Of a stretch of DNA of 64,000 nucleotides, positions 1-64,000 are shown in pieces (position 1 is the stretch's first letter; every line of letters starts with the position of its first letter). The notes under the pieces were generated by a model, which worked only from the letters and a program-made list of their open reading frames with translations, had not been told where the DNA came from and ran no database searches. The position numbers and the translations under genes were made by a program. The DNA comes from Pseudomonadota bacterium. Lineage in GTDB: Bacteria > Pseudomonadota > Gammaproteobacteria > Steroidobacterales > SZUA-146. The stretch spans positions 62,001 to 126,000 of the forward strand of contig JBCCHD010000008.1 of assembly GCA_039028935.1 (NCBI GenBank). Reading direction: 5' to 3'.

Positions 1-1101
1 GAGCGCATAAATATCGAGGGTCACATCATCGGGCTCTGAGCCGCTTTCGTGGGCGTTCTTGAGCAGGTTGATGAGCACCTGCTCCATCTGCCCAGGATCC
101 ATGCGCACCTCGCCGGCAGGCACTTCGTTATACATGGAAAAGGTTATTGTCTGTTTGAGATTATCGAGAAAGCCTGACCACTCGATCGCTTCGATGCGCG
201 GCGCCGGGAGTCGTGCGAAGCGCGCATACCCTTCAATAAACGTTTTCAAATGCAGCGCCCGTTCTTCGATGGTAGAGAAAATGGTGTCGAGGCGTTTTCG
301 ATCGTCATCGGTGTTCGCGCCGCGTTGATGGATGGTCGCGCCTGAGTGGGCCATCGACGAAATGGGGGCGAGCGAGTTGTTTAGCTCGTGACTGATGACG
401 CGAATCACCTTTTTCCAGGTGGCCACTTCCTGTCGATTCAACTCCTGCGTGAGGTGTTTGAAAAGATAGAGCCGATGGTTGCGCACATTGAGCGTGAAAT
501 TACTGCGCGATAAATGAAACGTCTGCGGCTCTTCGCCTTCGACGGTAAACAGACCATCGTTATTGCGCGCCACCGCCTCACCAAAGGCCGGGTCGGCGTT
601 GGCCAACACACGCTCGAATGATTCGCCGTTGAGGGGTTTGCCGTCCCACAGCAGGCGGCGCGCTGCGGCGTTGCTGTATACGATTTTTTTCCCCGCATCG
701 ACCAGTACGAGTGCGAGCGTGGTGGTTTGAATGACCGTATCGAGCAGAAGCTCGCGCTGATACAGGCTTTGGCGTTCTTGACGCAGCACGGTGCCGAGCT
801 CATTGTGTGCGTCAACCAGTTGCCCCAGCTCGTCGGTGCGTAAATTGGCCACCGACACACTGAAGTCGCTGTCTTTCATGCTCGCGACATTATCGCTAAG
901 GGCTGTGAGTAATTCGGTCGCAGGACGGATAATGCGGCGCGAGAGAAAAAGCCACACCACAACGGCGGTCAGCAACGACACGCTCAGCGCCAGTCGCGCC
1001 TGATTTTGCCCTAGGCTAAATAAGAACGCGCCAAGACCGCCTGCGATCAATAGAGCAAGCAACCCGGTGAGGACCAATTTTCCTTCAAATGATGAGCGCA
1101 T
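1..1101 (-). CDS. NtrY-like sensor histidine kinase (C-terminus cut by window edge)
   Basis: Membrane histidine kinase, 367 codons visible; the reading frame is open to base 1, so the end of the ATPase domain lies outside. Two hydrophobic segments (about residues 9-30 and 36-54) are followed by a HAMP-like linker, a PAS-like region (about 115-215), a HisKA phosphoacceptor motif VISHELNN with His238, and the N-box NLLKNAHES near 345-352. This layout is that of NtrY/AtoS-type kinases, which phosphorylate sigma-54 activators. It lies 55 nt downstream of such an activator, so the two are almost certainly partners. The short loop between the membrane segments leaves little room for a periplasmic sensor, so the signal may be membrane or cytoplasmic. 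Start chosen at the ATG directly before the first hydrophobic segment. Confidence 0.88.
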   Translation of the reverse strand, partial: MRSSFEGKLVLTGLLALLIAGGLGAFLFSLGQNQARLALSVSLLTAVVVWLFLSRRIIRPATELLTALSDNVASMKDSDFSVSVANLRTDELGQLVDAHNELGTVLRQERQSLYQRELLLDTVIQTTTLALVLVDAGKKIVYSNAAARRLLWDGKPLNGESFERVLANADPAFGEAVARNNDGLFTVEGEEPQTFHLSRSNFTLNVRNHRLYLFKHLTQELNRQEVATWKKVIRVISHELNNSLAPISSMAHSGATIHQRGANTDDDRKRLDTIFSTIEERALHLKTFIEGYARFARLPAPRIEAIEWSGFLDNLKQTITFSMYNEVPAGEVRMDPGQMEQVLINLLKNAHESGSEPDDVTLDIYAL

Positions 1102-1156
1102 GAGCGACAACGAGCCTTGGATTTGAGGCTAGCTTAAACCATTTGGCTGCGATTGG

Positions 1157-2485
1157 TTATTTGGGAATGCCAAACTTTTCCATGCGTCGATAAAGCGCCT
1201 GACGGCTGAGCCCGAGTTCACGCGCTGCGCGGGCAATCACTCCGCCATGCCGGCCGAGTGCCTGCTGGATGGTTTCCTCATCGAGATCGGCACTTGCTGT
1301 CGGAGTGGTGTCGAGTTTTAAGGCAAGATCTTCCACATCAATAACCGAGTCGGTGCTAAGGAGCGCCGCGCGTTTCACGCAGTTTTGCAGTTCGCGCACA
1401 TTGCCCGGCCAATTATGCTGCCGTAGGGCCTGCTCGGCGGCCGAACTAAAGCGGTGTTGATCACCCAGAAAATGGTGGGCCAGCGGCAGAATGTCGGCCT
1501 GACGTTCCACGAGCGGGGGCACACTAAGTTCGATCAGATTGAGGCGATACAACAAGTCTTCACGAAACTCGCCCCGTGCCACGGCTTCGGTCAAATCGCT
1601 ATTGGTGGCGCTGATAGTGCGCACAGTCACCCGCCGTGTTCGGTTGCTGCCGAGGCGTTCAAACTCGCCGCTTTGCAACACCCGCAAAAGCTTGGCTTGC
1701 CCTTCCAACGGAAGATTGCCGATCTCATCCAAAAAGAGCGTACCGCCGTCGGCCGCTTCAAAGCGTCCGGTACGTTCCTTGCCGGCGCCGGTGTAGGCAC
1801 CGGCCTCCGCGCCAAACAGCTCGCTTTCGATAAGATCCGGCGGCAAGGCGCCGGCGTTGACGGTGATGAAGGGGCCGTCGGCAACCGTTGAGTTGGCCTG
1901 CACAATATGCGCGAGTTTCTCTTTGCCGGCGCCATTCGCGCCGGTGATGAGCACTGGCACATCGGACCGGGCGATGCGTGTCGCCACCGACACCACCTCG
2001 TGCATCGCTCGGCTGGCGTACACCAATCCACACAGGTCGTAGTTTTGCGCTAGCTTGTTGTGTTGATCGCGACGTTCTCGGTCGTTCTCGCGCGTAAGCT
2101 GTGTCGCCTCGCGCAGTTCGAGCAGATTACGCACCGTGGTCATGAGTTTGGCGTCGTCCCACGGTTTGGCCAGATAATCCGACGCGCCATCGCGCACCAG
2201 TTCGACGGCGGTTTCAAGGTGCGTCCAGGCCGTCAGCAACACGATGGGTAAGTCGGCGTCGAGTTTGCGCAGCTGATAGTACAGCTGCACGCCCTCTTCG
2301 CCAGACGTCGTGTCGCCCGTGAAGTTCATGTCTTGGATCACCAGGTCGATATCCCCCCTGGCGACGCGTTGTAGCCCACTTTCAGGATCATTGGCGGTGA
2401 CGGCCTCGACGCCGTTTACATCGAGCAGCATGCTGAGTGCGCTGCACACGCCGTCGTTATCGTCGATGATCAGAACTTTGCTCAT
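1157..2485 (-). CDS. sigma-54-dependent response regulator, NtrC family
   Basis: A 442-residue transcription activator. Residues 1-120 form a receiver domain (acidic pair D8-D9, likely phosphoacceptor D52, Lys in the YLAKPW motif). About 150-380 is the AAA+ domain with Walker A GANGAGKE and Walker B LFLDEIGN. The C-terminus is a Fis-type helix-turn-helix (ARELGLSRQALYRR). The sigma-54 contact loop reads GAYTGA rather than the usual GAFTGA. It is encoded 33 nt after the second permease gene and just before its kinase, at the end of the exporter operon. It is the obvious candidate to bind the dyad at 7444-7480 and fire the sigma-54 promoter at 7364-7378, which is inference from layout. Confidence 0.95.
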   Translation of the reverse strand: MSKVLIIDDNDGVCSALSMLLDVNGVEAVTANDPESGLQRVARGDIDLVIQDMNFTGDTTSGEEGVQLYYQLRKLDADLPIVLLTAWTHLETAVELVRDGASDYLAKPWDDAKLMTTVRNLLELREATQLTRENDRERRDQHNKLAQNYDLCGLVYASRAMHEVVSVATRIARSDVPVLITGANGAGKEKLAHIVQANSTVADGPFITVNAGALPPDLIESELFGAEAGAYTGAGKERTGRFEAADGGTLFLDEIGNLPLEGQAKLLRVLQSGEFERLGSNRTRRVTVRTISATNSDLTEAVARGEFREDLLYRLNLIELSVPPLVERQADILPLAHHFLGDQHRFSSAAEQALRQHNWPGNVRELQNCVKRAALLSTDSVIDVEDLALKLDTTPTASADLDEETIQQALGRHGGVIARAARELGLSRQALYRRMEKFGIPK

Positions 2486-2518
2486 ATTGGCGTCGGAAAC
2501 TCCGTTTAGTGGATGCCG

Positions 2519-3733
2519 TTATACCGTGCGGGTAGCAACGGCCGGTGAGATATTCGACGCGCGTCGCGCAGGCCCGGCGGCGGCAAGTAAGCCAAGCAGC
2601 CACAAGGCGGCGATGCCCGCCGGCACGTACCAATAGTTGAGCCGTTCCAGGCCAAATGCGTCGCTTAACCAGATGTTGAGCGCGACGGCCAGGATGCTAC
2701 CGATGGCAACGCCGATCGACGTTAATAACCAATTCTCAGTCATGAAGTACGAGATGATATCGCGTTTGCGTGCTCCGATGGCGCGTCGCGTACCGATTTG
2801 CTTCGTGCGTTGGTTGACGGTGAAGCTCGCCAAACCAACGATGCCGAGACCGGCGACAATAAACAACAGTACGACAACAATCATGAGAATCACGGCCACC
2901 GCATTATCACGAGAATAGGCGTGCTCCGCCATGTTTTGCATCGTGCGCGTCGCGTTCACAACACGCTGCACGTCGCGGTTCTCAAGCGCTTCTTCGATCA
3001 CCGGGACCATTTCGTCGGCCTTTCCAGGTTCAACGCGAATGGCGTAGCGTGTCCATGAGCGTTCCGGCACCTCGGGCAGTAGCACCACTTGCATCACGTT
3101 GGGCCAGTTAACCCACGATCCCATCATGCGATCGATTACGCCAATGATCTGCGCGCCCTGTCCAAGGTTGTTGTAAATCATACGGCCCACCACATCCGGC
3201 GTCTCGTAGAGCGCTTCGGCCATGTCTTTTGAAATAACCGCAACGGATGGCATGAAGCCGCCGTTTTGTTCCTCGGTCGAGCGCCAATTAACTTCCTCGG
3301 GCGAGAACATTCTCCCCGCGTATAACGTGACGCCTAACGTTTCCATCACGCCTTCGGAAACCCGATAATAGTTGGCCACTTCCGAGTTGGGTTCTTCCCC
3401 GTCTGAGTCTCGAAAGCCATTCGCCGATCCACTGCCGCTCAGCGGCACCGATTCCATGGCGGCGGAGGCCACCACGCCGGGCAGTGCATTGAGCATGGCA
3501 AGATCCTCGCGCACCGTGGCCAGATGGTCGTACTCGTTGCCGAAACCCTGAACGCGGGTTGAGACAATGTTGTTAACGTCCATGCCGGTGGCGCGGCCGA
3601 TGTGTTCGAGACGCTGTTGGATAATGAACACAGCGTTGACCACGATGGCGAGGGTGAGAGCGATTTGGCCGACCACCAAGATGGCACCGGTGCGGTTGCG
3701 AAGCAGTGCGCTGAAGATAGGTCGTATGGTCAT
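2519..3733 (-). CDS. ABC transporter permease, MacB/FtsX type (second of pair)
   Basis: A 404-residue inner-membrane permease. An N-terminal membrane segment (about 17-38) leads to a large periplasmic MacB-type core domain (about 40-275). Three C-terminal membrane segments (about 280-305, 335-358, 370-392) form the FtsX-type domain. It has no nucleotide-binding domain of its own and must use the ATPase encoded at 5099-5818. It is related to but distinct from the permease at 3773-5089, suggesting a heterodimeric permease. Such four-transmembrane ABC proteins work as mechanotransmission pumps handing substrate from the periplasm to an outer-membrane channel; a TolC homologue is encoded at 51058. 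The substrate cannot be read from sequence. Confidence 0.9.
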   Translation of the reverse strand: MTIRPIFSALLRNRTGAILVVGQIALTLAIVVNAVFIIQQRLEHIGRATGMDVNNIVSTRVQGFGNEYDHLATVREDLAMLNALPGVVASAAMESVPLSGSGSANGFRDSDGEEPNSEVANYYRVSEGVMETLGVTLYAGRMFSPEEVNWRSTEEQNGGFMPSVAVISKDMAEALYETPDVVGRMIYNNLGQGAQIIGVIDRMMGSWVNWPNVMQVVLLPEVPERSWTRYAIRVEPGKADEMVPVIEEALENRDVQRVVNATRTMQNMAEHAYSRDNAVAVILMIVVVLLFIVAGLGIVGLASFTVNQRTKQIGTRRAIGARKRDIISYFMTENWLLTSIGVAIGSILAVALNIWLSDAFGLERLNYWYVPAGIAALWLLGLLAAAGPARRASNISPAVATRTV

Positions 3734-3772
3734 GACAGTTCCTTTAAATCGAAGGCTAATTGATTGACGAAG

Positions 3773-5089
3773 CTACTGAGTTTTTAGCTGTGACGAGGGC
3801 TGTACGCGGCAGACTTTCCACGTGGGATACAGTCCGGCCAGCAGTGTCGCGCCCAGTGACAGCCCAATCGCAATGCCGCCAAGACTCCAGCTGAACCGCG
3901 CCACCTGCTCAACATCGCTAATCAGTTTAGTGAGGCCAGCAAGGCCGATAACGGCTAGCACAATGCCGATCAGCCCGCCTCCGATGCCGATGAGACCGAC
4001 TTCCACCAGATGCTGAGAAAAAATGTCGCGCTTGCTCGCACCAACGGCGCGGCGCAGGGCAATCACCGGCGATTTGGCCAGGAACCGCGCTAGCAGTAGC
4101 CCGACCGCATTAAACAGACACACGGCAAGAAACAAAAAGGCGATACCGACCATGATGGTGAGGTCACTCGGCACAACTTCATTGGCCTCCATCCACTCCA
4201 CCACGTTGTCGAGCCGGTTATTCATCGGTCGATCGAAACGGCCGAGTGCTTTTTGCTCAGTGACGTAGCCATTGAGCCAGTCCATGTACGCCGCTTTTTG
4301 GGACGCGGAATTCAGTTCTACCCAAAATTGCGTCCACACGCATTCGCTGTCGAGTTGTCCTTGAAAACCAACGATCTCTTCGTTTTTCCAGCAGTTGTTG
4401 TTGCCGCCAATGGGCAGTTCAAGCGGGGCGGTCAACGCAAAGGGCAGGTACACGTCTTCTGGCTCGTCAATCGGTCCGTTGTTCACATCGTAGTACTTGA
4501 TGTTGGGTGCCCAGCTATCGAGCACACCGATCACTTTGAAGTCGTAGGCACCTAGGCGAATGTTCTCGCCTACGCTGTCTTCACCCCCAAACACCTGTTC
4601 GTTGGTGCTTTTGCTGAGCACTACCACTTGTTCAAAGCTGTCCTCGGCGGATTCGTCCCATCCGTTGCCATATAAAAACGGCACGTCGAACATCGCGAAA
4701 AAGTCTTTGGTCGTTTGACGACTCACCACCATAAAGGGTTTGACGTCATCGCTATCCGTGTTCAGTGTGAAGTACGATTTATGCATCGCGATTTGTCGCG
4801 TCGGCACATCCGAGGCAAGTAATGCCTTGGCGTCTTTGTAGGTATGTTGCCAAGGGGGCTCGGTGGGACGGTTATCGCTATACGGACTGTCGGGATCCCA
4901 GTTGTCGATACGCACGGCGAACAGTTCGTTGCTCTTATGCGGAATGGGGTCGGCAGACAGCGTGTAGTGCAGACTGAACAGGGTCATGGACACGCCAATG
5001 CCCAGTCCCACTGCGAGCATCATCAGCGCGCTCAGGCCGCTGTTTCGGCGGATGCTCATCATGCCAAGTCGCAGGTAGTAGCCAAACAT
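3773..5089 (-). CDS. ABC transporter permease, MacB/FtsX type (first of pair)
   Basis: A 438-residue inner-membrane permease with one N-terminal membrane helix (about 17-40), a long periplasmic core (about 41-315) and three C-terminal helices (about 318-345, 370-395, 400-425). The architecture is the same as in the next gene (2519-3733), which begins 39 nt downstream. It starts 9 nt after the ATPase stop, so the two are probably translationally linked. The periplasmic domain contains two cysteines (in NNNCWKNE and SECVWTQ) that could form a disulfide. Likely function is heterodimeric MacB-like export or envelope-stress pumping together with the adaptor at 5859-7160. Confidence 0.9.
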   Translation of the reverse strand: MFGYYLRLGMMSIRRNSGLSALMMLAVGLGIGVSMTLFSLHYTLSADPIPHKSNELFAVRIDNWDPDSPYSDNRPTEPPWQHTYKDAKALLASDVPTRQIAMHKSYFTLNTDSDDVKPFMVVSRQTTKDFFAMFDVPFLYGNGWDESAEDSFEQVVVLSKSTNEQVFGGEDSVGENIRLGAYDFKVIGVLDSWAPNIKYYDVNNGPIDEPEDVYLPFALTAPLELPIGGNNNCWKNEEIVGFQGQLDSECVWTQFWVELNSASQKAAYMDWLNGYVTEQKALGRFDRPMNNRLDNVVEWMEANEVVPSDLTIMVGIAFLFLAVCLFNAVGLLLARFLAKSPVIALRRAVGASKRDIFSQHLVEVGLIGIGGGLIGIVLAVIGLAGLTKLISDVEQVARFSWSLGGIAIGLSLGATLLAGLYPTWKVCRVQPSSQLKTQ

Positions 5090-5098
5090 ATCGAACTC

Positions 5099-5818
5099 CT
5101 AAGCGGCGTTGTTGGGGGCGTCGTGGGTGACCACTTGTGCAGCAAATTGGGCTTCGGGGTTGGCCACCTGCCCATCCAAGACGTGCACCGTGCGATGTGC
5201 ACGACGGGCCAACTCCGGGTCATGCGTCACCATGATGATGGTGGTGCCCCGTGAGTTGATGTTCTCGAGAATTTCAATGACCTGTCGAGCCATCAGCGAA
5301 TCGAGATTGCCGGTGGGCTCATCGGCCAGAATAAAACTGGGATTGCCGGCCATCGCACGTGCGATGGCAACGCGCTGCTGTTGCCCGCCGGAGAGCTGGG
5401 AGGGCAAGTGCTTAATGCGCGAGCCCAGGCCGACCAACTCGAGTGCCTCATTGATTCGGTCGCCCCGTTCTTTTGCATTGAACTTACGATAGCGCAGCGG
5501 CACATCGACGTTGTCAAAAATATTCAAATCGGGAATGAGGTTGAAGCTTTGAAAAATAAAACCAATCTTCTCGTTTCGGATACGGGCGCGTTGATTATCG
5601 TTGAGCGAGGACACATCGCGGTCTTCCAATCGATAGGTGCCGCTAGTTGGTTCTTCCAACAATCCGGCAATGTTTAAGAACGTGGTTTTGCCCGATCCAG
5701 ATGGGCCGGTGACCGCCACAAATTCGCCGTCGTCAACGTCTAATGAGAAGTCGCGTAAGGCGTGAGTTTCGACCAGTTCGGTACGATAAACGCGGTTGAT
5801 GTTTGTCATTTTCAACAT
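5099..5818 (-). CDS. ABC transporter ATP-binding protein, MacB/LolD type
   Basis: A 239-residue ATPase that energises the two neighbouring permeases. It has Walker [10 protein letters not shown], the signature [14 protein letters not shown] and Walker [10 protein letters not shown], followed by the switch histidine in VTHDPE. The sequence is closest to the LolD/MacB/YknY branch. An in-frame ATG lies 24 nt upstream (5842), but the AGAGGA ribosome-binding site sits 7 nt before the ATG at 5818, so the shorter form (beginning MLKMTNIN) is preferred. The C-terminal tail after the ATPase fold is short and alanine/asparagine rich, without extra domains. Confidence 0.95.
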
Positions 5819-5858
5819 GACGGATCCTCTTGGTAATTCCATGTGATGGGCATAGGGT

Positions 5859-7160
5859 TTATTGGGTTAATCGAATTCGTTCGTGATCGACAAAATCTTC
5901 GTAGCTCGACACGATAATGCGTTCACCCGGGCGCAGGCCGGAGATAATCTCGACGCTGTCAACACTGGTCGACCCGCTCTCGATTGAGCGTCGTTCAGCG
6001 ACTCCGTCGTTGACGACAAATACAAAGCGACCGCGGCTGCTATCCAGAAAGGCCCCGCGTCGAACTTTAATCACGTCAGTGCGCTCTTCAAGCATGATTT
6101 GCGCAGACACGCGTTGGTTTTGGCGCAGGTCGCTAGGCGTGTGTTGACCAAAGGTGACGCGCGCCGTCACGGTGTTGTTTTCAATTTCGGGCGATACCGA
6201 TTTGAGCAGGCCTTCATGCTGCCGACCGCTGTAGCGAATGTTCACACGTGAGCCGGCCGTCACCGAGCCGCTGTAGCTCGATGGAATGCGCAGTTCAACT
6301 TCGAGCTGACTAAGATCAACGACATTCGCAATCAGTGCGTCGCGGGCAATGGAGGCTTTTTGGGTGACGGCCAGGTTGCCCACGATGCCCGCAACGGGGG
6401 CGAGCAGCTCGAGCTCTTCAACCTGACGTTGCGTATCCGCGACCACCAGCGCCTGCCGATCGCGTTCTAGACGCAGCGCATTCAGTTCAAAGTCGAGGCT
6501 CTCTTTTTCAAGATCGGCGCCGCGCTGAGCATGACCGAGCGCGATTTCAGAGCGGGCGACATCGTCGACGGCTTTTTCATGATCCTGTCGGCTTATCACC
6601 TGCTTTTCCCACGACGCTTCGGCACGACGCAACTCGCGTTTGGCGGCGGTCAGATCAACCTGAGCCAGGTCCACGCGCTGCTGCGTGGCCAACGCGGCGC
6701 GATTGTTTTCGATGCGGCGTCGACCCAGCTGCGAATCGAGACGCGCAAGCGTTGACTGTTCTAATTTCAACGCGTTGTTTAGCGCCGGGTTGGCGATACG
6801 AGCGATGACCTGATCTTTTTCAACCCGATCACCCGCGCTGACTTCGAGGGTGACCACGCCAGCATTGGGGGCAAACACACCGGGGCTGACTGCCGCGACC
6901 ACCACGCCTTGGGAGGCGATGTCGCGCGTAAAGTCGCCGCGCGTGACTTCCGCAATGGAGAGTCGCGCGAGCGGTACGGATTTTTCGGTGGCCAGGAACG
7001 TGTTGACGAGCGGCACAATGCCGGCAACAAGCGCAATTGCCACAACCGCGATCAGCCATTTACGCGTCGAGCGAGGCGCTTCGATTTGCACATCCTGTGC
7101 CCCGGTGTTGCGGATGGGACTCGATTCAGCGGGTTTTCGCAAACGTTCCACAGAAGACAT
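5859..7160 (-). CDS. membrane-fusion adaptor of ABC exporter (HlyD/MacA-like)
   Basis: A 433-residue periplasmic adaptor. One membrane anchor (about residues 34-55) follows a short cytoplasmic tail. A lipoyl-like segment flanks a long alpha-helical hairpin (about 120-245, rich in Leu, Arg and Glu heptads), followed by beta-barrel and membrane-proximal domains. Proteins of this family bridge an inner-membrane pump to a TolC-like channel. Its ATG overlaps the stop of the preceding small ORF by one base (TGATG), indicating translational coupling. The ATPase gene follows after 40 nt. No lipobox is present, so it is anchored by its helix. Confidence 0.92.
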   Translation of the reverse strand: MSSVERLRKPAESSPIRNTGAQDVQIEAPRSTRKWLIAVVAIALVAGIVPLVNTFLATEKSVPLARLSIAEVTRGDFTRDIASQGVVVAAVSPGVFAPNAGVVTLEVSAGDRVEKDQVIARIANPALNNALKLEQSTLARLDSQLGRRRIENNRAALATQQRVDLAQVDLTAAKRELRRAEASWEKQVISRQDHEKAVDDVARSEIALGHAQRGADLEKESLDFELNALRLERDRQALVVADTQRQVEELELLAPVAGIVGNLAVTQKASIARDALIANVVDLSQLEVELRIPSSYSGSVTAGSRVNIRYSGRQHEGLLKSVSPEIENNTVTARVTFGQHTPSDLRQNQRVSAQIMLEERTDVIKVRRGAFLDSSRGRFVFVVNDGVAERRSIESGSTSVDSVEIISGLRPGERIIVSSYEDFVDHERIRLTQ

Positions 7161-7351
7161 CAGATCGATTCCTTTTTGAAAATCGGTAGCCGAAATCGCA
7201 CTTTCAGCGAGACAGTAACCTCAAGCGCATCGTCACTGTCGTGTGTCACGACGGACGGTGGCGTATCGACACGAGAAGAGAGTCTGACGCTCGCGGTGGC
7301 GATGAGCAGGAGACTTAGGGCGAGAATGAGCAGCAGTGATTTTGTGTTCAT
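7160..7351 (-). CDS. small single-pass membrane or secreted protein, first gene of exporter operon
   Basis: A 63-residue ORF with a strongly hydrophobic N-terminus (about residues 4-20, rich in Leu/Ile/Ala) and a short polar C-terminal part ending in basic residues. The stop overlaps the adaptor ATG by one base, which argues that it is translated. No Shine-Dalgarno sequence is visible. The predicted sigma-54 transcription start (about 7352) falls next to its ATG, so the message would be leaderless or nearly so. I recognise no family. It could be a pump accessory peptide or only a coupling leader for the adaptor. An in-frame extension upstream to 7495 exists, but it would cross the promoter and operator and is rejected. 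Confidence 0.55.
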   Translation of the reverse strand: MNTKSLLLILALSLLLIATASVRLSSRVDTPPSVVTHDSDDALEVTVSLKVRFRLPIFKKESI

Positions 7352-7363
7352 GATGTGTATAGA

Positions 7364-7378
7364 GCATTTTCCGTGCCA
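7364..7378 (-). promoter_or_regulatory. sigma-54 promoter of the exporter operon
   Basis: On the minus strand this reads TGGCACGGAAAATGC. The -24 element TGGCAC is perfect and the GC of the -12 element sits at the exact required spacing (10 nt between GG and GC). Transcription should begin near 7352. The operon encodes a sigma-54 activator, which supports the call. Confidence 0.8.
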
Positions 7379-7443
7379 GGTTTTGTAATCATCTAACCTG
7401 TTGTTTTTATTATTCAACCGCGACATTAAAGGTGACCGATACC

Positions 7444-7480
7444 GTCCGAAGTGTCCGGTTTGTGCGGACTGCGGACACTT
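7444..7480. promoter_or_regulatory. dyad cluster, probable upstream activator site for the NtrC-type regulator
   Basis: Perfect 9-bp inverted arms AAGTGTCCG (7449-7457) and CGGACACTT (7472-7480) are separated by 14 nt. There are further half-sites GTCCG at 7444-7448 and CGGAC at 7465-7469, so four half-sites lie within 37 bp. The centre is about 110 nt upstream of the predicted sigma-54 start, the usual place for an enhancer bound by an NtrC-type activator. It also lies about 100 nt before the divergent exporter gene at 7575, which it might affect. Confidence 0.65.
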
Positions 7481-7574
7481 TCTGTTCACACTCAATGCGA
7501 TTCATGACATTTGTCAATGGTGCGAAGGGCGGTGGTCAAGACACACTGTGTTCAGACTTTCCAGGAGCCCGACC

Positions 7575-8459
7575 ATGACAGATGCACCCGCGCTCGACCT
7601 AGCACACGCCGACAAACGGTTTGGCAAGACGCATGCGCTCAGATCGGTATCGCTGCGCATTGACGGCGGTGGCGTGGTGGCGGTGCTGGGCCAAAATGGC
7701 GCCGGAAAAACCACTCTCATTCGTGCTGCGCTTGGGTTGCTGGCACTTGATACGGGCTCAGCGACAATATTTGGAATCGAGTCGGTCGAGCGATCGGCGC
7801 GCGAATCGGTCGGCGTCATGCTGCAGGATTCCGATTTGCCCGACTTGCTTACACCGCGCGAGTTGATTGAGCTATTTGGTAGCTACTATCCGCGACCCTT
7901 TAGTGTGGCTCGCACACTGGAGCTGGCCCGCGTCGAAGACTTTGCTGATAAACGATACAAAACCTTGTCTGGCGGTCAGAAACGACGTGTGCAATTCGCG
8001 CTTGCCATTGTGGGCGACCCGGCCCTTGTGTTTTTGGATGAACCAACCACGGGCCTTGACCCTGACGCCCGGCGCACACTTTGGTCGGTGGTTCGTGCGC
8101 TTGTCGAACAGGGTAAGACTATTGTGCTGACCACTCATTACCTCGAAGAGGCGGATACCCTCGCCGATCGGATTGTGGTGATGCGCGAAGGACAACTGGT
8201 GGCGGATGCGCCAGCGGCGGATATTCGCGCCACGCTGGGTGGCTCGATCATTCGCTGTGCGTCCACGTTATCTCAAGATTCGCTGCGCACGTTATCGAGT
8301 GTGTCGAGCGTATCAATGGCGGGTCGAATGGTTGAAATCCAGTCGTCCAATGCGGCGACGACACTGCGTGAGCTGCTCGACCAAGACCCAGCGATTGAGG
8401 ACTTGAGTGTGTCGCGGCCCAATCTCGAAGATGTGTTTGCAAGGGAGTATTCATCATGA
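7575..8459 (+). CDS. ABC-2 type exporter ATP-binding protein
   Basis: A 294-residue ATPase with Walker A GQNGAGKTT, the signature LSGGQKRRVQFA, Walker B LVFLDEPTTGLD and the switch histidine in TTHYLEEAD. A C-terminal domain of about 80 residues is typical of drug/lipid exporters of the YvfR/CcmA group. The ATG at 7575 has AGGAG seven bases upstream; a longer in-frame extension (to 7401) runs through the divergent control region and is rejected. The stop overlaps the permease start (ATGA). The order ATPase, permease, kinase, regulator resembles the Bacillus yvfR-yvfS-yvfT-yvfU locus, from memory, with an enzyme gene inserted. Confidence 0.93.
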   Translation: MTDAPALDLAHADKRFGKTHALRSVSLRIDGGGVVAVLGQNGAGKTTLIRAALGLLALDTGSATIFGIESVERSARESVGVMLQDSDLPDLLTPRELIELFGSYYPRPFSVARTLELARVEDFADKRYKTLSGGQKRRVQFALAIVGDPALVFLDEPTTGLDPDARRTLWSVVRALVEQGKTIVLTTHYLEEADTLADRIVVMREGQLVADAPAADIRATLGGSIIRCASTLSQDSLRTLSSVSSVSMAGRMVEIQSSNAATTLRELLDQDPAIEDLSVSRPNLEDVFAREYSS

Positions 8460-9193
8460 CCACACGTGCCTGGATAACCGAATGCAGCGCTGAACTGCTC
8501 AAAGCGCTGCGCGCACCCGAATACATGATTCCTACAATGATTTTTCCGGTGGCGTTCTACACGTTCTTTGGTGTGATCATGCCTCAAGGTAACGGTGCCA
8601 GCGAATATCTGCTTGCAACGTATGGCGTCTTTGCGGTCATGGGGCCGGCGGTCTTTGGATTCGGGGTGGCGGTCGCTAATGAACGCGATCGCGGTTGGCT
8701 CGATCTGAAACGCGCGTCACCGGCGCACGGTGCCAGTTATATCGTGGCCAAAATCGTGGTCACGCTGCTGGTCGCCTCCTTGGCTGTGGCGCTGGTGTAT
8801 GCGGTCGCTGGGTTTGCGGCAGACGTGGCATTGCCAAGGTCGGTATGGCTTGCGCTTTTTGCTGTCCACGTGTCGTCGGCACTGCCGTTTATTCTGATCG
8901 GTTTGACTATCGGATTTACGCTCGGCGCCAATGCGGCCGTCGCCGTCGCCAATCTGGTGTTCATGGGGCTTGCCATACTCGGGGGGCTATGGATTCCGAT
9001 TTCCCTCTATCCAGATGTCATGCAGGGGTTTGCGCGCGCGTTGCCTTCATATCATCTCGGTGAAATGGCGCTGTCGGTAGCGGGTGCGCCCGGTGATCAC
9101 ACCTTTACGAATCATGCCGTGATCATGCTTGTCATGACATTGGCGCTGGCGGGCTTAACGCTGTTCGCGTGGCACCGCCAACGCAATATCTAA
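8456..9193 (+). CDS. ABC-2 type exporter permease
   Basis: A 245-residue permease with about six membrane helices (near residues 22-40, 58-80, 103-128, 135-160, 165-190 and 220-240), the ABC-2 membrane fold. A 4-base overlap with the upstream ATPase gene couples the two. It probably works as a homodimer with two copies of that ATPase to export a small molecule, lipid or peptide; the substrate is unknown. The next gene begins 75 nt downstream with a good ribosome-binding site. Confidence 0.92.
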   Translation: MTTRAWITECSAELLKALRAPEYMIPTMIFPVAFYTFFGVIMPQGNGASEYLLATYGVFAVMGPAVFGFGVAVANERDRGWLDLKRASPAHGASYIVAKIVVTLLVASLAVALVYAVAGFAADVALPRSVWLALFAVHVSSALPFILIGLTIGFTLGANAAVAVANLVFMGLAILGGLWIPISLYPDVMQGFARALPSYHLGEMALSVAGAPGDHTFTNHAVIMLVMTLALAGLTLFAWHRQRNI

Positions 9194-9268
9194 TGGCTGT
9201 TGTGTGTCGGTCATGCCCATCACCTTGCCACCATCACAACACGTTTGCTTCGGTCTAAGGAGTCGATC

Positions 9269-11050
9269 ATGAATCGAATATTTGGTTTGGCGGTAGTGAG
9301 TGTTGTGGCTCTGCTCACGCTGCTGCTTTTTACACTGCCGGTGCCCAGCAACGCTGTTGCGTTGATCGATGCGGGGCTGATTATCGAGAACGCGTATGTG
9401 ACCGACGAAACGGGCGCGCGCACCACGGAATCGATCGTAATGGAAGGGGGGCACATCGTGCAGATCAGCGAGACGCCGCCGGTATCCGCGACCGCAACAC
9501 GCATTGATGGCACGGGCCTCACCGCCATTCCGGGTCTTATCGACAGCCATACGCATTCTTATGGATCGGCGTTGACCGACGCGCTCCGTTGGGGGGTGAC
9601 GGCCAACGTGGATATGTTCTCGGCCCCTACGGTGCTGGGAACGAGTCGTGCGCAGCGCGAGGATGTGAATCAGGTTAGCCAGGCCGATCTGTACAGTGCC
9701 GGTATGTTGGCAACCGCGGAGGGCGGTCACGGCACGCAGTTCGGATTGCCCGTCGAGACTCTTGCCACACCCGATGACGCGACTGCGTTTGTGCTCGCAC
9801 GCAAAAAAGAGGGGTCCGATTTTATTAAGCTGGTGTACATGCCGAATCAGTCGCGCGTGCCGAGCCTCGACCGCGCAACCGCACGGGCGGTGATCGATGC
9901 AGCGCATACCGAGGGACTCCTTGCTGTTGCGCACATCTCGATTCAGCAGGCTGCTCAACACATGATTGAAGACGGCATCGATGGACTGGTGCATGTCTTT
10001 GCGGACGAGGCGGTAAGCGATGAGCTGGTGCAGCTTGCCCAACGCAATAATGTGTTTGTGGTGCCGACGCTGGCGATCATCGCGTCCGTGGCTGGCATCG
10101 ACGATCCGGTTGCTGAACACGACGAGGTCAAAAAATGGCTGTCGCCCATGCAAGCGCAGACTCTGGGTGCGCGTTTTCCGTCCGGCATTCCGGGCTTTGA
10201 CTTTGAGACGGCGTTGGGCAACGTGCGGGCGCTGCACGAAGGTGGGGTAATGATCCTGGCTGGTTCGGACGCGCCCAATCCCGGCACCGCGCACGGCTAC
10301 AGTCTGCATCGTGAGCTCGAACTCTTGGCGTCAGCCGGTCTTTCCCCAACGGAAGCGCTTCTTGCCGCCACCCGTTATCCCGCCCAGGCATTTGGGCTGA
10401 AACAGCGCGGCGAACTGAGCGTGGGGCAACGCGCTGATGTGCTGCTGGTGCGCGGTAACCCCTATCAAAATGTCAGCGCGGCGCGACAAATCAAACACGT
10501 GATTAAAAACGGTCACGAAATTTCGCGGCGCGAAAGGCCCAAATCATCTAACCCGCCAATTGAAACTGGGCAGCTCAGTGCTTTTGAGCAGGATTTGAAG
10601 GGGCCCGGTTCACTCCAGTGGTCCGCCACAAGCGACAGCATTATGGGTGGCAATTCGACGGCCACCATTGAGCGCGTTAAGCGCGATGGCGAGAACTACG
10701 CCTTAGCGGTGAAAGCCGAGGTCCAACCGGGGTTTGCGTATCCGTGGGCCGGCGTGGGGCTCGGCGCTGGGCCCTCGGCCTCGCCGGTTGATCTGACGGC
10801 GTTCGCGGTGATCCGTTTCGAGATTCGCGGTACGCCGGGGCGCTATCGACTCATGATGTTCAGCGGCCGGGGAGCCGGTGCACCACCCACTCTGGAGTTT
10901 GATGTGACCAAGACGTGGCAAACCGTGACGCTGCCCCTGGAGCGTTTTGCCGGATTCGACGCCAAGGCGTTCTCAATGCTCAGTATTGTGGGGGATACGC
11001 GCCCACGAGTCGTGGAGTTTGAGATTGATGAGGTAAGATTTGATCCATGA
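9269..11050 (+). CDS. exported amidohydrolase fused to a C-terminal CIA30 domain
   Basis: A 593-residue protein with an N-terminal signal sequence (about 1-29) and a metal-dependent amidohydrolase domain of the imidazolonepropionase-like group (about 33-430). Metal-ligand motifs are the HxH in DSHTHS (His94, His96), a histidine in VAHIS, the GLVHVFAD segment and the aspartate in LAGSDAP. About 435-590 resembles CIA30 (complex I intermediate-associated protein 30), a beta-sandwich: note SIMGGNS, FEIRG, YRLMMFSG and FEIDEVRF. The ATG at 9269 is preceded by AAGGAG; an upstream in-frame start (9200) lacks one. It overlaps the histidine kinase start by 4 bases. It probably hydrolyses a cyclic amide or peptide-like compound in the periplasm; the substrate is unknown. 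Confidence 0.85.
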   Translation: MNRIFGLAVVSVVALLTLLLFTLPVPSNAVALIDAGLIIENAYVTDETGARTTESIVMEGGHIVQISETPPVSATATRIDGTGLTAIPGLIDSHTHSYGSALTDALRWGVTANVDMFSAPTVLGTSRAQREDVNQVSQADLYSAGMLATAEGGHGTQFGLPVETLATPDDATAFVLARKKEGSDFIKLVYMPNQSRVPSLDRATARAVIDAAHTEGLLAVAHISIQQAAQHMIEDGIDGLVHVFADEAVSDELVQLAQRNNVFVVPTLAIIASVAGIDDPVAEHDEVKKWLSPMQAQTLGARFPSGIPGFDFETALGNVRALHEGGVMILAGSDAPNPGTAHGYSLHRELELLASAGLSPTEALLAATRYPAQAFGLKQRGELSVGQRADVLLVRGNPYQNVSAARQIKHVIKNGHEISRRERPKSSNPPIETGQLSAFEQDLKGPGSLQWSATSDSIMGGNSTATIERVKRDGENYALAVKAEVQPGFAYPWAGVGLGAGPSASPVDLTAFAVIRFEIRGTPGRYRLMMFSGRGAGAPPTLEFDVTKTWQTVTLPLERFAGFDAKAFSMLSIVGDTRPRVVEFEIDEVRFDP

Positions 11051-12180
11051 CCTCGCCCTCTGACCTGAATGATGAACATCCGCTGTCAAACGCGGCGGGC
11101 CGATTGAGCACGACGCCGGCGTTCAATCTCATCTATTTGGTGTTTTTGCTCTTCCCGTGGATCTGGGTAAAGCCGCGGTTAGTGGATGTTGCGGTCGCAA
11201 TGGTCGTGCTGGCAATTTTCATTCCACTTCATCTTAAGACGTTTTTCGCGCCGACCCGTAAACGGTTGTTGCCCATCGCGATTACCGCGCTGCTCGGGTC
11301 GGTCTGCAGTTTCTTCGTGCTGGGTGCGGGCGTGTTTCAGGTGTACTGCGGCGCCATGGCCGGCTTTTGTCGTCCGGTCAAACTATCGGGCCTGCTGCTT
11401 GGTCTGTGCGCGGTAGTGTTTACCGCGAGCGCGTGGATGGCCGACCGGGCCCTGGTCGAAATGGGATTCATCTTGTTTATGTCGGCGATTGTGTGGTTTA
11501 GCTGTCTGTCGACCGCGCAAACCCTGATCGACAATCGCCAACTCGAGCGTGAACATGAGTTGGATCGGCAGACAGCATCGTTAATGGAACGCGAGCGCAT
11601 CGGTCGAGATCTGCACGATCTGCTCGGACATACTCTAACAATGGTCGCCTTGAAGTCAGATCTTGCGCGACGTCTTATCGACACGGATCCGGCACAAGCC
11701 AAAGCGGAGATCGGTGACATTCAAACGGGTGCCCGGCAGGCGCTGCAGGACGTTCGTGCCGCCTTAAGTGGGCTCGCCGCGGTGTCGATTGCCGGGGAGT
11801 TGGCGAATGCGCGTAAAGCGCTCGGAGCCGCAGACGTATCGTTGAGCGTGACCGGCCATGTGCCGACACTCTCGGCCGATCAAGATCAGGCAATCGGTTT
11901 AATGATTCGCGAAGCGGTCACTAACATCATTCGCCACACGGACGCGACTGACGCGCATATCGAGTTTTCCGTTGACGACGCGGTGCAAACGGTCACCGTG
12001 CGGGATAACGGCGGGGGACAAATCGGTGCAGAGGGTCGCGGGTTGAGTGGTTTGCGTCGTCGTATTGAGGCGCTGGGCGGAACGGTTCAGGTGGCTGGCA
12101 ATGCGAATGATCGCCTCTCCCATGCGATGGCGGATTGGTCGGGAGTGAGCATCAGCGCAAGCTTGCCTGTGACGTCATGA
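11047..12180 (+). CDS. sensor histidine kinase, DesK/LiaS (NarL-partner) type
   Basis: A 377-residue kinase. The N-terminal third holds several hydrophobic helices (about residues 22-150) with almost no extracytoplasmic loops, as in intramembrane-sensing kinases. The HisKA_3 phosphoacceptor lies in RIGRDLHDLLGH (about 180-191). The N-box IREAVTNIIRH and a glycine-rich GLSGLRRR motif mark the ATPase domain. Four-base overlaps at both ends (with the amidohydrolase and the regulator) place it firmly in this operon. By analogy with LiaS/DesK/YvfT it may sense membrane state or the exporter itself, which is inference. Confidence 0.92.
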   Translation: MTSPSDLNDEHPLSNAAGRLSTTPAFNLIYLVFLLFPWIWVKPRLVDVAVAMVVLAIFIPLHLKTFFAPTRKRLLPIAITALLGSVCSFFVLGAGVFQVYCGAMAGFCRPVKLSGLLLGLCAVVFTASAWMADRALVEMGFILFMSAIVWFSCLSTAQTLIDNRQLEREHELDRQTASLMERERIGRDLHDLLGHTLTMVALKSDLARRLIDTDPAQAKAEIGDIQTGARQALQDVRAALSGLAAVSIAGELANARKALGAADVSLSVTGHVPTLSADQDQAIGLMIREAVTNIIRHTDATDAHIEFSVDDAVQTVTVRDNGGGQIGAEGRGLSGLRRRIEALGGTVQVAGNANDRLSHAMADWSGVSISASLPVTS

Positions 12181-12779
12181 TTCGACTGGTGTTGGCGGAA
12201 GATCAATCGATGCTGCGCGGTGCGCTGGCAACGCTGCTCGCACTTGAACCGGATATGCAGGTGGTGGCGCAAACCGACAATGGCCGAGAAGCGCTGGAAC
12301 TGGTGAATACGCATCAACCGGATGTGCTGGTGACCGATATCGAAATGCCGGAAATGACCGGTCTGGACGTGGCGGCCGAACTCGATGCACAACAATCCGA
12401 TACGGCGGTACTGATTATCACCACGTTTGCCCGTTCTGGCTATCTTCAACGCGCGCGAGCGGCCTGTGTTAAGGGTTATTTGCTCAAGGATACGCCCAGC
12501 GAGGAACTGGCCGAGGCGGTGCGCCGCGTGGCGCGCGGCGAAGAGGTGTTTACGCTCGATGCGCGCAGCAATGCATGGATTGGTGAGGACCCGCTAACCG
12601 ATTCACAGCGACGGCTGCTGCAATTAGCGGAGCAGGGCTTAACCAATAAGGACATTGCCGCGCGCCTGCATTTGTCGGTGGGCACGGTGCGCAATTACCT
12701 AAATGAAATCAACGATATTTTGGGCGTATCAAACCGCATTGAAGCGTTTCGTACGGCGCGCGAGAACGGTTGGCTATAG
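12177..12779 (+). CDS. NarL/DesR-type response regulator
   Basis: A 200-residue regulator: receiver domain (about 1-120, acidic pair E9-D10, phosphoacceptor Asp in DVLVTDIEMPE, Lys in YLLKDTPSEEL) and a LuxR-type helix-turn-helix (about 135-198, AEQGLTNKDIAARLHLSVGTVRN). The ATG at 12177 overlaps the kinase stop (ATGA), so the in-frame ATG 42 nt upstream is rejected. It is the last gene of the exporter/amidohydrolase operon and probably controls that operon. It runs convergently into purD with only 7 nt between the stop codons and no visible terminator hairpin. Confidence 0.94.
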   Translation: MIRLVLAEDQSMLRGALATLLALEPDMQVVAQTDNGREALELVNTHQPDVLVTDIEMPEMTGLDVAAELDAQQSDTAVLIITTFARSGYLQRARAACVKGYLLKDTPSEELAEAVRRVARGEEVFTLDARSNAWIGEDPLTDSQRRLLQLAEQGLTNKDIAARLHLSVGTVRNYLNEINDILGVSNRIEAFRTARENGWL

Positions 12780-12786
12780 CGAGATG

Positions 12787-14064
12787 CTATTCGCGAGCGA
12801 TGGCCCGATGGGCAATGTCGTCACGAAAATACGCGTTATCCCATTGAATGTTGTTCAGCGCCGCATAGGCGTTTTGTTGCGCTTCGGACGTGGTGTTACC
12901 TAACGCCGTGACGCACAACACGCGACCGCCGTTAGTAACGATGTCATCGCCTTTTTGTGCCGTCCCGGCGTGAAACACCTTGGCGGTTTCGCCGGCCTTC
13001 TCAAGCCCACTAATGACATCGCCTTTGTTGTAATCGTACGGGTAACCGCCGGCGGCCATAACAACACCCACCGCGACCTGCTCGTCCCATTCGGCATTGC
13101 ACTGATCGAGTGTGCCGAGGGTGGCCGCTTCGCACAGTGCGGCGAAGTCGGATTTTAGACGCAGCATGATGGGCTGGGTTTCGGGGTCGCCGAAGCGGCA
13201 ATTGAACTCAAGCACGCGCGGATTGCCGTCGTCGTCGACCATAATGCCGGCATACAAAAAGCCCACATAGCGATGGCCATCGGCGGCCATGCCGTCGACG
13301 GTCGGGCGCATGACCTCGTTCATCACTCGCTCATGAAGCGTGGCGTCAAGTACCGGGGCGGGGGAGTAGGCCCCCATGCCGCCGGTATTCGGTCCTTGAT
13401 CGCCATTGTCGCGCGCTTTGTGATCTTGTGAGCTGGCCAGCGGTAGGATGTTTCTTCCGTCGACCATGGCGATGAAGCTGACTTCTTCGCCGCGTAAGAA
13501 CTCTTCGATCACCACTCGTCGACCCGCATCGCCAAAGGCATCACCGGACAGCATGTCGCGCACCGTGCGTTCGGCTTCATCCACCGTCTGCGCAATGATC
13601 ACGCCTTTGCCGGCGGCCAAGCCGTCGGTCTTGATGACGATGGGCGCGCCGTGTTCACGAATGAAGTCGAGCGCGGGTTCGAGCGTGTAAAAACTCTGCG
13701 CGGCGGCGGTTGGGATGTGGTGCCGAAACAGGAACTCTTTCATGAAGGCTTTGGAACCTTCGAGCTGCGCCGCATCGCGATTGGGACCGAAGCAGCTGAG
13801 CCCCTCAGCCTGAAACGCGTCGACCACGCCGGCAACCAGCGGATCTTCAGGGCCCACGACCGTGAGTGCCACCTGCTCGTCTTTGGCCAGTGCGACCAGT
13901 GAGGGAATGTCGTTGGCCGCCACGTTGACGTTGCGGACATTGGGCTCGTCGGCAGTGCCGGGATTGCCGGGCGCGACAAGTACCTCAGAGACCGATGGCG
14001 ATAGACTCAGTTTCCAAGCGAGCGCATGCTCGCGCCCACCGGAGCCGATGACGAGTACTTTCAT
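12787..14064 (-). CDS. purD: phosphoribosylamine-glycine ligase (GAR synthetase)
   Basis: A 425-residue enzyme that joins glycine to phosphoribosylamine with ATP, the second step of de novo purine synthesis, in the cytoplasm. It has the N-terminal motif MKVLVIGSGGREHALAWKL, the ATP-grasp segment APIVIKTDGLAAGKGV and the metal-site region LEFNCRFGDPETQ. Length matches the family (about 425-430). It lies 16 nt downstream of purH, in the same orientation, as in many gammaproteobacteria. Confidence 0.98.
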   Translation of the reverse strand: MKVLVIGSGGREHALAWKLSLSPSVSEVLVAPGNPGTADEPNVRNVNVAANDIPSLVALAKDEQVALTVVGPEDPLVAGVVDAFQAEGLSCFGPNRDAAQLEGSKAFMKEFLFRHHIPTAAAQSFYTLEPALDFIREHGAPIVIKTDGLAAGKGVIIAQTVDEAERTVRDMLSGDAFGDAGRRVVIEEFLRGEEVSFIAMVDGRNILPLASSQDHKARDNGDQGPNTGGMGAYSPAPVLDATLHERVMNEVMRPTVDGMAADGHRYVGFLYAGIMVDDDGNPRVLEFNCRFGDPETQPIMLRLKSDFAALCEAATLGTLDQCNAEWDEQVAVGVVMAAGGYPYDYNKGDVISGLEKAGETAKVFHAGTAQKGDDIVTNGGRVLCVTALGNTTSEAQQNAYAALNNIQWDNAYFRDDIAHRAIARE

Positions 14065-14080
14065 AGGATTCAGCGATTCC

Positions 14081-15652
14081 TTAGTGCCGGAAATGGCGCA
14101 TGCCGGTGAACACCATGGCGATGTCGTGTTCGTCTGCGGCGGCGATTACTTCGTCGTCGCGCTTGGAACCCCCGGGCTGAATGACGGCGGTCACGCCGTG
14201 TTCGATGGCGATGTCGAGGCCGTCACGAAACGGGAAGAACGCGTCGGATGCCATCACACTGTTTTTCAGTGTGAGTCCCGCGTCGGCGGCTTTCATCGCC
14301 GCGACCCGCGAGCTGTAAACGCGGCTCATTTGGCCAGCGCCGATGCCGACAGTGAAGGCGTTCTTGGCAAAAATAATGGCGTTGCTTTTGACAAACTTGC
14401 ACACCTTCATGGCAAACAGCATGTCGGTCAGTTCGTTTTCGGTTGGCGCGCGCTCGGTCACGAGCTTGAGATCGGCTTGGTCAACGAGTTGAATATCGCG
14501 ATCTTGTACAAGCAGGCCGCCGGTCACCTGTTTGGTGTCCATGATCGGCGTGGCCTCCATATTCCACCACCCGGTGTTGAGCACCCGCACATTGGGTTTG
14601 TCGGCGAGTAAATCGAGTGCGCTTTGGCTGATGTCGGGGGCTAAAATCACCTCAACAAACTGTCGCTTGAGAATCGCCTCTGCCGTTTCACCGTCGAGTC
14701 GACGATTGAAGGCAATGATACCGCCAAACGCAGAAGTTGAATCGGTGCTGTACGCGCGCTTGTAGGCGTCGAGAATGTTGTCGTCGCGGGCGACCCCACA
14801 CGGATTGGCGTGTTTGACGATCACACACGCGGGCTCATAAAACTGTTTAACGCATTCAAGTGCGGCGTCGGCATCGGCAATGTTGTTGTAGGACAGTTCT
14901 TTGCCCTGGAGCTGTTCGGCTGTGGACACCGAGGCCTGGTTAAAGGTTGGGTCCACATAGAATGCGGCGCGTTGATGCGGGTTTTCACCGTAGCGTAAAT
15001 CGAATTTTTTGTTGAAGTCGAGCGACAGTGAATCATCAAAGGCACTAAGCTCAATGTTCGTTTCCGTATCGCCGGCGCCTTCAAGGTAGGCGGCAATTGC
15101 GGCGTCATAGCTGGCGACATGTCGAAACGCTCGAGTGGCCATGGCTTTACGAAAATCGGCGTCGATGCCGTCGCCGCGTCCTAGTCGCGCGAGCAAACCG
15201 GCGTAGTCGTCTGCATCGGTGATCACCACCACGTCCTGATGGTTCTTTGCCGCCGCACGAATCATAGCGGGACCACCGATGTCGATGTTCTCAATCGCTT
15301 CGGCGAATGAGCAATCGGGATTGGCGACTGTTTCGCGAAAGGGATAAAGATTGACGATCAAAAAATCGATCGGTGCGATATCGTGTTCACGCATGATGTC
15401 ATCGTCAATCCCGCGACGACCAAGCAGTCCGCCATGAATCCGCGGATGCAGCGTTTTAACGCGACCGTCCATGATTTCGGGGAAGTTGGTTACGTCCGAT
15501 ACGCTCGTGATTTTGAGACCACTGTCGCGCAACAATCGCGCGGTGCCGCCGGTCGAAATGACCTCGACACCGGCCGCTATAAGCCCTTGAGCCAGTTCAA
15601 AAATTCCGGTTTTATCGGAAACGCTTATGAGCGCCTTGCTGTTGCCCGTCAT
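14081..15652 (-). CDS. purH: bifunctional AICAR transformylase / IMP cyclohydrolase
   Basis: A 523-residue enzyme catalysing the last two steps of IMP synthesis. The N-terminal cyclohydrolase (MGS-like) domain contains SVSDKTGI and [15 protein letters not shown]. The C-terminal transformylase contains RYGENPHQ, the catalytic Lys-His of [12 protein letters not shown] and [10 protein letters not shown]. It sits 10 nt after fis. The Fis regulator and two purine genes in one transcription unit tie nucleotide supply to growth-rate control (inference). Confidence 0.98.
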
Positions 15653-15662
15653 GGCGGTTTGG

Positions 15663-15941
15663 TTACCCCATCATGCCGTAGGTTTTGAGTTTTTTTCGAA
15701 GCGTGCCGCGATTGATGCCGAGGATGCTCGCGGCGCGCGACTGATTGCCTCGCGTATACGTCATCACAGCACGGAACAGCGGCTGTTCCACTTCTTGAAG
15801 AACGGTCTGATAAAACTCAACAGGTGCGTGTCCATTCAGTGAACCGAAGTAAGCATCGAAGGCTTCTTCAGCGGAATCGCGCAGTGGTCGTGACCCTCCC
15901 AGTTCAGACGGTACCGCGCGCTCAATCATTTTTTCGGTCAT
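15663..15941 (-). CDS. fis: Fis family DNA-binding protein
   Basis: A 92-residue nucleoid protein. The C-terminal helix-turn-helix ([26 protein letters not shown]) is the Fis signature. The central region carries the dimerisation helices. An in-frame ATG at 16028 would overlap the end of dusB and give an atypical N-terminus, so the ATG at 15941 is chosen; it leaves 37 nt after the dusB stop. The dusB-fis pair is the classical operon in gammaproteobacteria. Confidence 0.95.
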
Positions 15942-15978
15942 GTAAAACAACCACCCCAATTCGTAATCGATTTTTAGA

Positions 15979-16974
15979 TCAGGCTGCGGCCGTTTTCTGT
16001 GTGATGAGAACAGAAAAGTATCGGGCAACCCATTTTAATTGTTCGACCGATGTGTCGCACCGAACCAACTCGTGAAGATATGGTTTGGCGAACGGTCGAC
16101 TTTGCAGATACCAGGTCAGATGTTTGCGTGCAATTCTGACGCCATGGCTATCCCCATAGAAGCCATAGAGATTGACCAGATGGTTGGTCATAGTATCACG
16201 GACAAAGCCAATGTCCTCCGAGATCGGAGAATAATTTGCACGGTCGGGAGAGAGGTCGTTAAGGATTTGCTGAAAAATCCACGGTTGGCCCTGTGCAGCA
16301 CGACCAATCATCACGCCCGCCGCCCCGGTGTGTTGCAGTGCTGCACGCGCAGATTCTGCGCAGGTGATGTCACCGTTGGCCAGCACCGGGATCGACACCT
16401 CGCGCACGATGTCGCGAATCGTATCGAATTCGGCATGACCTTTGAACTTGCATTCTCTCGTGCGCCCGTGCACCGCGAGCGCCTGCACACCGGCGTCCTC
16501 GGCGATGCGCGCAACGCTTACTCCGTTGCGTTGCTCGGGCGACCAACCGGTGCGCATTTTCATTGTGACCGGTACATCCACAGCATCGACCGCCGCTTCT
16601 AAGATGGCACGCACTAACGACTCGTCTTTCAGGAGCGCCGAGCCGGCGGCTTTCTTGCACACCTTCTTTGCCGGGCAGCCAAAATTAATGTCGATAATTT
16701 GCGCGCCGCGTTCCACATTGAGGCGGGCCGCGTTTGCGATCATGTCGGGATCGCCACCGGCGATCTGCACAATGCGAGGCTCGGGCTCGCCGCTGTGATC
16801 AAGCCGCAATCGGGTTTTGCGCGTGTGCCAAAGCCGTGTATCGCTGGTGATCATTTCCGAAGCGGCCATGCCCGCTCCGAGCGAGCGACACAACGTGCGA
16901 AACGGCAAATCGGTCACGCCGGCCATCGGCGCGAGCGCGAGCGCATTGTCAAATTGATAAGGGCCTATTTGCAT
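15979..16974 (-). CDS. dusB: tRNA-dihydrouridine synthase B
   Basis: A 331-residue FMN enzyme that reduces uridine in the tRNA D-loop. Family motifs are [13 protein letters not shown] at the N-terminus, the catalytic cysteine in [25 protein letters not shown], the [10 protein letters not shown] segment and [18 protein letters not shown] binds FMN phosphate. Normal length. It is first in the dusB-fis-purH-purD group and 216 nt downstream of the DUF3426 gene. That gap (16975-17190) holds no gene that I can support. Confidence 0.97.
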
Positions 16975-17190
16975 GGCGAGTCGGGGCGGAGGATCTGGGC
17001 TGGCTATGATACCCGATCCGGGCCTCCTGTCTCGGCAAAGGTCCTAAATCGGGCGGTGGCGGCCGCTCGATGAACAGTGGGATCGACGTTGGCTGAGCGC
17101 TTGGAGTCGGGGCCGAGGGATTAGCCGGTTCGAGGGGGTGCTCGCGTTCCGTCGGTTCGTGGTGACAGGCTATCGGGGATCCGAGCCGCG

Positions 17191-19557
17191 TTAGGGCGCA
17201 AACACGTCCTCTGGCCCGCAATCGGGCCCATCGGCGGTCTCGAGGCAGATATCGAAGTTGTAGCCGATCTCTTCGCCTTGTTCTGGATGAACCAGATCGA
17301 GACTGATTTCGAGTCGACCGCCGCCGGCCAATCGGTCTGGTGGAGGGGCTGTGAGATATTCCTCGGGGGCAAACACGCGTCCGAATATTGCGTCGCCCCA
17401 CCGGTTGTTGAGTTTCAATCGCACCAACGGCAGCGGGCGCTCATGCTCGGTGTTGTTGACGACGGTGGCGCGGGCCAGCAGCACGGTGGGATCTTCGCCA
17501 TCTGGCACGATGGTGTGGCGCGCCACGCGATAGTCGCTGACCGACCAGTCCGCCTTGATCGGCGCGCCGAACGCCGAATAGAGTGCTTGCACTGTGTCGC
17601 CGGCCTTAGGATGTGTGGCCAATTCCGCGCGATGGGTGTGTACGTATTGCCCCGCCAAACCGCCCAACAGAAGGGCGACAGCGGTGGATTCGCCAACACG
17701 ACGCATCACAGATTTTTTCGGCGCTAGATAATCGCCGAGGTCTTTGAGATCCGCGTCATCGACGTCGTCGGCGTAATCGCCCTCGAACCGCCCGTCGGCG
17801 CCGTCGACCAAAATCGCCGCGGCATCGTCCATCGCCGAGGGGTCCTGTTCGAGTTCAGCCGCCTCGTCCTCGACGTCATGATCGGCCGGCGTGTCGTGCG
17901 CCACATCACCGTCATCGGTTAGCGGCGCGGAGAGGTCCCCCTGTTCGTCGTCCTGCTCCCGTTCTTGATCAAAATCGCGATCAAGCTCGTTCTCTTCCTC
18001 TTCCTCTTCCTCTTCCGTTTCATCCGCTTCCCGTTCCGCCTCGTTGTCGTTCGGGTCGTCCACGTCAACATGATCCAAATCTTGGTCGTCGGATTCCATC
18101 GCCCCCGCGTCGTCATCCGGCGACGGGTCGTCTTCCCTGTTGACGGCAGCCTCTGCGTCGTCAGACTCCGGCTCAATCTCGTTGTTGCTGTCGTCGCCAT
18201 CCTCTGCTGGGCTTTCGGTCAACGCCGGGTCGTCGCTCGATTCGACGTGGTTGTCGTCCTCGACCTGATCACCCTTAGCCGAGAATTCCTTGTCTTCGCT
18301 GCGACTTGTCGGAGTCGGTTCCGTGTGTTCGTCGGGTGCGTATTGGTCTGTCTCGTTTTCGTCGGGTTCTTTTGCGTACGTTGCGTCTGCGTCGCCGTCC
18401 TGCTCGGACGCCGTGTCACGCTCGTCCGCTTCGATGGTATCCGCCGCGTCCTGTGTCGCCGGGTCGTCCGAATCGATGGTATCCGCCGCGTCCTGTGTCG
18501 CCGGGTCGTCCGCTTCGATGGTATCCGCCGCGTCCTGTGTCACTGGGTCGACCGCTTCCTCTTCGTCCGTGTTGTCCTCCCGGGTGGTCGCATGGGCCGG
18601 TTCCGGCGATGACGGCGGGTCATCCCCCTCGCGTTGTTCGGTGTCCGATACCGCGTCGGCGGAGACCTCGGTATCGACTGTATCGGTCTGCGCGCCATCG
18701 TCCAGCAGTGACTCATCAGCAAGCAGGGCTTCTAAATCTTGTTCACCTTCCTCGATGTCCCATTCGTCCAACACCATACTGGTACTAAAAAGGTCATCGG
18801 GATTGATCACGCCATCGGCGTCGGCGGTGATTTCGGTGACGCGTGTCGGTGATGGCGCGTCTGATGTGGTGTCAGAGGCGGACTCCTCATTGGTCTCATC
18901 GATAGCGAGCTGAGCGGTTTCTTGCGTTGTGGCTTCCGCATCGGACTGCGCGTCTGGGGTATCCGCAAATCGAGGCGTGTCGTCGGCATACGTGGGTTCG
19001 TCGAATTGGTCGTCGAGGTCCTCGATCATGCCGTCGCCGATGTCATCGTCTACGTCGTCGTCGATGTCGTCGTCGATGATTGAATCGGTCGAGTCGCCGG
19101 TGCTGGGCGAGCGGGGTGCGCTGACTTCGCCGGCGGCACTTGATGGGGCATCACCGACGTCGGTGTCCGCTGGGTCATTCGACATCGATTGGTTGGTGTC
19201 CGCAATGATCTCTGGGTCAACGGCGTGTTCCGCGTCGGGGTGGCGTTCTTTTTCCAACCCTTCGTCGTCGGCTCTCCGTTCCTGGTCGTGTTCCGTCGCG
19301 GCCACGGCGCCCGAATCGGTTGTGGCTTGCTCATCGGCGGCGCGTTCCGGGCGGATGGGTGCATCGACGTCCGATTGCGCAACGTCGTCGGAGGCTGCCT
19401 CCACGGGTGTCGTCGCGATGGGGGCCTCTTCGCTTAGCCTGCGCAGCGCGTTAAAGGTGGTACCGCACACCCCACAGCGCACCATGCCAGAGGCCGCCCC
19501 TAAATGTTCGGGACTGATCTCAAAAACAGATTCACACTCTGGACACTGCGTGTACAC
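17191..19557 (-). CDS. zinc-ribbon / DUF3426 membrane protein with long acidic repeat region
   Basis: A 788-residue protein. The N-terminus is an MJ0042-type zinc ribbon (CPEC at 5-8 and CGVC near 28-31). About 50-610 is a low-complexity stretch dominated by Asp, Glu, Ala, Thr and Ser, with three tandem copies of a 14-residue unit (DDPATQDAADTIEA). One membrane helix follows (about 628-650), then a C-terminal DUF3426 domain (about 660-788, with LKLNNRWG and VFAPEEYL). Members usually span a few hundred residues, so the acidic insert is an exceptional expansion. The gene sits between prmA and dusB, its common place in Pseudomonas-like genomes. Function unknown; an envelope scaffold or a cation-binding linker are guesses. 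Confidence 0.85.
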   Translation of the reverse strand: MYTQCPECESVFEISPEHLGAASGMVRCGVCGTTFNALRRLSEEAPIATTPVEAASDDVAQSDVDAPIRPERAADEQATTDSGAVAATEHDQERRADDEGLEKERHPDAEHAVDPEIIADTNQSMSNDPADTDVGDAPSSAAGEVSAPRSPSTGDSTDSIIDDDIDDDVDDDIGDGMIEDLDDQFDEPTYADDTPRFADTPDAQSDAEATTQETAQLAIDETNEESASDTTSDAPSPTRVTEITADADGVINPDDLFSTSMVLDEWDIEEGEQDLEALLADESLLDDGAQTDTVDTEVSADAVSDTEQREGDDPPSSPEPAHATTREDNTDEEEAVDPVTQDAADTIEADDPATQDAADTIDSDDPATQDAADTIEADERDTASEQDGDADATYAKEPDENETDQYAPDEHTEPTPTSRSEDKEFSAKGDQVEDDNHVESSDDPALTESPAEDGDDSNNEIEPESDDAEAAVNREDDPSPDDDAGAMESDDQDLDHVDVDDPNDNEAEREADETEEEEEEEENELDRDFDQEREQDDEQGDLSAPLTDDGDVAHDTPADHDVEDEAAELEQDPSAMDDAAAILVDGADGRFEGDYADDVDDADLKDLGDYLAPKKSVMRRVGESTAVALLLGGLAGQYVHTHRAELATHPKAGDTVQALYSAFGAPIKADWSVSDYRVARHTIVPDGEDPTVLLARATVVNNTEHERPLPLVRLKLNNRWGDAIFGRVFAPEEYLTAPPPDRLAGGGRLEISLDLVHPEQGEEIGYNFDICLETADGPDCGPEDVFAP
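18422..18547. repeat. 42-bp tandem repeat, three copies, inside the DUF3426 gene
   Basis: Units at 18422-18463, 18464-18505 and 18506-18547 are nearly identical at the DNA level, differing at a few positions. Each encodes 14 residues, so gain or loss of a unit keeps the reading frame. The near identity suggests recent slippage or recombination. Confidence 0.92.
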
Positions 19558-19595
19558 GGTTACAGTTTGCTCCTGTTGGTCCGATCAACCACAGT

Positions 19596-20474
19596 TTACT
19601 CTGCCTTGCGGTCGTTGCGCACGCCGCGTAACAACGCCCATTCGTCGAGTTCTCGTGGTGCCTGCCAATCCACCCAGGGTGCAAACGCGTGTTGAACCTC
19701 GTCAGACTGATCAGCAAGCAGGCCAGAGAGCGCGATATCACCGCCCGATACGACGTAGCGCGACAAGCGCGCGGCCATGTCGATTAGCGGCCGCGCGAGA
19801 ATATTCGCGACCAACACATCGAATTGTTCATTTACATCACGGTCCGTAAATCGCACGCCAGTGGCGATGTGATTTCGGGTCGCGTTGTCGTTGCCCGCAA
19901 CGATCGCTTGCGGATCGATGTCGACACCCACCACTTCCTGCGCCCCAAGCTTATGCGCAGCGATTGACAGAATGCCCGAACCATGTCCGTAATCGAGAAC
20001 GCGGCGCCCGTGCAACGAGGTGCCATCGAGCCACTCGAGGCACAGCGCCGTGGTGGCGTGATCGCCGGTTCCAAACGCCAGGCCGGGATCGAGCACAACA
20101 GTGACGGCGTTATCGGCGGGCGGTGTCAGGCCGGAAGGCACCACCCAAAGACGCTCGCCAAACTGGCGCGGTTTGAAGCGTGCCAGCCACACACGCTCCC
20201 ATTCTTGGTCCTTTACCGTGCGCCACTGAATAAAGGCGGCGGGCAACACAGGCGTTAGCGATTTTTCGATTTCATGGGTGTTGATGTGTTCATTGAACAA
20301 CGCGGTCAGTCGCACCTGTGGCCATACAGGGGTCTCGCCTGGCAGCGGCTCGAGCAGCGGCGTGTCGCCAGCGTCACGTAAGGTGAGGGCTTGTGCACCG
20401 ACGTCTAGTAAGTGCGCCTCGACGCGTTCGCAGTCGTCCGCTTCAAGCTCAATCAGCAGTTCAAGCCAGTTCAC
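19596..20474 (-). CDS. prmA: ribosomal protein L11 methyltransferase
   Basis: A 292-residue SAM-dependent methyltransferase that trimethylates ribosomal protein L11. The N-terminal substrate-recognition domain starts MNWLELLIELEADD. The SAM site is DYGHGSGILSIAAHKLGA with VVGVDIDPQA, and the catalytic-domain motif VANILARPL follows. The usual first glycine motif is DxGxGSGIL, which is kept here. It lies 74 nt after accC and 38 nt before the DUF3426 gene, the standard order accB-accC-prmA. Confidence 0.97.
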   Translation of the reverse strand: MNWLELLIELEADDCERVEAHLLDVGAQALTLRDAGDTPLLEPLPGETPVWPQVRLTALFNEHINTHEIEKSLTPVLPAAFIQWRTVKDQEWERVWLARFKPRQFGERLWVVPSGLTPPADNAVTVVLDPGLAFGTGDHATTALCLEWLDGTSLHGRRVLDYGHGSGILSIAAHKLGAQEVVGVDIDPQAIVAGNDNATRNHIATGVRFTDRDVNEQFDVLVANILARPLIDMAARLSRYVVSGGDIALSGLLADQSDEVQHAFAPWVDWQAPRELDEWALLRGVRNDRKAE

Positions 20475-20548
20475 GGTAAATGGGTAGTGGCTGGGAAGTG
20501 TAAAACAAGGCCCGTTTCCCTCCGGTCGACGTCCCGTGGGCGCGCGGC

Positions 20549-21889
20549 CTATAAACCGAGTTTCTTGGTGAGAAAGTGGATGTCGTTCTCGCCCTTAATA
20601 AAAAGCGGATCCCGACAAATGTTGTCGAGCAGAGGGGCGTTGGTTTTGATTCCCTCGACCACCACTTCGGCCAGCGCGTTGCGCATGCGCGCGAGGGCAA
20701 CTTCGCGATTGCGGCCATAACAGATGATCTTGCCAATCATGGAGTCGTAATACGGCGGCACCTTGTAGCCACTGTATAAATGGGAGTCGACGCGCACGCC
20801 GGGGCCGCCGGGCGCGTGCCACTGGTGAACGAGACCCGGCTGCGGCAACAGGGTGTCGGGATCTTCGGCATTGAGACGACATTCGATGGCGTGTCCATAG
20901 ATCTCCACTTCTTCTTGCTTAAACGACAGCGGAAGACCCGAGGCGATGCGCAGTTGCTCTTTGACGATATCGATACCGGTGATTTCTTCGGTAACGGGGT
21001 GTTCGACCTGCACCCGAGTGTTCATCTCAATAAAGAAAAATTCGCCATCTTGGTACAAAAATTCGAACGTTCCAGCGCCGCGATAGCCGATCTCCAGGCA
21101 GGCATCGGTGCAAATCTTGCCAATCTCACTGCGCTGCGCATCGGACAGTCCTGGGGCCGGCGCTTCCTCGATGACCTTTTGATGTCGGCGCTGTGTGGAG
21201 CAGTCGCGCTCGCCCAGATGAATGGCGTTACCGTGCTCGTCGGCCAGCACTTGGATCTCAATGTGGCGCGGGTGCGGCATAAATCGCTCCATGTAGAGCG
21301 CATCGTTGCCAAATGCGGCGGACGCTTCGCGTCGGGTCAGATTGACCGCCTGTTCGAGATCGTTGGCGCTTTGAACCACGCGCATACCACGACCACCGCC
21401 GCCGCCTGAGGCTTTAACCATCACTGGAAATCCGATGCGCTTTGCTATGTCGAGGTTCTTGCCTGGGTCGTGTCCAATGGGACCGTCGGAGCCCGGCACG
21501 CACGGCACACCGGCTTTTTTCATTGCCTTAATGGCGGACACTTTGTCGCCCATGATGCGAATAGTGTCTGCCCGCGGACCAATAAAGGTAAAACCAGATT
21601 GCTCAACCCGTTCGGCGAAGTCGGCGTTTTCGCTCAAAAATCCATAGCCCGGATGGATGCCAACGGCGTCCGTGACTTCGGCCGCACTGATGATCGCCGG
21701 CATATTCAAATAGCTGTCGCCGGGTGGGGGTGCGCCGATACAGACGGACTCGTCGGACAACAAGACGTGGGACAAGTTGCGATCTTCGGTCGAATGCACA
21801 GCGACCGTCGCAATGCCGAGCTCTTTACAGGCGCGTAAAACGCGAAGCGCAATTTCGCCGCGGTTGGCAATAAGTACTTTATCTAGCAT
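20549..21889 (-). CDS. accC: acetyl-CoA carboxylase, biotin carboxylase subunit
   Basis: A 446-residue enzyme that carboxylates the biotin of AccB with ATP and bicarbonate, the first committed step of fatty-acid synthesis. It starts [18 protein letters not shown] and has the ATP-grasp glycine loop [28 protein letters not shown] and LNAEDP. An in-frame start 51 nt upstream (21940) would overlap accB, and the family N-terminus fits 21889. Only 4 nt separate it from the accB stop. Confidence 0.98.
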
Positions 21890-21893
21890 GGCC

Positions 21894-22370
21894 TTACTCG
21901 ATAACAAAGAGAGGCTGGCCAAATTCCACCGGCTCGCCATTGGCCACCAGAATTTCTTTCACGACACCTGCGGCGTCGGATTCGATCTGGTTCATCATTT
22001 TCATCGCCTCGATGATGCACAGAGTCTGGCCGTTGCTCACGCTCGCACCCACGGGCGCAAAGGGCTTGGCGTTGGGGGTGGGCGCCGCATAGAACGTGCC
22101 GACCATCGGCGACTTCACAATGTGTCCGCTGGGCACTTCTGAACTCTTGGCGGCCTCTTCGGTGGTGTTGGCGACCGGCGCGGCGGCCGCCGCAGGCGGT
22201 GGGGGTGCGGCGACGGGCGCTGGCGCGGTGATGGTTTCGTATCGGACGGGCGCCGTGACCGCCGGTTGTCGGGAGAGCCTAACCGACTCTTCGCCTTCCG
22301 TAATTTCAATTTCGTGGATGCCGGAGGCCTCCAGCATTTCGATCAGTTTTTTAACTTTTCGAATGTCCAT
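21894..22370 (-). CDS. accB: acetyl-CoA carboxylase biotin carboxyl carrier protein
   Basis: A 158-residue carrier. The N-terminal dimerisation helix ([16 protein letters not shown]) is followed by an Ala/Pro-rich flexible linker (about 55-80) and the biotinyl domain with the target lysine in [12 protein letters not shown]. Three consecutive ATG codons (22376, 22373, 22370) lie at the start. The AGGGG ribosome-binding site is only 2 nt from the first but 8 nt from the third, so the third is chosen. aroQ, often found upstream, is absent here. Confidence 0.97.
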
Positions 22371-22376
22371 CATCAT

Positions 22377-22802
22377 GTCCCCTGGGCGCGTGCATAATGT
22401 GCCGCGCGTATGATTGTATTTTGGGCTATCTTTCGCCGTTCGGCTGCCTTTTGGTCCAAACCGACGCGATCATCGTGGATCGACTGGTTTGGTGATTGCT
22501 CCACGCCGCACTCAGTCGGCGAGACGCTATTAGGTTAAATCAGTGCGTTACCCGTTCCAGTTTTCGCCGGAGTTTGCCGGATATTACAGGAAATTAGGGA
22601 AGTTTCCAAAGCACGTGTCCCGCCATGGGCATTCATGGGCATTCATGGGCAGGCATAACGGCCGCCCCAAAACGGTGCAATACAGGAAGATATCCGGTGT
22701 GACCACCCGTGTCAGGCACGCATCAAGGTGGGTCAGAGGGTGTTGCGCAGACTGGCATTCGCGCCGAGTACAGGGGTGGGCGGGCGCGAGGTCGATTCGA
22801 AG
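22377..22802. other. intergenic region upstream of accB with a short tandem repeat
   Basis: A 426-base stretch between accB and the receptor gene stop. It must hold the accBC promoter but I cannot place one with confidence. It contains a 10-bp tandem repeat CATGGGCATT (22624-22643 plus a partial third copy to 22651). An 87-codon ORF (22543-22806) has arginine/tryptophan-rich, atypical composition and no ribosome-binding site, so it is not called. Confidence 0.6.
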
Positions 22803-25800
22803 CTAGCGGCGAAGGACCTTCAGCGTCTGTGTCCAATTGTCCTTTTGCTCGAGCCGATCGCGAATGTCACGCATCGCTTGTGCAAATTCAATGGCGCGCA
22901 CCGGTTTGCTGAGAAAATAGCCTTGGGCGTAGTTGCAGCATTTGTCGACAAGAAAGTCCAGCTGCTCACGCGTTTCCACACCCTCGGCCACCACTTTGTA
23001 GCCTAGATTGTGAGACAACGAAATGATGGCTTGCGAAATAGCCGAATCGTTTTGATCGTGTGGCAGGTCACTAATAAAGGAGCGATCGATTTTGACGACG
23101 TTCAGCGGCAGTTGTTTCATGTAGCTCAACGACGAGTAGCCTGTGCCAAAATCGTCGACGCACAATGTGTGGCCCATATCGCGAAGTTGCTGCAGTTCGT
23201 TTTCCGCGCCCTGTGACGGCTCCAGCATATAACGTTCGGTCATTTCGATTTCGATTTGTTCTGGTTTCACGCCGTAGTGTTGGAGCACGTCATGGAAGCG
23301 AGCCGGTACGTCGCTCTTAACAAATTCCACACTCGATACATTGACGGCGATGGCATGAATATCAACGCCATCGAAAATGAACTGCTGCATGGTTTCGCAG
23401 GCTTTGCGCAGCACCCAGTCGCCGATTTTGACGATCAGGCCGACCTCTTCTGCGATCGGAATAAATTCATCGGGTGGTACTAGGCCCAGCGTTTGATGAT
23501 TCCACCGAATCAGTGCTTCAGCCTTCACCACCTCTTGGCGCTCAAGGTCGACGATCGGTTGAAACACCAGCGAAAAGTCTTGATCGTCGATCGACTTTCG
23601 CAACGCGTTTTCAATTTGCGTACGTCGCGCCATTTTATTGGACAGATCTTCACGATAGAACGCGTAGCCATTTCGACCGTTTTGCTTGGCGGTGTACATG
23701 GCGCTGTCGGCGCATTTGATCACGCTGTGTAAATCATCCGAATCATCCGGCACCATCGCGATGCCGACGCTGCAACCAATGTTGACCACGTGCTCATCGA
23801 CGATCATCGTGGCGCTCAACAAATCGATGATGCGCTGAGCGACAAGGCTTGGATTATAGCTATTGGCGACGTTTGGCAGGATCACCACAAATTCGTCGCC
23901 ACCCAAGCGGCAAAGGTGATCGGTTTCGCGCAACAGTCCCGAGAGCTTACGCGCCACGAGCTTCAGTAGTTTGTCGCCCACGGCATGACCGAGTGTGTCG
24001 TTGACTGGCTTGAAGCGATCGAGGTCAATAAACAGCACCGCAAGCTGCTGGTTTTCTCGCCGTCGAACCTTCATGGCGTAGTCTAAGTCTTGCATCAGTT
24101 TGGCCCGATTGGGCAGGCCGGTCAGCTGATCGTGATAGGCCATGTGCAGGGCGGAGTCGTGTTGCGCTTCTAGTTTGGCATTGATTTCGTGCAGCGTTTG
24201 GTTCTTTTGGTTGATTTCTTCGCGATGTCTGCGCAACTCGATGACGCGACTAAGCACGACGAGCAAAATAACACCTGCCACTAGCATCGATTGCCACAGC
24301 AGCGTGTAGTCGGTTTCTTTTTCAATCGTCACGGCCACCCACTTTTGGTGCACGTTTGTCGCTAAGGCAGGCGGCATCGCCGAGATCGCTTTGTTGATCG
24401 TCGAAGACAGCAGTGGGCGATTGCCCGCGCTAGCGACACCAAACCGTACGTTGTCATCCAAGAAAATTCCGCTTATCCTCAATGCCGAATCGGCGCGGCG
24501 ATGGATCGCGTAGTTAACGGCCGACATGAGGTCGATAACTCCGTATAACTCATTGTCTACAACATCGTTAAGGGCGGCTTGAAGCGAATCGTAGGCGACG
24601 AACTCGACATTCGGGCTGCGATTCTCAAGGAGACCAAGATCAACGTAGCCATTGACATAGCCGACTTTACCGTCTGGAAGTGACCGAAGATCGTCGACAA
24701 AGCCGCTACGTGAGTGTGTTGCCAGCGCCAGTTTTTCTGTGATGTGCGCGGGTGAAAACGCCAGCGTGTTTGCGGTGCGGTTGATACGTCCCAACGTGGC
24801 CAGGTCGCACTCGCCACGTTGGATTGCGGTTTCGATATTGCGCCAGGACTCATACCCACGCACACTGAAATTGACGTTGAGCGTCGCGCCCAATGCGGCA
24901 AGATAGTCCGAAGCCATGCCGTCAGCCACATTATTTCGTGACGATTCCAGCGGCATGCGCTGAGTATTGACGCATGCCGTGAACACGGCGTTACGCTTCA
25001 GAAAAGTGCTTTCGGCCTCGGTAAATTCGGCGCTTGCGGTCAAGAAGGTCTTGGCCGCCGCTTCGCTACCACTCCATTTTGCCATGATGGCGGTTGCCCG
25101 CTCAGCGGAAATTTCGTTGAGGGCTTTTTGAATAATATCGCGCAAGATAGGCCAATCGCTGCGGACGGCCATGGCTAAGTTATTCGATTCGAATCTGACT
25201 TTAAATGCGGGTTCAAGTCCGATGATACTCTGCGATGAGGCGTAGTAAGCAATGCTAGCCGTACTCTCTACGACGGCATCAGCGTCGCCGATCAAGACCG
25301 CGTCCATCGCGTCGACAACGCCGGTTGTCTCGAGGATGTTGATCTCCGGATGAAATTCAGAGAGGTACTCAATGGACGCGTAACCGGATGGAATTGCCAT
25401 CGTGAGGCCATACAAATCCTCCAACGACCGAATGTCTGGCCGTTTACCTTTCATAAAGACGTAGTGCCGAATCGTGATGTAAGGCAGCGTCATATGAAAT
25501 TCGCGTGCGCGCGACTCAGTCCAGTACATCATCGGAAGGAAGTCGATTTCCTGGCGACGAATCATGCCCATGAGTTCACCCCACGTGGGCCCAACCACCA
25601 AGTCAATCTCAAGTCCTGTGATAGCGGAGATTTCGTTGAGGTAGTCCAGCGCAGCGCCGGTGTACTCGCCATTCTCAACGTAATCCATCGGCGGCCAATC
25701 GGTCTCGCCGCCGACAATAATCTTAGGATTATTTAGAATGAAAGCCCGTTCTTCTTCAGTAAACTCGATAGCGAGCGACGAGACGCTGAATAGCAAAAAG

Positions 25801-25841
25801 GCGATTGTCGTTAAGGACAGGCAAGTGAGTCGCATAGTCAT
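22803..25841 (-). CDS. double periplasmic-binding-domain GGDEF-EAL signalling protein
   Basis: A 1012-residue c-di-GMP enzyme. A signal sequence (about 1-24) leads to two tandem type-3 solute-binding (Venus flytrap) domains (about 28-260 and 275-505), as in BvgS-type receptors. One membrane helix (about 513-533) and a short coiled coil (about 537-560) follow. The diguanylate cyclase domain has intact RLGGDEF. The phosphodiesterase domain has intact EALIRW, DDFGTGYSS and VVAEGVET. Both catalytic signatures look complete, so the output could be bifunctional and set by ligand. The flytrap domains resemble amino-acid binders. It stands alone, divergent from the ECF operon. The ATG at 25841 immediately precedes the signal peptide. 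Confidence 0.93.
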   Translation of the reverse strand: MTMRLTCLSLTTIAFLLFSVSSLAIEFTEEERAFILNNPKIIVGGETDWPPMDYVENGEYTGAALDYLNEISAITGLEIDLVVGPTWGELMGMIRRQEIDFLPMMYWTESRAREFHMTLPYITIRHYVFMKGKRPDIRSLEDLYGLTMAIPSGYASIEYLSEFHPEINILETTGVVDAMDAVLIGDADAVVESTASIAYYASSQSIIGLEPAFKVRFESNNLAMAVRSDWPILRDIIQKALNEISAERATAIMAKWSGSEAAAKTFLTASAEFTEAESTFLKRNAVFTACVNTQRMPLESSRNNVADGMASDYLAALGATLNVNFSVRGYESWRNIETAIQRGECDLATLGRINRTANTLAFSPAHITEKLALATHSRSGFVDDLRSLPDGKVGYVNGYVDLGLLENRSPNVEFVAYDSLQAALNDVVDNELYGVIDLMSAVNYAIHRRADSALRISGIFLDDNVRFGVASAGNRPLLSSTINKAISAMPPALATNVHQKWVAVTIEKETDYTLLWQSMLVAGVILLVVLSRVIELRRHREEINQKNQTLHEINAKLEAQHDSALHMAYHDQLTGLPNRAKLMQDLDYAMKVRRRENQQLAVLFIDLDRFKPVNDTLGHAVGDKLLKLVARKLSGLLRETDHLCRLGGDEFVVILPNVANSYNPSLVAQRIIDLLSATMIVDEHVVNIGCSVGIAMVPDDSDDLHSVIKCADSAMYTAKQNGRNGYAFYREDLSNKMARRTQIENALRKSIDDQDFSLVFQPIVDLERQEVVKAEALIRWNHQTLGLVPPDEFIPIAEEVGLIVKIGDWVLRKACETMQQFIFDGVDIHAIAVNVSSVEFVKSDVPARFHDVLQHYGVKPEQIEIEMTERYMLEPSQGAENELQQLRDMGHTLCVDDFGTGYSSLSYMKQLPLNVVKIDRSFISDLPHDQNDSAISQAIISLSHNLGYKVVAEGVETREQLDFLVDKCCNYAQGYFLSKPVRAIEFAQAMRDIRDRLEQKDNWTQTLKVLRR

Positions 25842-25891
25842 CCAGGCTAATACACTGTTTTATCAGCGTTTGAGGTGCGCGCAACCCCGCA

Positions 25892-25906
25892 CCGACACAG
25901 TGTCGG
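25892..25906. promoter_or_regulatory. 15-bp palindrome upstream of the GGDEF-EAL receptor
   Basis: CCGACAC and GTGTCGG form perfect 7-bp arms around one central base, 51 bases before the receptor start codon. The size and position suit an operator for a dimeric repressor or activator. The binding protein is unknown. Confidence 0.4.
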
Positions 25907-26152
25907 GTGGCTTCTAACCCTAGCGACCACTTATACGGAAACATTAGCGAGAGACGAGCGTCGAGCCTCCTACTTTATGTCAATCAGACGCACAGGGTGA
26001 GACGAGCAAACTGAGAACAGGGCTCGATTCCGGTAGGGGCGCGTCTTTTTTCGCTCGCTGGGGGAGGGTGTTTTGTCAACCACCGCGACCTGAGCGGAGT
26101 GGTCGCTGTCTTGGGCGGGCCGATACGGTGAGACCGCCAAGGTGACCGGCGC

Positions 26153-26181
26153 GGTAACTTTCGCTTGCGAATGCCGTCAAT
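26153..26181 (+). promoter_or_regulatory. candidate ECF (sigma-E-like) promoter
   Basis: GGTAACTT (26153-26160) and TCAAT (26177-26181) are separated by 16 nt. This resembles the sigma-E pattern GGAACTT-N16-TCnnA with one mismatch in the core -35. It lies about 100 nt before the first ORF of the operon that encodes an ECF sigma factor, so autoregulation would fit. Motif matching by eye only. Confidence 0.35.
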
Positions 26182-26284
26182 CGATGCCGATGAGCCGCGG
26201 CGCCTGCCGTTTGACGACTGATTGTCTGTAACGTTTTTGCTGTGGCTTCGTCATGAGAGTAAGCAACCCAATGGAAGCTGGCTC

Positions 26285-26644
26285 ATGTTTTCGTCAAATC
26301 ACGTGTATTTGCTTGTTGTTGTAATCGTTTTCTTCGCACTCAGCGCAGACGGCAAGGTTGAGATTCAGGCCATCACGGCGCCGGCGGCGGCGCACGTGGA
26401 GTCATCAGCAGACTGGCAGGATGGGTCTGGCGTGGTTGTGCGCCTCAGCGTTAAGTGGCTCGGGTACGAACAGCCCGTGATGTGGCTGGACATTAAGGTG
26501 GTACCGTTGTCGCATCCGGATGTCTGCGACGCGCCGATTGGCCTGTACTGGTGTGTCACGGCGCCTCGGTTGAGTTTGTCACGGTGTGGCGTCTTGTCGA
26601 ATCGGGCGCACACGCTTGAGAACCTGGATTCATGCACACTGTAA
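26285..26644 (+). CDS. small secreted or membrane-anchored protein, possible first gene of ECF operon
   Basis: A 119-residue ORF with a hydrophobic N-terminus (about residues 8-20) ending in an ALSADG-like cleavage region, and four cysteines in the C-terminal third. GGAAG lies 7 nt before the ATG at 26285; an upstream in-frame start (26222) lacks a site. Its end overlaps the sigma-factor gene by 13 bases, which suggests coupling if it is real. I recognise no family. It could be a chance ORF: there is no homology evidence and the C-terminal composition is unremarkable. Confidence 0.4.
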   Translation: MFSSNHVYLLVVVIVFFALSADGKVEIQAITAPAAAHVESSADWQDGSGVVVRLSVKWLGYEQPVMWLDIKVVPLSHPDVCDAPIGLYWCVTAPRLSLSRCGVLSNRAHTLENLDSCTL

Positions 26645-27201
26645 CGGATGAGCAATTGATTCACTGGGTCGCGAGTGGCGACGCGTCTTGTTTGGCGACG
26701 CTATTTGAGCGCCACCATCGCAGTGTTTTTCAGTTCTGCCTGCAGATGACCCGCAACCGCGCCCAAAGCGAAGATCTGGTTCAGGACGTGTTCATTCGAC
26801 TACTTAAGCGTGCCGACAGTTTTCGTAACGAGGGCAGCTTCAAAGCCTGGATGTTCAACATTGCCCGTAATCTCACACTCGATTATTTGCGCCAAAGTGC
26901 AACCCGCCGTTCGGTGTCGGTGGAGGACGCGGCCGATGTCAACTCGCTAGCGGATTATCGATCCGCCGAGCAGGCGGCGGCCGGATCGCAAAAAATGCAG
27001 CAGGTGCTCCACGCCCTGGGTCAGTTGCCGCTTGCCGCGCAGGAAGTGATTTGGCTCGGACGTTTCGAATTTGACAGCTATCGAGAGCTCGGCCAAGCGC
27101 TGGCATGCAGCACCGGGGCGGCAAGAGTGCGCATGCATCGCGCCATGGCCCAACTCAATGACACCTTTACCCGCGTACACGGAGTATCGATTGATGACTA
27201 A
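26632..27201 (+). CDS. ECF RNA polymerase sigma factor
   Basis: A 189-residue sigma-70-family factor. Region 2 (about 20-90) contains EDLVQDVFIRLLKRAD and FKAWMFNIARNLTLDYLR. Region 4 (about 125-180) contains LPLAAQEVIWLGRFEFDSYRELGQAL with the helix-turn-helix ACSTGAARVRMHRAM. No extra C-terminal domain. The following gene starts inside its last codons (8-base overlap), the usual way an anti-sigma partner is coupled. It presumably directs transcription of this operon and possibly other envelope genes. Confidence 0.93.
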   Translation: MHTVTDEQLIHWVASGDASCLATLFERHHRSVFQFCLQMTRNRAQSEDLVQDVFIRLLKRADSFRNEGSFKAWMFNIARNLTLDYLRQSATRRSVSVEDAADVNSLADYRSAEQAAAGSQKMQQVLHALGQLPLAAQEVIWLGRFEFDSYRELGQALACSTGAARVRMHRAMAQLNDTFTRVHGVSIDD

Positions 27202-27895
27202 AAAAGTCTTTCCCGACTTGTCCAACGATGAAACGGGTGAACAGCACTCGCTCTGGTCGACGTTAGGACAACTGGAGCGCGAGCAGCCCTCGGATCGTTT
27301 GCGCCAACAGTTCTATGCTCGCCTTCACGACGAAAGTAAGCCTCGACTGATCACGCGACTCGGTAACTGGTTGGGTTTGGCATCCGGTACTGGCTGGGTC
27401 ACGGCCACAGCGTGTTTATTGGCAGGCGTGGTCTCCGGCCTAGTGTGGACCGGCGATAGCGGCTCTGACCGACTCGCGGTTCTGGAGCAAAACGTATCGC
27501 AACTCAATCGCAGTCTTATCCTCGATCGGCTGGAAAACCAACAACCGGGGAAACGTCTCATGGGCGTGCTCGGTGCCGCTGAATCGGGACTCGACGATGC
27601 GCAAGTGACAGAGCGATTGCTGACTGTCGCCACGACTGATCGGGTCGACTCGATTCGCTCCGCGGCCGTCGAGGCGCTCGGCCGACGACTGGCATCGGCT
27701 GAGGTCGCGGCGCCATTGATGCAGCAACTGGAAAATGCCGACGCGCCACTCGTGCAATTTGCTCTGGTGGACTTGGTGTTGCGGCACGGCACCCCCGCTC
27801 AAATTGACGCATTACGCCAACTTGCCGAACAGAAACGACTATTTCCAGATCTCAATCAACATGTGTTGAACACCCTAAAAAGGAACTCAGTATGA
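27194..27895 (+). CDS. HEAT-repeat membrane protein in anti-sigma position
   Basis: A 233-residue protein. A short cytoplasmic N-terminus (about 1-60) is followed by one membrane helix (about 66-86) and a short helical linker (about 92-112). A C-terminal alpha-helical region resembles HEAT repeats (about 115-225, with SIRSAAVEALGRRL and LVQFALVDLVLRHG). The position and single-pass layout suggest an anti-sigma factor. However, the HxxxCxxC zinc anti-sigma motif is absent, so the inhibitory N-terminus would be a different type. The ATG at 27194 overlaps the sigma stop; an earlier in-frame start (27071) lies within the sigma gene and is rejected. Its stop overlaps the next start (ATGA). Confidence 0.75.
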   Translation: MTKKVFPDLSNDETGEQHSLWSTLGQLEREQPSDRLRQQFYARLHDESKPRLITRLGNWLGLASGTGWVTATACLLAGVVSGLVWTGDSGSDRLAVLEQNVSQLNRSLILDRLENQQPGKRLMGVLGAAESGLDDAQVTERLLTVATTDRVDSIRSAAVEALGRRLASAEVAAPLMQQLENADAPLVQFALVDLVLRHGTPAQIDALRQLAEQKRLFPDLNQHVLNTLKRNSV

Positions 27896-28713
27896 AAATC
27901 CTGCTTATTGTCGCGGTCATCGCTACGCTCTGGGCGAGTGCCGATGCGAGTGAGGTTAAAAAGGACAGCTGGACAAAAACCTATACCGTTAACGCCTCTC
28001 CCACGTTGGTCATCCGCAATGTATGGGGCAGTGTCAAGGTGAAACCGGGGCCGAGCGGCGAGATAAAAGTGTCTGTCAAAGAGCAGCGATCGGCCGCCAC
28101 GCAGGAAGACTTCGAGTGGTCAAAAGAAGTCATCCAGCTGAGTGTTGACGCGTCAGACGACGCGGTCAAATTTAAAGTGGGTGACCCGGAAAAACGCTGG
28201 AACAGTGGGCGCCATTGCGATGATTGTCGTCTCGAGCTTGAATTTGATGTCGTCGTCCCGCCCGATGCATTGATCGACGTGCGCACGGTTCTCGATGGAG
28301 ATGTACAGGTGCGAGACATTCGTGGTGTCGTCAGCGCCGGCAATGTAAATGGCGCCATCGACGTGTCTGGCGTACACAACTGCGCGCGGATAAAAACGGT
28401 GAATGGCCCCGTGGACATTGCATTCGCGAAGGCCCCGACCGATGACTGCAGCTTTGACACAATTAACGGCGACATCACGCTCATTGTTCCCGCGACTGCC
28501 GGGCTTGATGTGGCGGTTGATCTATTCAATGGGGACGTTTCGTCCGATCTACCCATCGAACCGATGGCTCGTCCGGCAAGTGTCGAGCAAGTGACCAAAA
28601 AAGGACGCAATAAATTTCTCATCCGTAAGCAATCCGGGTTTCGGATTGGCTCGGGTGGGCCGCTTTACACCGTCGAATCGATGAACGGTGATATTCAAAT
28701 TCGTAAACAGTGA
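27892..28713 (+). CDS. exported DUF4097-like beta-repeat protein (first of pair)
   Basis: A 273-residue secreted or periplasmic protein with a signal peptide (about 1-19). The body is a ladder of short beta-strand repeats with a recurrent NG motif (NVNGAIDV, TVNGPVDI, TINGDITL, LFNGDVSS, SMNGDIQI), characteristic of DUF4097/DUF4098-type putative adhesin beta-helices. A CDDC pair and two further cysteines may form disulfides. It overlaps the HEAT-protein gene by 4 bases, and the paralogue follows after 14 nt. Function is unknown; association with membrane-stress or adhesion responses is a general property of the family, not shown here. Confidence 0.85.
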   Translation: MKILLIVAVIATLWASADASEVKKDSWTKTYTVNASPTLVIRNVWGSVKVKPGPSGEIKVSVKEQRSAATQEDFEWSKEVIQLSVDASDDAVKFKVGDPEKRWNSGRHCDDCRLELEFDVVVPPDALIDVRTVLDGDVQVRDIRGVVSAGNVNGAIDVSGVHNCARIKTVNGPVDIAFAKAPTDDCSFDTINGDITLIVPATAGLDVAVDLFNGDVSSDLPIEPMARPASVEQVTKKGRNKFLIRKQSGFRIGSGGPLYTVESMNGDIQIRKQ

Positions 28714-28727
28714 TGGTGGAGACAACC

Positions 28728-29525
28728 ATGAAGAAGAGTTTTTGTTTACTGGCCATTCTCCTGACCGCGTGCGCGTTCGCGCAGCAGGGGCCGCAAACCG
28801 TTAATGTGCCCATTTCGCGCCCAGGTGAGCCGATCGAGTTAGACATCAACATCATGTCGGCGCGCATCGAGGTGATCGGCGAAAACCGCGATGATGCCCA
28901 GTTTGAAGTGATGGTGGCAGACGGCCAGCGAAAGATTGTGACGCCGTCGGGCACGCAGCTATTGAAAGGGGGCGCCTATGCGTTGGAGATTGAAGAAGAT
29001 AACAATGCTATTTCATTCGACGCCGACTGGCGGAGTAATCGAGTTACCGTTTTGGCACGGATACCACGACGGGCCAACCTGTCCCTGCGAACCATCAATA
29101 ACGGCGAGATCATCGTGAGCAACGTTGAGGGAAGTCTCAAGCTATCGAATGTCAATGGCCCAATCACGGCCACCAACATCTCGGGCTCGGTGATCGCCGA
29201 GTCGGTAAACAAAGACATTACGGTGAGTTTTGCCCGACTTGACGGTGATAGCGCGACCAGTTTCGAAACGATTAATGGCGATCTTCGACTCGGACTGCCA
29301 CCCGATGCAGGCGCAAAGCTGTATCTGGATACCAGCAATGGCGAAGTGTACTCAGATTTCGATGTTGATGTGGAACCGAGCAAGCCCGTCGTCAAACGCA
29401 AGGATGATGCGCGTGGCGCCGCGATTCGTATTGAGAGTGTGATTATCGCGAACGTTAACGGCGGTGGTCCCGTCGTCAGAATGAAAGGACTTCAAGGTGA
29501 TATTTATATCGAAAAGAACCAGTAG
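28728..29525 (+). CDS. exported DUF4097-like beta-repeat protein (second of pair), possible lipoprotein
   Basis: A 265-residue paralogue of the preceding protein with the same repeat style (TINNGEIIV, NVNGPITA, SVNKDITV, TINGDLRL, TSNGEVYS). The N-terminus can be read as a signal peptide or, through LTAC, as a lipobox with Cys15; the following AFAQ also fits signal peptidase I, so lipidation is uncertain. In-frame upstream starts at 28710 (GTG) and 28713 (ATG) exist. GGTGGAG sits 6 nt before the ATG at 28728, which alone gives a clean signal sequence. An intrinsic terminator follows 7 bases after the stop. Confidence 0.85.
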   Translation: MKKSFCLLAILLTACAFAQQGPQTVNVPISRPGEPIELDINIMSARIEVIGENRDDAQFEVMVADGQRKIVTPSGTQLLKGGAYALEIEEDNNAISFDADWRSNRVTVLARIPRRANLSLRTINNGEIIVSNVEGSLKLSNVNGPITATNISGSVIAESVNKDITVSFARLDGDSATSFETINGDLRLGLPPDAGAKLYLDTSNGEVYSDFDVDVEPSKPVVKRKDDARGAAIRIESVIIANVNGGGPVVRMKGLQGDIYIEKNQ

Positions 29526-29532
29526 TGACCAA

Positions 29533-29563
29533 CGCCTGGGCGGTGAGTGCCCAGGCGTCTTTT
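29533..29563 (+). terminator. intrinsic terminator of the ECF operon
   Basis: Perfect 9-bp stem CGCCTGGGC / GCCCAGGCG with a 7-nt loop, followed by TCTTTT. It lies 7 nt after the last gene of the operon. Confidence 0.9.
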
Positions 29564-29626
29564 ACTCCTGTGTTCGAACGGTGCCACGAGCCGATGTGGA
29601 CCACCGACGCTGTTAGTGAAGCGGCG

Positions 29627-31153
29627 TCAGTTGGTTTGACGCGATTGTCGTCGTAAGTACTCGTCCAGCGTGCGCACGCCCCAGCCCGAGTAACCCATGG
29701 GCACAGTGGGGCGGTCTTTTTCATAGAAATCGACACCCGCGATATCAAAATGGGCCCACACTTGGTCTTCGTCGACAAACGAGCCGACGAACGCGGCACC
29801 CACACTCGCTCCGGGGCTGCCCACACCACTATTGATCACATCCGCGTATTTGGATTTGATCTGTTCGAAGTGAGACTCGTCCAAAGGCAGTCGCCATACG
29901 CGCTCACCAGCGGTGTCGGCGGCCTGACTGAGCTCGTCGATGAGCGCATCATGCCGTCCAAAAACGCCGGCGTAGCGATCGCCTAGCGCACGTCCCACTG
30001 AGCCGGTCAGCGTCGCGACATTAATTAACACCGCCGGGTTATACCGCTCCTGCGCGTAGTGCACGGCGTCGGCGAGTACCAGGCGGCCCTCCGCATCGGT
30101 CGAGCGAATCTCGATTGTGAGTCCAGACATAGAGGTGAGTACATCGCCGGGGCGGATGGCGACGCCTGACGGCATGTTTTCGGCAAGCGCTGCGAGCGCC
30201 ACCACATTGACCGGTTCACCACGTCTGGCAGCGGCGAGCACGGTGCCCATTACCACACCCGCTCCCGCTAGGTCCCCTTTCATCATCCACATTTTGTCGT
30301 TCTTTTTGAGCGAAATGCCGCCGGTGTCGAACGTCACGCCTTTACCGGCCAGTGCGATCAGCGGTGCGTCGCCACCGGCGAGGTACTCGACAATGAGCAG
30401 TCGTGGGGGCCGGACCGAGCCTTTGCCTACGCCATAGTGCGCGCCCATGTTCAGGCGCAAAAGATCCGTTTCATCGAGTACTTTTACGCGCACATTATCC
30501 AACCCATTAAACTGCGCTTTGTACAGGTCGACGAAGGACTGCGGATAGATGATATTGCCGGGCTCGGAATTCATGTCCCGTGCAAGATGCACGCTCTTGG
30601 CAAGATAGCTCAGGTCGCCTGTAAACTGTTCGGCCGAATCGTCGTCGCTCAACACGCGAACTTCAGGACCCGGTTGGGCTTTTTCCCGCATGTAGCGGTC
30701 GAAGCGGTAGTCGCGTAATGCGTAGCCAAACGCAACACGGGCGCCCGTGGCATCGCGTGTACCGATGGCGTCAGGCCAGAGAATCTGCACGGAGCCGCCA
30801 CTGGTGTTCGCCAGCAGCGCTGCGGCCGTTCCGCCAAAATTTTCGGCGGCGACTCGACTCGCGGGCGAGCGGCCAACACCAATCATGTCGATTCGTGTAT
30901 AACCGCCAACACCGTACAGCGTCAGAGTTTGGCCCTCGGCAGCGGTAAAAGACGCTTCCTCCGCGGCGATCGACAAAGCGCCGCCAAGTTGCTCATCCAG
31001 CGTCGCCGCAAGACCGGTTAATGCCTCGCTTTCGCTAACCGGTATAACCAGTCGCCCATCGGGGGGAATAGAGAACGAGCTGAAGGCAAAGGGTTCAGCG
31101 GCCGCATTCAGAGTGAGTAACGCGGCGATGATCAGCGTAATAAGGTGTTTCAC
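29627..31153 (-). CDS. exported M17-family leucyl aminopeptidase
   Basis: A 508-residue metallopeptidase of the leucine aminopeptidase family. The catalytic domain contains ALAGKGVTFDTGGISLKK (metal-binding Lys and Asp), MKGDLAGAGVV and RSTDAEGRLVLADAV. The family signature NTDAEGRL is changed to STDAEGRL. The N-terminus MKHLITLIIAALLTLNAAA is a clear signal peptide, so the enzyme should act in the periplasm, whereas classical PepA is cytosolic. GTG start at 31153 with GGAG 6 nt upstream; a longer in-frame ORF to 31264 would run into the upstream transporter gene. It lies 43 nt downstream of an AbgT-type transporter gene, so peptide cleavage and uptake may be linked. Confidence 0.9.
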   Translation of the reverse strand: MKHLITLIIAALLTLNAAAEPFAFSSFSIPPDGRLVIPVSESEALTGLAATLDEQLGGALSIAAEEASFTAAEGQTLTLYGVGGYTRIDMIGVGRSPASRVAAENFGGTAAALLANTSGGSVQILWPDAIGTRDATGARVAFGYALRDYRFDRYMREKAQPGPEVRVLSDDDSAEQFTGDLSYLAKSVHLARDMNSEPGNIIYPQSFVDLYKAQFNGLDNVRVKVLDETDLLRLNMGAHYGVGKGSVRPPRLLIVEYLAGGDAPLIALAGKGVTFDTGGISLKKNDKMWMMKGDLAGAGVVMGTVLAAARRGEPVNVVALAALAENMPSGVAIRPGDVLTSMSGLTIEIRSTDAEGRLVLADAVHYAQERYNPAVLINVATLTGSVGRALGDRYAGVFGRHDALIDELSQAADTAGERVWRLPLDESHFEQIKSKYADVINSGVGSPGASVGAAFVGSFVDEDQVWAHFDIAGVDFYEKDRPTVPMGYSGWGVRTLDEYLRRQSRQTN

Positions 31154-31196
31154 ATCGTGCTCCAGGGGGTGGTAGCGAAAAAGGCTTGATCGGGGG

Positions 31197-32792
31197 CTAA
31201 CCCGCGCTGTAGTAGGTAGGCGTGGAGGGTCCGACCGGTAGACCGAGCAAAAACACCCACACAAAAAAGAACGTGCTCCATAGCAAGATGAACGCGACCG
31301 AGTACGGCAGCATCATCGCAATCAGTGTGCCAACACCCGCTTTTGGAACGTAACGGGCCGCAAAGGCCATGATGAGTCCGAAATAACTCATCATCGGTGT
31401 GATGATGTTGGTGCTCGAGTCGCCAATACGATAAGCGGCCTGAATAACCTCCGGTGCGTACCCAATGAGCATCAACATCGGTACGAAGATCGGCGCCGTG
31501 ACTGCCCACTGCGCTGAGGCCGAACCCAGCATGAGATTGATAAACGCGCAGATCAGAATAAAGAAGAAAAACAGAACCGGGCCGGTTAACCCGATGCTTT
31601 CAAGGAAATTTGCCCCAGTCACCGCTGTAACGGCGCCGAGGTTGGTCCATGCAAAGAACTTGACGAACTGCGCGGCAAAAAACACCAGCACGATATAGAG
31701 GCCAAGTGTACTCATTGCATGGGCCATTGCGTCGATCACGTCACGATCGGAGCGCATTGTGCCTGTCATGCGACCGTAAACGATGCCGGGTACTAGGAAA
31801 AAGACGAAAATGAGCGCGACAATGCCCTTGAGGAATGGCGAGCCTTTCACCAGCCCCGTTTCGGGGTTGCGCAGTACAGCGCCTTCGGGCACAACCAACA
31901 GTGCGATGCCAATGATCATCAAAAGCGCTGCGATTCCAGCGCCTTTCAGTGCGCGAGACTCTTCGTTGGTGAGTGGGTCGAGCTGTTGGTTGTCCTCATC
32001 GGTGAGCCCGGCCTGATTGCGATCATAGGGCCCAAGCGTAGGCTCAACGATTTTGAGACTCACAAAGCTGGCGACAAAGGTGATCAAAAACGTACTGCCA
32101 ATCATGAAAAACCAATTCGCGCTCGCATCCACCACGTAGTCCGGATCGATCAGACGCGCCGCTTCTTCGGTAATGCCTGCCAGCAGCGGATCCACCGTGC
32201 CCAGCAATAGATTAGCGCTGTAGCCACCCGACACGCCCGCAAACGCCGCGGCCAGGCCCGCGAGCGGATGCCGTCCGAGCGACAGATACACGATGGCGGC
32301 TAGTGGAATAAGCACCACGTAGCCCATTTCCGATGCGGTGTTGGACAAGATGCCGGCAAACACGATTGCCACGGTGACGACCCTTGGGCTGGCGTTCAAC
32401 ACGATCGAGCGAATAATGGCGGTGAGCAATCCAGAGCGCTCTGCCACGCCAACCCCCAACAGCGCAACCAGCACGGTGCCTAGCGGCACAAAACTGGTGA
32501 AATTCGTAACGAGGTTGAGCACGATTTTGCGAAATCCATCGGCGCTCATCAGGCTAACCACCTCGATCATGCCGTTGTCGGCCCGCCCTTTGGCGCCGAT
32601 GGGTCGTGGATCCTCCACGGCGACTTCCATCCAGCCCAGCAGCCCGCTGACCACAATGACACCGAGCGCGAACAGCGCGAACAGTGTGACCGGATGGGGA
32701 AGGGCATTGCCGAGCGCCTCAACCACCTTGAGGAATCGAGTCATCCGATTAGATTGCTGAGTGATATCGCCGTGAGCGTCCGAATTGGCCAC
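31197..32792 (-). CDS. AbgT-family transporter
   Basis: A 531-residue inner-membrane carrier with 11 or more hydrophobic helices. Family hallmarks are the N-terminal FLKVVEALGNALPHPVTLF segment, the SGVxxGYSANLL-like region and the C-terminal SSTNIITPMMSYFGL motif. AbgT members import p-aminobenzoyl-glutamate or export sulfonamides. The GTG at 32792 has GGAG seven bases upstream; a TTG five codons earlier is less likely. The exported aminopeptidase gene follows, which suggests use of short peptides or acyl-glutamates, but the substrate is not established. Confidence 0.92.
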   Translation of the reverse strand: MANSDAHGDITQQSNRMTRFLKVVEALGNALPHPVTLFALFALGVIVVSGLLGWMEVAVEDPRPIGAKGRADNGMIEVVSLMSADGFRKIVLNLVTNFTSFVPLGTVLVALLGVGVAERSGLLTAIIRSIVLNASPRVVTVAIVFAGILSNTASEMGYVVLIPLAAIVYLSLGRHPLAGLAAAFAGVSGGYSANLLLGTVDPLLAGITEEAARLIDPDYVVDASANWFFMIGSTFLITFVASFVSLKIVEPTLGPYDRNQAGLTDEDNQQLDPLTNEESRALKGAGIAALLMIIGIALLVVPEGAVLRNPETGLVKGSPFLKGIVALIFVFFLVPGIVYGRMTGTMRSDRDVIDAMAHAMSTLGLYIVLVFFAAQFVKFFAWTNLGAVTAVTGANFLESIGLTGPVLFFFFILICAFINLMLGSASAQWAVTAPIFVPMLMLIGYAPEVIQAAYRIGDSSTNIITPMMSYFGLIMAFAARYVPKAGVGTLIAMMLPYSVAFILLWSTFFFVWVFLLGLPVGPSTPTYYSAG

Positions 32793-32921
32793 TGTTTTTC
32801 TCCACAAGGTAATGCCCCGAGTTTACCTCAGATTGTGCGTGGTTTTTTTCCACGCCCGGGGGGGAGAGGCGATTGGCCAAGAGTACGGCCTTTGATGTCG
32901 AGACTTCGGGACGGGGCGAGT

Positions 32922-33488
32922 TTACGCTCGAGAAATGTACTCGCCAGTTTCGGTGTTCACTTTAATGACCTCGCCTTGAGCAAGGTACTCCGGAATGTGG
33001 GTTTCGAGCCCACCGGCCAAAATGGCTGGCTTACTGCGTTTGGTGACGGTGCCGCCCTTTAGTGCCGCCGCGGTTTCAACAATCTCCAGATCGACTGAGG
33101 GCGGGAGCTGGATGCCGACGGCAGAGCCATCAATAACCATTACGTACACGCCCTCTAATCCGTCGTTCAAATAGGGCAGCTGGCCCTCCAGATCGTCGGC
33201 ATTGAGGGAATACTGCGAGTAGTCCTCGCTGTCCATAAAGACGTACAGCTCACCGTCGAAATAAGAATACGCGGCTTGACGACGCACAAAGTCGATATCG
33301 CCGAGCTGGTCGTCGCCTTTGAACGATTCATCAAAGTTCTGCTTGGACTGCACATCTTGCAGGCGGGTTTTATACAGTGTGTTGCTGCCGCGAGACGACG
33401 GACTGCGCTGTTCGACCTTGCGTACGACGCATGCGCGATCTTTGTAGCGCACAATCATGTTTTTTTTAAGTTCACTGGCTTTTGGCAT
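32922..33488 (-). CDS. efpL: elongation factor P-like protein EfpL (YeiP)
   Basis: A 188-residue three-domain EF-P paralogue that relieves ribosome stalling. The loop tip reads SPSSRGSNTLYK with Arg33, as in YeiP/EfpL, rather than the modified lysine of EF-P. Other matches are FKGDDQLGDIDFVRR, YVFMDSEDYSQYSL and the C-terminal VDLEIVETAAALKG. The ATG at 33488 gives the family N-terminus MPKASELKKNMIV; an upstream in-frame ATG (33533) overlaps the thioredoxin gene. It lies 41 nt downstream of that gene. Confidence 0.93.
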   Translation of the reverse strand: MPKASELKKNMIVRYKDRACVVRKVEQRSPSSRGSNTLYKTRLQDVQSKQNFDESFKGDDQLGDIDFVRRQAAYSYFDGELYVFMDSEDYSQYSLNADDLEGQLPYLNDGLEGVYVMVIDGSAVGIQLPPSVDLEIVETAAALKGGTVTKRSKPAILAGGLETHIPEYLAQGEVIKVNTETGEYISRA

Positions 33489-33529
33489 GATTTGTCTCTC
33501 GAGATAGGCGGCGTGTTTCCGCCGATCGA

Positions 33530-34078
33530 TCAAAATAGCTTCGCTAATTCCTGGTCGGCTTCTTCTTGTGACAGTAGGCCCATGTGGATGGTGGTGACCG
33601 TACCATCCGCTTTCACAAAGACAGTGATTGGCAGCGCAAAGTTGTCGGCGCCAAAACTGGCGGCGAGCGCATTGCCATGATCAGCCGCCATTAGAATCGG
33701 AAACTCGACACCGTATTCGTCCGCAAACTGTTGCACCAATGCGGTGTCATCCGGATAGTCCATAGAAAGGCCAATGACCGCCAATCCGCGTTCGGCATAG
33801 TCCTGATGGGCCTTGACGAGCACGGGCATTTCTTCTCGACAGGGTCCGCACCAAGTGGCCCAAAAGTTGACCAGCCGAGGCTGTCCCTGCCACTCATTCA
33901 TGGTGCGCATGTCGCCCGACGGTGTCGCCAGCCCAAGCGCATCGAGCGCTGCCGAATCCACGTTCACCGCCGGTTTAGCGGGAGGACCGGGCTGGGCGGC
34001 CGTATAGGCGAAGTAGCCGGCTGCGGTTGAGGCCAGTACCACAACAAGAAACAGCACTGATTGGCGCGAGTTTGTCAT
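33530..34078 (-). CDS. TlpA-like membrane-anchored thioredoxin
   Basis: A 182-residue periplasmic thiol-disulfide protein. One N-terminal membrane anchor (about residues 7-26) precedes a thioredoxin fold with the active site WCGPC (about residues 76-80) and the cis-proline region FALPITVFV. The TlpA/ResA/DsbE-type signature NFWATWCGPCREEMP is present. It lies 58 nt downstream of dsbD, its probable electron donor, so it likely works as a DsbD-dependent reductase in the periplasm. Confidence 0.93.
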   Translation of the reverse strand: MTNSRQSVLFLVVVLASTAAGYFAYTAAQPGPPAKPAVNVDSAALDALGLATPSGDMRTMNEWQGQPRLVNFWATWCGPCREEMPVLVKAHQDYAERGLAVIGLSMDYPDDTALVQQFADEYGVEFPILMAADHGNALAASFGADNFALPITVFVKADGTVTTIHMGLLSQEEADQELAKLF

Positions 34079-34136
34079 AGCGTGGAGGATCGCACGAATC
34101 GCGTGAAGATACGATTAGACGAAAAATGGCGCGCGC

Positions 34137-36320
34137 TTAAGGCGCAACGGCGCGACGGGCGTGATCGGCGAACTCGTCGCGACCCATGTAACCCACCACT
34201 CTGAAGTTGCGTCGTTCAACTCCGTCCTTATCGAAGAACACAATCGTGGGCGGGCCATAGATGCCGAAATAGTGTAGTAAGGCCTGATCATTGTCGTCGT
34301 TTTTGGTCACGTCGGCTTGCAGTACGACCGTATCGGCGAGCGCCTCGAGTACCGCCGCATCACTGAAGGCTTCTTTTTCCATTTTGATGCACTCCACGCA
34401 CCAGTCGGCATAAAAGTCGAGCATTGACGTCTTGCCGTTGGCGGCCGCCTCGGCCACAGCCTGCTGCAGCGCCTCCACGGTCGCCACCTTACGAAATGCG
34501 AGATGTTCTTCGTGTTCGCCAAACGGCGTGCCACGCGCCGGGTTGAGCGGATCGCTGCCGCCCAGTAGGGCGCTCGCGCCGAGAACCAGTCCGTACGCGA
34601 CGGACGCAATGGCCGCCACGCGAAACACCAGCAGGTTTTTCTTGAGCAACAAACCAAACGCCCAGGCCGCGCCAAACGCCAGCACCGCCCACAGCGCCAT
34701 GATAACGCGCGCCGGCAAAATGCGCGCGAGCAGCCAGATCGCTACGCCCAAGAGCATAATGCCAAATAGGCGTTTAACCACTTCCATCCACGGGCCCGCT
34801 CGCACCATCAATTGACCGGCTGTTGCGCCATACGCGAGCAACGGTGCGCCCATACCCATCGCCAACGCAAACAGCGTCACGCCTCCGCGCACCGCGTCAC
34901 CGCTTTGGCCGATAAAGATCAGAACCGCCACCAGCGGCGCGGCGACGCACGGTCCGACGATCAGGGCGGATAATGCGCCCATGATTGCCACACCCGTGTA
35001 GCCGCCACCACTACCCGCCGCGTTGAGCCGATTTTGAATGGCGACCGGCATTTGGAACTGCCAGACATCAAACATCGCCAAGGCGAGCGCGACGAAAATC
35101 AAGCTGAACGCAATGAGCACGGCTGGGTTTTGGAACATGGCCTGCACGTTTTGCCCGAGCATCGCCACAATCACGCCGGCGATGGTGTACGTCAGCGCCA
35201 TCGCGAGTACGTATACAAGGGACAGAATGAAGCTACGGCGGGTGGACACCTCGCCTTTTTGGCCGGCAATAATGCCCGACAAAATCGGCACCATCGGCAG
35301 TACGCACGGTGTAAACGCCAGCAGCAAACCAAAGCCGAAAAACGTTGCCATCACCAGTGGCAACGAACCGGATTTGATCAGTTGCGCCAGTTTATCCTGC
35401 TCCGCGACCTGCTCAGTGCCGCCGGCCGAACTCAGTGCTGAGGCATCTGTCGTGGCTTCGTCGACCGTCACAAGCAGCGTGCGTGATCCGGGTGGGTAGC
35501 ATATGCCGAATACTTCCGCGCATCCTTGGTAGGTGGCGGTCAGTTCGAGCGTGCCCGCCTCGCGACTGGCGCGCGACACCGGTATGCGAATCTCGGTAGG
35601 CGCTTCATACACCTCTACCCGTCCAAATTCAGGATCGTCTTTCATGACACCGTCTGGCCATTTGATCGCGCCGAGTTGGATCAGGTCACTCTCCACGGTG
35701 AGCCCCAGTTTGTCTCGGTAAAGATAGTAGTCGGGCTCGATATCCCAACGCACCAATAGGGTGTAATCATCAACCATCAACGCGTCGACCCGGAAGGCCA
35801 CTTCAGGGGGGAGAGGACCGTCCTCATCGAATCCGTTCGCCTCCGTGGCGAGCATGTCGAGCAACCCGCCTGATGATGTGGAGGCTGGCAATTCAATGGT
35901 TGCCGTCCAGGTCTGCGGTGGATAGCACAAACCAGCATCGGCGCAGCCTTGGGATTTGATTTTCAGTTCGAGCGACTCCGCATCGCCCTGATACGGTATC
36001 TCCACGCGCAGGTTGCCGCGAAACACCTCTTGCTCACCAAAGAACTCATCGGTTTTGATTTTGCCCTTGCGCATCCTTGGCTCGCCGAGGGTAACGCCGT
36101 CTGTCGTGCTTTCAAAGCGCATGCGAGAGCGATAAAGGTAGTATTCCGGCGCGATGTTCCAGTTAACGATGACCGCATCAGGCTGCGAGCTGGTGCTGTA
36201 CTGAAACGCTTCCGTGGCCCGTAGCAGGTCGGGCTCTTCGGCCGAGCTCAGAGGCAGGGTCAGAATCGCGAGCAGAGCGAGCAGGCGACGAGTGACATTT
36301 GGGGCAGAAAAAGTCGGCAT
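34137..36320 (-). CDS. dsbD: thiol:disulfide interchange protein DsbD with duplicated N-terminal domain
   Basis: A 727-residue inner-membrane protein that passes electrons from cytosolic thioredoxin to periplasmic partners. A signal sequence (1-27) is followed by two N-terminal DsbD-alpha domains (about 30-150 and 170-290), each with a cysteine pair (GCADAGLCYPP and GCAEVFGICYPP). About eight membrane helices carry FTPCVLPMVP and GPCVAAPL. The C-terminal thioredoxin domain has YADWCVECIKMEKEAF. Escherichia coli DsbD has about 565 residues and one alpha domain; the extra length here is the duplicate. It leads the dsbD-tlpA-efpL set. Confidence 0.95.
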   Translation of the reverse strand: MPTFSAPNVTRRLLALLAILTLPLSSAEEPDLLRATEAFQYSTSSQPDAVIVNWNIAPEYYLYRSRMRFESTTDGVTLGEPRMRKGKIKTDEFFGEQEVFRGNLRVEIPYQGDAESLELKIKSQGCADAGLCYPPQTWTATIELPASTSSGGLLDMLATEANGFDEDGPLPPEVAFRVDALMVDDYTLLVRWDIEPDYYLYRDKLGLTVESDLIQLGAIKWPDGVMKDDPEFGRVEVYEAPTEIRIPVSRASREAGTLELTATYQGCAEVFGICYPPGSRTLLVTVDEATTDASALSSAGGTEQVAEQDKLAQLIKSGSLPLVMATFFGFGLLLAFTPCVLPMVPILSGIIAGQKGEVSTRRSFILSLVYVLAMALTYTIAGVIVAMLGQNVQAMFQNPAVLIAFSLIFVALALAMFDVWQFQMPVAIQNRLNAAGSGGGYTGVAIMGALSALIVGPCVAAPLVAVLIFIGQSGDAVRGGVTLFALAMGMGAPLLAYGATAGQLMVRAGPWMEVVKRLFGIMLLGVAIWLLARILPARVIMALWAVLAFGAAWAFGLLLKKNLLVFRVAAIASVAYGLVLGASALLGGSDPLNPARGTPFGEHEEHLAFRKVATVEALQQAVAEAAANGKTSMLDFYADWCVECIKMEKEAFSDAAVLEALADTVVLQADVTKNDDNDQALLHYFGIYGPPTIVFFDKDGVERRNFRVVGYMGRDEFADHARRAVAP

Positions 36321-36543
36321 ACGGTCCTCGTTGTCGGGCCTTGGGGCCCGCTGTGTGAGCGGTTTTAGCGTCCGGATTGTGAGTGTGTCCTGACTAGGAG
36401 GCGTCGCAAACCTTGAAGTTCACGTTTTTGTCCTCAGGTAGTCGGTCATTGGCGCGACAGGCGGGGCGGAAGCCCCGACATTGACGCGCATGATACAGGG
36501 GACCTTCGAAGGCCGCGAGATATTGCGCGCTGGTCATCTTGGC

Positions 36544-36571
36544 TTGACTTAATGAATGCCATGCATAGAAT
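36544..36571 (+). promoter_or_regulatory. sigma-70 type promoter of groESL
   Basis: TTGACT (36544-36549) and TAGAAT (36566-36571) with 16-nt spacing, each close to consensus. The -10 touches the CIRCE operator, so HrcA bound there would block polymerase. Confidence 0.75.
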
Positions 36572-36597
36572 TAGCACTCCTTTATCGAGAGTGCTAA
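36571..36597. promoter_or_regulatory. CIRCE operator for HrcA
   Basis: Perfect TTAGCACTC-N9-GAGTGCTAA inverted repeat, the canonical HrcA binding site, between the -10 element and groES. It shows that this chaperonin operon is under HrcA repression; hrcA itself is not in the window. Confidence 0.97.
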
Positions 36598-36672
36598 TTT
36601 CAGTCGCGCCAGCACCGGTTGATTCGACGGGCACTTTAATTTTTTAGCAAATAAATCAAGGAGTTTGCAACG

Positions 36673-36960
36673 ATGAAACTTCGTCCACTTCACGACCGCG
36701 TGATTGTAAAGCGAATGGAAGAAGAGACGACCTCACCTGGTGGGATCGTTATTCCCGATTCAGCGACCGAAAAACCCAGCCGCGGCGAAATTGTCGCAGT
36801 GGGCAACGGCAAAGTGCTCGATTCGGGCGAGGTCCGTGCGCTGGACGTCAAAAAGGGCGACACGATCCTGTTTGGCAAGTACAGCGGCACCGAGGTCAAG
36901 GTTGAAGGCGAAGAATATCTGGTGATGCGCGAAGACGACATCATGGCGGTATTTAGCTAG
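36673..36960 (+). CDS. groES: co-chaperonin GroES
   Basis: A 95-residue chaperonin-10 that caps the GroEL cavity. The family start [18 protein letters not shown], the mobile loop [13 protein letters not shown] and the C-terminal [14 protein letters not shown] match well. AAGGAG precedes the ATG. It is followed by groEL after 56 nt, without a terminator between them. Confidence 0.99.
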
Positions 36961-37001
36961 TTCCCTGACCAACCCCTCATTTTCAAATTCAAAATCAGTA
37001 G

Positions 37002-38654
<1,653 letters not shown>

Positions 38655-38674
38655 ATCGTGTCACGGCGACCGAC

Positions 38675-38706
38675 AAAAAACCCGCCTTATCGGCGGGTTT
38701 TTTTTG
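38675..38706. terminator. bidirectional intrinsic terminator after groEL
   Basis: Stem CCCGCC / GGCGGG with a 5-nt loop, flanked by an A-run on the left and a T-run on the right. It can therefore end groESL on the plus strand and the DUF2914 gene on the minus strand. Confidence 0.93.
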
Positions 38707-38753
38707 TCTGCATCAAACGCGTCGATCGCCATTAAGGCCTCAACGAAGCGCGT

Positions 38754-39938
38754 TTAGCGATAGTCGTAGGTGAAGCTCTCGGTGTCCAGTATCTTGCCGG
38801 TCGCGTCGATCGTCTCGACGCGCCATTCGCCATTGAGTCCGGGGGTGATGTCCTTGTTTGAATAGGTGCGCCAACGCCAGCTCTTTTTGACTTTGAGTTC
38901 GACAATGTCCTGTATTTCGCCGTTCAGCAGCCAGCGGTGTACGACCACCCCATCGGAAAACTCGCGCAGCTCGGTAAAGTAAAAGACACGCGTAAAGCCG
39001 CTGTTTTTGTAGGTGATTTCCGGACCCAACGTGTCGACCGGTTCGAGATCCTGTACACCGGTGGTCAATCGCGAGCGCGAAACGCGCCCGCCATATGCGG
39101 TGGCTGTGGTGTTCGCCAACGCCAGGGGCGGCGGCGAGTCACGACCTGTCGTCGACGTGCTGGCGGGTGCACGGCTCGACGTTGTGTTTGACGTGGGCCG
39201 ATCGTTTGAGACGGGCGAGCGGTCGTCGCTCGCTGGCCGTGTCGAGGAACTGGGTGCAGTCGGTGTCGTCACCGCCGGCGCCGGCGATGCTGTATCAGGG
39301 CGAGTCGGCGTCTGCGTCGAGGTCGTGCCGGGGGGCGTTCCAGGGTTCGACAGTTCCGCTGCCGGAGCGCGGTCCTCGGCGGTGTTGATCGCAAAGGGCA
39401 GGTCGGGGCGCGGCGCATCCTGAGCGGATGTTGTCGACGGGCGCGATTGGTACCAATCGAGACCAAGTTTGGCGGCGCCAGCCAATATTGCGAGCGCCAC
39501 AACGGCCGCGATGGCCCGCAGCCACAATTGAAAATTGATCGGTTTTTTTTCTTTGCGCGCGCGATAGTGGCCGCCGCTCAAAACGGCTGGCCGTTGACCA
39601 AATTCATTGGGCGCCACAGTCGGTTCATCCATGCGCTGCATGGATTCGCGCGCCTTATTGAGGGCGGTCCGTGCGTCGTCGAAGCTCATTTCGGGAAATA
39701 CGCCGAGCGTCTTGCGTCGGTGTCGTCCTTGAAAGTCGTAGATGAAGGCCCACGTTTTGATGCCGTTGGGCAGTACGCTGATCACGAAATCCGGTGCGAG
39801 CGTGATATCGTACCGCTGACTCTCTGGTTCGAGATCGCGGATGTAATCGTCGCTGAGCGTATCGAGAGTCTCATCACTGTAAGACGCCTCGTCCGCCGCT
39901 CGATCTTCGTTTGCGTCTTCTTCGGTGGTGTCGGTCAT
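38754..39938 (-). CDS. DUF4102-like / transmembrane / DUF2914 fusion protein
   Basis: A 394-residue protein. After an acidic N-terminus (1-35), residues about 38-95 resemble DUF4102, the arm-type DNA-binding domain at the start of tyrosine integrases (LPNGIKTWAFIYDFQGRHRRKTLGVFPEMSFDDARTAL, split here as the segments PNGIKTW, GRHRRKTLG and MSFDDAR). A membrane helix lies at about 138-158. A Pro/Thr/Ser-rich linker follows (about 165-280). The C-terminal domain (about 300-394, with HRWLLNG, SWRWRTYS and GEWRVETID) is DUF2914. No integrase catalytic domain is present. The role is unknown; the DNA-binding-like domain lies on the cytoplasmic side and the DUF2914 domain in the periplasm if topology is simple. 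Confidence 0.8.
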   Translation of the reverse strand: MTDTTEEDANEDRAADEASYSDETLDTLSDDYIRDLEPESQRYDITLAPDFVISVLPNGIKTWAFIYDFQGRHRRKTLGVFPEMSFDDARTALNKARESMQRMDEPTVAPNEFGQRPAVLSGGHYRARKEKKPINFQLWLRAIAAVVALAILAGAAKLGLDWYQSRPSTTSAQDAPRPDLPFAINTAEDRAPAAELSNPGTPPGTTSTQTPTRPDTASPAPAVTTPTAPSSSTRPASDDRSPVSNDRPTSNTTSSRAPASTSTTGRDSPPPLALANTTATAYGGRVSRSRLTTGVQDLEPVDTLGPEITYKNSGFTRVFYFTELREFSDGVVVHRWLLNGEIQDIVELKVKKSWRWRTYSNKDITPGLNGEWRVETIDATGKILDTESFTYDYR

Positions 39939-40153
39939 GCAGACTCCGGTTGCAGCGCGTGCAGCGTGTTGAGAACCGCTCTGGCGACTGACTGTTTAGG
40001 CAATCGTCACCGAGATCGTGTAGGCGCCGTTTTTTGCCGGTGTGCGACAAGCCCCGGCGCATGCCGGCGGGTCGGTCCTCAACCTGCTGCGCCAGAGTAT
40101 AGCGCGAAACACGGTGTGCTGTGACGATAGGCGGTGGAACGGAGAGAATCGGA

Positions 40154-43009
40154 ATGTCAGACCTTGAGCGCGCTCTAGAGCGACTGTCGCTACCCGACGA
40201 ATTGCGTGACGTCACGCATCGGGCGCTTGATGCGTTTATCAGGGAATGCCCTGTGCAGGCCAAGAGACTGGCCGCTCGTGGCCTTGAAATGTCGTTTCTG
40301 CGCACGCTTGCGACTAGCGACTACTTTGTATCCATTCTCACGCGCCAAATTGGTGCGGCTTCCGAGCCCGGTGCGAACGCGACCGGCGAGCGGCTTATTG
40401 ACCGTTTGCTCGCTGATACGGCATTTGACGCACCGGGCGTGTTGTCTGTCGGTGCGCCCGAGGATGCGCCACTCGATACACAACGCACCGCATTGCGGCA
40501 GCAAAGGCATCTCAACCTCGCCCGCATTCTCTGGCGAGCGAACGGCGAGGTGGATGCGCTTGAAACAACCCTCGACGCCTTATCAGCGCTTGCCGATCAT
40601 CAGATTCGCCAAGCCGTCACACTCAGCCATACGCAGGTGGTCGAACGTACAGGTGAACCGAACGCCGACCGGCTGTGTGTGCTGGCGATGGGTAAGTTGG
40701 GGGGTGGAGAGCTCAATGTGTCGTCCGACATCGATCTGATTTTAACCCACGCCGAGGCGGGCGAAACGGACGGCAAACGATCGGTGACACACACAGAGTT
40801 TTTTGCACGGCAGGCCAAGGTATTTGCCGATCTTCTGGCGACTCCGACGGCGGAGGGTTTCTGCTATCGACTCGATACGCGGTTGCGTCCTTTCGGCGCG
40901 AGCGGGCAACCGGTGGTCAATCTCGCCGCGCTTGAACATTATTTGGCGACCCACGGACGTGAGTGGGAGCGCTACGCCTATATTAAGCAGCGCACGCTCA
41001 CGGGCGGGGAGTCACACGTCCGCGAACTCAATGCGCTTGTTCAGTCGTTCGTCTATCGCAAATACATGGACTATGGCGTCTACGACGATTTGCGTGCGAT
41101 GAAAGCACTGATCGACGAAGAGGTGACACGCAGCGACTTACAATCGGACATCAAACGTGGGCCAGGCGGTATTCGCTCACTCGAGTTTATGGTTCAAACT
41201 CTGCAGCTGGTCTTTGGTGGAAAGTTTCCTGCATTGCAGACGCCTTCGTTCTTCATTGCTCTCAAGCGCCTCGCCGAGCTTGATTACCTGCCCGAGGCGA
41301 TGGCGCAGGCGATGATCGCGGACTATCGGTTTTTACGCCGCGTTGAAAACGGTATTCAGGGAATCCGTGATCAGCAGACGCATGTGCTGCCGACGGCAGC
41401 GGTGGATCAGCAGCGCTTAGCGTTACTGCTAAATACCGGCTCCTACGCGCAGCTTGAAGAAGCGCTTCATGCGGTTCGCACGCGCGTACAAGCGCTGTTT
41501 GACGACATGAGCCTGCTATCTAAAGACGCCCGTTCGTCGAGTATGACCACCACGCAAACGTTTGATGAGGTGGACAACAATGAGGCCCTTCGTTCGTTGC
41601 AGTCGTTGCGCACGCTACGGGGGCGGTTAGAAAAAACCGGACAGGCACGGTTCGATCAGTTGATGCCCTGCATTGTTGAACGTCTGCAAAGCGCCGACGA
41701 CGCCGAGTACATCGCCCCCCGACTGACGCGCTTGCTGACGGGTATCGGTCGGCGGAGCGCTTACTTTTCGCTGCTGCTTGAGAACCCCGCCGTGTTGGAA
41801 CGGGTGATTTCAATTTGTCGTCGTAGTCCGGATCTGGCCGACCAGCTTGCGATCAGTCCAGTGCTGCTCGACACACTGGTCGATCCACGCGGAAGCAGCG
41901 CACAGCTTGATCGTGATGGCCTTGAGGCGCGCTTGCAACAACAACTCGCTGGTGTCGACCACAATGACGAGGAGGCGGCACTGATCGCGTTACGGGAATT
42001 TCGCAAAGCCGCGGTGTTTGACGTCGCGGTGGCGGACCTTGAAAAACAAATGCCGCTAATGAAAATCTCCGATCGTCTCACCGACATCGCCGAGCTCACG
42101 CTTGAACAAGCGTTGAGCTTGGCCACTGATCATGTGCAAGCACGCTATGGTGTACCTCGCAGCGATGGGGGCCAGGGTGCGGTCGCCGCCTTTGCCATTA
42201 TTGGTTACGGTAAGCTGGGCGGTATTGAGCTTGGGTTTGGGTCCGACCTCGATCTGGTGTTCTTGTTTGACGATGACGGCAACGGTCAGACCGACGGTGA
42301 AAAGTCGGTCGACAATAGCGTCTATTTTGCCAAACTGTCTCGTCGGTTGATCCATGTGCTTACCGTGCCGACGCGAGCTGGCACGTTGTATGAGGTGGAC
42401 ATGCGACTCCGGCCGAGCGGTCGCTCCGGACTATTGGTGAGTCGCCTATCGGCGTTCGCCGACTATCAGCAAAAGCAGGCGTGGACGTGGGAGCATCAGG
42501 CCATGATCCGTGCTCGAGCAGTGGCGGGCGATGCGACACTCAAACAGGCATTCGAAGGCTTTCGTCTCGCGTTTTTGTCGCAGCAACGGCCGATCGACAC
42601 TCTTCGCCGCGACGTGCGCAGCATGCGCATACGCATGAAAAAGGAGCTCGATAAAAGCACGGCCAGCCACTTTGATCTCAAGCAGGGCGATGGAGGCATC
42701 GTGGATCTTGAGTTTCTCGTTCAGTTCTTGGTGCTTGCGCATGCCGCACAGTTGCCCGATCTGGCCGTGTTTAGCGATAACGTGCGGCAGTTGGAAGCCA
42801 TCGAGCGCGCGGGTGTGCTTGATGTAGACGTGGCGCGGGCGCTGCGGGCTGCGTATTTGACCATGCGGCGACACTCGCATACTCAGGCGCTCGCCGGTGG
42901 ATCCGTGCTCATCGATCAGAGTGCCATTCGCGAGGAGCGCGCCCTGGTCACGGCTCAGTTCAACGCTCAGGCGCTGGCGCCTGAATCGTCGCCTGATATA
43001 CTTTCTTAA
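40154..43009 (+). CDS. glnE: glutamine synthetase adenylyltransferase/deadenylase
   Basis: A 951-residue bifunctional enzyme that adds or removes AMP on glutamine synthetase according to nitrogen status. Two nucleotidyltransferase domains are visible: the N-terminal deadenylase with LGGGELNVSSDIDLI and the C-terminal adenylylase with LGGIELGFGSDLDLVFLFD. Both contain the catalytic DxD. KRGPGGIRSLEFMVQ and KQGDGGIVDLEFLVQ are the paired glycine-rich motifs. Length is normal. The ATG at 40154 is preceded by GGAGAG; a start 33 nt upstream (40121) lacks support. Confidence 0.97.
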   Translation: MSDLERALERLSLPDELRDVTHRALDAFIRECPVQAKRLAARGLEMSFLRTLATSDYFVSILTRQIGAASEPGANATGERLIDRLLADTAFDAPGVLSVGAPEDAPLDTQRTALRQQRHLNLARILWRANGEVDALETTLDALSALADHQIRQAVTLSHTQVVERTGEPNADRLCVLAMGKLGGGELNVSSDIDLILTHAEAGETDGKRSVTHTEFFARQAKVFADLLATPTAEGFCYRLDTRLRPFGASGQPVVNLAALEHYLATHGREWERYAYIKQRTLTGGESHVRELNALVQSFVYRKYMDYGVYDDLRAMKALIDEEVTRSDLQSDIKRGPGGIRSLEFMVQTLQLVFGGKFPALQTPSFFIALKRLAELDYLPEAMAQAMIADYRFLRRVENGIQGIRDQQTHVLPTAAVDQQRLALLLNTGSYAQLEEALHAVRTRVQALFDDMSLLSKDARSSSMTTTQTFDEVDNNEALRSLQSLRTLRGRLEKTGQARFDQLMPCIVERLQSADDAEYIAPRLTRLLTGIGRRSAYFSLLLENPAVLERVISICRRSPDLADQLAISPVLLDTLVDPRGSSAQLDRDGLEARLQQQLAGVDHNDEEAALIALREFRKAAVFDVAVADLEKQMPLMKISDRLTDIAELTLEQALSLATDHVQARYGVPRSDGGQGAVAAFAIIGYGKLGGIELGFGSDLDLVFLFDDDGNGQTDGEKSVDNSVYFAKLSRRLIHVLTVPTRAGTLYEVDMRLRPSGRSGLLVSRLSAFADYQQKQAWTWEHQAMIRARAVAGDATLKQAFEGFRLAFLSQQRPIDTLRRDVRSMRIRMKKELDKSTASHFDLKQGDGGIVDLEFLVQFLVLAHAAQLPDLAVFSDNVRQLEAIERAGVLDVDVARALRAAYLTMRRHSHTQALAGGSVLIDQSAIREERALVTAQFNAQALAPESSPDILS

Positions 43010-43038
43010 CCCGGCTCCACTTTTTAAAAGGCCTGACC

Positions 43039-43248
43039 GTGACTAATTCTCAAACCACCCACAGCGGCAAACCGACTCAGCCCAACACTCATAACGCTTA
43101 CACCGTGACCATCGATGATTTGCCACTGCATTGCCCGTTGCCGGGCACGAGTCTGTGGAATTCCCATCCGCGTGTCTATTTGCCCATTGAAAAGACGGGC
43201 ACCGCCAAATGTCCGTATTGTGGGGCGGTGTATACGCTGAGCCGGTAG
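43039..43248 (+). CDS. small CHCC-type zinc-finger protein (NDUFS6-like)
   Basis: A 69-residue protein with the zf-CHCC pattern: a cysteine in LHCPLPG, a histidine in WNSHPRVYLPI and a CPYC pair before the C-terminal AVYTLS. The same domain forms the core of the mitochondrial complex I subunit NDUFS6. GTG start at 43039 with AAAAGG upstream. It lies 29 nt after glnE. In pseudomonad-type genomes glnE is often followed by ilvE, which is missing here. Function in bacteria is unclear. Confidence 0.88.
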   Translation: MTNSQTTHSGKPTQPNTHNAYTVTIDDLPLHCPLPGTSLWNSHPRVYLPIEKTGTAKCPYCGAVYTLSR

Positions 43249-43294
43249 GTCGAGACTGATTCGTAATGAGTAATCCAAACAGACGAGTGACGCT

Positions 43295-44242
43295 GTGATC
43301 ATCGTAACCGGCGGTGCCGGTTTTATCGGCAGCAATATCGTTGCGTATCTCAACGCCCACACCAGCGAAGACGTAATGGTGGTGGACGATCTTACCGATG
43401 GGACCAAATTTCGGAATTTGATTGACGCCGATCTTGTGGATTATCTCGACAAGGACGATTTTCTGGGCCGCGTAAAACGGAACGAATCGTTTGGCCAGGT
43501 GCGCGCCATTATCCATCAGGGTGCGTGCTCGGCGACGACCGAGTGGGATGGCAAGTACATGATGGACGTGAACTATCATTATTCGTGTGCCTTATTGGAC
43601 TATTGCGAGCGGCACCAAATACCGCTGATCTATGCGTCTTCGGCCGCGGTTTACGGCGGTAGCGATACATTTGCAGAACGCGTCGAGTTTGAACGGCCGT
43701 TAAATGTTTATGGATATTCCAAGCTACTCTTTGATCAACGCGTCCGGCGCCGGCTGGTTCAATCCAAGGCTCAGGTAGTGGGACTGCGATACTTCAACGT
43801 CTATGGGCCGCATGAGCAGCATAAAGGGTCAATGGCGAGCGTGGCCTATCACTTTTCCAACCAGATCCAAGACGGCGGTGTGTGTCGTCTGTTTGAGGGG
43901 CATGACGGGTACCGCTCCGGCGAGCAGCGTCGTGATTTTGTGTTCGTTGACGATGTGTGCCGAGTGGTTGGCTGGTTGCTCAATACGCCTTCCGTGTCGG
44001 GCGTTTTTAATGTCGGCACCGGGCGCAGTCAGACGTTTAATGACGTGGCGCAGGCGGTGATCGGTTGGCATGGCGGCGGCCAAATTCAGTACATTCCGTT
44101 TCCTGACCATCTCGACGGCCGCTATCAGAGCTTCACCCAAGCCGACCTGACCCAATTGCGTGCCGCGGGTTACGACGGTGAGTTCGCGGATGTGGCGACG
44201 GGCACGCACGCCTACTTGGATCGGATGCTGGGAGGACGGTGA
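43295..44242 (+). CDS. hldD: ADP-L-glycero-D-manno-heptose 6-epimerase
   Basis: A 315-residue extended short-chain dehydrogenase that makes the heptose donor of the lipopolysaccharide inner core. The NAD(P) site is [13 protein letters not shown] and the catalytic YxxxK lies in [19 protein letters not shown] and [10 protein letters not shown] are family segments. GTG start. The stop overlaps the waaF start (GTGA), so the two are co-translated. It is functionally linked to hldE at 48245. Confidence 0.97.
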
Positions 44243-45249
44243 CCGAACCACGCGTACTCATCGTGGGACCGGCCTGGGTTGGGGATATGGTCATGGCCCA
44301 CGCTCTGGTGCAAACGGTGGCCCGTAAACAGCCGGGAGCATCAATCGATATTGTCGCGCCCGCTTGGTCCGAACCGCTGATTGAACGGATGCCGGGCGTG
44401 CGGCGGGCCATTCCGCTACCGCTTGGGCACGGTCAATTTGGCTGGTCGGTACGCAAACAATTGGGTCGCGCTTTGCGGGTCGAACGCTACAGCCAAGCGA
44501 TCATAATCCCACGTTCTTTCAAGGCCGCGCTTGTACCGTTTTTTGCTGGCATTCCGATGCGCACCGGGTACAAAGGTGAAGGTCGCTACGGTTTGCTTAA
44601 CGACATTCGGCCGCTCGACAAAAGCGTGCTGGACGGCACGGCCAAGCGCTATGTAGCGCTGGGTCACGACCGCACAGCGGTTCAACCACAGCCGGTGCCG
44701 ACGCCGGTATTGACCGCCTACCAGGACAGCAATGTACTCGATCGTTTGGGTTTGGCCCGCGCGAAGACCGTGGCGTTGATGCCCGGCGCGGAATACGGCC
44801 CGGCGAAGCAATGGCCTGTGGTTCATTTTCGGGCGCTGGCAGAGCGTCTGGCCGCCAACGATTTTCAAGTCATTGTGGTCGGTTCGAGCAAAGAACAAGC
44901 GTTGGGAGAACGGATCGTGAGCGGACTGCCAAAGACCGTTCATAATGTGTGTGGTCAAACCTCGCTTGTCGAGGCCATCGACCTCTTGTCTAGCGCGGAT
45001 GTGGCGGTGAGCAATGATTCGGGGCTGATGCATGTAGCGGCAGCCGTTGGGTGCTCGGTGGTCGGCTTGTATGGTTCCTCCTCGCCCGTGTTCACGCCAC
45101 CGCTCACCGAGAATAAACAAATCGTGAGCCAAAACCTGTCGTGCAGCCCCTGTTTCAAGCGAGTCTGCCCGCTTGGGCACACGCGCTGCCTCAACGATAT
45201 GACGCCCGACGAGGTGTTTACGGCGGTGTCGACGCTTCGTACACATTAA
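44239..45249 (+). CDS. waaF: ADP-heptose:LPS heptosyltransferase II
   Basis: A 336-residue GT9-family glycosyltransferase that adds the second heptose to the inner core. The N-terminal [17 protein letters not shown] and C-terminal [15 protein letters not shown] / [15 protein letters not shown] segments are typical of Waa[17 protein letters not shown] is the cysteine cluster common in this protein. GTG start overlapping the hldD stop. It runs convergently to the second GT9 gene at 45351; the 101-base gap shows no clear terminator. Confidence 0.96.
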
Positions 45250-45350
45250 GCCGTGGCGACTGAGCGCGCGATGGGAGGCGCTTTGCACCGACGGGCTGCG
45301 GCGAATCGACGCGGGGAGATGTCATGGGTGATTTCCGCACGGGCGGCGTG

Positions 45351-46394
45351 TTACGCATCGGTGTTGAGCGCACGCGCAAGCGCCTCGGTGACGTCGGTCA
45401 GTTGAATCAGGTGCATGGCATCGGGATGACGAACCCGTTGCCCCCAACGAACCTCGTCGACGCCTTTCCCCAAAAATCGATTCACGGCATCTGGGTAGCG
45501 ATCGGCGGCTAGTGCCTGATAGCGCCAAGGGCCCGTGCGAAGTCGATTCGATGTCGCGAACAAACCGACAACCGGCGTGCCCACACCATTGGCCATGTGG
45601 GCCGGACCCGAATCTGGGCATACCACCACGCGCGCACGGGCGATTAGGGCGAGCAACTGCGGCAAGGAGGTTTGACCAATCAGGTTAGTGCAGGGCACTG
45701 ATTCACCGATCGCCTGGCCGTATTCGTGCTCTCGGCTCGTATCGCCGCCGGTCAACATGACCGAGAGACCGAATGTATCCATAGCGTGCTGTGCGAGTGC
45801 CACATAGTTGTCGACGGACCAATTACGAAAATTTCGTCGTCGATCACTACTGCATGGGCTGATGATCAAAGTGGGTGAAACGATGTGTCGCGCGGCAAAG
45901 GCGTCGGCGTCGGCGTCGATCGGAAGATCCCAGCAGGGCGGCGCCGGCGTTGCGCCAAGGTGCATCGCGAACTGCAAGAACCCATCCACCACATGACTGC
46001 GCGGGCGCGGTGCGATGCGCTCGGTGCAGAACCAGCGCTGGAAATCTCGCGCCCTGGCTCGGTCGAAGCCCACCTTTCGAGTCGCTCGGATATAGCGGCT
46101 CAACAAGTTTGCTCGCATTGACGCGTGCATGTGTAACAGCACATCGAAGTGCCTGGCACGCAACGACGCCTTGAGCGCTTGTTGCGACTGGCTGTCGCCA
46201 CTTTTATCAACAATGATAAACTCAACGCCGGGAAACGCGCCGAGTAAGCGATGCTCCGTTGCGCCGATGATCCAAGTGATCGTGGCGTCGGGAAAGGTGC
46301 TCTGCAGTTGTCGGACGGTGGGCACCACGTTACAGGTGTCGCCAATGGCCGAAAGCCTGAGCACGCAGATTGATTGCGGCGAAGTGGGATTCAC
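45351..46394 (-). CDS. waaC: GT9-family heptosyltransferase, probably WaaC (heptosyltransferase I)
   Basis: A 347-residue glycosyltransferase starting ICVLRLSAIGDTCNVVPTVRQL, the GT9 N-terminal pattern. The sugar-nucleotide site includes VVCPDSGPAHMANGVGTPVVGLFATSN. It is distinct from WaaF and completes the heptosyltransferase pair needed for a Hep-Hep core. Its orientation is opposite to waaF and kdkA on either side, so it has its own promoter within 46395-46438 shared divergently with kdkA. Assignment to WaaC rather than another GT9 subtype is likely but not proved. Confidence 0.85.
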   Translation of the reverse strand: MNPTSPQSICVLRLSAIGDTCNVVPTVRQLQSTFPDATITWIIGATEHRLLGAFPGVEFIIVDKSGDSQSQQALKASLRARHFDVLLHMHASMRANLLSRYIRATRKVGFDRARARDFQRWFCTERIAPRPRSHVVDGFLQFAMHLGATPAPPCWDLPIDADADAFAARHIVSPTLIISPCSSDRRRNFRNWSVDNYVALAQHAMDTFGLSVMLTGGDTSREHEYGQAIGESVPCTNLIGQTSLPQLLALIARARVVVCPDSGPAHMANGVGTPVVGLFATSNRLRTGPWRYQALAADRYPDAVNRFLGKGVDEVRWGQRVRHPDAMHLIQLTDVTEALARALNTDA

Positions 46395-46438
46395 GCGTTT
46401 CCCGTCAGGGTTTGTCTATGCGATTGGGATCGTAGCCG

Positions 46439-47197
46439 ATGGCTGAAAGTAGCGCAAAGCAAAATGAAGCGCGCGATGGCGTGCACCGTTGGCAAAGCGG
46501 ACCGCGCGTCGTGTTGTATGTAAAGGCACTGGCGGCGATTGAGCCGGAGCAGCTATTTGATCCGGATGCGTGGCCGCACATCGAACGCGTCGGCACGGGT
46601 CGTGGGGCCAACTGGTTCATCGGAAACGGGCAGGATGAGTGTGTGCTGCGGCACTTTCAGCGAGGCGGGGCCCTTGCGCGCGTGCTCGGCGACAAGTACT
46701 GGTTTCGTGGGGAGCAAGCGGTGCGCAGTATGGCCGAGTTTCGTTTACTGCGCGTAATACATGAAAAGGGACTGCCTGTTCCCGAGCCGTTGGCGGCCGG
46801 TTTTCACCGACATGGGCGTTGGTATACCGCGCAGCTGATTACCCGACGCATTCCCGATGCCCGCGCCTGGTCCGAACTGGTAACGCGTGAATCCGGCGAC
46901 GCGACGTCGGATAAGCGGTGGGCTGAAATCGGCGCGACGATTGCCCGATTGCATGGCGCGGGAGTTGATCATGTGGATCTCAACGCACACAACATTCTTG
47001 TTGATGCTCGCGACGCGGTGTTTATTATTGATTTCGATAAATGCGTTGAGCGACCGCCCGAGCGAGATTGGCAGCAGGCCAATATCGCTCGTTTGAAGCG
47101 CTCTCTACTGAAAATTTTGCCTGACAGCAAGGTGCTGACACGCGGTTGGCCACATTTGCTCGCCGCGTACGAGCGTTCGTTGCTCGGTTCGCGTTGA
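46439..47197 (+). CDS. kdkA: 3-deoxy-D-manno-octulosonic acid kinase
   Basis: A 252-residue cytoplasmic kinase that phosphorylates Kdo of the inner core. The kinase-like fold shows the catalytic loop VDHVDLNAHNILVD and the metal-binding IIDFDKC. The N-terminal CVLRHFQRGGALARVLGDKYWF contains the glycine-rich segment. KdkA is typical of bacteria with a single phosphorylated Kdo, such as Haemophilus and Vibrio; its presence predicts that waaA transfers one Kdo. It ends 22 nt from the lpxL stop (convergent). Confidence 0.93.
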   Translation: MAESSAKQNEARDGVHRWQSGPRVVLYVKALAAIEPEQLFDPDAWPHIERVGTGRGANWFIGNGQDECVLRHFQRGGALARVLGDKYWFRGEQAVRSMAEFRLLRVIHEKGLPVPEPLAAGFHRHGRWYTAQLITRRIPDARAWSELVTRESGDATSDKRWAEIGATIARLHGAGVDHVDLNAHNILVDARDAVFIIDFDKCVERPPERDWQQANIARLKRSLLKILPDSKVLTRGWPHLLAAYERSLLGSR

Positions 47198-47219
47198 ATC
47201 ATGGCGTGGGCCGACGAGG

Positions 47220-48140
47220 TCAGTCGTAAAAGCCAGGCTGATCTTTGAAGCGACGATGCATCCACAAATATTGTTCGGGGGCTTCGAGCACATGTGCTTC
47301 AAATACTTGATTGATGCGCGTGGCGTTAGCGAGAGAGTTATCGCCTGGGAAATCGTCAAGCGCTGGAAAGAGCATGATGCGATAGCCACTGCCATCGGCT
47401 TTACGTACCGGTAAAAAGGGTACAACCTGAGCGCCGGTATTCCGCGTAAGACGCTCGGTGCCGGTGTTGGTGGGCGCCGGATGACCGAAGAACGGCGCCA
47501 GTACGTGGCCTTTTCGCACATAGGCCTGATCGGGCATATACAGGACGGTGCGTCCTTCTTTGAGGCTGCGCAGCATCTGTCGGAAGTCGCCGCGCTTGAT
47601 CACCCTTCGCGCCCAGCGCTCACGTTTGCGCCGCATGACTTCCTCAAAAAGCGGGTTTTCGAACTTTCGGTACATCGCATCAAACTCGGCGTGTCGCGTG
47701 AGCAAGACACCGCCAATTTCAATCGTCGTGAAGTGACCGGCCAAGAGCACGACGCCGCAGCCTCGAGCCTGCGCCGCTTGTAGATGCTCCAGGCCCACCA
47801 ATTCGGTGAGTTCGCGCAGTCGTTTTTCGGAACCCCACCAGGCCAATGAAATTTCCATCAGTGCCGTGCCGATAGATTGCAGGTGTTCTTTGACGAGACG
47901 CGCTTGCTCCTGCTCGGATAAATCGGCAAAACACTTGGCGATGTTGCGTTCGGCGATACGACGCCGTTTGGGAATGGCGTAGTACGCCAGCCTGCCCAGC
48001 AGGCGCCCGATCAGCATGAGGCCACGATACGGCAACCAGCTGCTCAGACGCATGAAGCCGAGACCGAGCCAGACCGGCCAGTAGCGGGGTCCCAGAAAGC
48101 GGGTGAGGGGTACGTTGGGTGTAGGCGTAGTGTCGGACAC
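47220..48140 (-). CDS. lpxL: lipid A late acyltransferase (LpxL/HtrB family)
   Basis: A 306-residue inner-membrane acyltransferase that adds a secondary acyl chain to Kdo-lipid A. A hydrophobic N-terminal anchor (about 20-45) precedes the HX4E catalytic motif in LAGHFTTIEIGG and the conserved YMPDQAYVRKG segment. An ATG at 48218 would extend the protein by 26 residues into the divergent promoter region. The GTG at 48140 gives the same length as Escherichia coli LpxL (306) and aligns its N-terminus, so it is preferred despite a weak ribosome-binding site. Confidence 0.9.
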   Translation of the reverse strand: MSDTTPTPNVPLTRFLGPRYWPVWLGLGFMRLSSWLPYRGLMLIGRLLGRLAYYAIPKRRRIAERNIAKCFADLSEQEQARLVKEHLQSIGTALMEISLAWWGSEKRLRELTELVGLEHLQAAQARGCGVVLLAGHFTTIEIGGVLLTRHAEFDAMYRKFENPLFEEVMRRKRERWARRVIKRGDFRQMLRSLKEGRTVLYMPDQAYVRKGHVLAPFFGHPAPTNTGTERLTRNTGAQVVPFLPVRKADGSGYRIMLFPALDDFPGDNSLANATRINQVFEAHVLEAPEQYLWMHRRFKDQPGFYD

Positions 48141-48244
48141 AGCCGAAGTGTACCCGGCGGCGCGCACGGGTTGTAGCGTGAAGACGGGGTATACGTTCCA
48201 ATTGTAGGTATACTGCACGCGTTATTTACCTACCGGAAGGAGCC

Positions 48245-49663
48245 ATGACGCTCACTGTTCCCGATTTTTCCGCAAGCCGCGTGCTGGTCGCTGGCGATGT
48301 CATGTTGGATCGCTATTGGCTTGGTCCGACCTCGCGCATATCCCCTGAAGCGCCGGTGCCGGTCGTCAACATTGAAGGCCATGAGGATCGCGCAGGCGGC
48401 GCGGCCAATGTGGCCACCAATTTGCGCGCGCTCGACGCAGTCTGCGCGGTCAGTGGTGTGATCGGTAATGACGAGGAGGGGCACGTGCTCGAGCGCTTGC
48501 TGAGCGATGCGGGTGTGACGAGCTTGCTCGAACACGGTGCGCCGCGCACCATCACAAAACTGCGCGTGTTGAGCCGCAACCAGCAACTGATTCGGCTTGA
48601 TCGCGAAGATCGGGCGGATGCGGTCGACGCGATCTCGATCGACGCGTTTAAGGCCGGGCTGGCCGCAGCAAATGTGGTGGTGTTATCGGACTACGCCAAA
48701 GGCGCGTTGCGCGATCCGCTGACGTTGATCGAGCAGGCGCGAGCGGCAGGAAAACCGGTGCTCGTTGATCCAAAAGGGGCGCAGTTTGAGAAGTACAGTG
48801 GCGCCACACTGCTGACGCCAAACCTCAGCGAATTTGAAGCGGTGGTGGGCCAATGTCATTCGGATGATGAGTTGGTTCAAAAGGGTCGCGAGCTGTGCCG
48901 CCGCCTCTCTGTTCAGGCGATGCTGGTCACGCGCTCGGCTCAAGGCATGACGCTCATCGAAGCGGACAAGAGCACGCACTTTGCGGCCGCGGCACGTGAG
49001 GTTTACGACGTGACGGGTGCGGGCGACACAGTCATCGCGACGCTTGCCGCCGCGCTTGGCGCGGGTGCGACCCTGGAGCAAAGCGTGGCGCTGGCAAATC
49101 TTGCTGCCAGTATCGTCGTGGGCAAGCTCGGAGTCGCCACGGTGTCGCGTTCCGAATTACGTCAGGCCCTCCATCGACGGGGTACCGGCGGTCGCAGCAC
49201 ACTCACACCAACCCAGTTAGAACAGGCGGTAAACGAGGCGCGTGCGCGCGGAGAAAGGCTGGTATTTACCAACGGCTGTTTCGATTTACTGCATGCCGGT
49301 CACGTGGCCTATCTGGAAGAGGCCAAAGCGTTGGGCCATCGGCTTATTGTGGCGGTAAACGACGACGATTCGGTGCGTCGCCTGAAGGGGGAGGGCCGCC
49401 CGGTCAATTCACTTGAAGATCGCATGGCCGTATTGAGCGGATTGGCCTCCGTCGATTGGGTAACGTCATTTGGAGACGACACACCCTTAGCGCTGATCGA
49501 AACACTCAGTCCCGATGTGTTGGTCAAGGGTGGTGACTACGAGGCAGACGCCATTGTCGGTGCTGATTGGGTCCGACAGAGCGGTGGCGACGTCAAGGTA
49601 TTGACCTTCAAGGCCGGTCGCTCAACCACCGAACTCATCGCGGCTATTCAGCGAATGCGATGA
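48245..49663 (+). CDS. hldE: bifunctional heptose 7-phosphate kinase / heptose 1-phosphate adenylyltransferase
   Basis: A 472-residue enzyme of ADP-heptose synthesis. The N-terminal ribokinase-type domain (about 1-320) has VAGDVMLDRYWLG and the anion-hole motif DVTGAGDTVIATLAAALG. The C-terminal nucleotidyltransferase (about 340-472) has FTNGCFDLLHAGHVAYLEEAK. AAGGAG lies 3 nt before the ATG. It overlaps the waaA start by 4 bases. Confidence 0.98.
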   Translation: MTLTVPDFSASRVLVAGDVMLDRYWLGPTSRISPEAPVPVVNIEGHEDRAGGAANVATNLRALDAVCAVSGVIGNDEEGHVLERLLSDAGVTSLLEHGAPRTITKLRVLSRNQQLIRLDREDRADAVDAISIDAFKAGLAAANVVVLSDYAKGALRDPLTLIEQARAAGKPVLVDPKGAQFEKYSGATLLTPNLSEFEAVVGQCHSDDELVQKGRELCRRLSVQAMLVTRSAQGMTLIEADKSTHFAAAAREVYDVTGAGDTVIATLAAALGAGATLEQSVALANLAASIVVGKLGVATVSRSELRQALHRRGTGGRSTLTPTQLEQAVNEARARGERLVFTNGCFDLLHAGHVAYLEEAKALGHRLIVAVNDDDSVRRLKGEGRPVNSLEDRMAVLSGLASVDWVTSFGDDTPLALIETLSPDVLVKGGDYEADAIVGADWVRQSGGDVKVLTFKAGRSTTELIAAIQRMR

Positions 49664-50934
49664 CCCGATTTTTATACATTACACTGTCGTATTTACTCGC
49701 GCCGGTTGTTCTGCTGTTTTTGGTCTGGCGGGGCTTTCGCAATCGAGCCTATTGGGATCGCTTGCCGGAACGCTTCGGGTTTGGCCTGCCGAATTACAAC
49801 CGGGAGTGCATTTGGGTGCACGCCGTGTCGGTCGGCGAGGTGCAGGCGTGTAAGGAGCTAGTCGAGCGGTTACTTCGGCAGAACCCCGATCTGCCGCTGC
49901 TGATTACCACGATGACGCCGACCGGCAGTGCTCGCGTGAACGCCATATTTGGTGAACGTGTGCGCCATCACTATGCGCCTTACGACTTACCCGGTTCGGT
50001 GTCACGATTCTTTGCCCGAGTGAAACCGCGCATCATGATTGTGGTGGAAACCGAACTTTGGCCAACGCTGTATCACGAGTGTGGTCGACGGGACGTGCCG
50101 CTGATTTTGGCCAGTGCACGTATTTCACCACCGTCGGTCAAGAAGTACCGGCGTTTCATCGGCTTATTCAAAGAAGCGCTTTCTCACGGGATTGTGATTG
50201 CAGCACAAAGCGAGGCCGACGCCGAGCGTTTTCGCGATTTGGGCGCCAACCCAGAGCGCACCCATACAACGGGCAACATTAAATTTGATTTTGAACTCAG
50301 CGAATCGGTGCGCCGGAACGGCAAGGTGGCGCGCGCGCTGCATGCGCCAAATCGACCTGTCGTGTTGGCGGCGAGCACCCACGACGGCGAGGAGCCCATG
50401 GTGCTCGACGCCATGGATGATGTGTGGCAACGCTACCCTGAAACGCTGCTAATTTTGGCCCCGCGGCACCCCGAGCGTCTCGCCTACGTAGAAGGACTGA
50501 TGGAAGGACACGGATTGCGTTTCGTCACTCGCACCAGCGGTTCGGCCGCTACTGACGCGACGGCTATTTTGCTTCTGGACACGCTGGGAGAGTTGCGCGA
50601 CTACTACGCGGCGTGCGATGTCGCGTTTGTGGGTGGCAGTCTGGTGCCGGTGGGCGGCCACAACTTATTGGAGCCTGCGGTGCTGGGCAAGCCGGTAATT
50701 ACCGGCCCGCATCTATACAACACCGAGGATATTGCTTCGAAGTTTCTGGCTGCTGGCGCCATGAACACCGTCAGTGATGCGGCCGGTCTGGGCGCCGAAA
50801 TGGTTCGTTTGCTCGGCGATCCAGACGCTCGTTTGCGACAGGGCGAGGCGGGCAAAAAAGTGGTGGAAGAGAATCGCGGCGCGCTCGATCGCTTGTTACG
50901 CCTTATTGAACCGCTGCTGATCGAGCATCGGTAA
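49660..50934 (+). CDS. waaA: 3-deoxy-D-manno-octulosonic acid transferase
   Basis: A 424-residue GT30 enzyme that attaches Kdo to lipid IVA. An N-terminal membrane helix (about 4-22) is followed by IWVHAVSVGEVQA, ITTMTPTGSARV, VVETELWPTLYHEC and the C-terminal VGGSLVPVGGHNLLEPAVLGKPV. The ATG at 49660 overlaps the hldE stop (ATGA); the upstream in-frame start at 49567 lies within hldE and is rejected. Coupling with hldE and the neighbouring kdkA places the inner-core pathway together. Confidence 0.97.
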   Translation: MTRFLYITLSYLLAPVVLLFLVWRGFRNRAYWDRLPERFGFGLPNYNRECIWVHAVSVGEVQACKELVERLLRQNPDLPLLITTMTPTGSARVNAIFGERVRHHYAPYDLPGSVSRFFARVKPRIMIVVETELWPTLYHECGRRDVPLILASARISPPSVKKYRRFIGLFKEALSHGIVIAAQSEADAERFRDLGANPERTHTTGNIKFDFELSESVRRNGKVARALHAPNRPVVLAASTHDGEEPMVLDAMDDVWQRYPETLLILAPRHPERLAYVEGLMEGHGLRFVTRTSGSAATDATAILLLDTLGELRDYYAACDVAFVGGSLVPVGGHNLLEPAVLGKPVITGPHLYNTEDIASKFLAAGAMNTVSDAAGLGAEMVRLLGDPDARLRQGEAGKKVVEENRGALDRLLRLIEPLLIEHR

Positions 50935-51003
50935 CCCACACACCCGTGGTCGCTTAAGAGCTCGCCAGTAAGTCGGTGCATCGATTGGTGACGTGTATTG
51001 GCC

Positions 51004-51036
51004 TAAAAAAAACGCCGATACGAATGATCGGCGTTT
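51004..51036 (-). terminator. intrinsic terminator between waaA and tolC
   Basis: Inverted arms AAACGCCGAT (51010-51019) and ATCGGCGTTT (51027-51036) around a 7-nt loop. On the minus strand it is followed by a run of T, so it ends tolC. On the plus side the T-run is weak, so termination of waaA is less sure. Confidence 0.85.
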
Positions 51037-51057
51037 GGTTTGGAGTGGTTGTCGATG

Positions 51058-52452
51058 TTATTCACTGCGACTGGTTTCAAGCCAATCACTGATTTGCTGC
51101 AGATCGGCCCCGGACAGTGTTCCCGCCGCCCGCTTAAGGTTGATCAGGTTCACCAGGTAGTCGTAGCGTGACTGGTAGAAGTTGACCTGGGCACGCAGTA
51201 GATCGCGTCGGGAGTTGAGAACGTCGACACTGGTGCGCGTGCCGACATCGAATCCGGCCTCGGTGGCCGATAATGCAGTCTCGCTAGATTTCACCGCCTC
51301 TTTGAGCGCTTTGACTCGTGAAATCTCGGCGAGCACGCTCAGATACGCGTCGCGTGTCTGTCGTTCTGTCTCGCGCGCTATGCGTTCCAATCGCTGCTGA
51401 GCCGCTTCTTTGTTGTAGACCGCCTGGCGTACCCGCGACGACACCGCGCCACCGCTGTAGATTGGTACGTTGAACTGAAGTGAGATGGTGTCGCTGTTGC
51501 TGTCCTGATCGTTGCTACCGGGTGTGCTCACGCCCATTACGGTGTTGAGGGAGTTACCGTCTGAGTCAAACTCACCGTGTGTGAGCACCAGATCCAACGT
51601 GGGGTAATGCCCTGTGCGCTGGGAGCGCACATCGTCGTTGGCAATCTGTACCGCAATGCGACTGGCCTCAAGATTGAGATTTTGCGCCATGGCTTTCTCT
51701 ACCCAGGCGTCTTCATTGGCGGGGTCGGGATTCATCAGGGGCAGGTCCTCACCGGGGGCCACCAGATCGTCGACGCGCTGGCCAATAATTTCGCGCAGGC
51801 TCTCAATGGCGATGGCGAGCTGACGTTTCGAGGCGATTTCGGCCGCAACGGACTGATCGTACGCCGCACGAGACTCGAGTACGTCGGTAATCGCGATCAG
51901 CCCGACTTCGAAACGGGTCTCGTTTTGTTCAAGCTGGCGCTTAATGGCCTCTTTGTTCAGCGTTTCGGCGTCCAAACTATCGCGCGCGGCTAACGCCGAA
52001 AAGTAACTGCTCGTGACCCGAACAGCCAGATCCTGTTCGGCCGCCGCAAATGTGGCCTCCGCCTGTGCGACGCTCTTATCGGCGCGCTTCAACGCGATCC
52101 AACGGTCCCAGCGGAACAAGGGCTGCTGCAGTCGAAGTTGATACGCCAACGAGGTGGTGTCGCTGTCGCTGTTGGTTTCAACGGTCGTGCCGAGGCTCGG
52201 GGAGAAATTGGAAAAGACCCCGTCGGAGGACTGATCGTCATAGTTGCCGCCAAGGTTGATAAGCGGCAACAATCCGGCCCTGGCCTGCGGTTTCGTCTCG
52301 AGCGTCGCCAATCGGTTGGCCGCGGCCTCCTTCAGCAGGGGGTCGCTGGCCGTGGCCATCTCGTAGACCTCCATGAGGTTCTCCGCCGTTGCAGGCATTG
52401 ATGTTAAGCCACTGATAAATATTGTGAAAAGTATAAAATTTGCACGTTTCAT
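51058..52452 (-). CDS. tolC: TolC-family outer-membrane channel protein
   Basis: A 464-residue outer-membrane efflux protein with a signal peptide (1-23) and two OEP repeats, each with long alpha-helical hairpins (for example EQNETRFEVGLIAITDVLESRAAYDQ and ATEAGFDVGTRTSVDVLNSRRDLL regions) and beta strands. It forms trimeric channels for tripartite pumps and type I secretion. No pump gene is adjacent here; it may serve the MacB-like exporter at the left of the window. A promoter with repeated TATAGT is seen 41-77 nt upstream. Confidence 0.95.
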   Translation of the reverse strand: MKRANFILFTIFISGLTSMPATAENLMEVYEMATASDPLLKEAAANRLATLETKPQARAGLLPLINLGGNYDDQSSDGVFSNFSPSLGTTVETNSDSDTTSLAYQLRLQQPLFRWDRWIALKRADKSVAQAEATFAAAEQDLAVRVTSSYFSALAARDSLDAETLNKEAIKRQLEQNETRFEVGLIAITDVLESRAAYDQSVAAEIASKRQLAIAIESLREIIGQRVDDLVAPGEDLPLMNPDPANEDAWVEKAMAQNLNLEASRIAVQIANDDVRSQRTGHYPTLDLVLTHGEFDSDGNSLNTVMGVSTPGSNDQDSNSDTISLQFNVPIYSGGAVSSRVRQAVYNKEAAQQRLERIARETERQTRDAYLSVLAEISRVKALKEAVKSSETALSATEAGFDVGTRTSVDVLNSRRDLLRAQVNFYQSRYDYLVNLINLKRAAGTLSGADLQQISDWLETSRSE

Positions 52453-52492
52453 AACGAGTTCCGTGTGAAGTTCCAGCGTCTCTGCCAGGTGT

Positions 52493-52529
52493 TATAGTTC
52501 ACTATATCACTATATCGCCTAAGCGTAAA
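52493..52529 (-). promoter_or_regulatory. tolC promoter with repeated ACTATA/TATAGT elements
   Basis: On the minus strand TTTACG (52529-52524), a 17-nt spacer and TATAGT (52506-52501) form a plausible sigma-70 promoter. On the plus strand TATAGT-TC-ACTATA-TC-ACTATA (52493-52514) gives a 14-bp palindrome plus one more half-site at 8-bp spacing, overlapping the -10. This arrangement suits an operator as well as a promoter. Confidence 0.45.
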
Positions 52530-52552
52530 CCACCGCGGCCACCACGCCGCGA

Positions 52553-52879
52553 TCAGTATGTTGGTATGGATGAGTCAACCTGCTCAGACCAGGCTTGAAT
52601 GCCGCCTTCGAGGTTAACGACGTCGCTAAAGCCTTGTTGTTCAAGGTAGTGAACAACCCGGGCGCTGCGCACACCGCCGTGGCACATCACTATGAGTTCA
52701 CGACCGCGCAATTGGTCGCGCAAAGATTCGACCCTGTCGGGGATGGTGGCCATGGGCATGTCGATTGTCTGATCGAGACGCGCAAGATCGAGCTCCCAGG
52801 GTTCACGCACATCTAAGATGACGACCGGTTCATCGGATTTAAGTTGCCGCGCAACGGCGGCGGCTGAGCGTTGCTGCAT
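52553..52879 (-). CDS. rhodanese-like sulfurtransferase
   Basis: A 108-residue single-domain rhodanese. The active-site loop is CHGGVRS with the catalytic cysteine; VVILDVREPWEL is the family N-terminal motif. Size and loop are like GlpE/PspE-type proteins. The ATG at 52879 lies 1 nt after the upstream methyltransferase stop; a longer start at 52906 overlaps it. The substrate is unknown. The pair with the Pcm-like gene upstream of tolC is found in other gammaproteobacteria as far as I recall. Confidence 0.9.
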   Translation of the reverse strand: MQQRSAAAVARQLKSDEPVVILDVREPWELDLARLDQTIDMPMATIPDRVESLRDQLRGRELIVMCHGGVRSARVVHYLEQQGFSDVVNLEGGIQAWSEQVDSSIPTY

Positions 52880-52880
52880 A

Positions 52881-53531
52881 TTAAAAGTCGAATTCGTCGG
52901 GTTCATGAAGGCCCGCGAGGCGGGGCAAAGTGGTTTCAAACAGATTGCGTGTGAGCGTTTGACTGGCATCGACTCGGGTAGCGAGCTGCGCGGTCATGAC
53001 AGGCGCATCACCCACCACTACAAACAGACGTCCACCGGGATTGAGTAGGTCCAGATAGCCCGGATCGAGTTCGGGCAATGAGCCGGTAAAAACCACCACG
53101 TCGTAGCGGCGCTCGCCATCGGGGGCAAAATTGCTGCGCTGTTCAAAGGACACATTCTTGAGCGCCAGATCCTCGCAGCGCTGCGAGGCTTGAGCAATAA
53201 AGTCGCCCAGCGTATCGAGGCTAACCACCCGTTTTGCCAGGTGCGCCAAGCAGGCGGTGAGGTAGCCACTGCCGGTGCCAATTTCAAGGACTGTGTCGGT
53301 CGGCTGCACGTCCAGACTCTGGAGAATGCGGCCCGCGACTGACGGAGACAGCATGTCTCGATTGTGGCCCAGAGGGATGCGATGCTCGGCAAACGCCACT
53401 GACTGGTACGCCAACGGCACGAAGCGATTGCGGGGAATCTCGGTCATTGCACGCAGTACGCGTGGATCGAGGACGTCCCAGGCGCGAATTTGCTGCTTGA
53501 CCATTTGATTCAATGAAAACTCGACATTCAT
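52881..53531 (-). CDS. protein-L-isoaspartate O-methyltransferase family protein
   Basis: A 216-residue SAM-dependent methyltransferase. The SAM site VLEIGTGSGYLTACLAHLAKRVVSLD is of the Pcm family, preceded by VPRNRFVP-like and LGHNRDMLSPSVAGRILQSL segments. The classical Pcm has GQTISQPYIVA at the latter position; here it is GHNRDMLSPSVA, so this belongs to a diverged Pcm-like group and repair activity is uncertain. The ATG at 53531 follows AAAGGG; the ATG five codons upstream is poorer. It is coupled to the rhodanese gene. Confidence 0.88.
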   Translation of the reverse strand: MNVEFSLNQMVKQQIRAWDVLDPRVLRAMTEIPRNRFVPLAYQSVAFAEHRIPLGHNRDMLSPSVAGRILQSLDVQPTDTVLEIGTGSGYLTACLAHLAKRVVSLDTLGDFIAQASQRCEDLALKNVSFEQRSNFAPDGERRYDVVVFTGSLPELDPGYLDLLNPGGRLFVVVGDAPVMTAQLATRVDASQTLTRNLFETTLPRLAGLHEPDEFDF

Positions 53532-53646
53532 GATGGCCCTTTGCACTCGTCAGTAGTGGATTGATGTGGCTTAAAAAAGGTGTGTTGGATGGTTGAAGAT
53601 TATGGTTAAACCGACTGCACTTCACCACCCCTTAGTATATCCTTGA

Positions 53647-55632
<1,986 letters not shown>

Positions 55633-55696
55633 GAGAAAGCGTGCGCGCAGCAAACCCGCTTGCTGCGTCGCTTTTGTCTGCGCGTAGGACGACATT

Positions 55697-57937
55697 TTGA
55701 TTTTGCGTCGGCGACTAACGTCAAGAATAAAAGATCTACACGCCGAAATTGCACAAATAGCTGAGCAGCGCCAATTTCATCGGCGTGTAAAAGTCTCGGG
55801 TGCGGATGAGCTGGGTGAGCTTGAAGAAACGGTCAACTCGATTATCGACGTGTTCGATGATCGCGGTGGGCAGTTAACCGAGCGCGAAAGCCTGTTCAGA
55901 AATCTTGCCGAGAGCGTGCAAGAGTCGATCATTGTTCATCGCGGCGAGGTGATTTATGCCAACCCAAAGTCGGCATCGCTTCGGGGTGTGCGTCAGCGCG
56001 ACCTGCCGGGCACATCCGTTCTTGAGCTGATTCATCCCGCGCACCGTACGCAGGCCGCCCAGCTTTTTACGCAGCGGTTGGCGGGCAATAATGCCCCAGA
56101 CCGTTACGAAATGCGCATGCTGAATCGTGATGGCAGTGGCTTTTGGGTGGAAGTGTCGGACACCATTATTGATTATGAAGGTGAGCCGGCAATTTTATCG
56201 GCCATGTTTGATATCACTCATCGGCGCGAAGAGGAGCAGCTCATGCAGGCTGCCCGGGATCGAGCGGAAGTAACACTTGCCTCGATCACCGACGGCGTGC
56301 TCACCACTGATCTGGAAGGATTGATCGACTACGTTAACGATGCGGCGGTGGCGATGATCGGATTGCCGCGTAGTGACATCATTGGCCGACCACTGACCGC
56401 CAGCGTCAATCTTGTGGACGAGACGGACCGCAAGCCGTTCGCGGATCCGGTGGATACCGCGCTGCGTGAGGGGCGCAAAATCAACCTTGGCCGCAAAGCC
56501 ATGATGCTGTCGGCCGATGGTGCCGAGCACTTTGTCGAAGTGACAGTCAATCCGCTTACGCTCGGTGAAGATCAAGACCCGGCCAGTACCCATGTCAACG
56601 CGCAAGCGGGTTGCGTTGTGGTGTTGCATGATGTCACCGAACTACGTGGTCTGGCGAAGCAGATGTCATACCAAGCCAGTCATGATGCCCTCACAGGTTT
56701 GACTAATCGACGCGAGTTTGAACGCCGCGTTGGAGAGCTCGTGGACGCCAGTCATGAGGACAACACCACGCACATAATTTGCTACATGGACCTTGACCGA
56801 TTTAAGGCGGTCAATGACACGAGTGGCCATGCTGCGGGCGATAACATGTTGCGCCAGGTGGCGAAGATTATTCGTGAGCAGGTGCGCGATTCCGATATGG
56901 TGGCGCGTCTGGGCGGTGACGAGTTCGGCATGTTACTGGTGGGCTGCCCGCTTGAGAAAGCGCGTCAAATTGCCGACGACGTGTGTGCAGCGGTGCGCGA
57001 CTATCGTTTTTTCTGGCGTGATCAGGTGTTCAGCGTAGGGGTCAGCATTGGCCTTGTTGAGATCGGCCATGAAAGCGGGACGATAGAAGATGTGATTGCC
57101 GCCGCCGACTCGGCTTGCTATGTCGCCAAACAACAGGGGCGGTCGCAGGTGCATGTGTACTCAGCGAAGGACGAGGCTGTGGCGCGGCACAAAGGCGAAA
57201 TCGCTTGGTTGCAGCAACTGCAGCATGCGCTCAAGGATGATGGCTTTATCATTTATGCGCAGCCTATCGTCGCAATGGATTTACGTCGTCAGGGTGGTCT
57301 GGGCATCGAGATTCTGTTGCGTATGCGGAATCATCGCGGGCAACTTGTTGCGCCCAGTGAGTTTTTGGAGGCGGCGCACCGCTATAACCTAATGCCGGCG
57401 ATCGACCGCTGGGTTGTACTCAATACCTTGACGGCGTTGGGCAGTGAAGGATTGCCGCTGGAGAGCGGCAGTCGGTGCACCATTAATTTATCGGGGCAAA
57501 CACTCAGCGACAATCAGTTTTTAGAGTTTGTTGTTGAATGCATGGACGAATGCGGCGTGCTGCCGGAAATGCTGTGTTTTGAAGTGAAAGAAAGTTCGGT
57601 CATTACCAATATGAGCCAGGCACAGCGCTTTATCGCGGTGCTTCATAGCATGGGTTGTCAATTTGCGCTGGACAATTTTGGTACGGGCCTGGGGTCGTTT
57701 GCCAACCTCAAAAACCTCAAGATGGACTACCTCAAGATTGATGGCGAGTTCAGTCGCAATATCGCCCACGATAAGATTAATCAGGCGATGGTCACTGCGA
57801 TTGTTAAGTTGGCGCGCAGTCTCGACATTCAGGTCATTGCTGAAAAAGTCGATTCCAAAGATTCGCTCGACACATTGCGCTATATCGGCGTGGATTTTGC
57901 TCAGGGCTACTATATGGGTGAGCCCGCGCCCATTTGA
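55697..57937 (+). CDS. HAMP-remnant / PAS-PAS-GGDEF-EAL protein, probably N-terminally truncated
   Basis: A 746-residue c-di-GMP protein. The first 50 residues (RRRLTSRIKDLHAEI ... GADELGELEETVNSIID) look like the second half of a HAMP domain, which normally follows a membrane helix and periplasmic sensor; none is present. Two PAS domains follow (about 65-185 and 190-320), then GGDEF with intact RLGGDEFG (about 325-490) and an EAL domain (about 500-740). The EAL domain is degenerate: GIEILLR instead of EALLR, LDNFGTG instead of DDFGTG, AEKVDS instead of AEGVET. Start is TTG at 55697 with AGGA seven bases upstream; an in-frame stop lies 12 nt upstream of it. Probably a cytoplasmic diguanylate cyclase with impaired phosphodiesterase. 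Confidence 0.85.
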   Translation: MILRRRLTSRIKDLHAEIAQIAEQRQFHRRVKVSGADELGELEETVNSIIDVFDDRGGQLTERESLFRNLAESVQESIIVHRGEVIYANPKSASLRGVRQRDLPGTSVLELIHPAHRTQAAQLFTQRLAGNNAPDRYEMRMLNRDGSGFWVEVSDTIIDYEGEPAILSAMFDITHRREEEQLMQAARDRAEVTLASITDGVLTTDLEGLIDYVNDAAVAMIGLPRSDIIGRPLTASVNLVDETDRKPFADPVDTALREGRKINLGRKAMMLSADGAEHFVEVTVNPLTLGEDQDPASTHVNAQAGCVVVLHDVTELRGLAKQMSYQASHDALTGLTNRREFERRVGELVDASHEDNTTHIICYMDLDRFKAVNDTSGHAAGDNMLRQVAKIIREQVRDSDMVARLGGDEFGMLLVGCPLEKARQIADDVCAAVRDYRFFWRDQVFSVGVSIGLVEIGHESGTIEDVIAAADSACYVAKQQGRSQVHVYSAKDEAVARHKGEIAWLQQLQHALKDDGFIIYAQPIVAMDLRRQGGLGIEILLRMRNHRGQLVAPSEFLEAAHRYNLMPAIDRWVVLNTLTALGSEGLPLESGSRCTINLSGQTLSDNQFLEFVVECMDECGVLPEMLCFEVKESSVITNMSQAQRFIAVLHSMGCQFALDNFGTGLGSFANLKNLKMDYLKIDGEFSRNIAHDKINQAMVTAIVKLARSLDIQVIAEKVDSKDSLDTLRYIGVDFAQGYYMGEPAPI

Positions 57938-58045
57938 CGTTTTGATTGATTTTACCTGGCTTGGTGCGCAATCGACCGCTCGTGCCGCGTGCATTTGTTG
58001 TTCACACCGGTTACTTTGTGCACCTGAAACACAGGAGAGCAATCG

Positions 58046-58816
58046 ATGGACAAACAGGAAATCGTCAAAGACTGGTTGCCACGCTACACCGGTATGCCGC
58101 TAGAAGCGTTTGGTGATTACGTTCTGCTCACCAATTTTGATAGCTATATCCGTCAGTTTGCCGATCGATTTCAATGCCGTCTCTACGGCGAAGATCGGCC
58201 GATGAAGGCCGCCACCAACGACGACGGTGTCACGATCGTCAACTTTGGTATCGGCTCTGCGAATGCCGCGACGATAATGGATCTTCTCAGCGCGCGGGAT
58301 ACCAAAGGCGTTCTGTTCCTCGGTAAGTGCGGTGGATTGAAAAAATCGACGGAAATCGGCAATTTTATACTGCCGATAGCGGCCATTCGTGGAGAAGGCA
58401 CAAGCGATGATTATTTTCCGCGTGAAGTGCCCGCATTGCCATCGTTTAAACTGCACAAGTTTGTGTCAGAAAAACTCAATGAGCAGAATATTGAATATCG
58501 TACCGGGGTGATTTATACGACCAATCGTCGCGTTTGGGAGCATGACCAGGTCTTTCTGAATAAACTCAAACGCATGACGGCAATCGGCATCGATATGGAA
58601 ACCGCGACCATTTTTATCGTTGGCCACCACAACGAAATCGCGCGTGGCGCGCTGTTGCTGGTGTCCGATGTGCCCACCACGCCGGAGGGGATTAAAACCG
58701 AGGAGCGCGATAAGAAAGTCACCGCCAATTTCGCAAATATGCACCTTGACCTAGGCATTGCCGCGATGACTGAAGTGGGTAATCGCGGCGAGAAGATCAA
58801 ACATTTCAGCTACTGA
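58046..58816 (+). CDS. amn: AMP nucleosidase, short form
   Basis: A 256-residue phosphorylase-superfamily enzyme that cleaves AMP to adenine and ribose 5-phosphate. IVNFGIGSANAATIMDLL, FLGKCGGLKK and IDMETATIFIVG are the nucleoside-phosphorylase motifs. The substrate-specific N-terminal domain of the 480-residue Escherichia coli Amn is missing; the length is that of the short AMN-like family common in Bacteroidetes. GGAGAG precedes the ATG. It overlaps the end of the convergent GNAT gene by 11 bases. Confidence 0.9.
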   Translation: MDKQEIVKDWLPRYTGMPLEAFGDYVLLTNFDSYIRQFADRFQCRLYGEDRPMKAATNDDGVTIVNFGIGSANAATIMDLLSARDTKGVLFLGKCGGLKKSTEIGNFILPIAAIRGEGTSDDYFPREVPALPSFKLHKFVSEKLNEQNIEYRTGVIYTTNRRVWEHDQVFLNKLKRMTAIGIDMETATIFIVGHHNEIARGALLLVSDVPTTPEGIKTEERDKKVTANFANMHLDLGIAAMTEVGNRGEKIKHFSY

Positions 58817-59282
58817 TTGACCGCGCACGCCGAACCATATAGCGCACCTCGTCACCCATCCCATCATTGCCGGGGTAGTGCGCAAACGTAAATCCCAATC
58901 GTTGATACAAAGCGATAGCACGGTGGTTATCGTCAAGAACAAACAGCGACTGCTCAGAAAGCCCTAAGCGTTGATGTCCGTCGTGCACGAGCCGCTCAAT
59001 GAGCTGCTGCCCGAGCCGTTCACCGCGTCGGTTAGGGCAAATCACCAGGCGCCCCAAATGGCAGCGATTCAATCGGTCGTAGTATTGACCAAAACCCAAG
59101 ACTTCCTGGTCATCGACCAAAAAATAACTGGCCAACACGCCAATTTGCGCATCCTCTTCCATCGATGTTCGCGACATGGGTATCCGCATGACCGGACCGC
59201 CCCAACGCCGTACGGCAGCGTCGTTGTCGAACCAACCGAAGAGTGTATCGAGACGTTCTGGGTTGGGTTCGACAAGACGCAT
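58806..59282 (-). CDS. GNAT-family acetyltransferase
   Basis: A 158-residue N-acetyltransferase fold. The acetyl-CoA motif is CPNRRGERLGQQLIERLVHDG, followed by LFVLDDNHRAIALYQRLGFTF. The N-terminus (MRLVEPNPERLDTLFGWF) resembles RimI-like proteins acting on amines, but the substrate cannot be told. The frame is open far upstream (to 59567), overlapping the DUF1203 gene in another frame, so the ATG at 59282 is chosen with GGAAG about 4 nt before it; a slightly earlier non-ATG start is possible. Confidence 0.82.
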   Translation of the reverse strand: MRLVEPNPERLDTLFGWFDNDAAVRRWGGPVMRIPMSRTSMEEDAQIGVLASYFLVDDQEVLGFGQYYDRLNRCHLGRLVICPNRRGERLGQQLIERLVHDGHQRLGLSEQSLFVLDDNHRAIALYQRLGFTFAHYPGNDGMGDEVRYMVRRARSISS

Positions 59283-59392
59283 GCGGCTTCCAGTGTGGTC
59301 GATAACAATAGGCCCACCTCCGCGCCAATCGGCGCACTGTCCGGCACGCGGAACACCCACAGCCGGCACGACCGGATTGTCAGCGTGCCGTG

Positions 59393-59899
59393 TTAGCTTA
59401 AGGCCCACGGCGCCGCCTCGCTGTCGTTTTGGCTGGATCGGGTGACACGCGCGGCAAAACAACCGGGTGCGGCATTGTGCAGATGAATATAGCGTACCCT
59501 CTCTTCCCCCAAAAGCGCTTCCAACACAGGCGGCAATGTCTCCCCTGGACACAGTTCCGCGCGACACAAATGGCCGTTTTGATCGAAGGCGCGCGATGCA
59601 ATCATGCGCGAAGCAATTGACTTCGGCACCACGCCGGGTGCCGGCGTCGCTTGGCGCGCATCAAGGTCGATGTAGACGGCGTGGCGAGCGCGATACGGTG
59701 ATCGGTGCGGGTGATGCTCGTAATTAATGAGCAGTAATCGGGTGCCGACCTTCGCGTCGGCGAGGCTGACCCGGCAAGGAAAGCCCGGCCGTTCATCAGC
59801 GACCACCCAAGACGCATGGTGTTGTGCGAGCTCCCGCTGAGTCATATGTCTAAACCGTTGAAATGGCTCGGGATTGAGAGCGTGGATCTGAAAGGTCAT
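59393..59899 (-). CDS. DUF1203 protein
   Basis: A 168-residue cytoplasmic protein matching DUF1203: the N-terminal block FPCRVSLADAKVGTRLLLINYEHH and the PYRARHAVYIDLDA segment are characteristic, with HLHNAAPGCFAARVTR near the end. No catalytic motif is known. It stands before the GNAT gene with about 110 nt between them. The region from here to hppA (59900-60201) is a divergent control region. Confidence 0.85.
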   Translation of the reverse strand: MTFQIHALNPEPFQRFRHMTQRELAQHHASWVVADERPGFPCRVSLADAKVGTRLLLINYEHHPHRSPYRARHAVYIDLDARQATPAPGVVPKSIASRMIASRAFDQNGHLCRAELCPGETLPPVLEALLGEERVRYIHLHNAAPGCFAARVTRSSQNDSEAAPWALS

Positions 59900-60201
59900 C
59901 GGGCTTCTCCGGGCGGGTGATGTACGGCAGAGTGCGGCAAAAGCCGGCGCCAGGCGACCCGAATGCTGATCGAAAACGACGCCGTTGACAGGATCTGGTC
60001 ACCAACCCTTCATTTTCAGCGTGATTGCAGTAGAATGGCGCCGCGATCTGGGCTTGATTAGGGACCTTCCGTGCCTTGGCCGCTCGCTGCTGCGCGCCCA
60101 TTCAGGGGCCGACGGCAATCTGATTTTCTAATGACAATGACGGGTGAGGCGCCCCCGCATTTGCGGCGCGTGCACTGACAGACACCGTCAGGAGAGTATT
60201 G
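59900..60201. other. divergent intergenic region before hppA
   Basis: A 302-base region. It must hold promoters for hppA and the DUF1203 gene. TAGAAT at about 60031-60036 with a TTCATT 16 nt upstream is a weak candidate for hppA. No RNA gene or repeat is seen. Confidence 0.5.
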
Positions 60202-62214
60202 ATGGATACTTCTATGATTCCTCTTATCGTGGGTGGCCTCGGACTGCTATCCGCACTGTTCATCTATATGGCAGTGGCGCGTTCGTCCGCAGGTGAAGGC
60301 GCCGTCGCCGACATTGCCGACCAAATTCACACGGGTGCGATGACCTTTATCAAGCGTGAATACACGTTGCTTTGGGGCTTCGCGATTATTGTGGCCGTGG
60401 CCATCGCGCTGTCAGAGCTTGGCATCAATACCGCGATCGCGTTTATTGTCGGCGCGTTCTGTTCGTCGGTTGCTGGCGGTATCGGGATGTACACCGCCAC
60501 CAAGGCCAATGTTCGTACGACGGTGGCAGCGCGTGACAGTGGTGCAGCCAGCGCGCTGAGTTTGGCGTTCTACGGTGGCTCCATTATGGGTCTTACCGTG
60601 GCGGCGATGGGTCTTTTAGGGCTCGGCTCATTGTATATGGCGTTCGGTGGCAATGCGGAAACGGCTCACGTTCTGCACGGCTTCGGCATGGGTGGTTCGG
60701 TCGTTGCGTTGTTTTCGCGCGTGGGCGGCGGCATCTTCACCAAAAGTGCGGATGTGGGGGCTGATCTGGTCGGTAAAATTGAGGCCGGTATTCCCGAAGA
60801 CGATCCCCGTAACCCGGGCGTAATCGCCGACAACGTCGGCGACAACGTGGGTGATGTGGCCGGCATGGGTTCGGATATCTTTGAGTCCTACTGCGGTTCG
60901 ATGATCGCCTCGATCGCGATTGCCTCGACGGCCACCGGTGCAGCGCTGGCGAGCATGCTTGATGGTGGCGACCGCGCTGATCTCATGGCGCTCCCATTGC
61001 TGCTGGCCTCTACCGGCCTGATTTGTTCGCTGTTGGGGATCTTTATCGTCAAGCTGTCGTCTGGCAGTGCGCCGGAAGCGGCGCTTCGCAAAGGCACATT
61101 CGGGGCCACGATCTTATTTATCGTCGCTGCGTACTTTGTGGTCGATAAAGTCGGTATCAGCAACGGTATTTGGATCGCTGTTCTCAGTGGCGCGGTTGGT
61201 GGCATCGTCATTGGCCTTGTCACCGAGTACTACACCGGTGCGGCACCAGTGCGAAAAATTGCCGCGTCAGGTGAAACCGGTCCGGCTACCGTGATGATCT
61301 CGGGTCTGGCCGTCGGCATGCAGTCGGTCGTGATTCCGTTGCTGACGATTTGCGCGATCATTTATGTGTCCAATGTCTACGCTGGCTTGTACGGCGTGGG
61401 GATCGCGGCTGTCGGCATGCTCGCCACAGTCGGTATTACGATGGCGATCGACGCCTACGGCCCCGTGGCTGACAACGCTGGCGGCATTGCTGAGATGGCG
61501 GGCATGGAAGACCGTGTGCGAGAAATCACCGATTCGCTCGACGAAGTGGGCAATACCACCGCGGCGATTGGTAAAGGCTTTGCCATTGGCGCTGCGGCGC
61601 TGGCAGCGCTGGCCATCATCACGGCATTCATTGAGACCATTGAATACAACAATGCCGATTTCGAATTGTTGCTCAATAATCCTATGGTGCTGATCGGTAT
61701 TTTCCTGGGTGGTATCTTCCCGTTCCTAGTGGGCTCGATCACAATGAATGCGGTGGGCGATGCGGCCTTCGACATGATCAAAGAAATCCGTCGTCAGTTC
61801 CGTGACATTCCGGGGCTACTCGAGGGCAAAGCCAAGCCCGACACGGTGCGGTGTGTGGATATCGCCACAACGGCCGCGCTCAAGCGCATGATTCTTCCTG
61901 GACTGTTGGCGGTGCTGGCGCCCGTGGTGGTCGGTTTCGGTCTCGGGCCTGAAGCCCTGGGCGGGATGCTCGGTGGTGCGCTGCTTGGGTGTGTGTTGCT
62001 AGCGCTGTTTATGGCCAACGCCGGTGGTGCCTGGGATAACGCCAAGAAATACATCGAGAAAGGCAACCTGGGCGGCAAAGGATCGGATACGCACAAAGCG
62101 GCTGTCGTGGGTGACACCGTGGGCGACCCGTTCAAAGATACGTCGGGCCCAGCGATGAATATCCTCATCAATGTGATGGCGATTGTTAGCTTGGTTATTG
62201 CGCCCCTGCTGTAA
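60202..62214 (+). CDS. hppA: membrane-bound ion-pumping pyrophosphatase, K+-dependent type
   Basis: A 670-residue integral membrane protein with about 16 helices that hydrolyses PPi to pump H+ (or Na+). The substrate motifs [21 protein letters not shown] and [22 protein letters not shown] are complete, as is the C-terminal [20 protein letters not shown]. The [14 protein letters not shown] segment has Ala where K+-independent enzymes carry Lys, indicating the K+-stimulated subgroup. H+ versus Na+ specificity cannot be read with certainty. ATG at 60202, one codon inside the longest frame, preceded by GGAGAG. Confidence 0.97.
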
Positions 62215-62240
62215 GCACGCGCAACACGACAGTCTCGACA

Positions 62241-62269
62241 AAGGCCGCTCTGACGAGCGGCCTTTTTTT
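62241..62269 (+). terminator. intrinsic terminator of hppA
   Basis: Ten-base stem AAGGCCGCTC / GAGCGGCCTT with a 4-nt loop TGAC, followed by a run of T. It lies 26 nt after the stop. Confidence 0.95.
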
Positions 62270-62352
62270 GTGGCAATGACCGCTCACCGGCGGAGGAGAC
62301 CCTCCGCAAGCGGGGTCGTCACACAGCGGCACTGTGACGCGCTTGCAGTCGT

Positions 62353-63033
62353 CTACGCGGTGGGCGAGTGACTGGGTGGACGAGGTGTCAGATGCCCGGT
62401 TTTCACGTAAATCAGGCAGCCCTCATCCGACCGTGGGCGGTGTTCAGAGCCGTGTGGACTGCGCAGCCAGGTGCCCGCAGGATAATCGCCGTGCTCATCC
62501 TGAAACGTCCCTTCGAGCACCAAAATTTCCTCGCCGCCTTGATGACGGTGACGGTGAAAGCGAGTGCCGGCCTGCCAGCGCACCAGCGCTACCTGTTCGG
62601 TGCCATGAGCATGCAGTGGGAGAACGGACAACCCGTGTACTAAGCCGGGTGAAAAGGGTGTGCGCGTATCGAGGGCAAACTGCCGCGTGTCGCTGCTGGC
62701 AAATTGATGCAGTTTGACGAATATCGTGCAGCCGCTATCGCTATGCGGCGCATGGCGCGTGCCGATTGGGTTTCGCACATAGGTGCCCGCCGGAAAGTCG
62801 CCGTACTGATCGCTAAACACGCCGTCAAGCACCAGAAACTCTTCGCCCCCACTGTGCGTATGATTGCTGAACGAAGAGCCGGGCGCATAACGGACAATCG
62901 ATGTGGCGTGACCGCTTTCGGCGCCCAGACGATCGAGCATGCGGCGCTCGACGCCGGCCATCGGCGAAGGAGTCCAGGCGACATCTTCCGGGCGCACGAC
63001 CACGCGCTTTGAAAAGTCGGCGTTAAGGCGCAT
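62353..63033 (-). CDS. tandem ChrR-like cupin protein
   Basis: A 226-residue protein with two cupin domains of the ChrR type (about 10-110 and 118-218). Each has the metal-site pattern: SNHTHSGGEEFLVLDG with FPAGTYVRNP, then HRHRHQGGEEILVLEG with YPAGTWLRSP. In ChrR this domain follows a zinc anti-sigma domain; here no anti-sigma motif and no adjacent ECF gene are present, so it is probably a stand-alone metal-binding or sensing protein or a small oxygenase. It is 69 nt downstream of the phosphofructokinase gene. Confidence 0.88.
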   Translation of the reverse strand: MRLNADFSKRVVVRPEDVAWTPSPMAGVERRMLDRLGAESGHATSIVRYAPGSSFSNHTHSGGEEFLVLDGVFSDQYGDFPAGTYVRNPIGTRHAPHSDSGCTIFVKLHQFASSDTRQFALDTRTPFSPGLVHGLSVLPLHAHGTEQVALVRWQAGTRFHRHRHQGGEEILVLEGTFQDEHGDYPAGTWLRSPHGSEHRPRSDEGCLIYVKTGHLTPRPPSHSPTA

Positions 63034-63102
63034 GGCGGCCTGTTGCTGACTCGTTGAAACGTCGGCTATCTCGATGGACCATTCTCGTTGCGGCCGCCAA
63101 CG

Positions 63103-64000
63103 CTAGATTTTAAAACGTGTATTGAGTTTTTTTGGCACGGCCACGTTTTTAAGGGTCACGTAGCGCGGCAGACCATTTCGATAATGGGGATAGTCTTCGC
63201 CCTTGATCAGTGGTGCCAGATAGCGACGACCTGCTGCCGAGATGCCGAAGCCATCCCGAGTGATATAGCTTTTCGGCATCATTTTTTCTTTGTTGGCGAC
63301 GCGTTTCAAATCGACCACGCCAACGCCCCAGCGATAGGGTTTGTCGGAGTGTCTCACCACGACCGGCATGACCGCGTTGTTGCCGCGAATCGCCAGCTCC
63401 ACCGCGGCTTTGCCCATGGCATAGGCCTGATCGACATCGACTTTGGATGCGATGTGGCGGGCGGAGCGCTGCAGATAATCGGCGATTGCATAGTGGTATT
63501 TGTAGCCCCACTTGTCCTTGACCATTTGCGCGATGACTTGAGCCGCGCCACCGAGCTGCGCGTGGCCAAACGAATCTTTAGTGCCGGTTTCCGATAAAAA
63601 TTTGCCGTTGGCGTGCCGGGCGCCTTCGGACACCACGATAACGCAATAGTCGTAGGCTTTGACGCATTCTTTGACGCGCTTGAGAAAGGCCTTCTTATCA
63701 AACGGCACTTCGGGGAATAGGATGATGTGCGGCGCGTCGCCCGGCTGTTCGCCAGCCAGACCGGCAGCGCCGGCGATCCAGCCCGCATGACGGCCCATCA
63801 CTTCGAGCACGAAGACCTTGGTTGAGGTACGCGCCATCGACTGAACGTCAAGCGCAGCTTCCATCGTCGACACGGCAACATATTTTGCTACGGAACCAAA
63901 GCCTGGGCACACATCGGTCAACGGCAGGTCATTGTCGACCGTTTTGGGAACGCCGACGCAGATGATGGGATAGCCCATTTTTTTTCCGATCTGTGACACT
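63103..64000 (-). CDS. pfp: pyrophosphate-type 6-phosphofructokinase (N-terminus outside window)
   Basis: About 299 C-terminal residues are visible; the frame runs off the right edge, so the start and the PPi-site glycine loop are missing. GVPKTVDNDLPLTD carries Lys where ATP-dependent enzymes have Gly (PGTIDND), the mark of PPi-using enzymes. VFVLEVMGRHAGWIAGAAGLA and VVSEGARHANGKFL are further family segments. The reaction is reversible fructose 6-phosphate phosphorylation by PPi. Its neighbour hppA suggests shared PPi economy. Confidence 0.93.
   Translation of the reverse strand, partial: VSQIGKKMGYPIICVGVPKTVDNDLPLTDVCPGFGSVAKYVAVSTMEAALDVQSMARTSTKVFVLEVMGRHAGWIAGAAGLAGEQPGDAPHIILFPEVPFDKKAFLKRVKECVKAYDYCVIVVSEGARHANGKFLSETGTKDSFGHAQLGGAAQVIAQMVKDKWGYKYHYAIADYLQRSARHIASKVDVDQAYAMGKAAVELAIRGNNAVMPVVVRHSDKPYRWGVGVVDLKRVANKEKMMPKSYITRDGFGISAAGRRYLAPLIKGEDYPHYRNGLPRYVTLKNVAVPKKLNTRFKI

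Follow-up and report, generated by a model that had tools for sequence, protein, structure and literature searches.

A conserved operon linking an ECF sigma factor and a HEAT-repeat membrane protein, its probable anti-sigma factor, to two putatively exported Toastrack proteins

The locus described here raises the question of whether an ECF sigma factor, the HEAT-repeat membrane protein encoded in the place of its anti-sigma factor and two probably exported DUF4097/Toastrack proteins (D1 and D2) form a single signalling unit, and what part each would play in it. The four genes lie on the forward strand of the 64,000-nt stretch of gammaproteobacterial DNA that was analyzed (hereafter referred to as the window), and the domain matches of all four products exceed the Pfam cut-offs. 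The sigma factor (26632-27201) and HEAT protein (27194-27895) genes overlap by 8 nt, and the HEAT protein and D1 (27892-28713) genes by 4 nt; D2 starts at an ATG at position 28728, 14 nt past the D1 stop codon, and ends at 29525. A terminator-like hairpin on the same strand (29532-29558; 11-bp stem followed by a T-rich tail, CTTTTACT) lies at the 3' end, so that the coordinates agree with the tight packing and terminator of the original prediction. A comparable hairpin is absent 3' of D2 in most relatives, with similar ones in a few, and an Rfam search of the window yielded zero matches.

To gather related loci, genomes were scanned with no other query than the sigma protein. In all 13 loci identified in this way, a sigma gene is followed by a HEAT gene and then by DUF4097, as in the window; both DUF4097 genes are present in the 12 loci with long enough contigs (12/12), and protein identities are 39-75% across the 13 loci. 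This conservation of gene set and order bears out the view that the genes form one unit, and the outcome that the original prediction had named as refuting, absence of DUF4097 genes from most loci with a sigma/HEAT pair, did not materialize.

The sigma factor (189 aa) contains sigma2 and sigma4 domains (Sigma70_r2, E=3e-20, residues 24-89; Sigma70_r4_2, E=1e-6, residues 123-175) and neither sigma1.1 nor sigma3, a composition that, together with a length in the range of about 180-200 aa, identifies it as an ECF sigma factor. It also matches the NCBIfam model TIGR02937 above cut-off and is 56-71% identical to its 13 relatives. A further sigma-domain match at position 12594 was rejected as a second sigma factor; judging by the sequence, it is the HTH of a protein at 12135-12779 that resembles a response regulator.

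Upstream of the sigma gene, the motif [T/G]GTAAC-N16-[C/G/A]GTC is found with exact N16 spacing in 14/14 loci, including the window (mean of 0.03 in shuffles), and its 15 matches in 371 kb are every one located upstream of sigma. As a sequence motif, it displays in all 14 loci the AAC in the -35 element, CGT in the -10 element and spacer of about 16 nt that define autoregulated ECF promoters. The original prediction of a sigma-E-like promoter before the operon therefore stands as to the presence of the motif, but the site it proposed (GGTAAC-N16-CGTC, 26153-26178, forward strand) is only a near match, with one mismatch to the conserved consensus TGTAAC-N16-CGTC, which is found exactly at 26227-26252 on the same strand (TGTAACGTTTTTGCTGTGGCTTCGTC; -35 TGTAACGTTT, -10 CGTC) and constitutes the probable autoregulated promoter. 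Of just 20 occurrences of GTAAC-N16-CGTC in the whole genome (4.1 Mb), two lie here, 74 nt apart; the second copy is absent from the 600 nt upstream in every relative. A genome-wide search of this genome and those of the relatives revealed no other recurrent targets, and a wide sigma regulon was rejected, since the additional matches did not exceed the level of the controls, fell mostly within open frames and did not recur. Because the motif precedes no other recurrent gene, the operon looks like a closed autoregulated circuit that is itself the sole conserved output.

Between promoter and sigma gene, the window encodes a small open reading frame (26285-26644, forward strand; 119 aa) with a signal-peptide-like start, a Cys-containing C-terminal half and no match in Pfam or NCBIfam. 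In two relatives (L047 and L048) the leader is likewise long and holds a short open reading frame that is signal-peptide-like and contains Cys; the leader spans only 23-47 nt in the other 11 loci, and this element appears to be an optional part.

The HEAT protein (233 aa) matches HEAT_2 (E=2e-6), a domain matched in 14/14 homologues, and contains a predicted transmembrane helix at residues 66-86 (27389-27451; model helix 68-85), the single hydrophobic segment detected by hydropathy at about the same place in 14/14 sequences. The H-x3-C-x2-C zinc motif is absent from all 14, confirming the earlier description of a zinc-less protein with a membrane helix. The AlphaFold2 model places two helices (16-25 and 34-47) on the presumed cytoplasmic side, followed by the transmembrane segment, a helix at 90-113 and HEAT repeats at 118-232.

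The arrangement of ECF sigma factor, membrane anti-sigma factor and DUF4097 protein extends beyond this operon, with the order sigma, membrane protein and Toastrack protein also seen in other Gammaproteobacteria and in Gemmatimonadota. The middle gene encodes a zf-HC2 transmembrane anti-sigma factor in locus L068 (E=8e-8) and a CGEC zinc-finger transmembrane protein in Gemmatirosa. In locus L061, a longer anti-sigma-like N-terminus, with weak DUF3379 and zf-HC2 matches, is joined to a transmembrane segment and a HEAT region homologous to that of the window (7e-20), followed by DUF4097. These triplets resemble the window operon in gene order and in having a putatively exported DUF4097 protein after the membrane protein, but, L061 excepted, their middle protein has zf-HC2 or no recognized domain rather than HEAT repeats, they carry one DUF4097 gene instead of two, and the TGTAAC-N16-CGTC promoter is not evident. 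Proteins of these kinds, zf-HC2 or HEAT anti-sigma factors and DUF4097, are probably common in Acidobacteriota, Bacteroidota and Gemmatimonadota.

Both D1 (273 aa; E=2e-6) and D2 (265 aa; E=2e-5) match Pfam DUF4097, and the D1 model (pLDDT 87.7; best PDB match 4qrk, E=4e-9, with 3pet and 4opw also matched) shows the right-handed beta-helix fold that, with the Pfam match, characterizes Toastrack proteins. D1 has a signal-peptide-like start in 13/13 sequences and four invariant cysteines (C109-x2-C112, C164 and C186), again in 13/13, which might form two disulfides or a metal site. D2, which is 53-75% identical to its counterparts in 12 relatives, is without conserved cysteine, and is about 30% identical to D1 across the C-terminal part. 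The sequences strongly suggest that both proteins are exported. Toastrack domains have been argued to be intracellular (PMC11237479), a view with which the signal-peptide-like starts of D1 and D2 contrast. The DUF4097 loci on two other contigs of the same genome (C25 and C38) have no adjoining sigma/HEAT pair.

We consider it fairly probable that these genes make up a transmembrane signalling circuit complete in itself, with the HEAT protein as anti-sigma factor and D1 and D2 as its periplasmic partners. The sigma factor would use the TGTAAC-N16-CGTC promoter to transcribe the operon that encodes it, and would be held by the short cytoplasmic helices of the HEAT protein, whose single membrane-spanning helix would leave the coiled helix and HEAT-repeat domain in the periplasm. 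D1 and D2, as exported beta-helix proteins, would be produced when sigma is active, and would most likely serve the HEAT domain as partners. Once a ligand, envelope damage or the redox/metal state of the four D1 cysteines altered the resulting complex, sigma would be released, and fresh D1 and D2 would restore inhibition. Binding of sigma by the HEAT protein is strongly suggested; support is moderate to weak for contact between HEAT and Toastrack proteins, for the signal and for the feedback. More tentatively, the anti-sigma factor might read through its HEAT domain the state of two Toastrack proteins from its own operon, one bearing a four-cysteine redox/metal switch, with the only conserved job of sigma being to renew the sensor complex. 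The label of an envelope response may overstate the case, since the promoter motif has no conserved target apart from the operon itself.

D1 and D2 could instead be the effector output, protecting or stabilizing the envelope while the HEAT domain senses something else, for instance membrane or peptidoglycan stress. They are the only conserved genes under the promoter besides sigma and anti-sigma, and weak NCBIfam matches relate them to LiaX/LiaG-type Toastrack proteins, which are part of envelope responses. Moreover, DUF4097 proteins need no HEAT partner, as they follow HEAT-less membrane proteins in related loci. Yet it would be unusual for a response to make just two scaffold-like proteins and itself, and HEAT and D1 evolve at a similar rate (mean distance 0.51 and 0.52, respectively) and show the best correlation of pairwise distances among the six gene pairs (r=0.80), as expected of partners. 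We regard the effector role as possible but doubtful.

The circuit favored here requires an anti-sigma factor, which the HEAT protein probably is, since a zinc-finger anti-sigma factor holds the same position elsewhere and L061 has an anti-sigma-like N-terminus fused to a transmembrane-HEAT region. Its position and its layout of short cytoplasmic helices, one transmembrane helix and extracytoplasmic repeats fit the anti-sigma place assigned to it originally. It does not belong to the class I anti-sigma factors (ASDI), having about 65 residues before the transmembrane helix and neither zinc motif nor Pfam anti-sigma match; the sigma-binding N-terminal domain of ASDI spans about 100 aa (101 +/- 33), with a zinc motif in about half (PMC7406223). 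That neither Pfam nor NCBIfam recognizes an anti-sigma domain in it, and that its N-terminus is modelled at low confidence (pLDDT 60 or below, mostly 38-60 for helices 16-25 and 34-47), would suit a co-transcribed structural or scaffold membrane protein, with sigma activity set by transcription alone. The zinc-finger and L061 counterparts speak against this option, as do five N-terminal residues (W21, P32, R37, F40 and L44) invariant in 14/14 aligned sequences, and we deem it improbable.

When the HEAT sequence by itself was searched against 59 relatives and 274 class members, a single true relative came back, a member of the same genus; weak matches such as L015 were rejected as lying outside any such operon. 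A HEAT profile detected one distant locus (G387) in 369 class genomes, solitary in its family (1/53), and none besides the own genome in 398 phylum genomes; a search of plasmids with the HEAT protein found none. Although the operon appeared in only 2/59 genomes of relatives (own included) in the first search, chance clustering or a genus-specific operon devoid of functional meaning is refuted by the retention of genes, order and promoter at such divergence in 13/13 loci found through sigma alone, and can be effectively discarded.

Among known systems, E. coli RpoE-RseA-RseB comprises sigma E, an anti-sigma factor and a periplasmic regulator in an autoregulated operon. The window operon shares with it an ECF sigma factor, a single-pass, zinc-less anti-sigma-like protein, an apparently exported protein and probable autoregulation, but lacks the RseA and MucB/RseB Pfam domains, in whose place it has HEAT repeats and a pair of Toastrack proteins, and has no other recurrent promoter targets, in contrast to the large RpoE regulon. 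In the Cnr system of Cupriavidus (CnrH-CnrY-CnrX, class II anti-sigma), the periplasmic partner CnrX is encoded beside CnrY; a HEAT domain is missing from CnrY, and CnrX does not belong to the Toastrack proteins. In class II factors, the two short cytoplasmic helices wrap the sigma factor. The HEAT protein may resemble CnrY, whose cytoplasmic part consists only of two short helices (PMC7406223), in the layout of its N-terminus. Lia/PSP-type neighborhoods (LiaG, LiaX, VraT) likewise link the DUF4097 fold to an envelope-type regulator, and one Toastrack context with DUF2089 has an operonically linked sigma factor (PMC11237479). Unlike these, the window operon contains no PspA, PspC, LiaI-LiaF-TM, two-component or DUF2089 gene, PspA, PspC, LiaI-LiaF-TM and LiaRS being absent by Pfam from the two flanking genes as well, and its Toastrack proteins, putatively exported, stand alongside an ECF sigma factor and a HEAT protein. 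The open-access literature yielded nothing relevant on a HEAT-repeat anti-sigma factor or on DUF4097 with an anti-sigma factor; the original label of an undescribed system holds to that extent, but the broader sigma/anti-sigma/DUF4097 arrangement is wider than this operon.

The operon thus looks like a variant of sigma/anti-sigma transmembrane signalling, itself a known kind, for which we propose a periplasmic role of HEAT repeats as anti-sigma sensor. The conserved promoter provides a ready reporter, making the sensing question directly testable. Toastrack/DUF4097 proteins occur widely, and most of them have no explanation so far; here, putatively exported members are tied directly to an ECF sigma factor. 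The presence of a zinc-finger anti-sigma factor at the same position elsewhere suggests a general sigma/anti-sigma/Toastrack type of signalling.

The four genes of the operon lie on the plus strand of the window, and each product has a Pfam match above the curated cut-off: an ECF sigma factor (26632-27201), a HEAT-repeat protein of 233 residues (27194-27895) and two DUF4097 proteins, D1 (27892-28713) and D2 (28728-29525). The window sequence reproduces exactly the gene coordinates and spacing of the original prediction, with overlaps of 8 nt between the sigma and HEAT genes and 4 nt between the HEAT and D1 genes and a 14-nt gap between D1 and D2, together with its terminator, an 11-bp hairpin followed by a T-rich tail 3' of D2 (29532-29558, plus strand). 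Both neighbouring genes run in the opposite orientation. The upstream one (22803-25841, minus strand) diverges from the operon and encodes a 1012-aa GGDEF/EAL protein with two SBP_bac_3 (solute-binding) stretches, while the downstream one encodes an M17 aminopeptidase.

A scan of ~85,000 bacterial and archaeal genomes with the sigma protein alone as query recovered 13 loci, all from MAGs labelled Woeseiaceae, Lysobacterales, Gammaproteobacteria or uncultured proteobacterium. Translation of these loci and comparison with the window proteins revealed an identical order of sigma, HEAT and D1 in 13/13 and the presence of D2 in all 12 whose contig reaches that far, with identities to the window proteins of 56-71% (sigma), 42-53% (HEAT), 39-51% (D1) and 53-75% (D2). 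DUF4097 genes thus accompany every sigma/HEAT pair found, rather than being missing from most, the outcome held to speak against the original prediction. Because a sigma-only scan reaches close relatives only, the 13 loci represent one lineage and not independent inventions.

The HEAT_2 model matches all 14 HEAT homologues, which share a single hydrophobic segment at the same position; the zinc motif H-x3-C-x2-C is absent from all of them, and the window protein contains no recognisable anti-sigma domain. In its AlphaFold2 model (mean pLDDT 71), two short low-confidence helices precede the membrane, residues 68-85 form the membrane helix and 90-113 a long helix, and HEAT-like helix pairs stack to the C-terminus (pLDDT mostly >80); PDB fold matches, to alphaRep and HEAT proteins, are weak. 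Conservation of the predicted periplasmic helix and repeats equals or exceeds that of the predicted cytoplasmic part. By length and predicted helices only, this short cytoplasmic part would be closer to the class II, two-helix anti-sigma factor CnrY than to the class I domain with which that type is contrasted (PMC7406223).

We fetched 20 loci around the HEAT homologue of a distant Gammaproteobacteria genome (G387) and around DUF4097 genes of the window's own genome and of other Gammaproteobacteria. Eight of these (L061, L063-L068, L073) carry an ECF sigma gene upstream, with a single intervening gene for a protein of 175-260 aa. A zf-HC2 anti-sigma domain scores above cut-off in the middle protein of L068, and a plasmid of Gemmatirosa (Gemmatimonadota) shows the same order with what reads as a CGEC zinc-finger transmembrane protein. 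In the G387 operon (L061, 5535-7876, minus strand), a longer anti-sigma-like N-terminus is followed by a transmembrane helix and a HEAT domain matching the HEAT profile of the present operon at 7e-20, with a single DUF4097 gene next. From its position and these bridging cases, we argue that the HEAT protein holds the anti-sigma position in a more widespread sigma / anti-sigma / Toastrack arrangement. The L061 operon occurs in 1 of 53 genomes of its family and was possibly acquired horizontally. Loci combining an ECF sigma factor, a 175-215 aa membrane protein and an exported DUF4097 protein (L063, L064, L065, L066, L067, L068, L073, L126) span several Gammaproteobacteria families, with Gemmatirosa in addition, and their middle protein often lacks a significant Pfam match. 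The window's own genome also contains a different sigma unit (L077, 9477-13126), an ECF sigma gene with one for a 393-aa anti-sigma-like protein after it and one for a 590-aa protein of VWA-like sequence upstream.

Alignment of the upstream regions revealed TGTAACGTTT ... CGTC immediately 5' of the sigma gene. The pattern [TG]GTAAC-N16-[ACG]GTC occurs within 600 nt upstream of sigma in 14/14 loci, against a mean of 0.03 loci (maximum 1) in shuffled sequences, a figure somewhat flattering since the pattern was built from the loci tested. Independent of that derivation are the exact N16 spacing and the lack of matches elsewhere: all 15 matches in 371 kb, counting both strands, lie upstream of this sigma gene, the fifteenth being a second site in the window. 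The sigma-E-like promoter candidate originally placed at 26153 is the second and less perfect copy of the motif; the best match is at 26227-26252. The tandem GTAAC-N16-CGTC sites (26153-26178 and 26227-26252, 74 nt apart) are confined to the window, relatives having one, and with only 20 occurrences in the whole genome such proximity would be unlikely by chance.

The motif ends 23-29 nt from the start codon in most relatives and 379 nt upstream of sigma in the window, owing to an intervening small plus-strand ORF (26285-26644). This ORF has a signal-peptide-like start and cysteines, as do short ORFs in the long leaders of two relatives (L047, about 4728-5001; L048, 3915-4145). The leader ORFs, present in 3/14 loci and scarcely similar in sequence, may encode a fast-evolving secreted regulator or act as translational leaders.

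We searched the own and relatives' genomes for a stricter pattern, TGTAACG-N15-CGTC, with the reversed pattern as control. Matches outside the operon were about as numerous as in the control and mostly within open frames, and no downstream gene besides this sigma recurred between these genomes; in two loci (L109, L110), the ORF listed downstream of the motif corresponds to the HEAT reading frame of the same operon. The operon itself is therefore predicted to be the sole conserved target of the sigma factor, for which a more degenerate regulon is possible.

D1 and D2 bear signal-peptide-like N-terminal segments in all loci, as judged by hydropathy. For D1, the model is of good confidence (pLDDT 87.7) and resembles known structures of the Toastrack type (4qrk, E=4e-9; also 3pet and 4opw). 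Four cysteines of D1 (C109-x2-C112, C164, C186) are invariant in 13/13, whereas no cysteine is conserved among the D2 homologues compared, which argues that the two proteins are not interchangeable. Strand spacing suggests that roughly one turn of the beta-helix separates C164 from C186 in the sequence, which would allow a disulfide or a metal site.

We found no description of a HEAT-repeat anti-sigma factor or of an ECF/anti-sigma/DUF4097 operon in the openly licensed papers searched. The nearest published account (PMC11237479) regards Toastrack domains as intracellular and mentions, in connection with DUF2089, Toastrack neighbourhoods in which a sigma factor is operonically linked. As the search was limited to openly licensed papers, with the 2021 ECF re-classification outside it, the sigma factor may already have an ECF group number.

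The main alternative is that D1 and D2 are a protective output rather than a sensor component, which would also fit the finding of DUF4097 genes next to membrane proteins that lack a HEAT domain. The least secure step of the reading we favour is the proposed HEAT-Toastrack binding: its sole sequence support is that, among the gene pairs of the operon, pairwise distances correlate most strongly for HEAT and D1 (r=0.80), and this support is weak because all the genes share one history. Most likely, the operon forms a closed circuit, in which the sigma factor would transcribe its own operon and be held at the membrane by the HEAT protein, and D1 and D2 would be periplasmic partners whose state determines its release.
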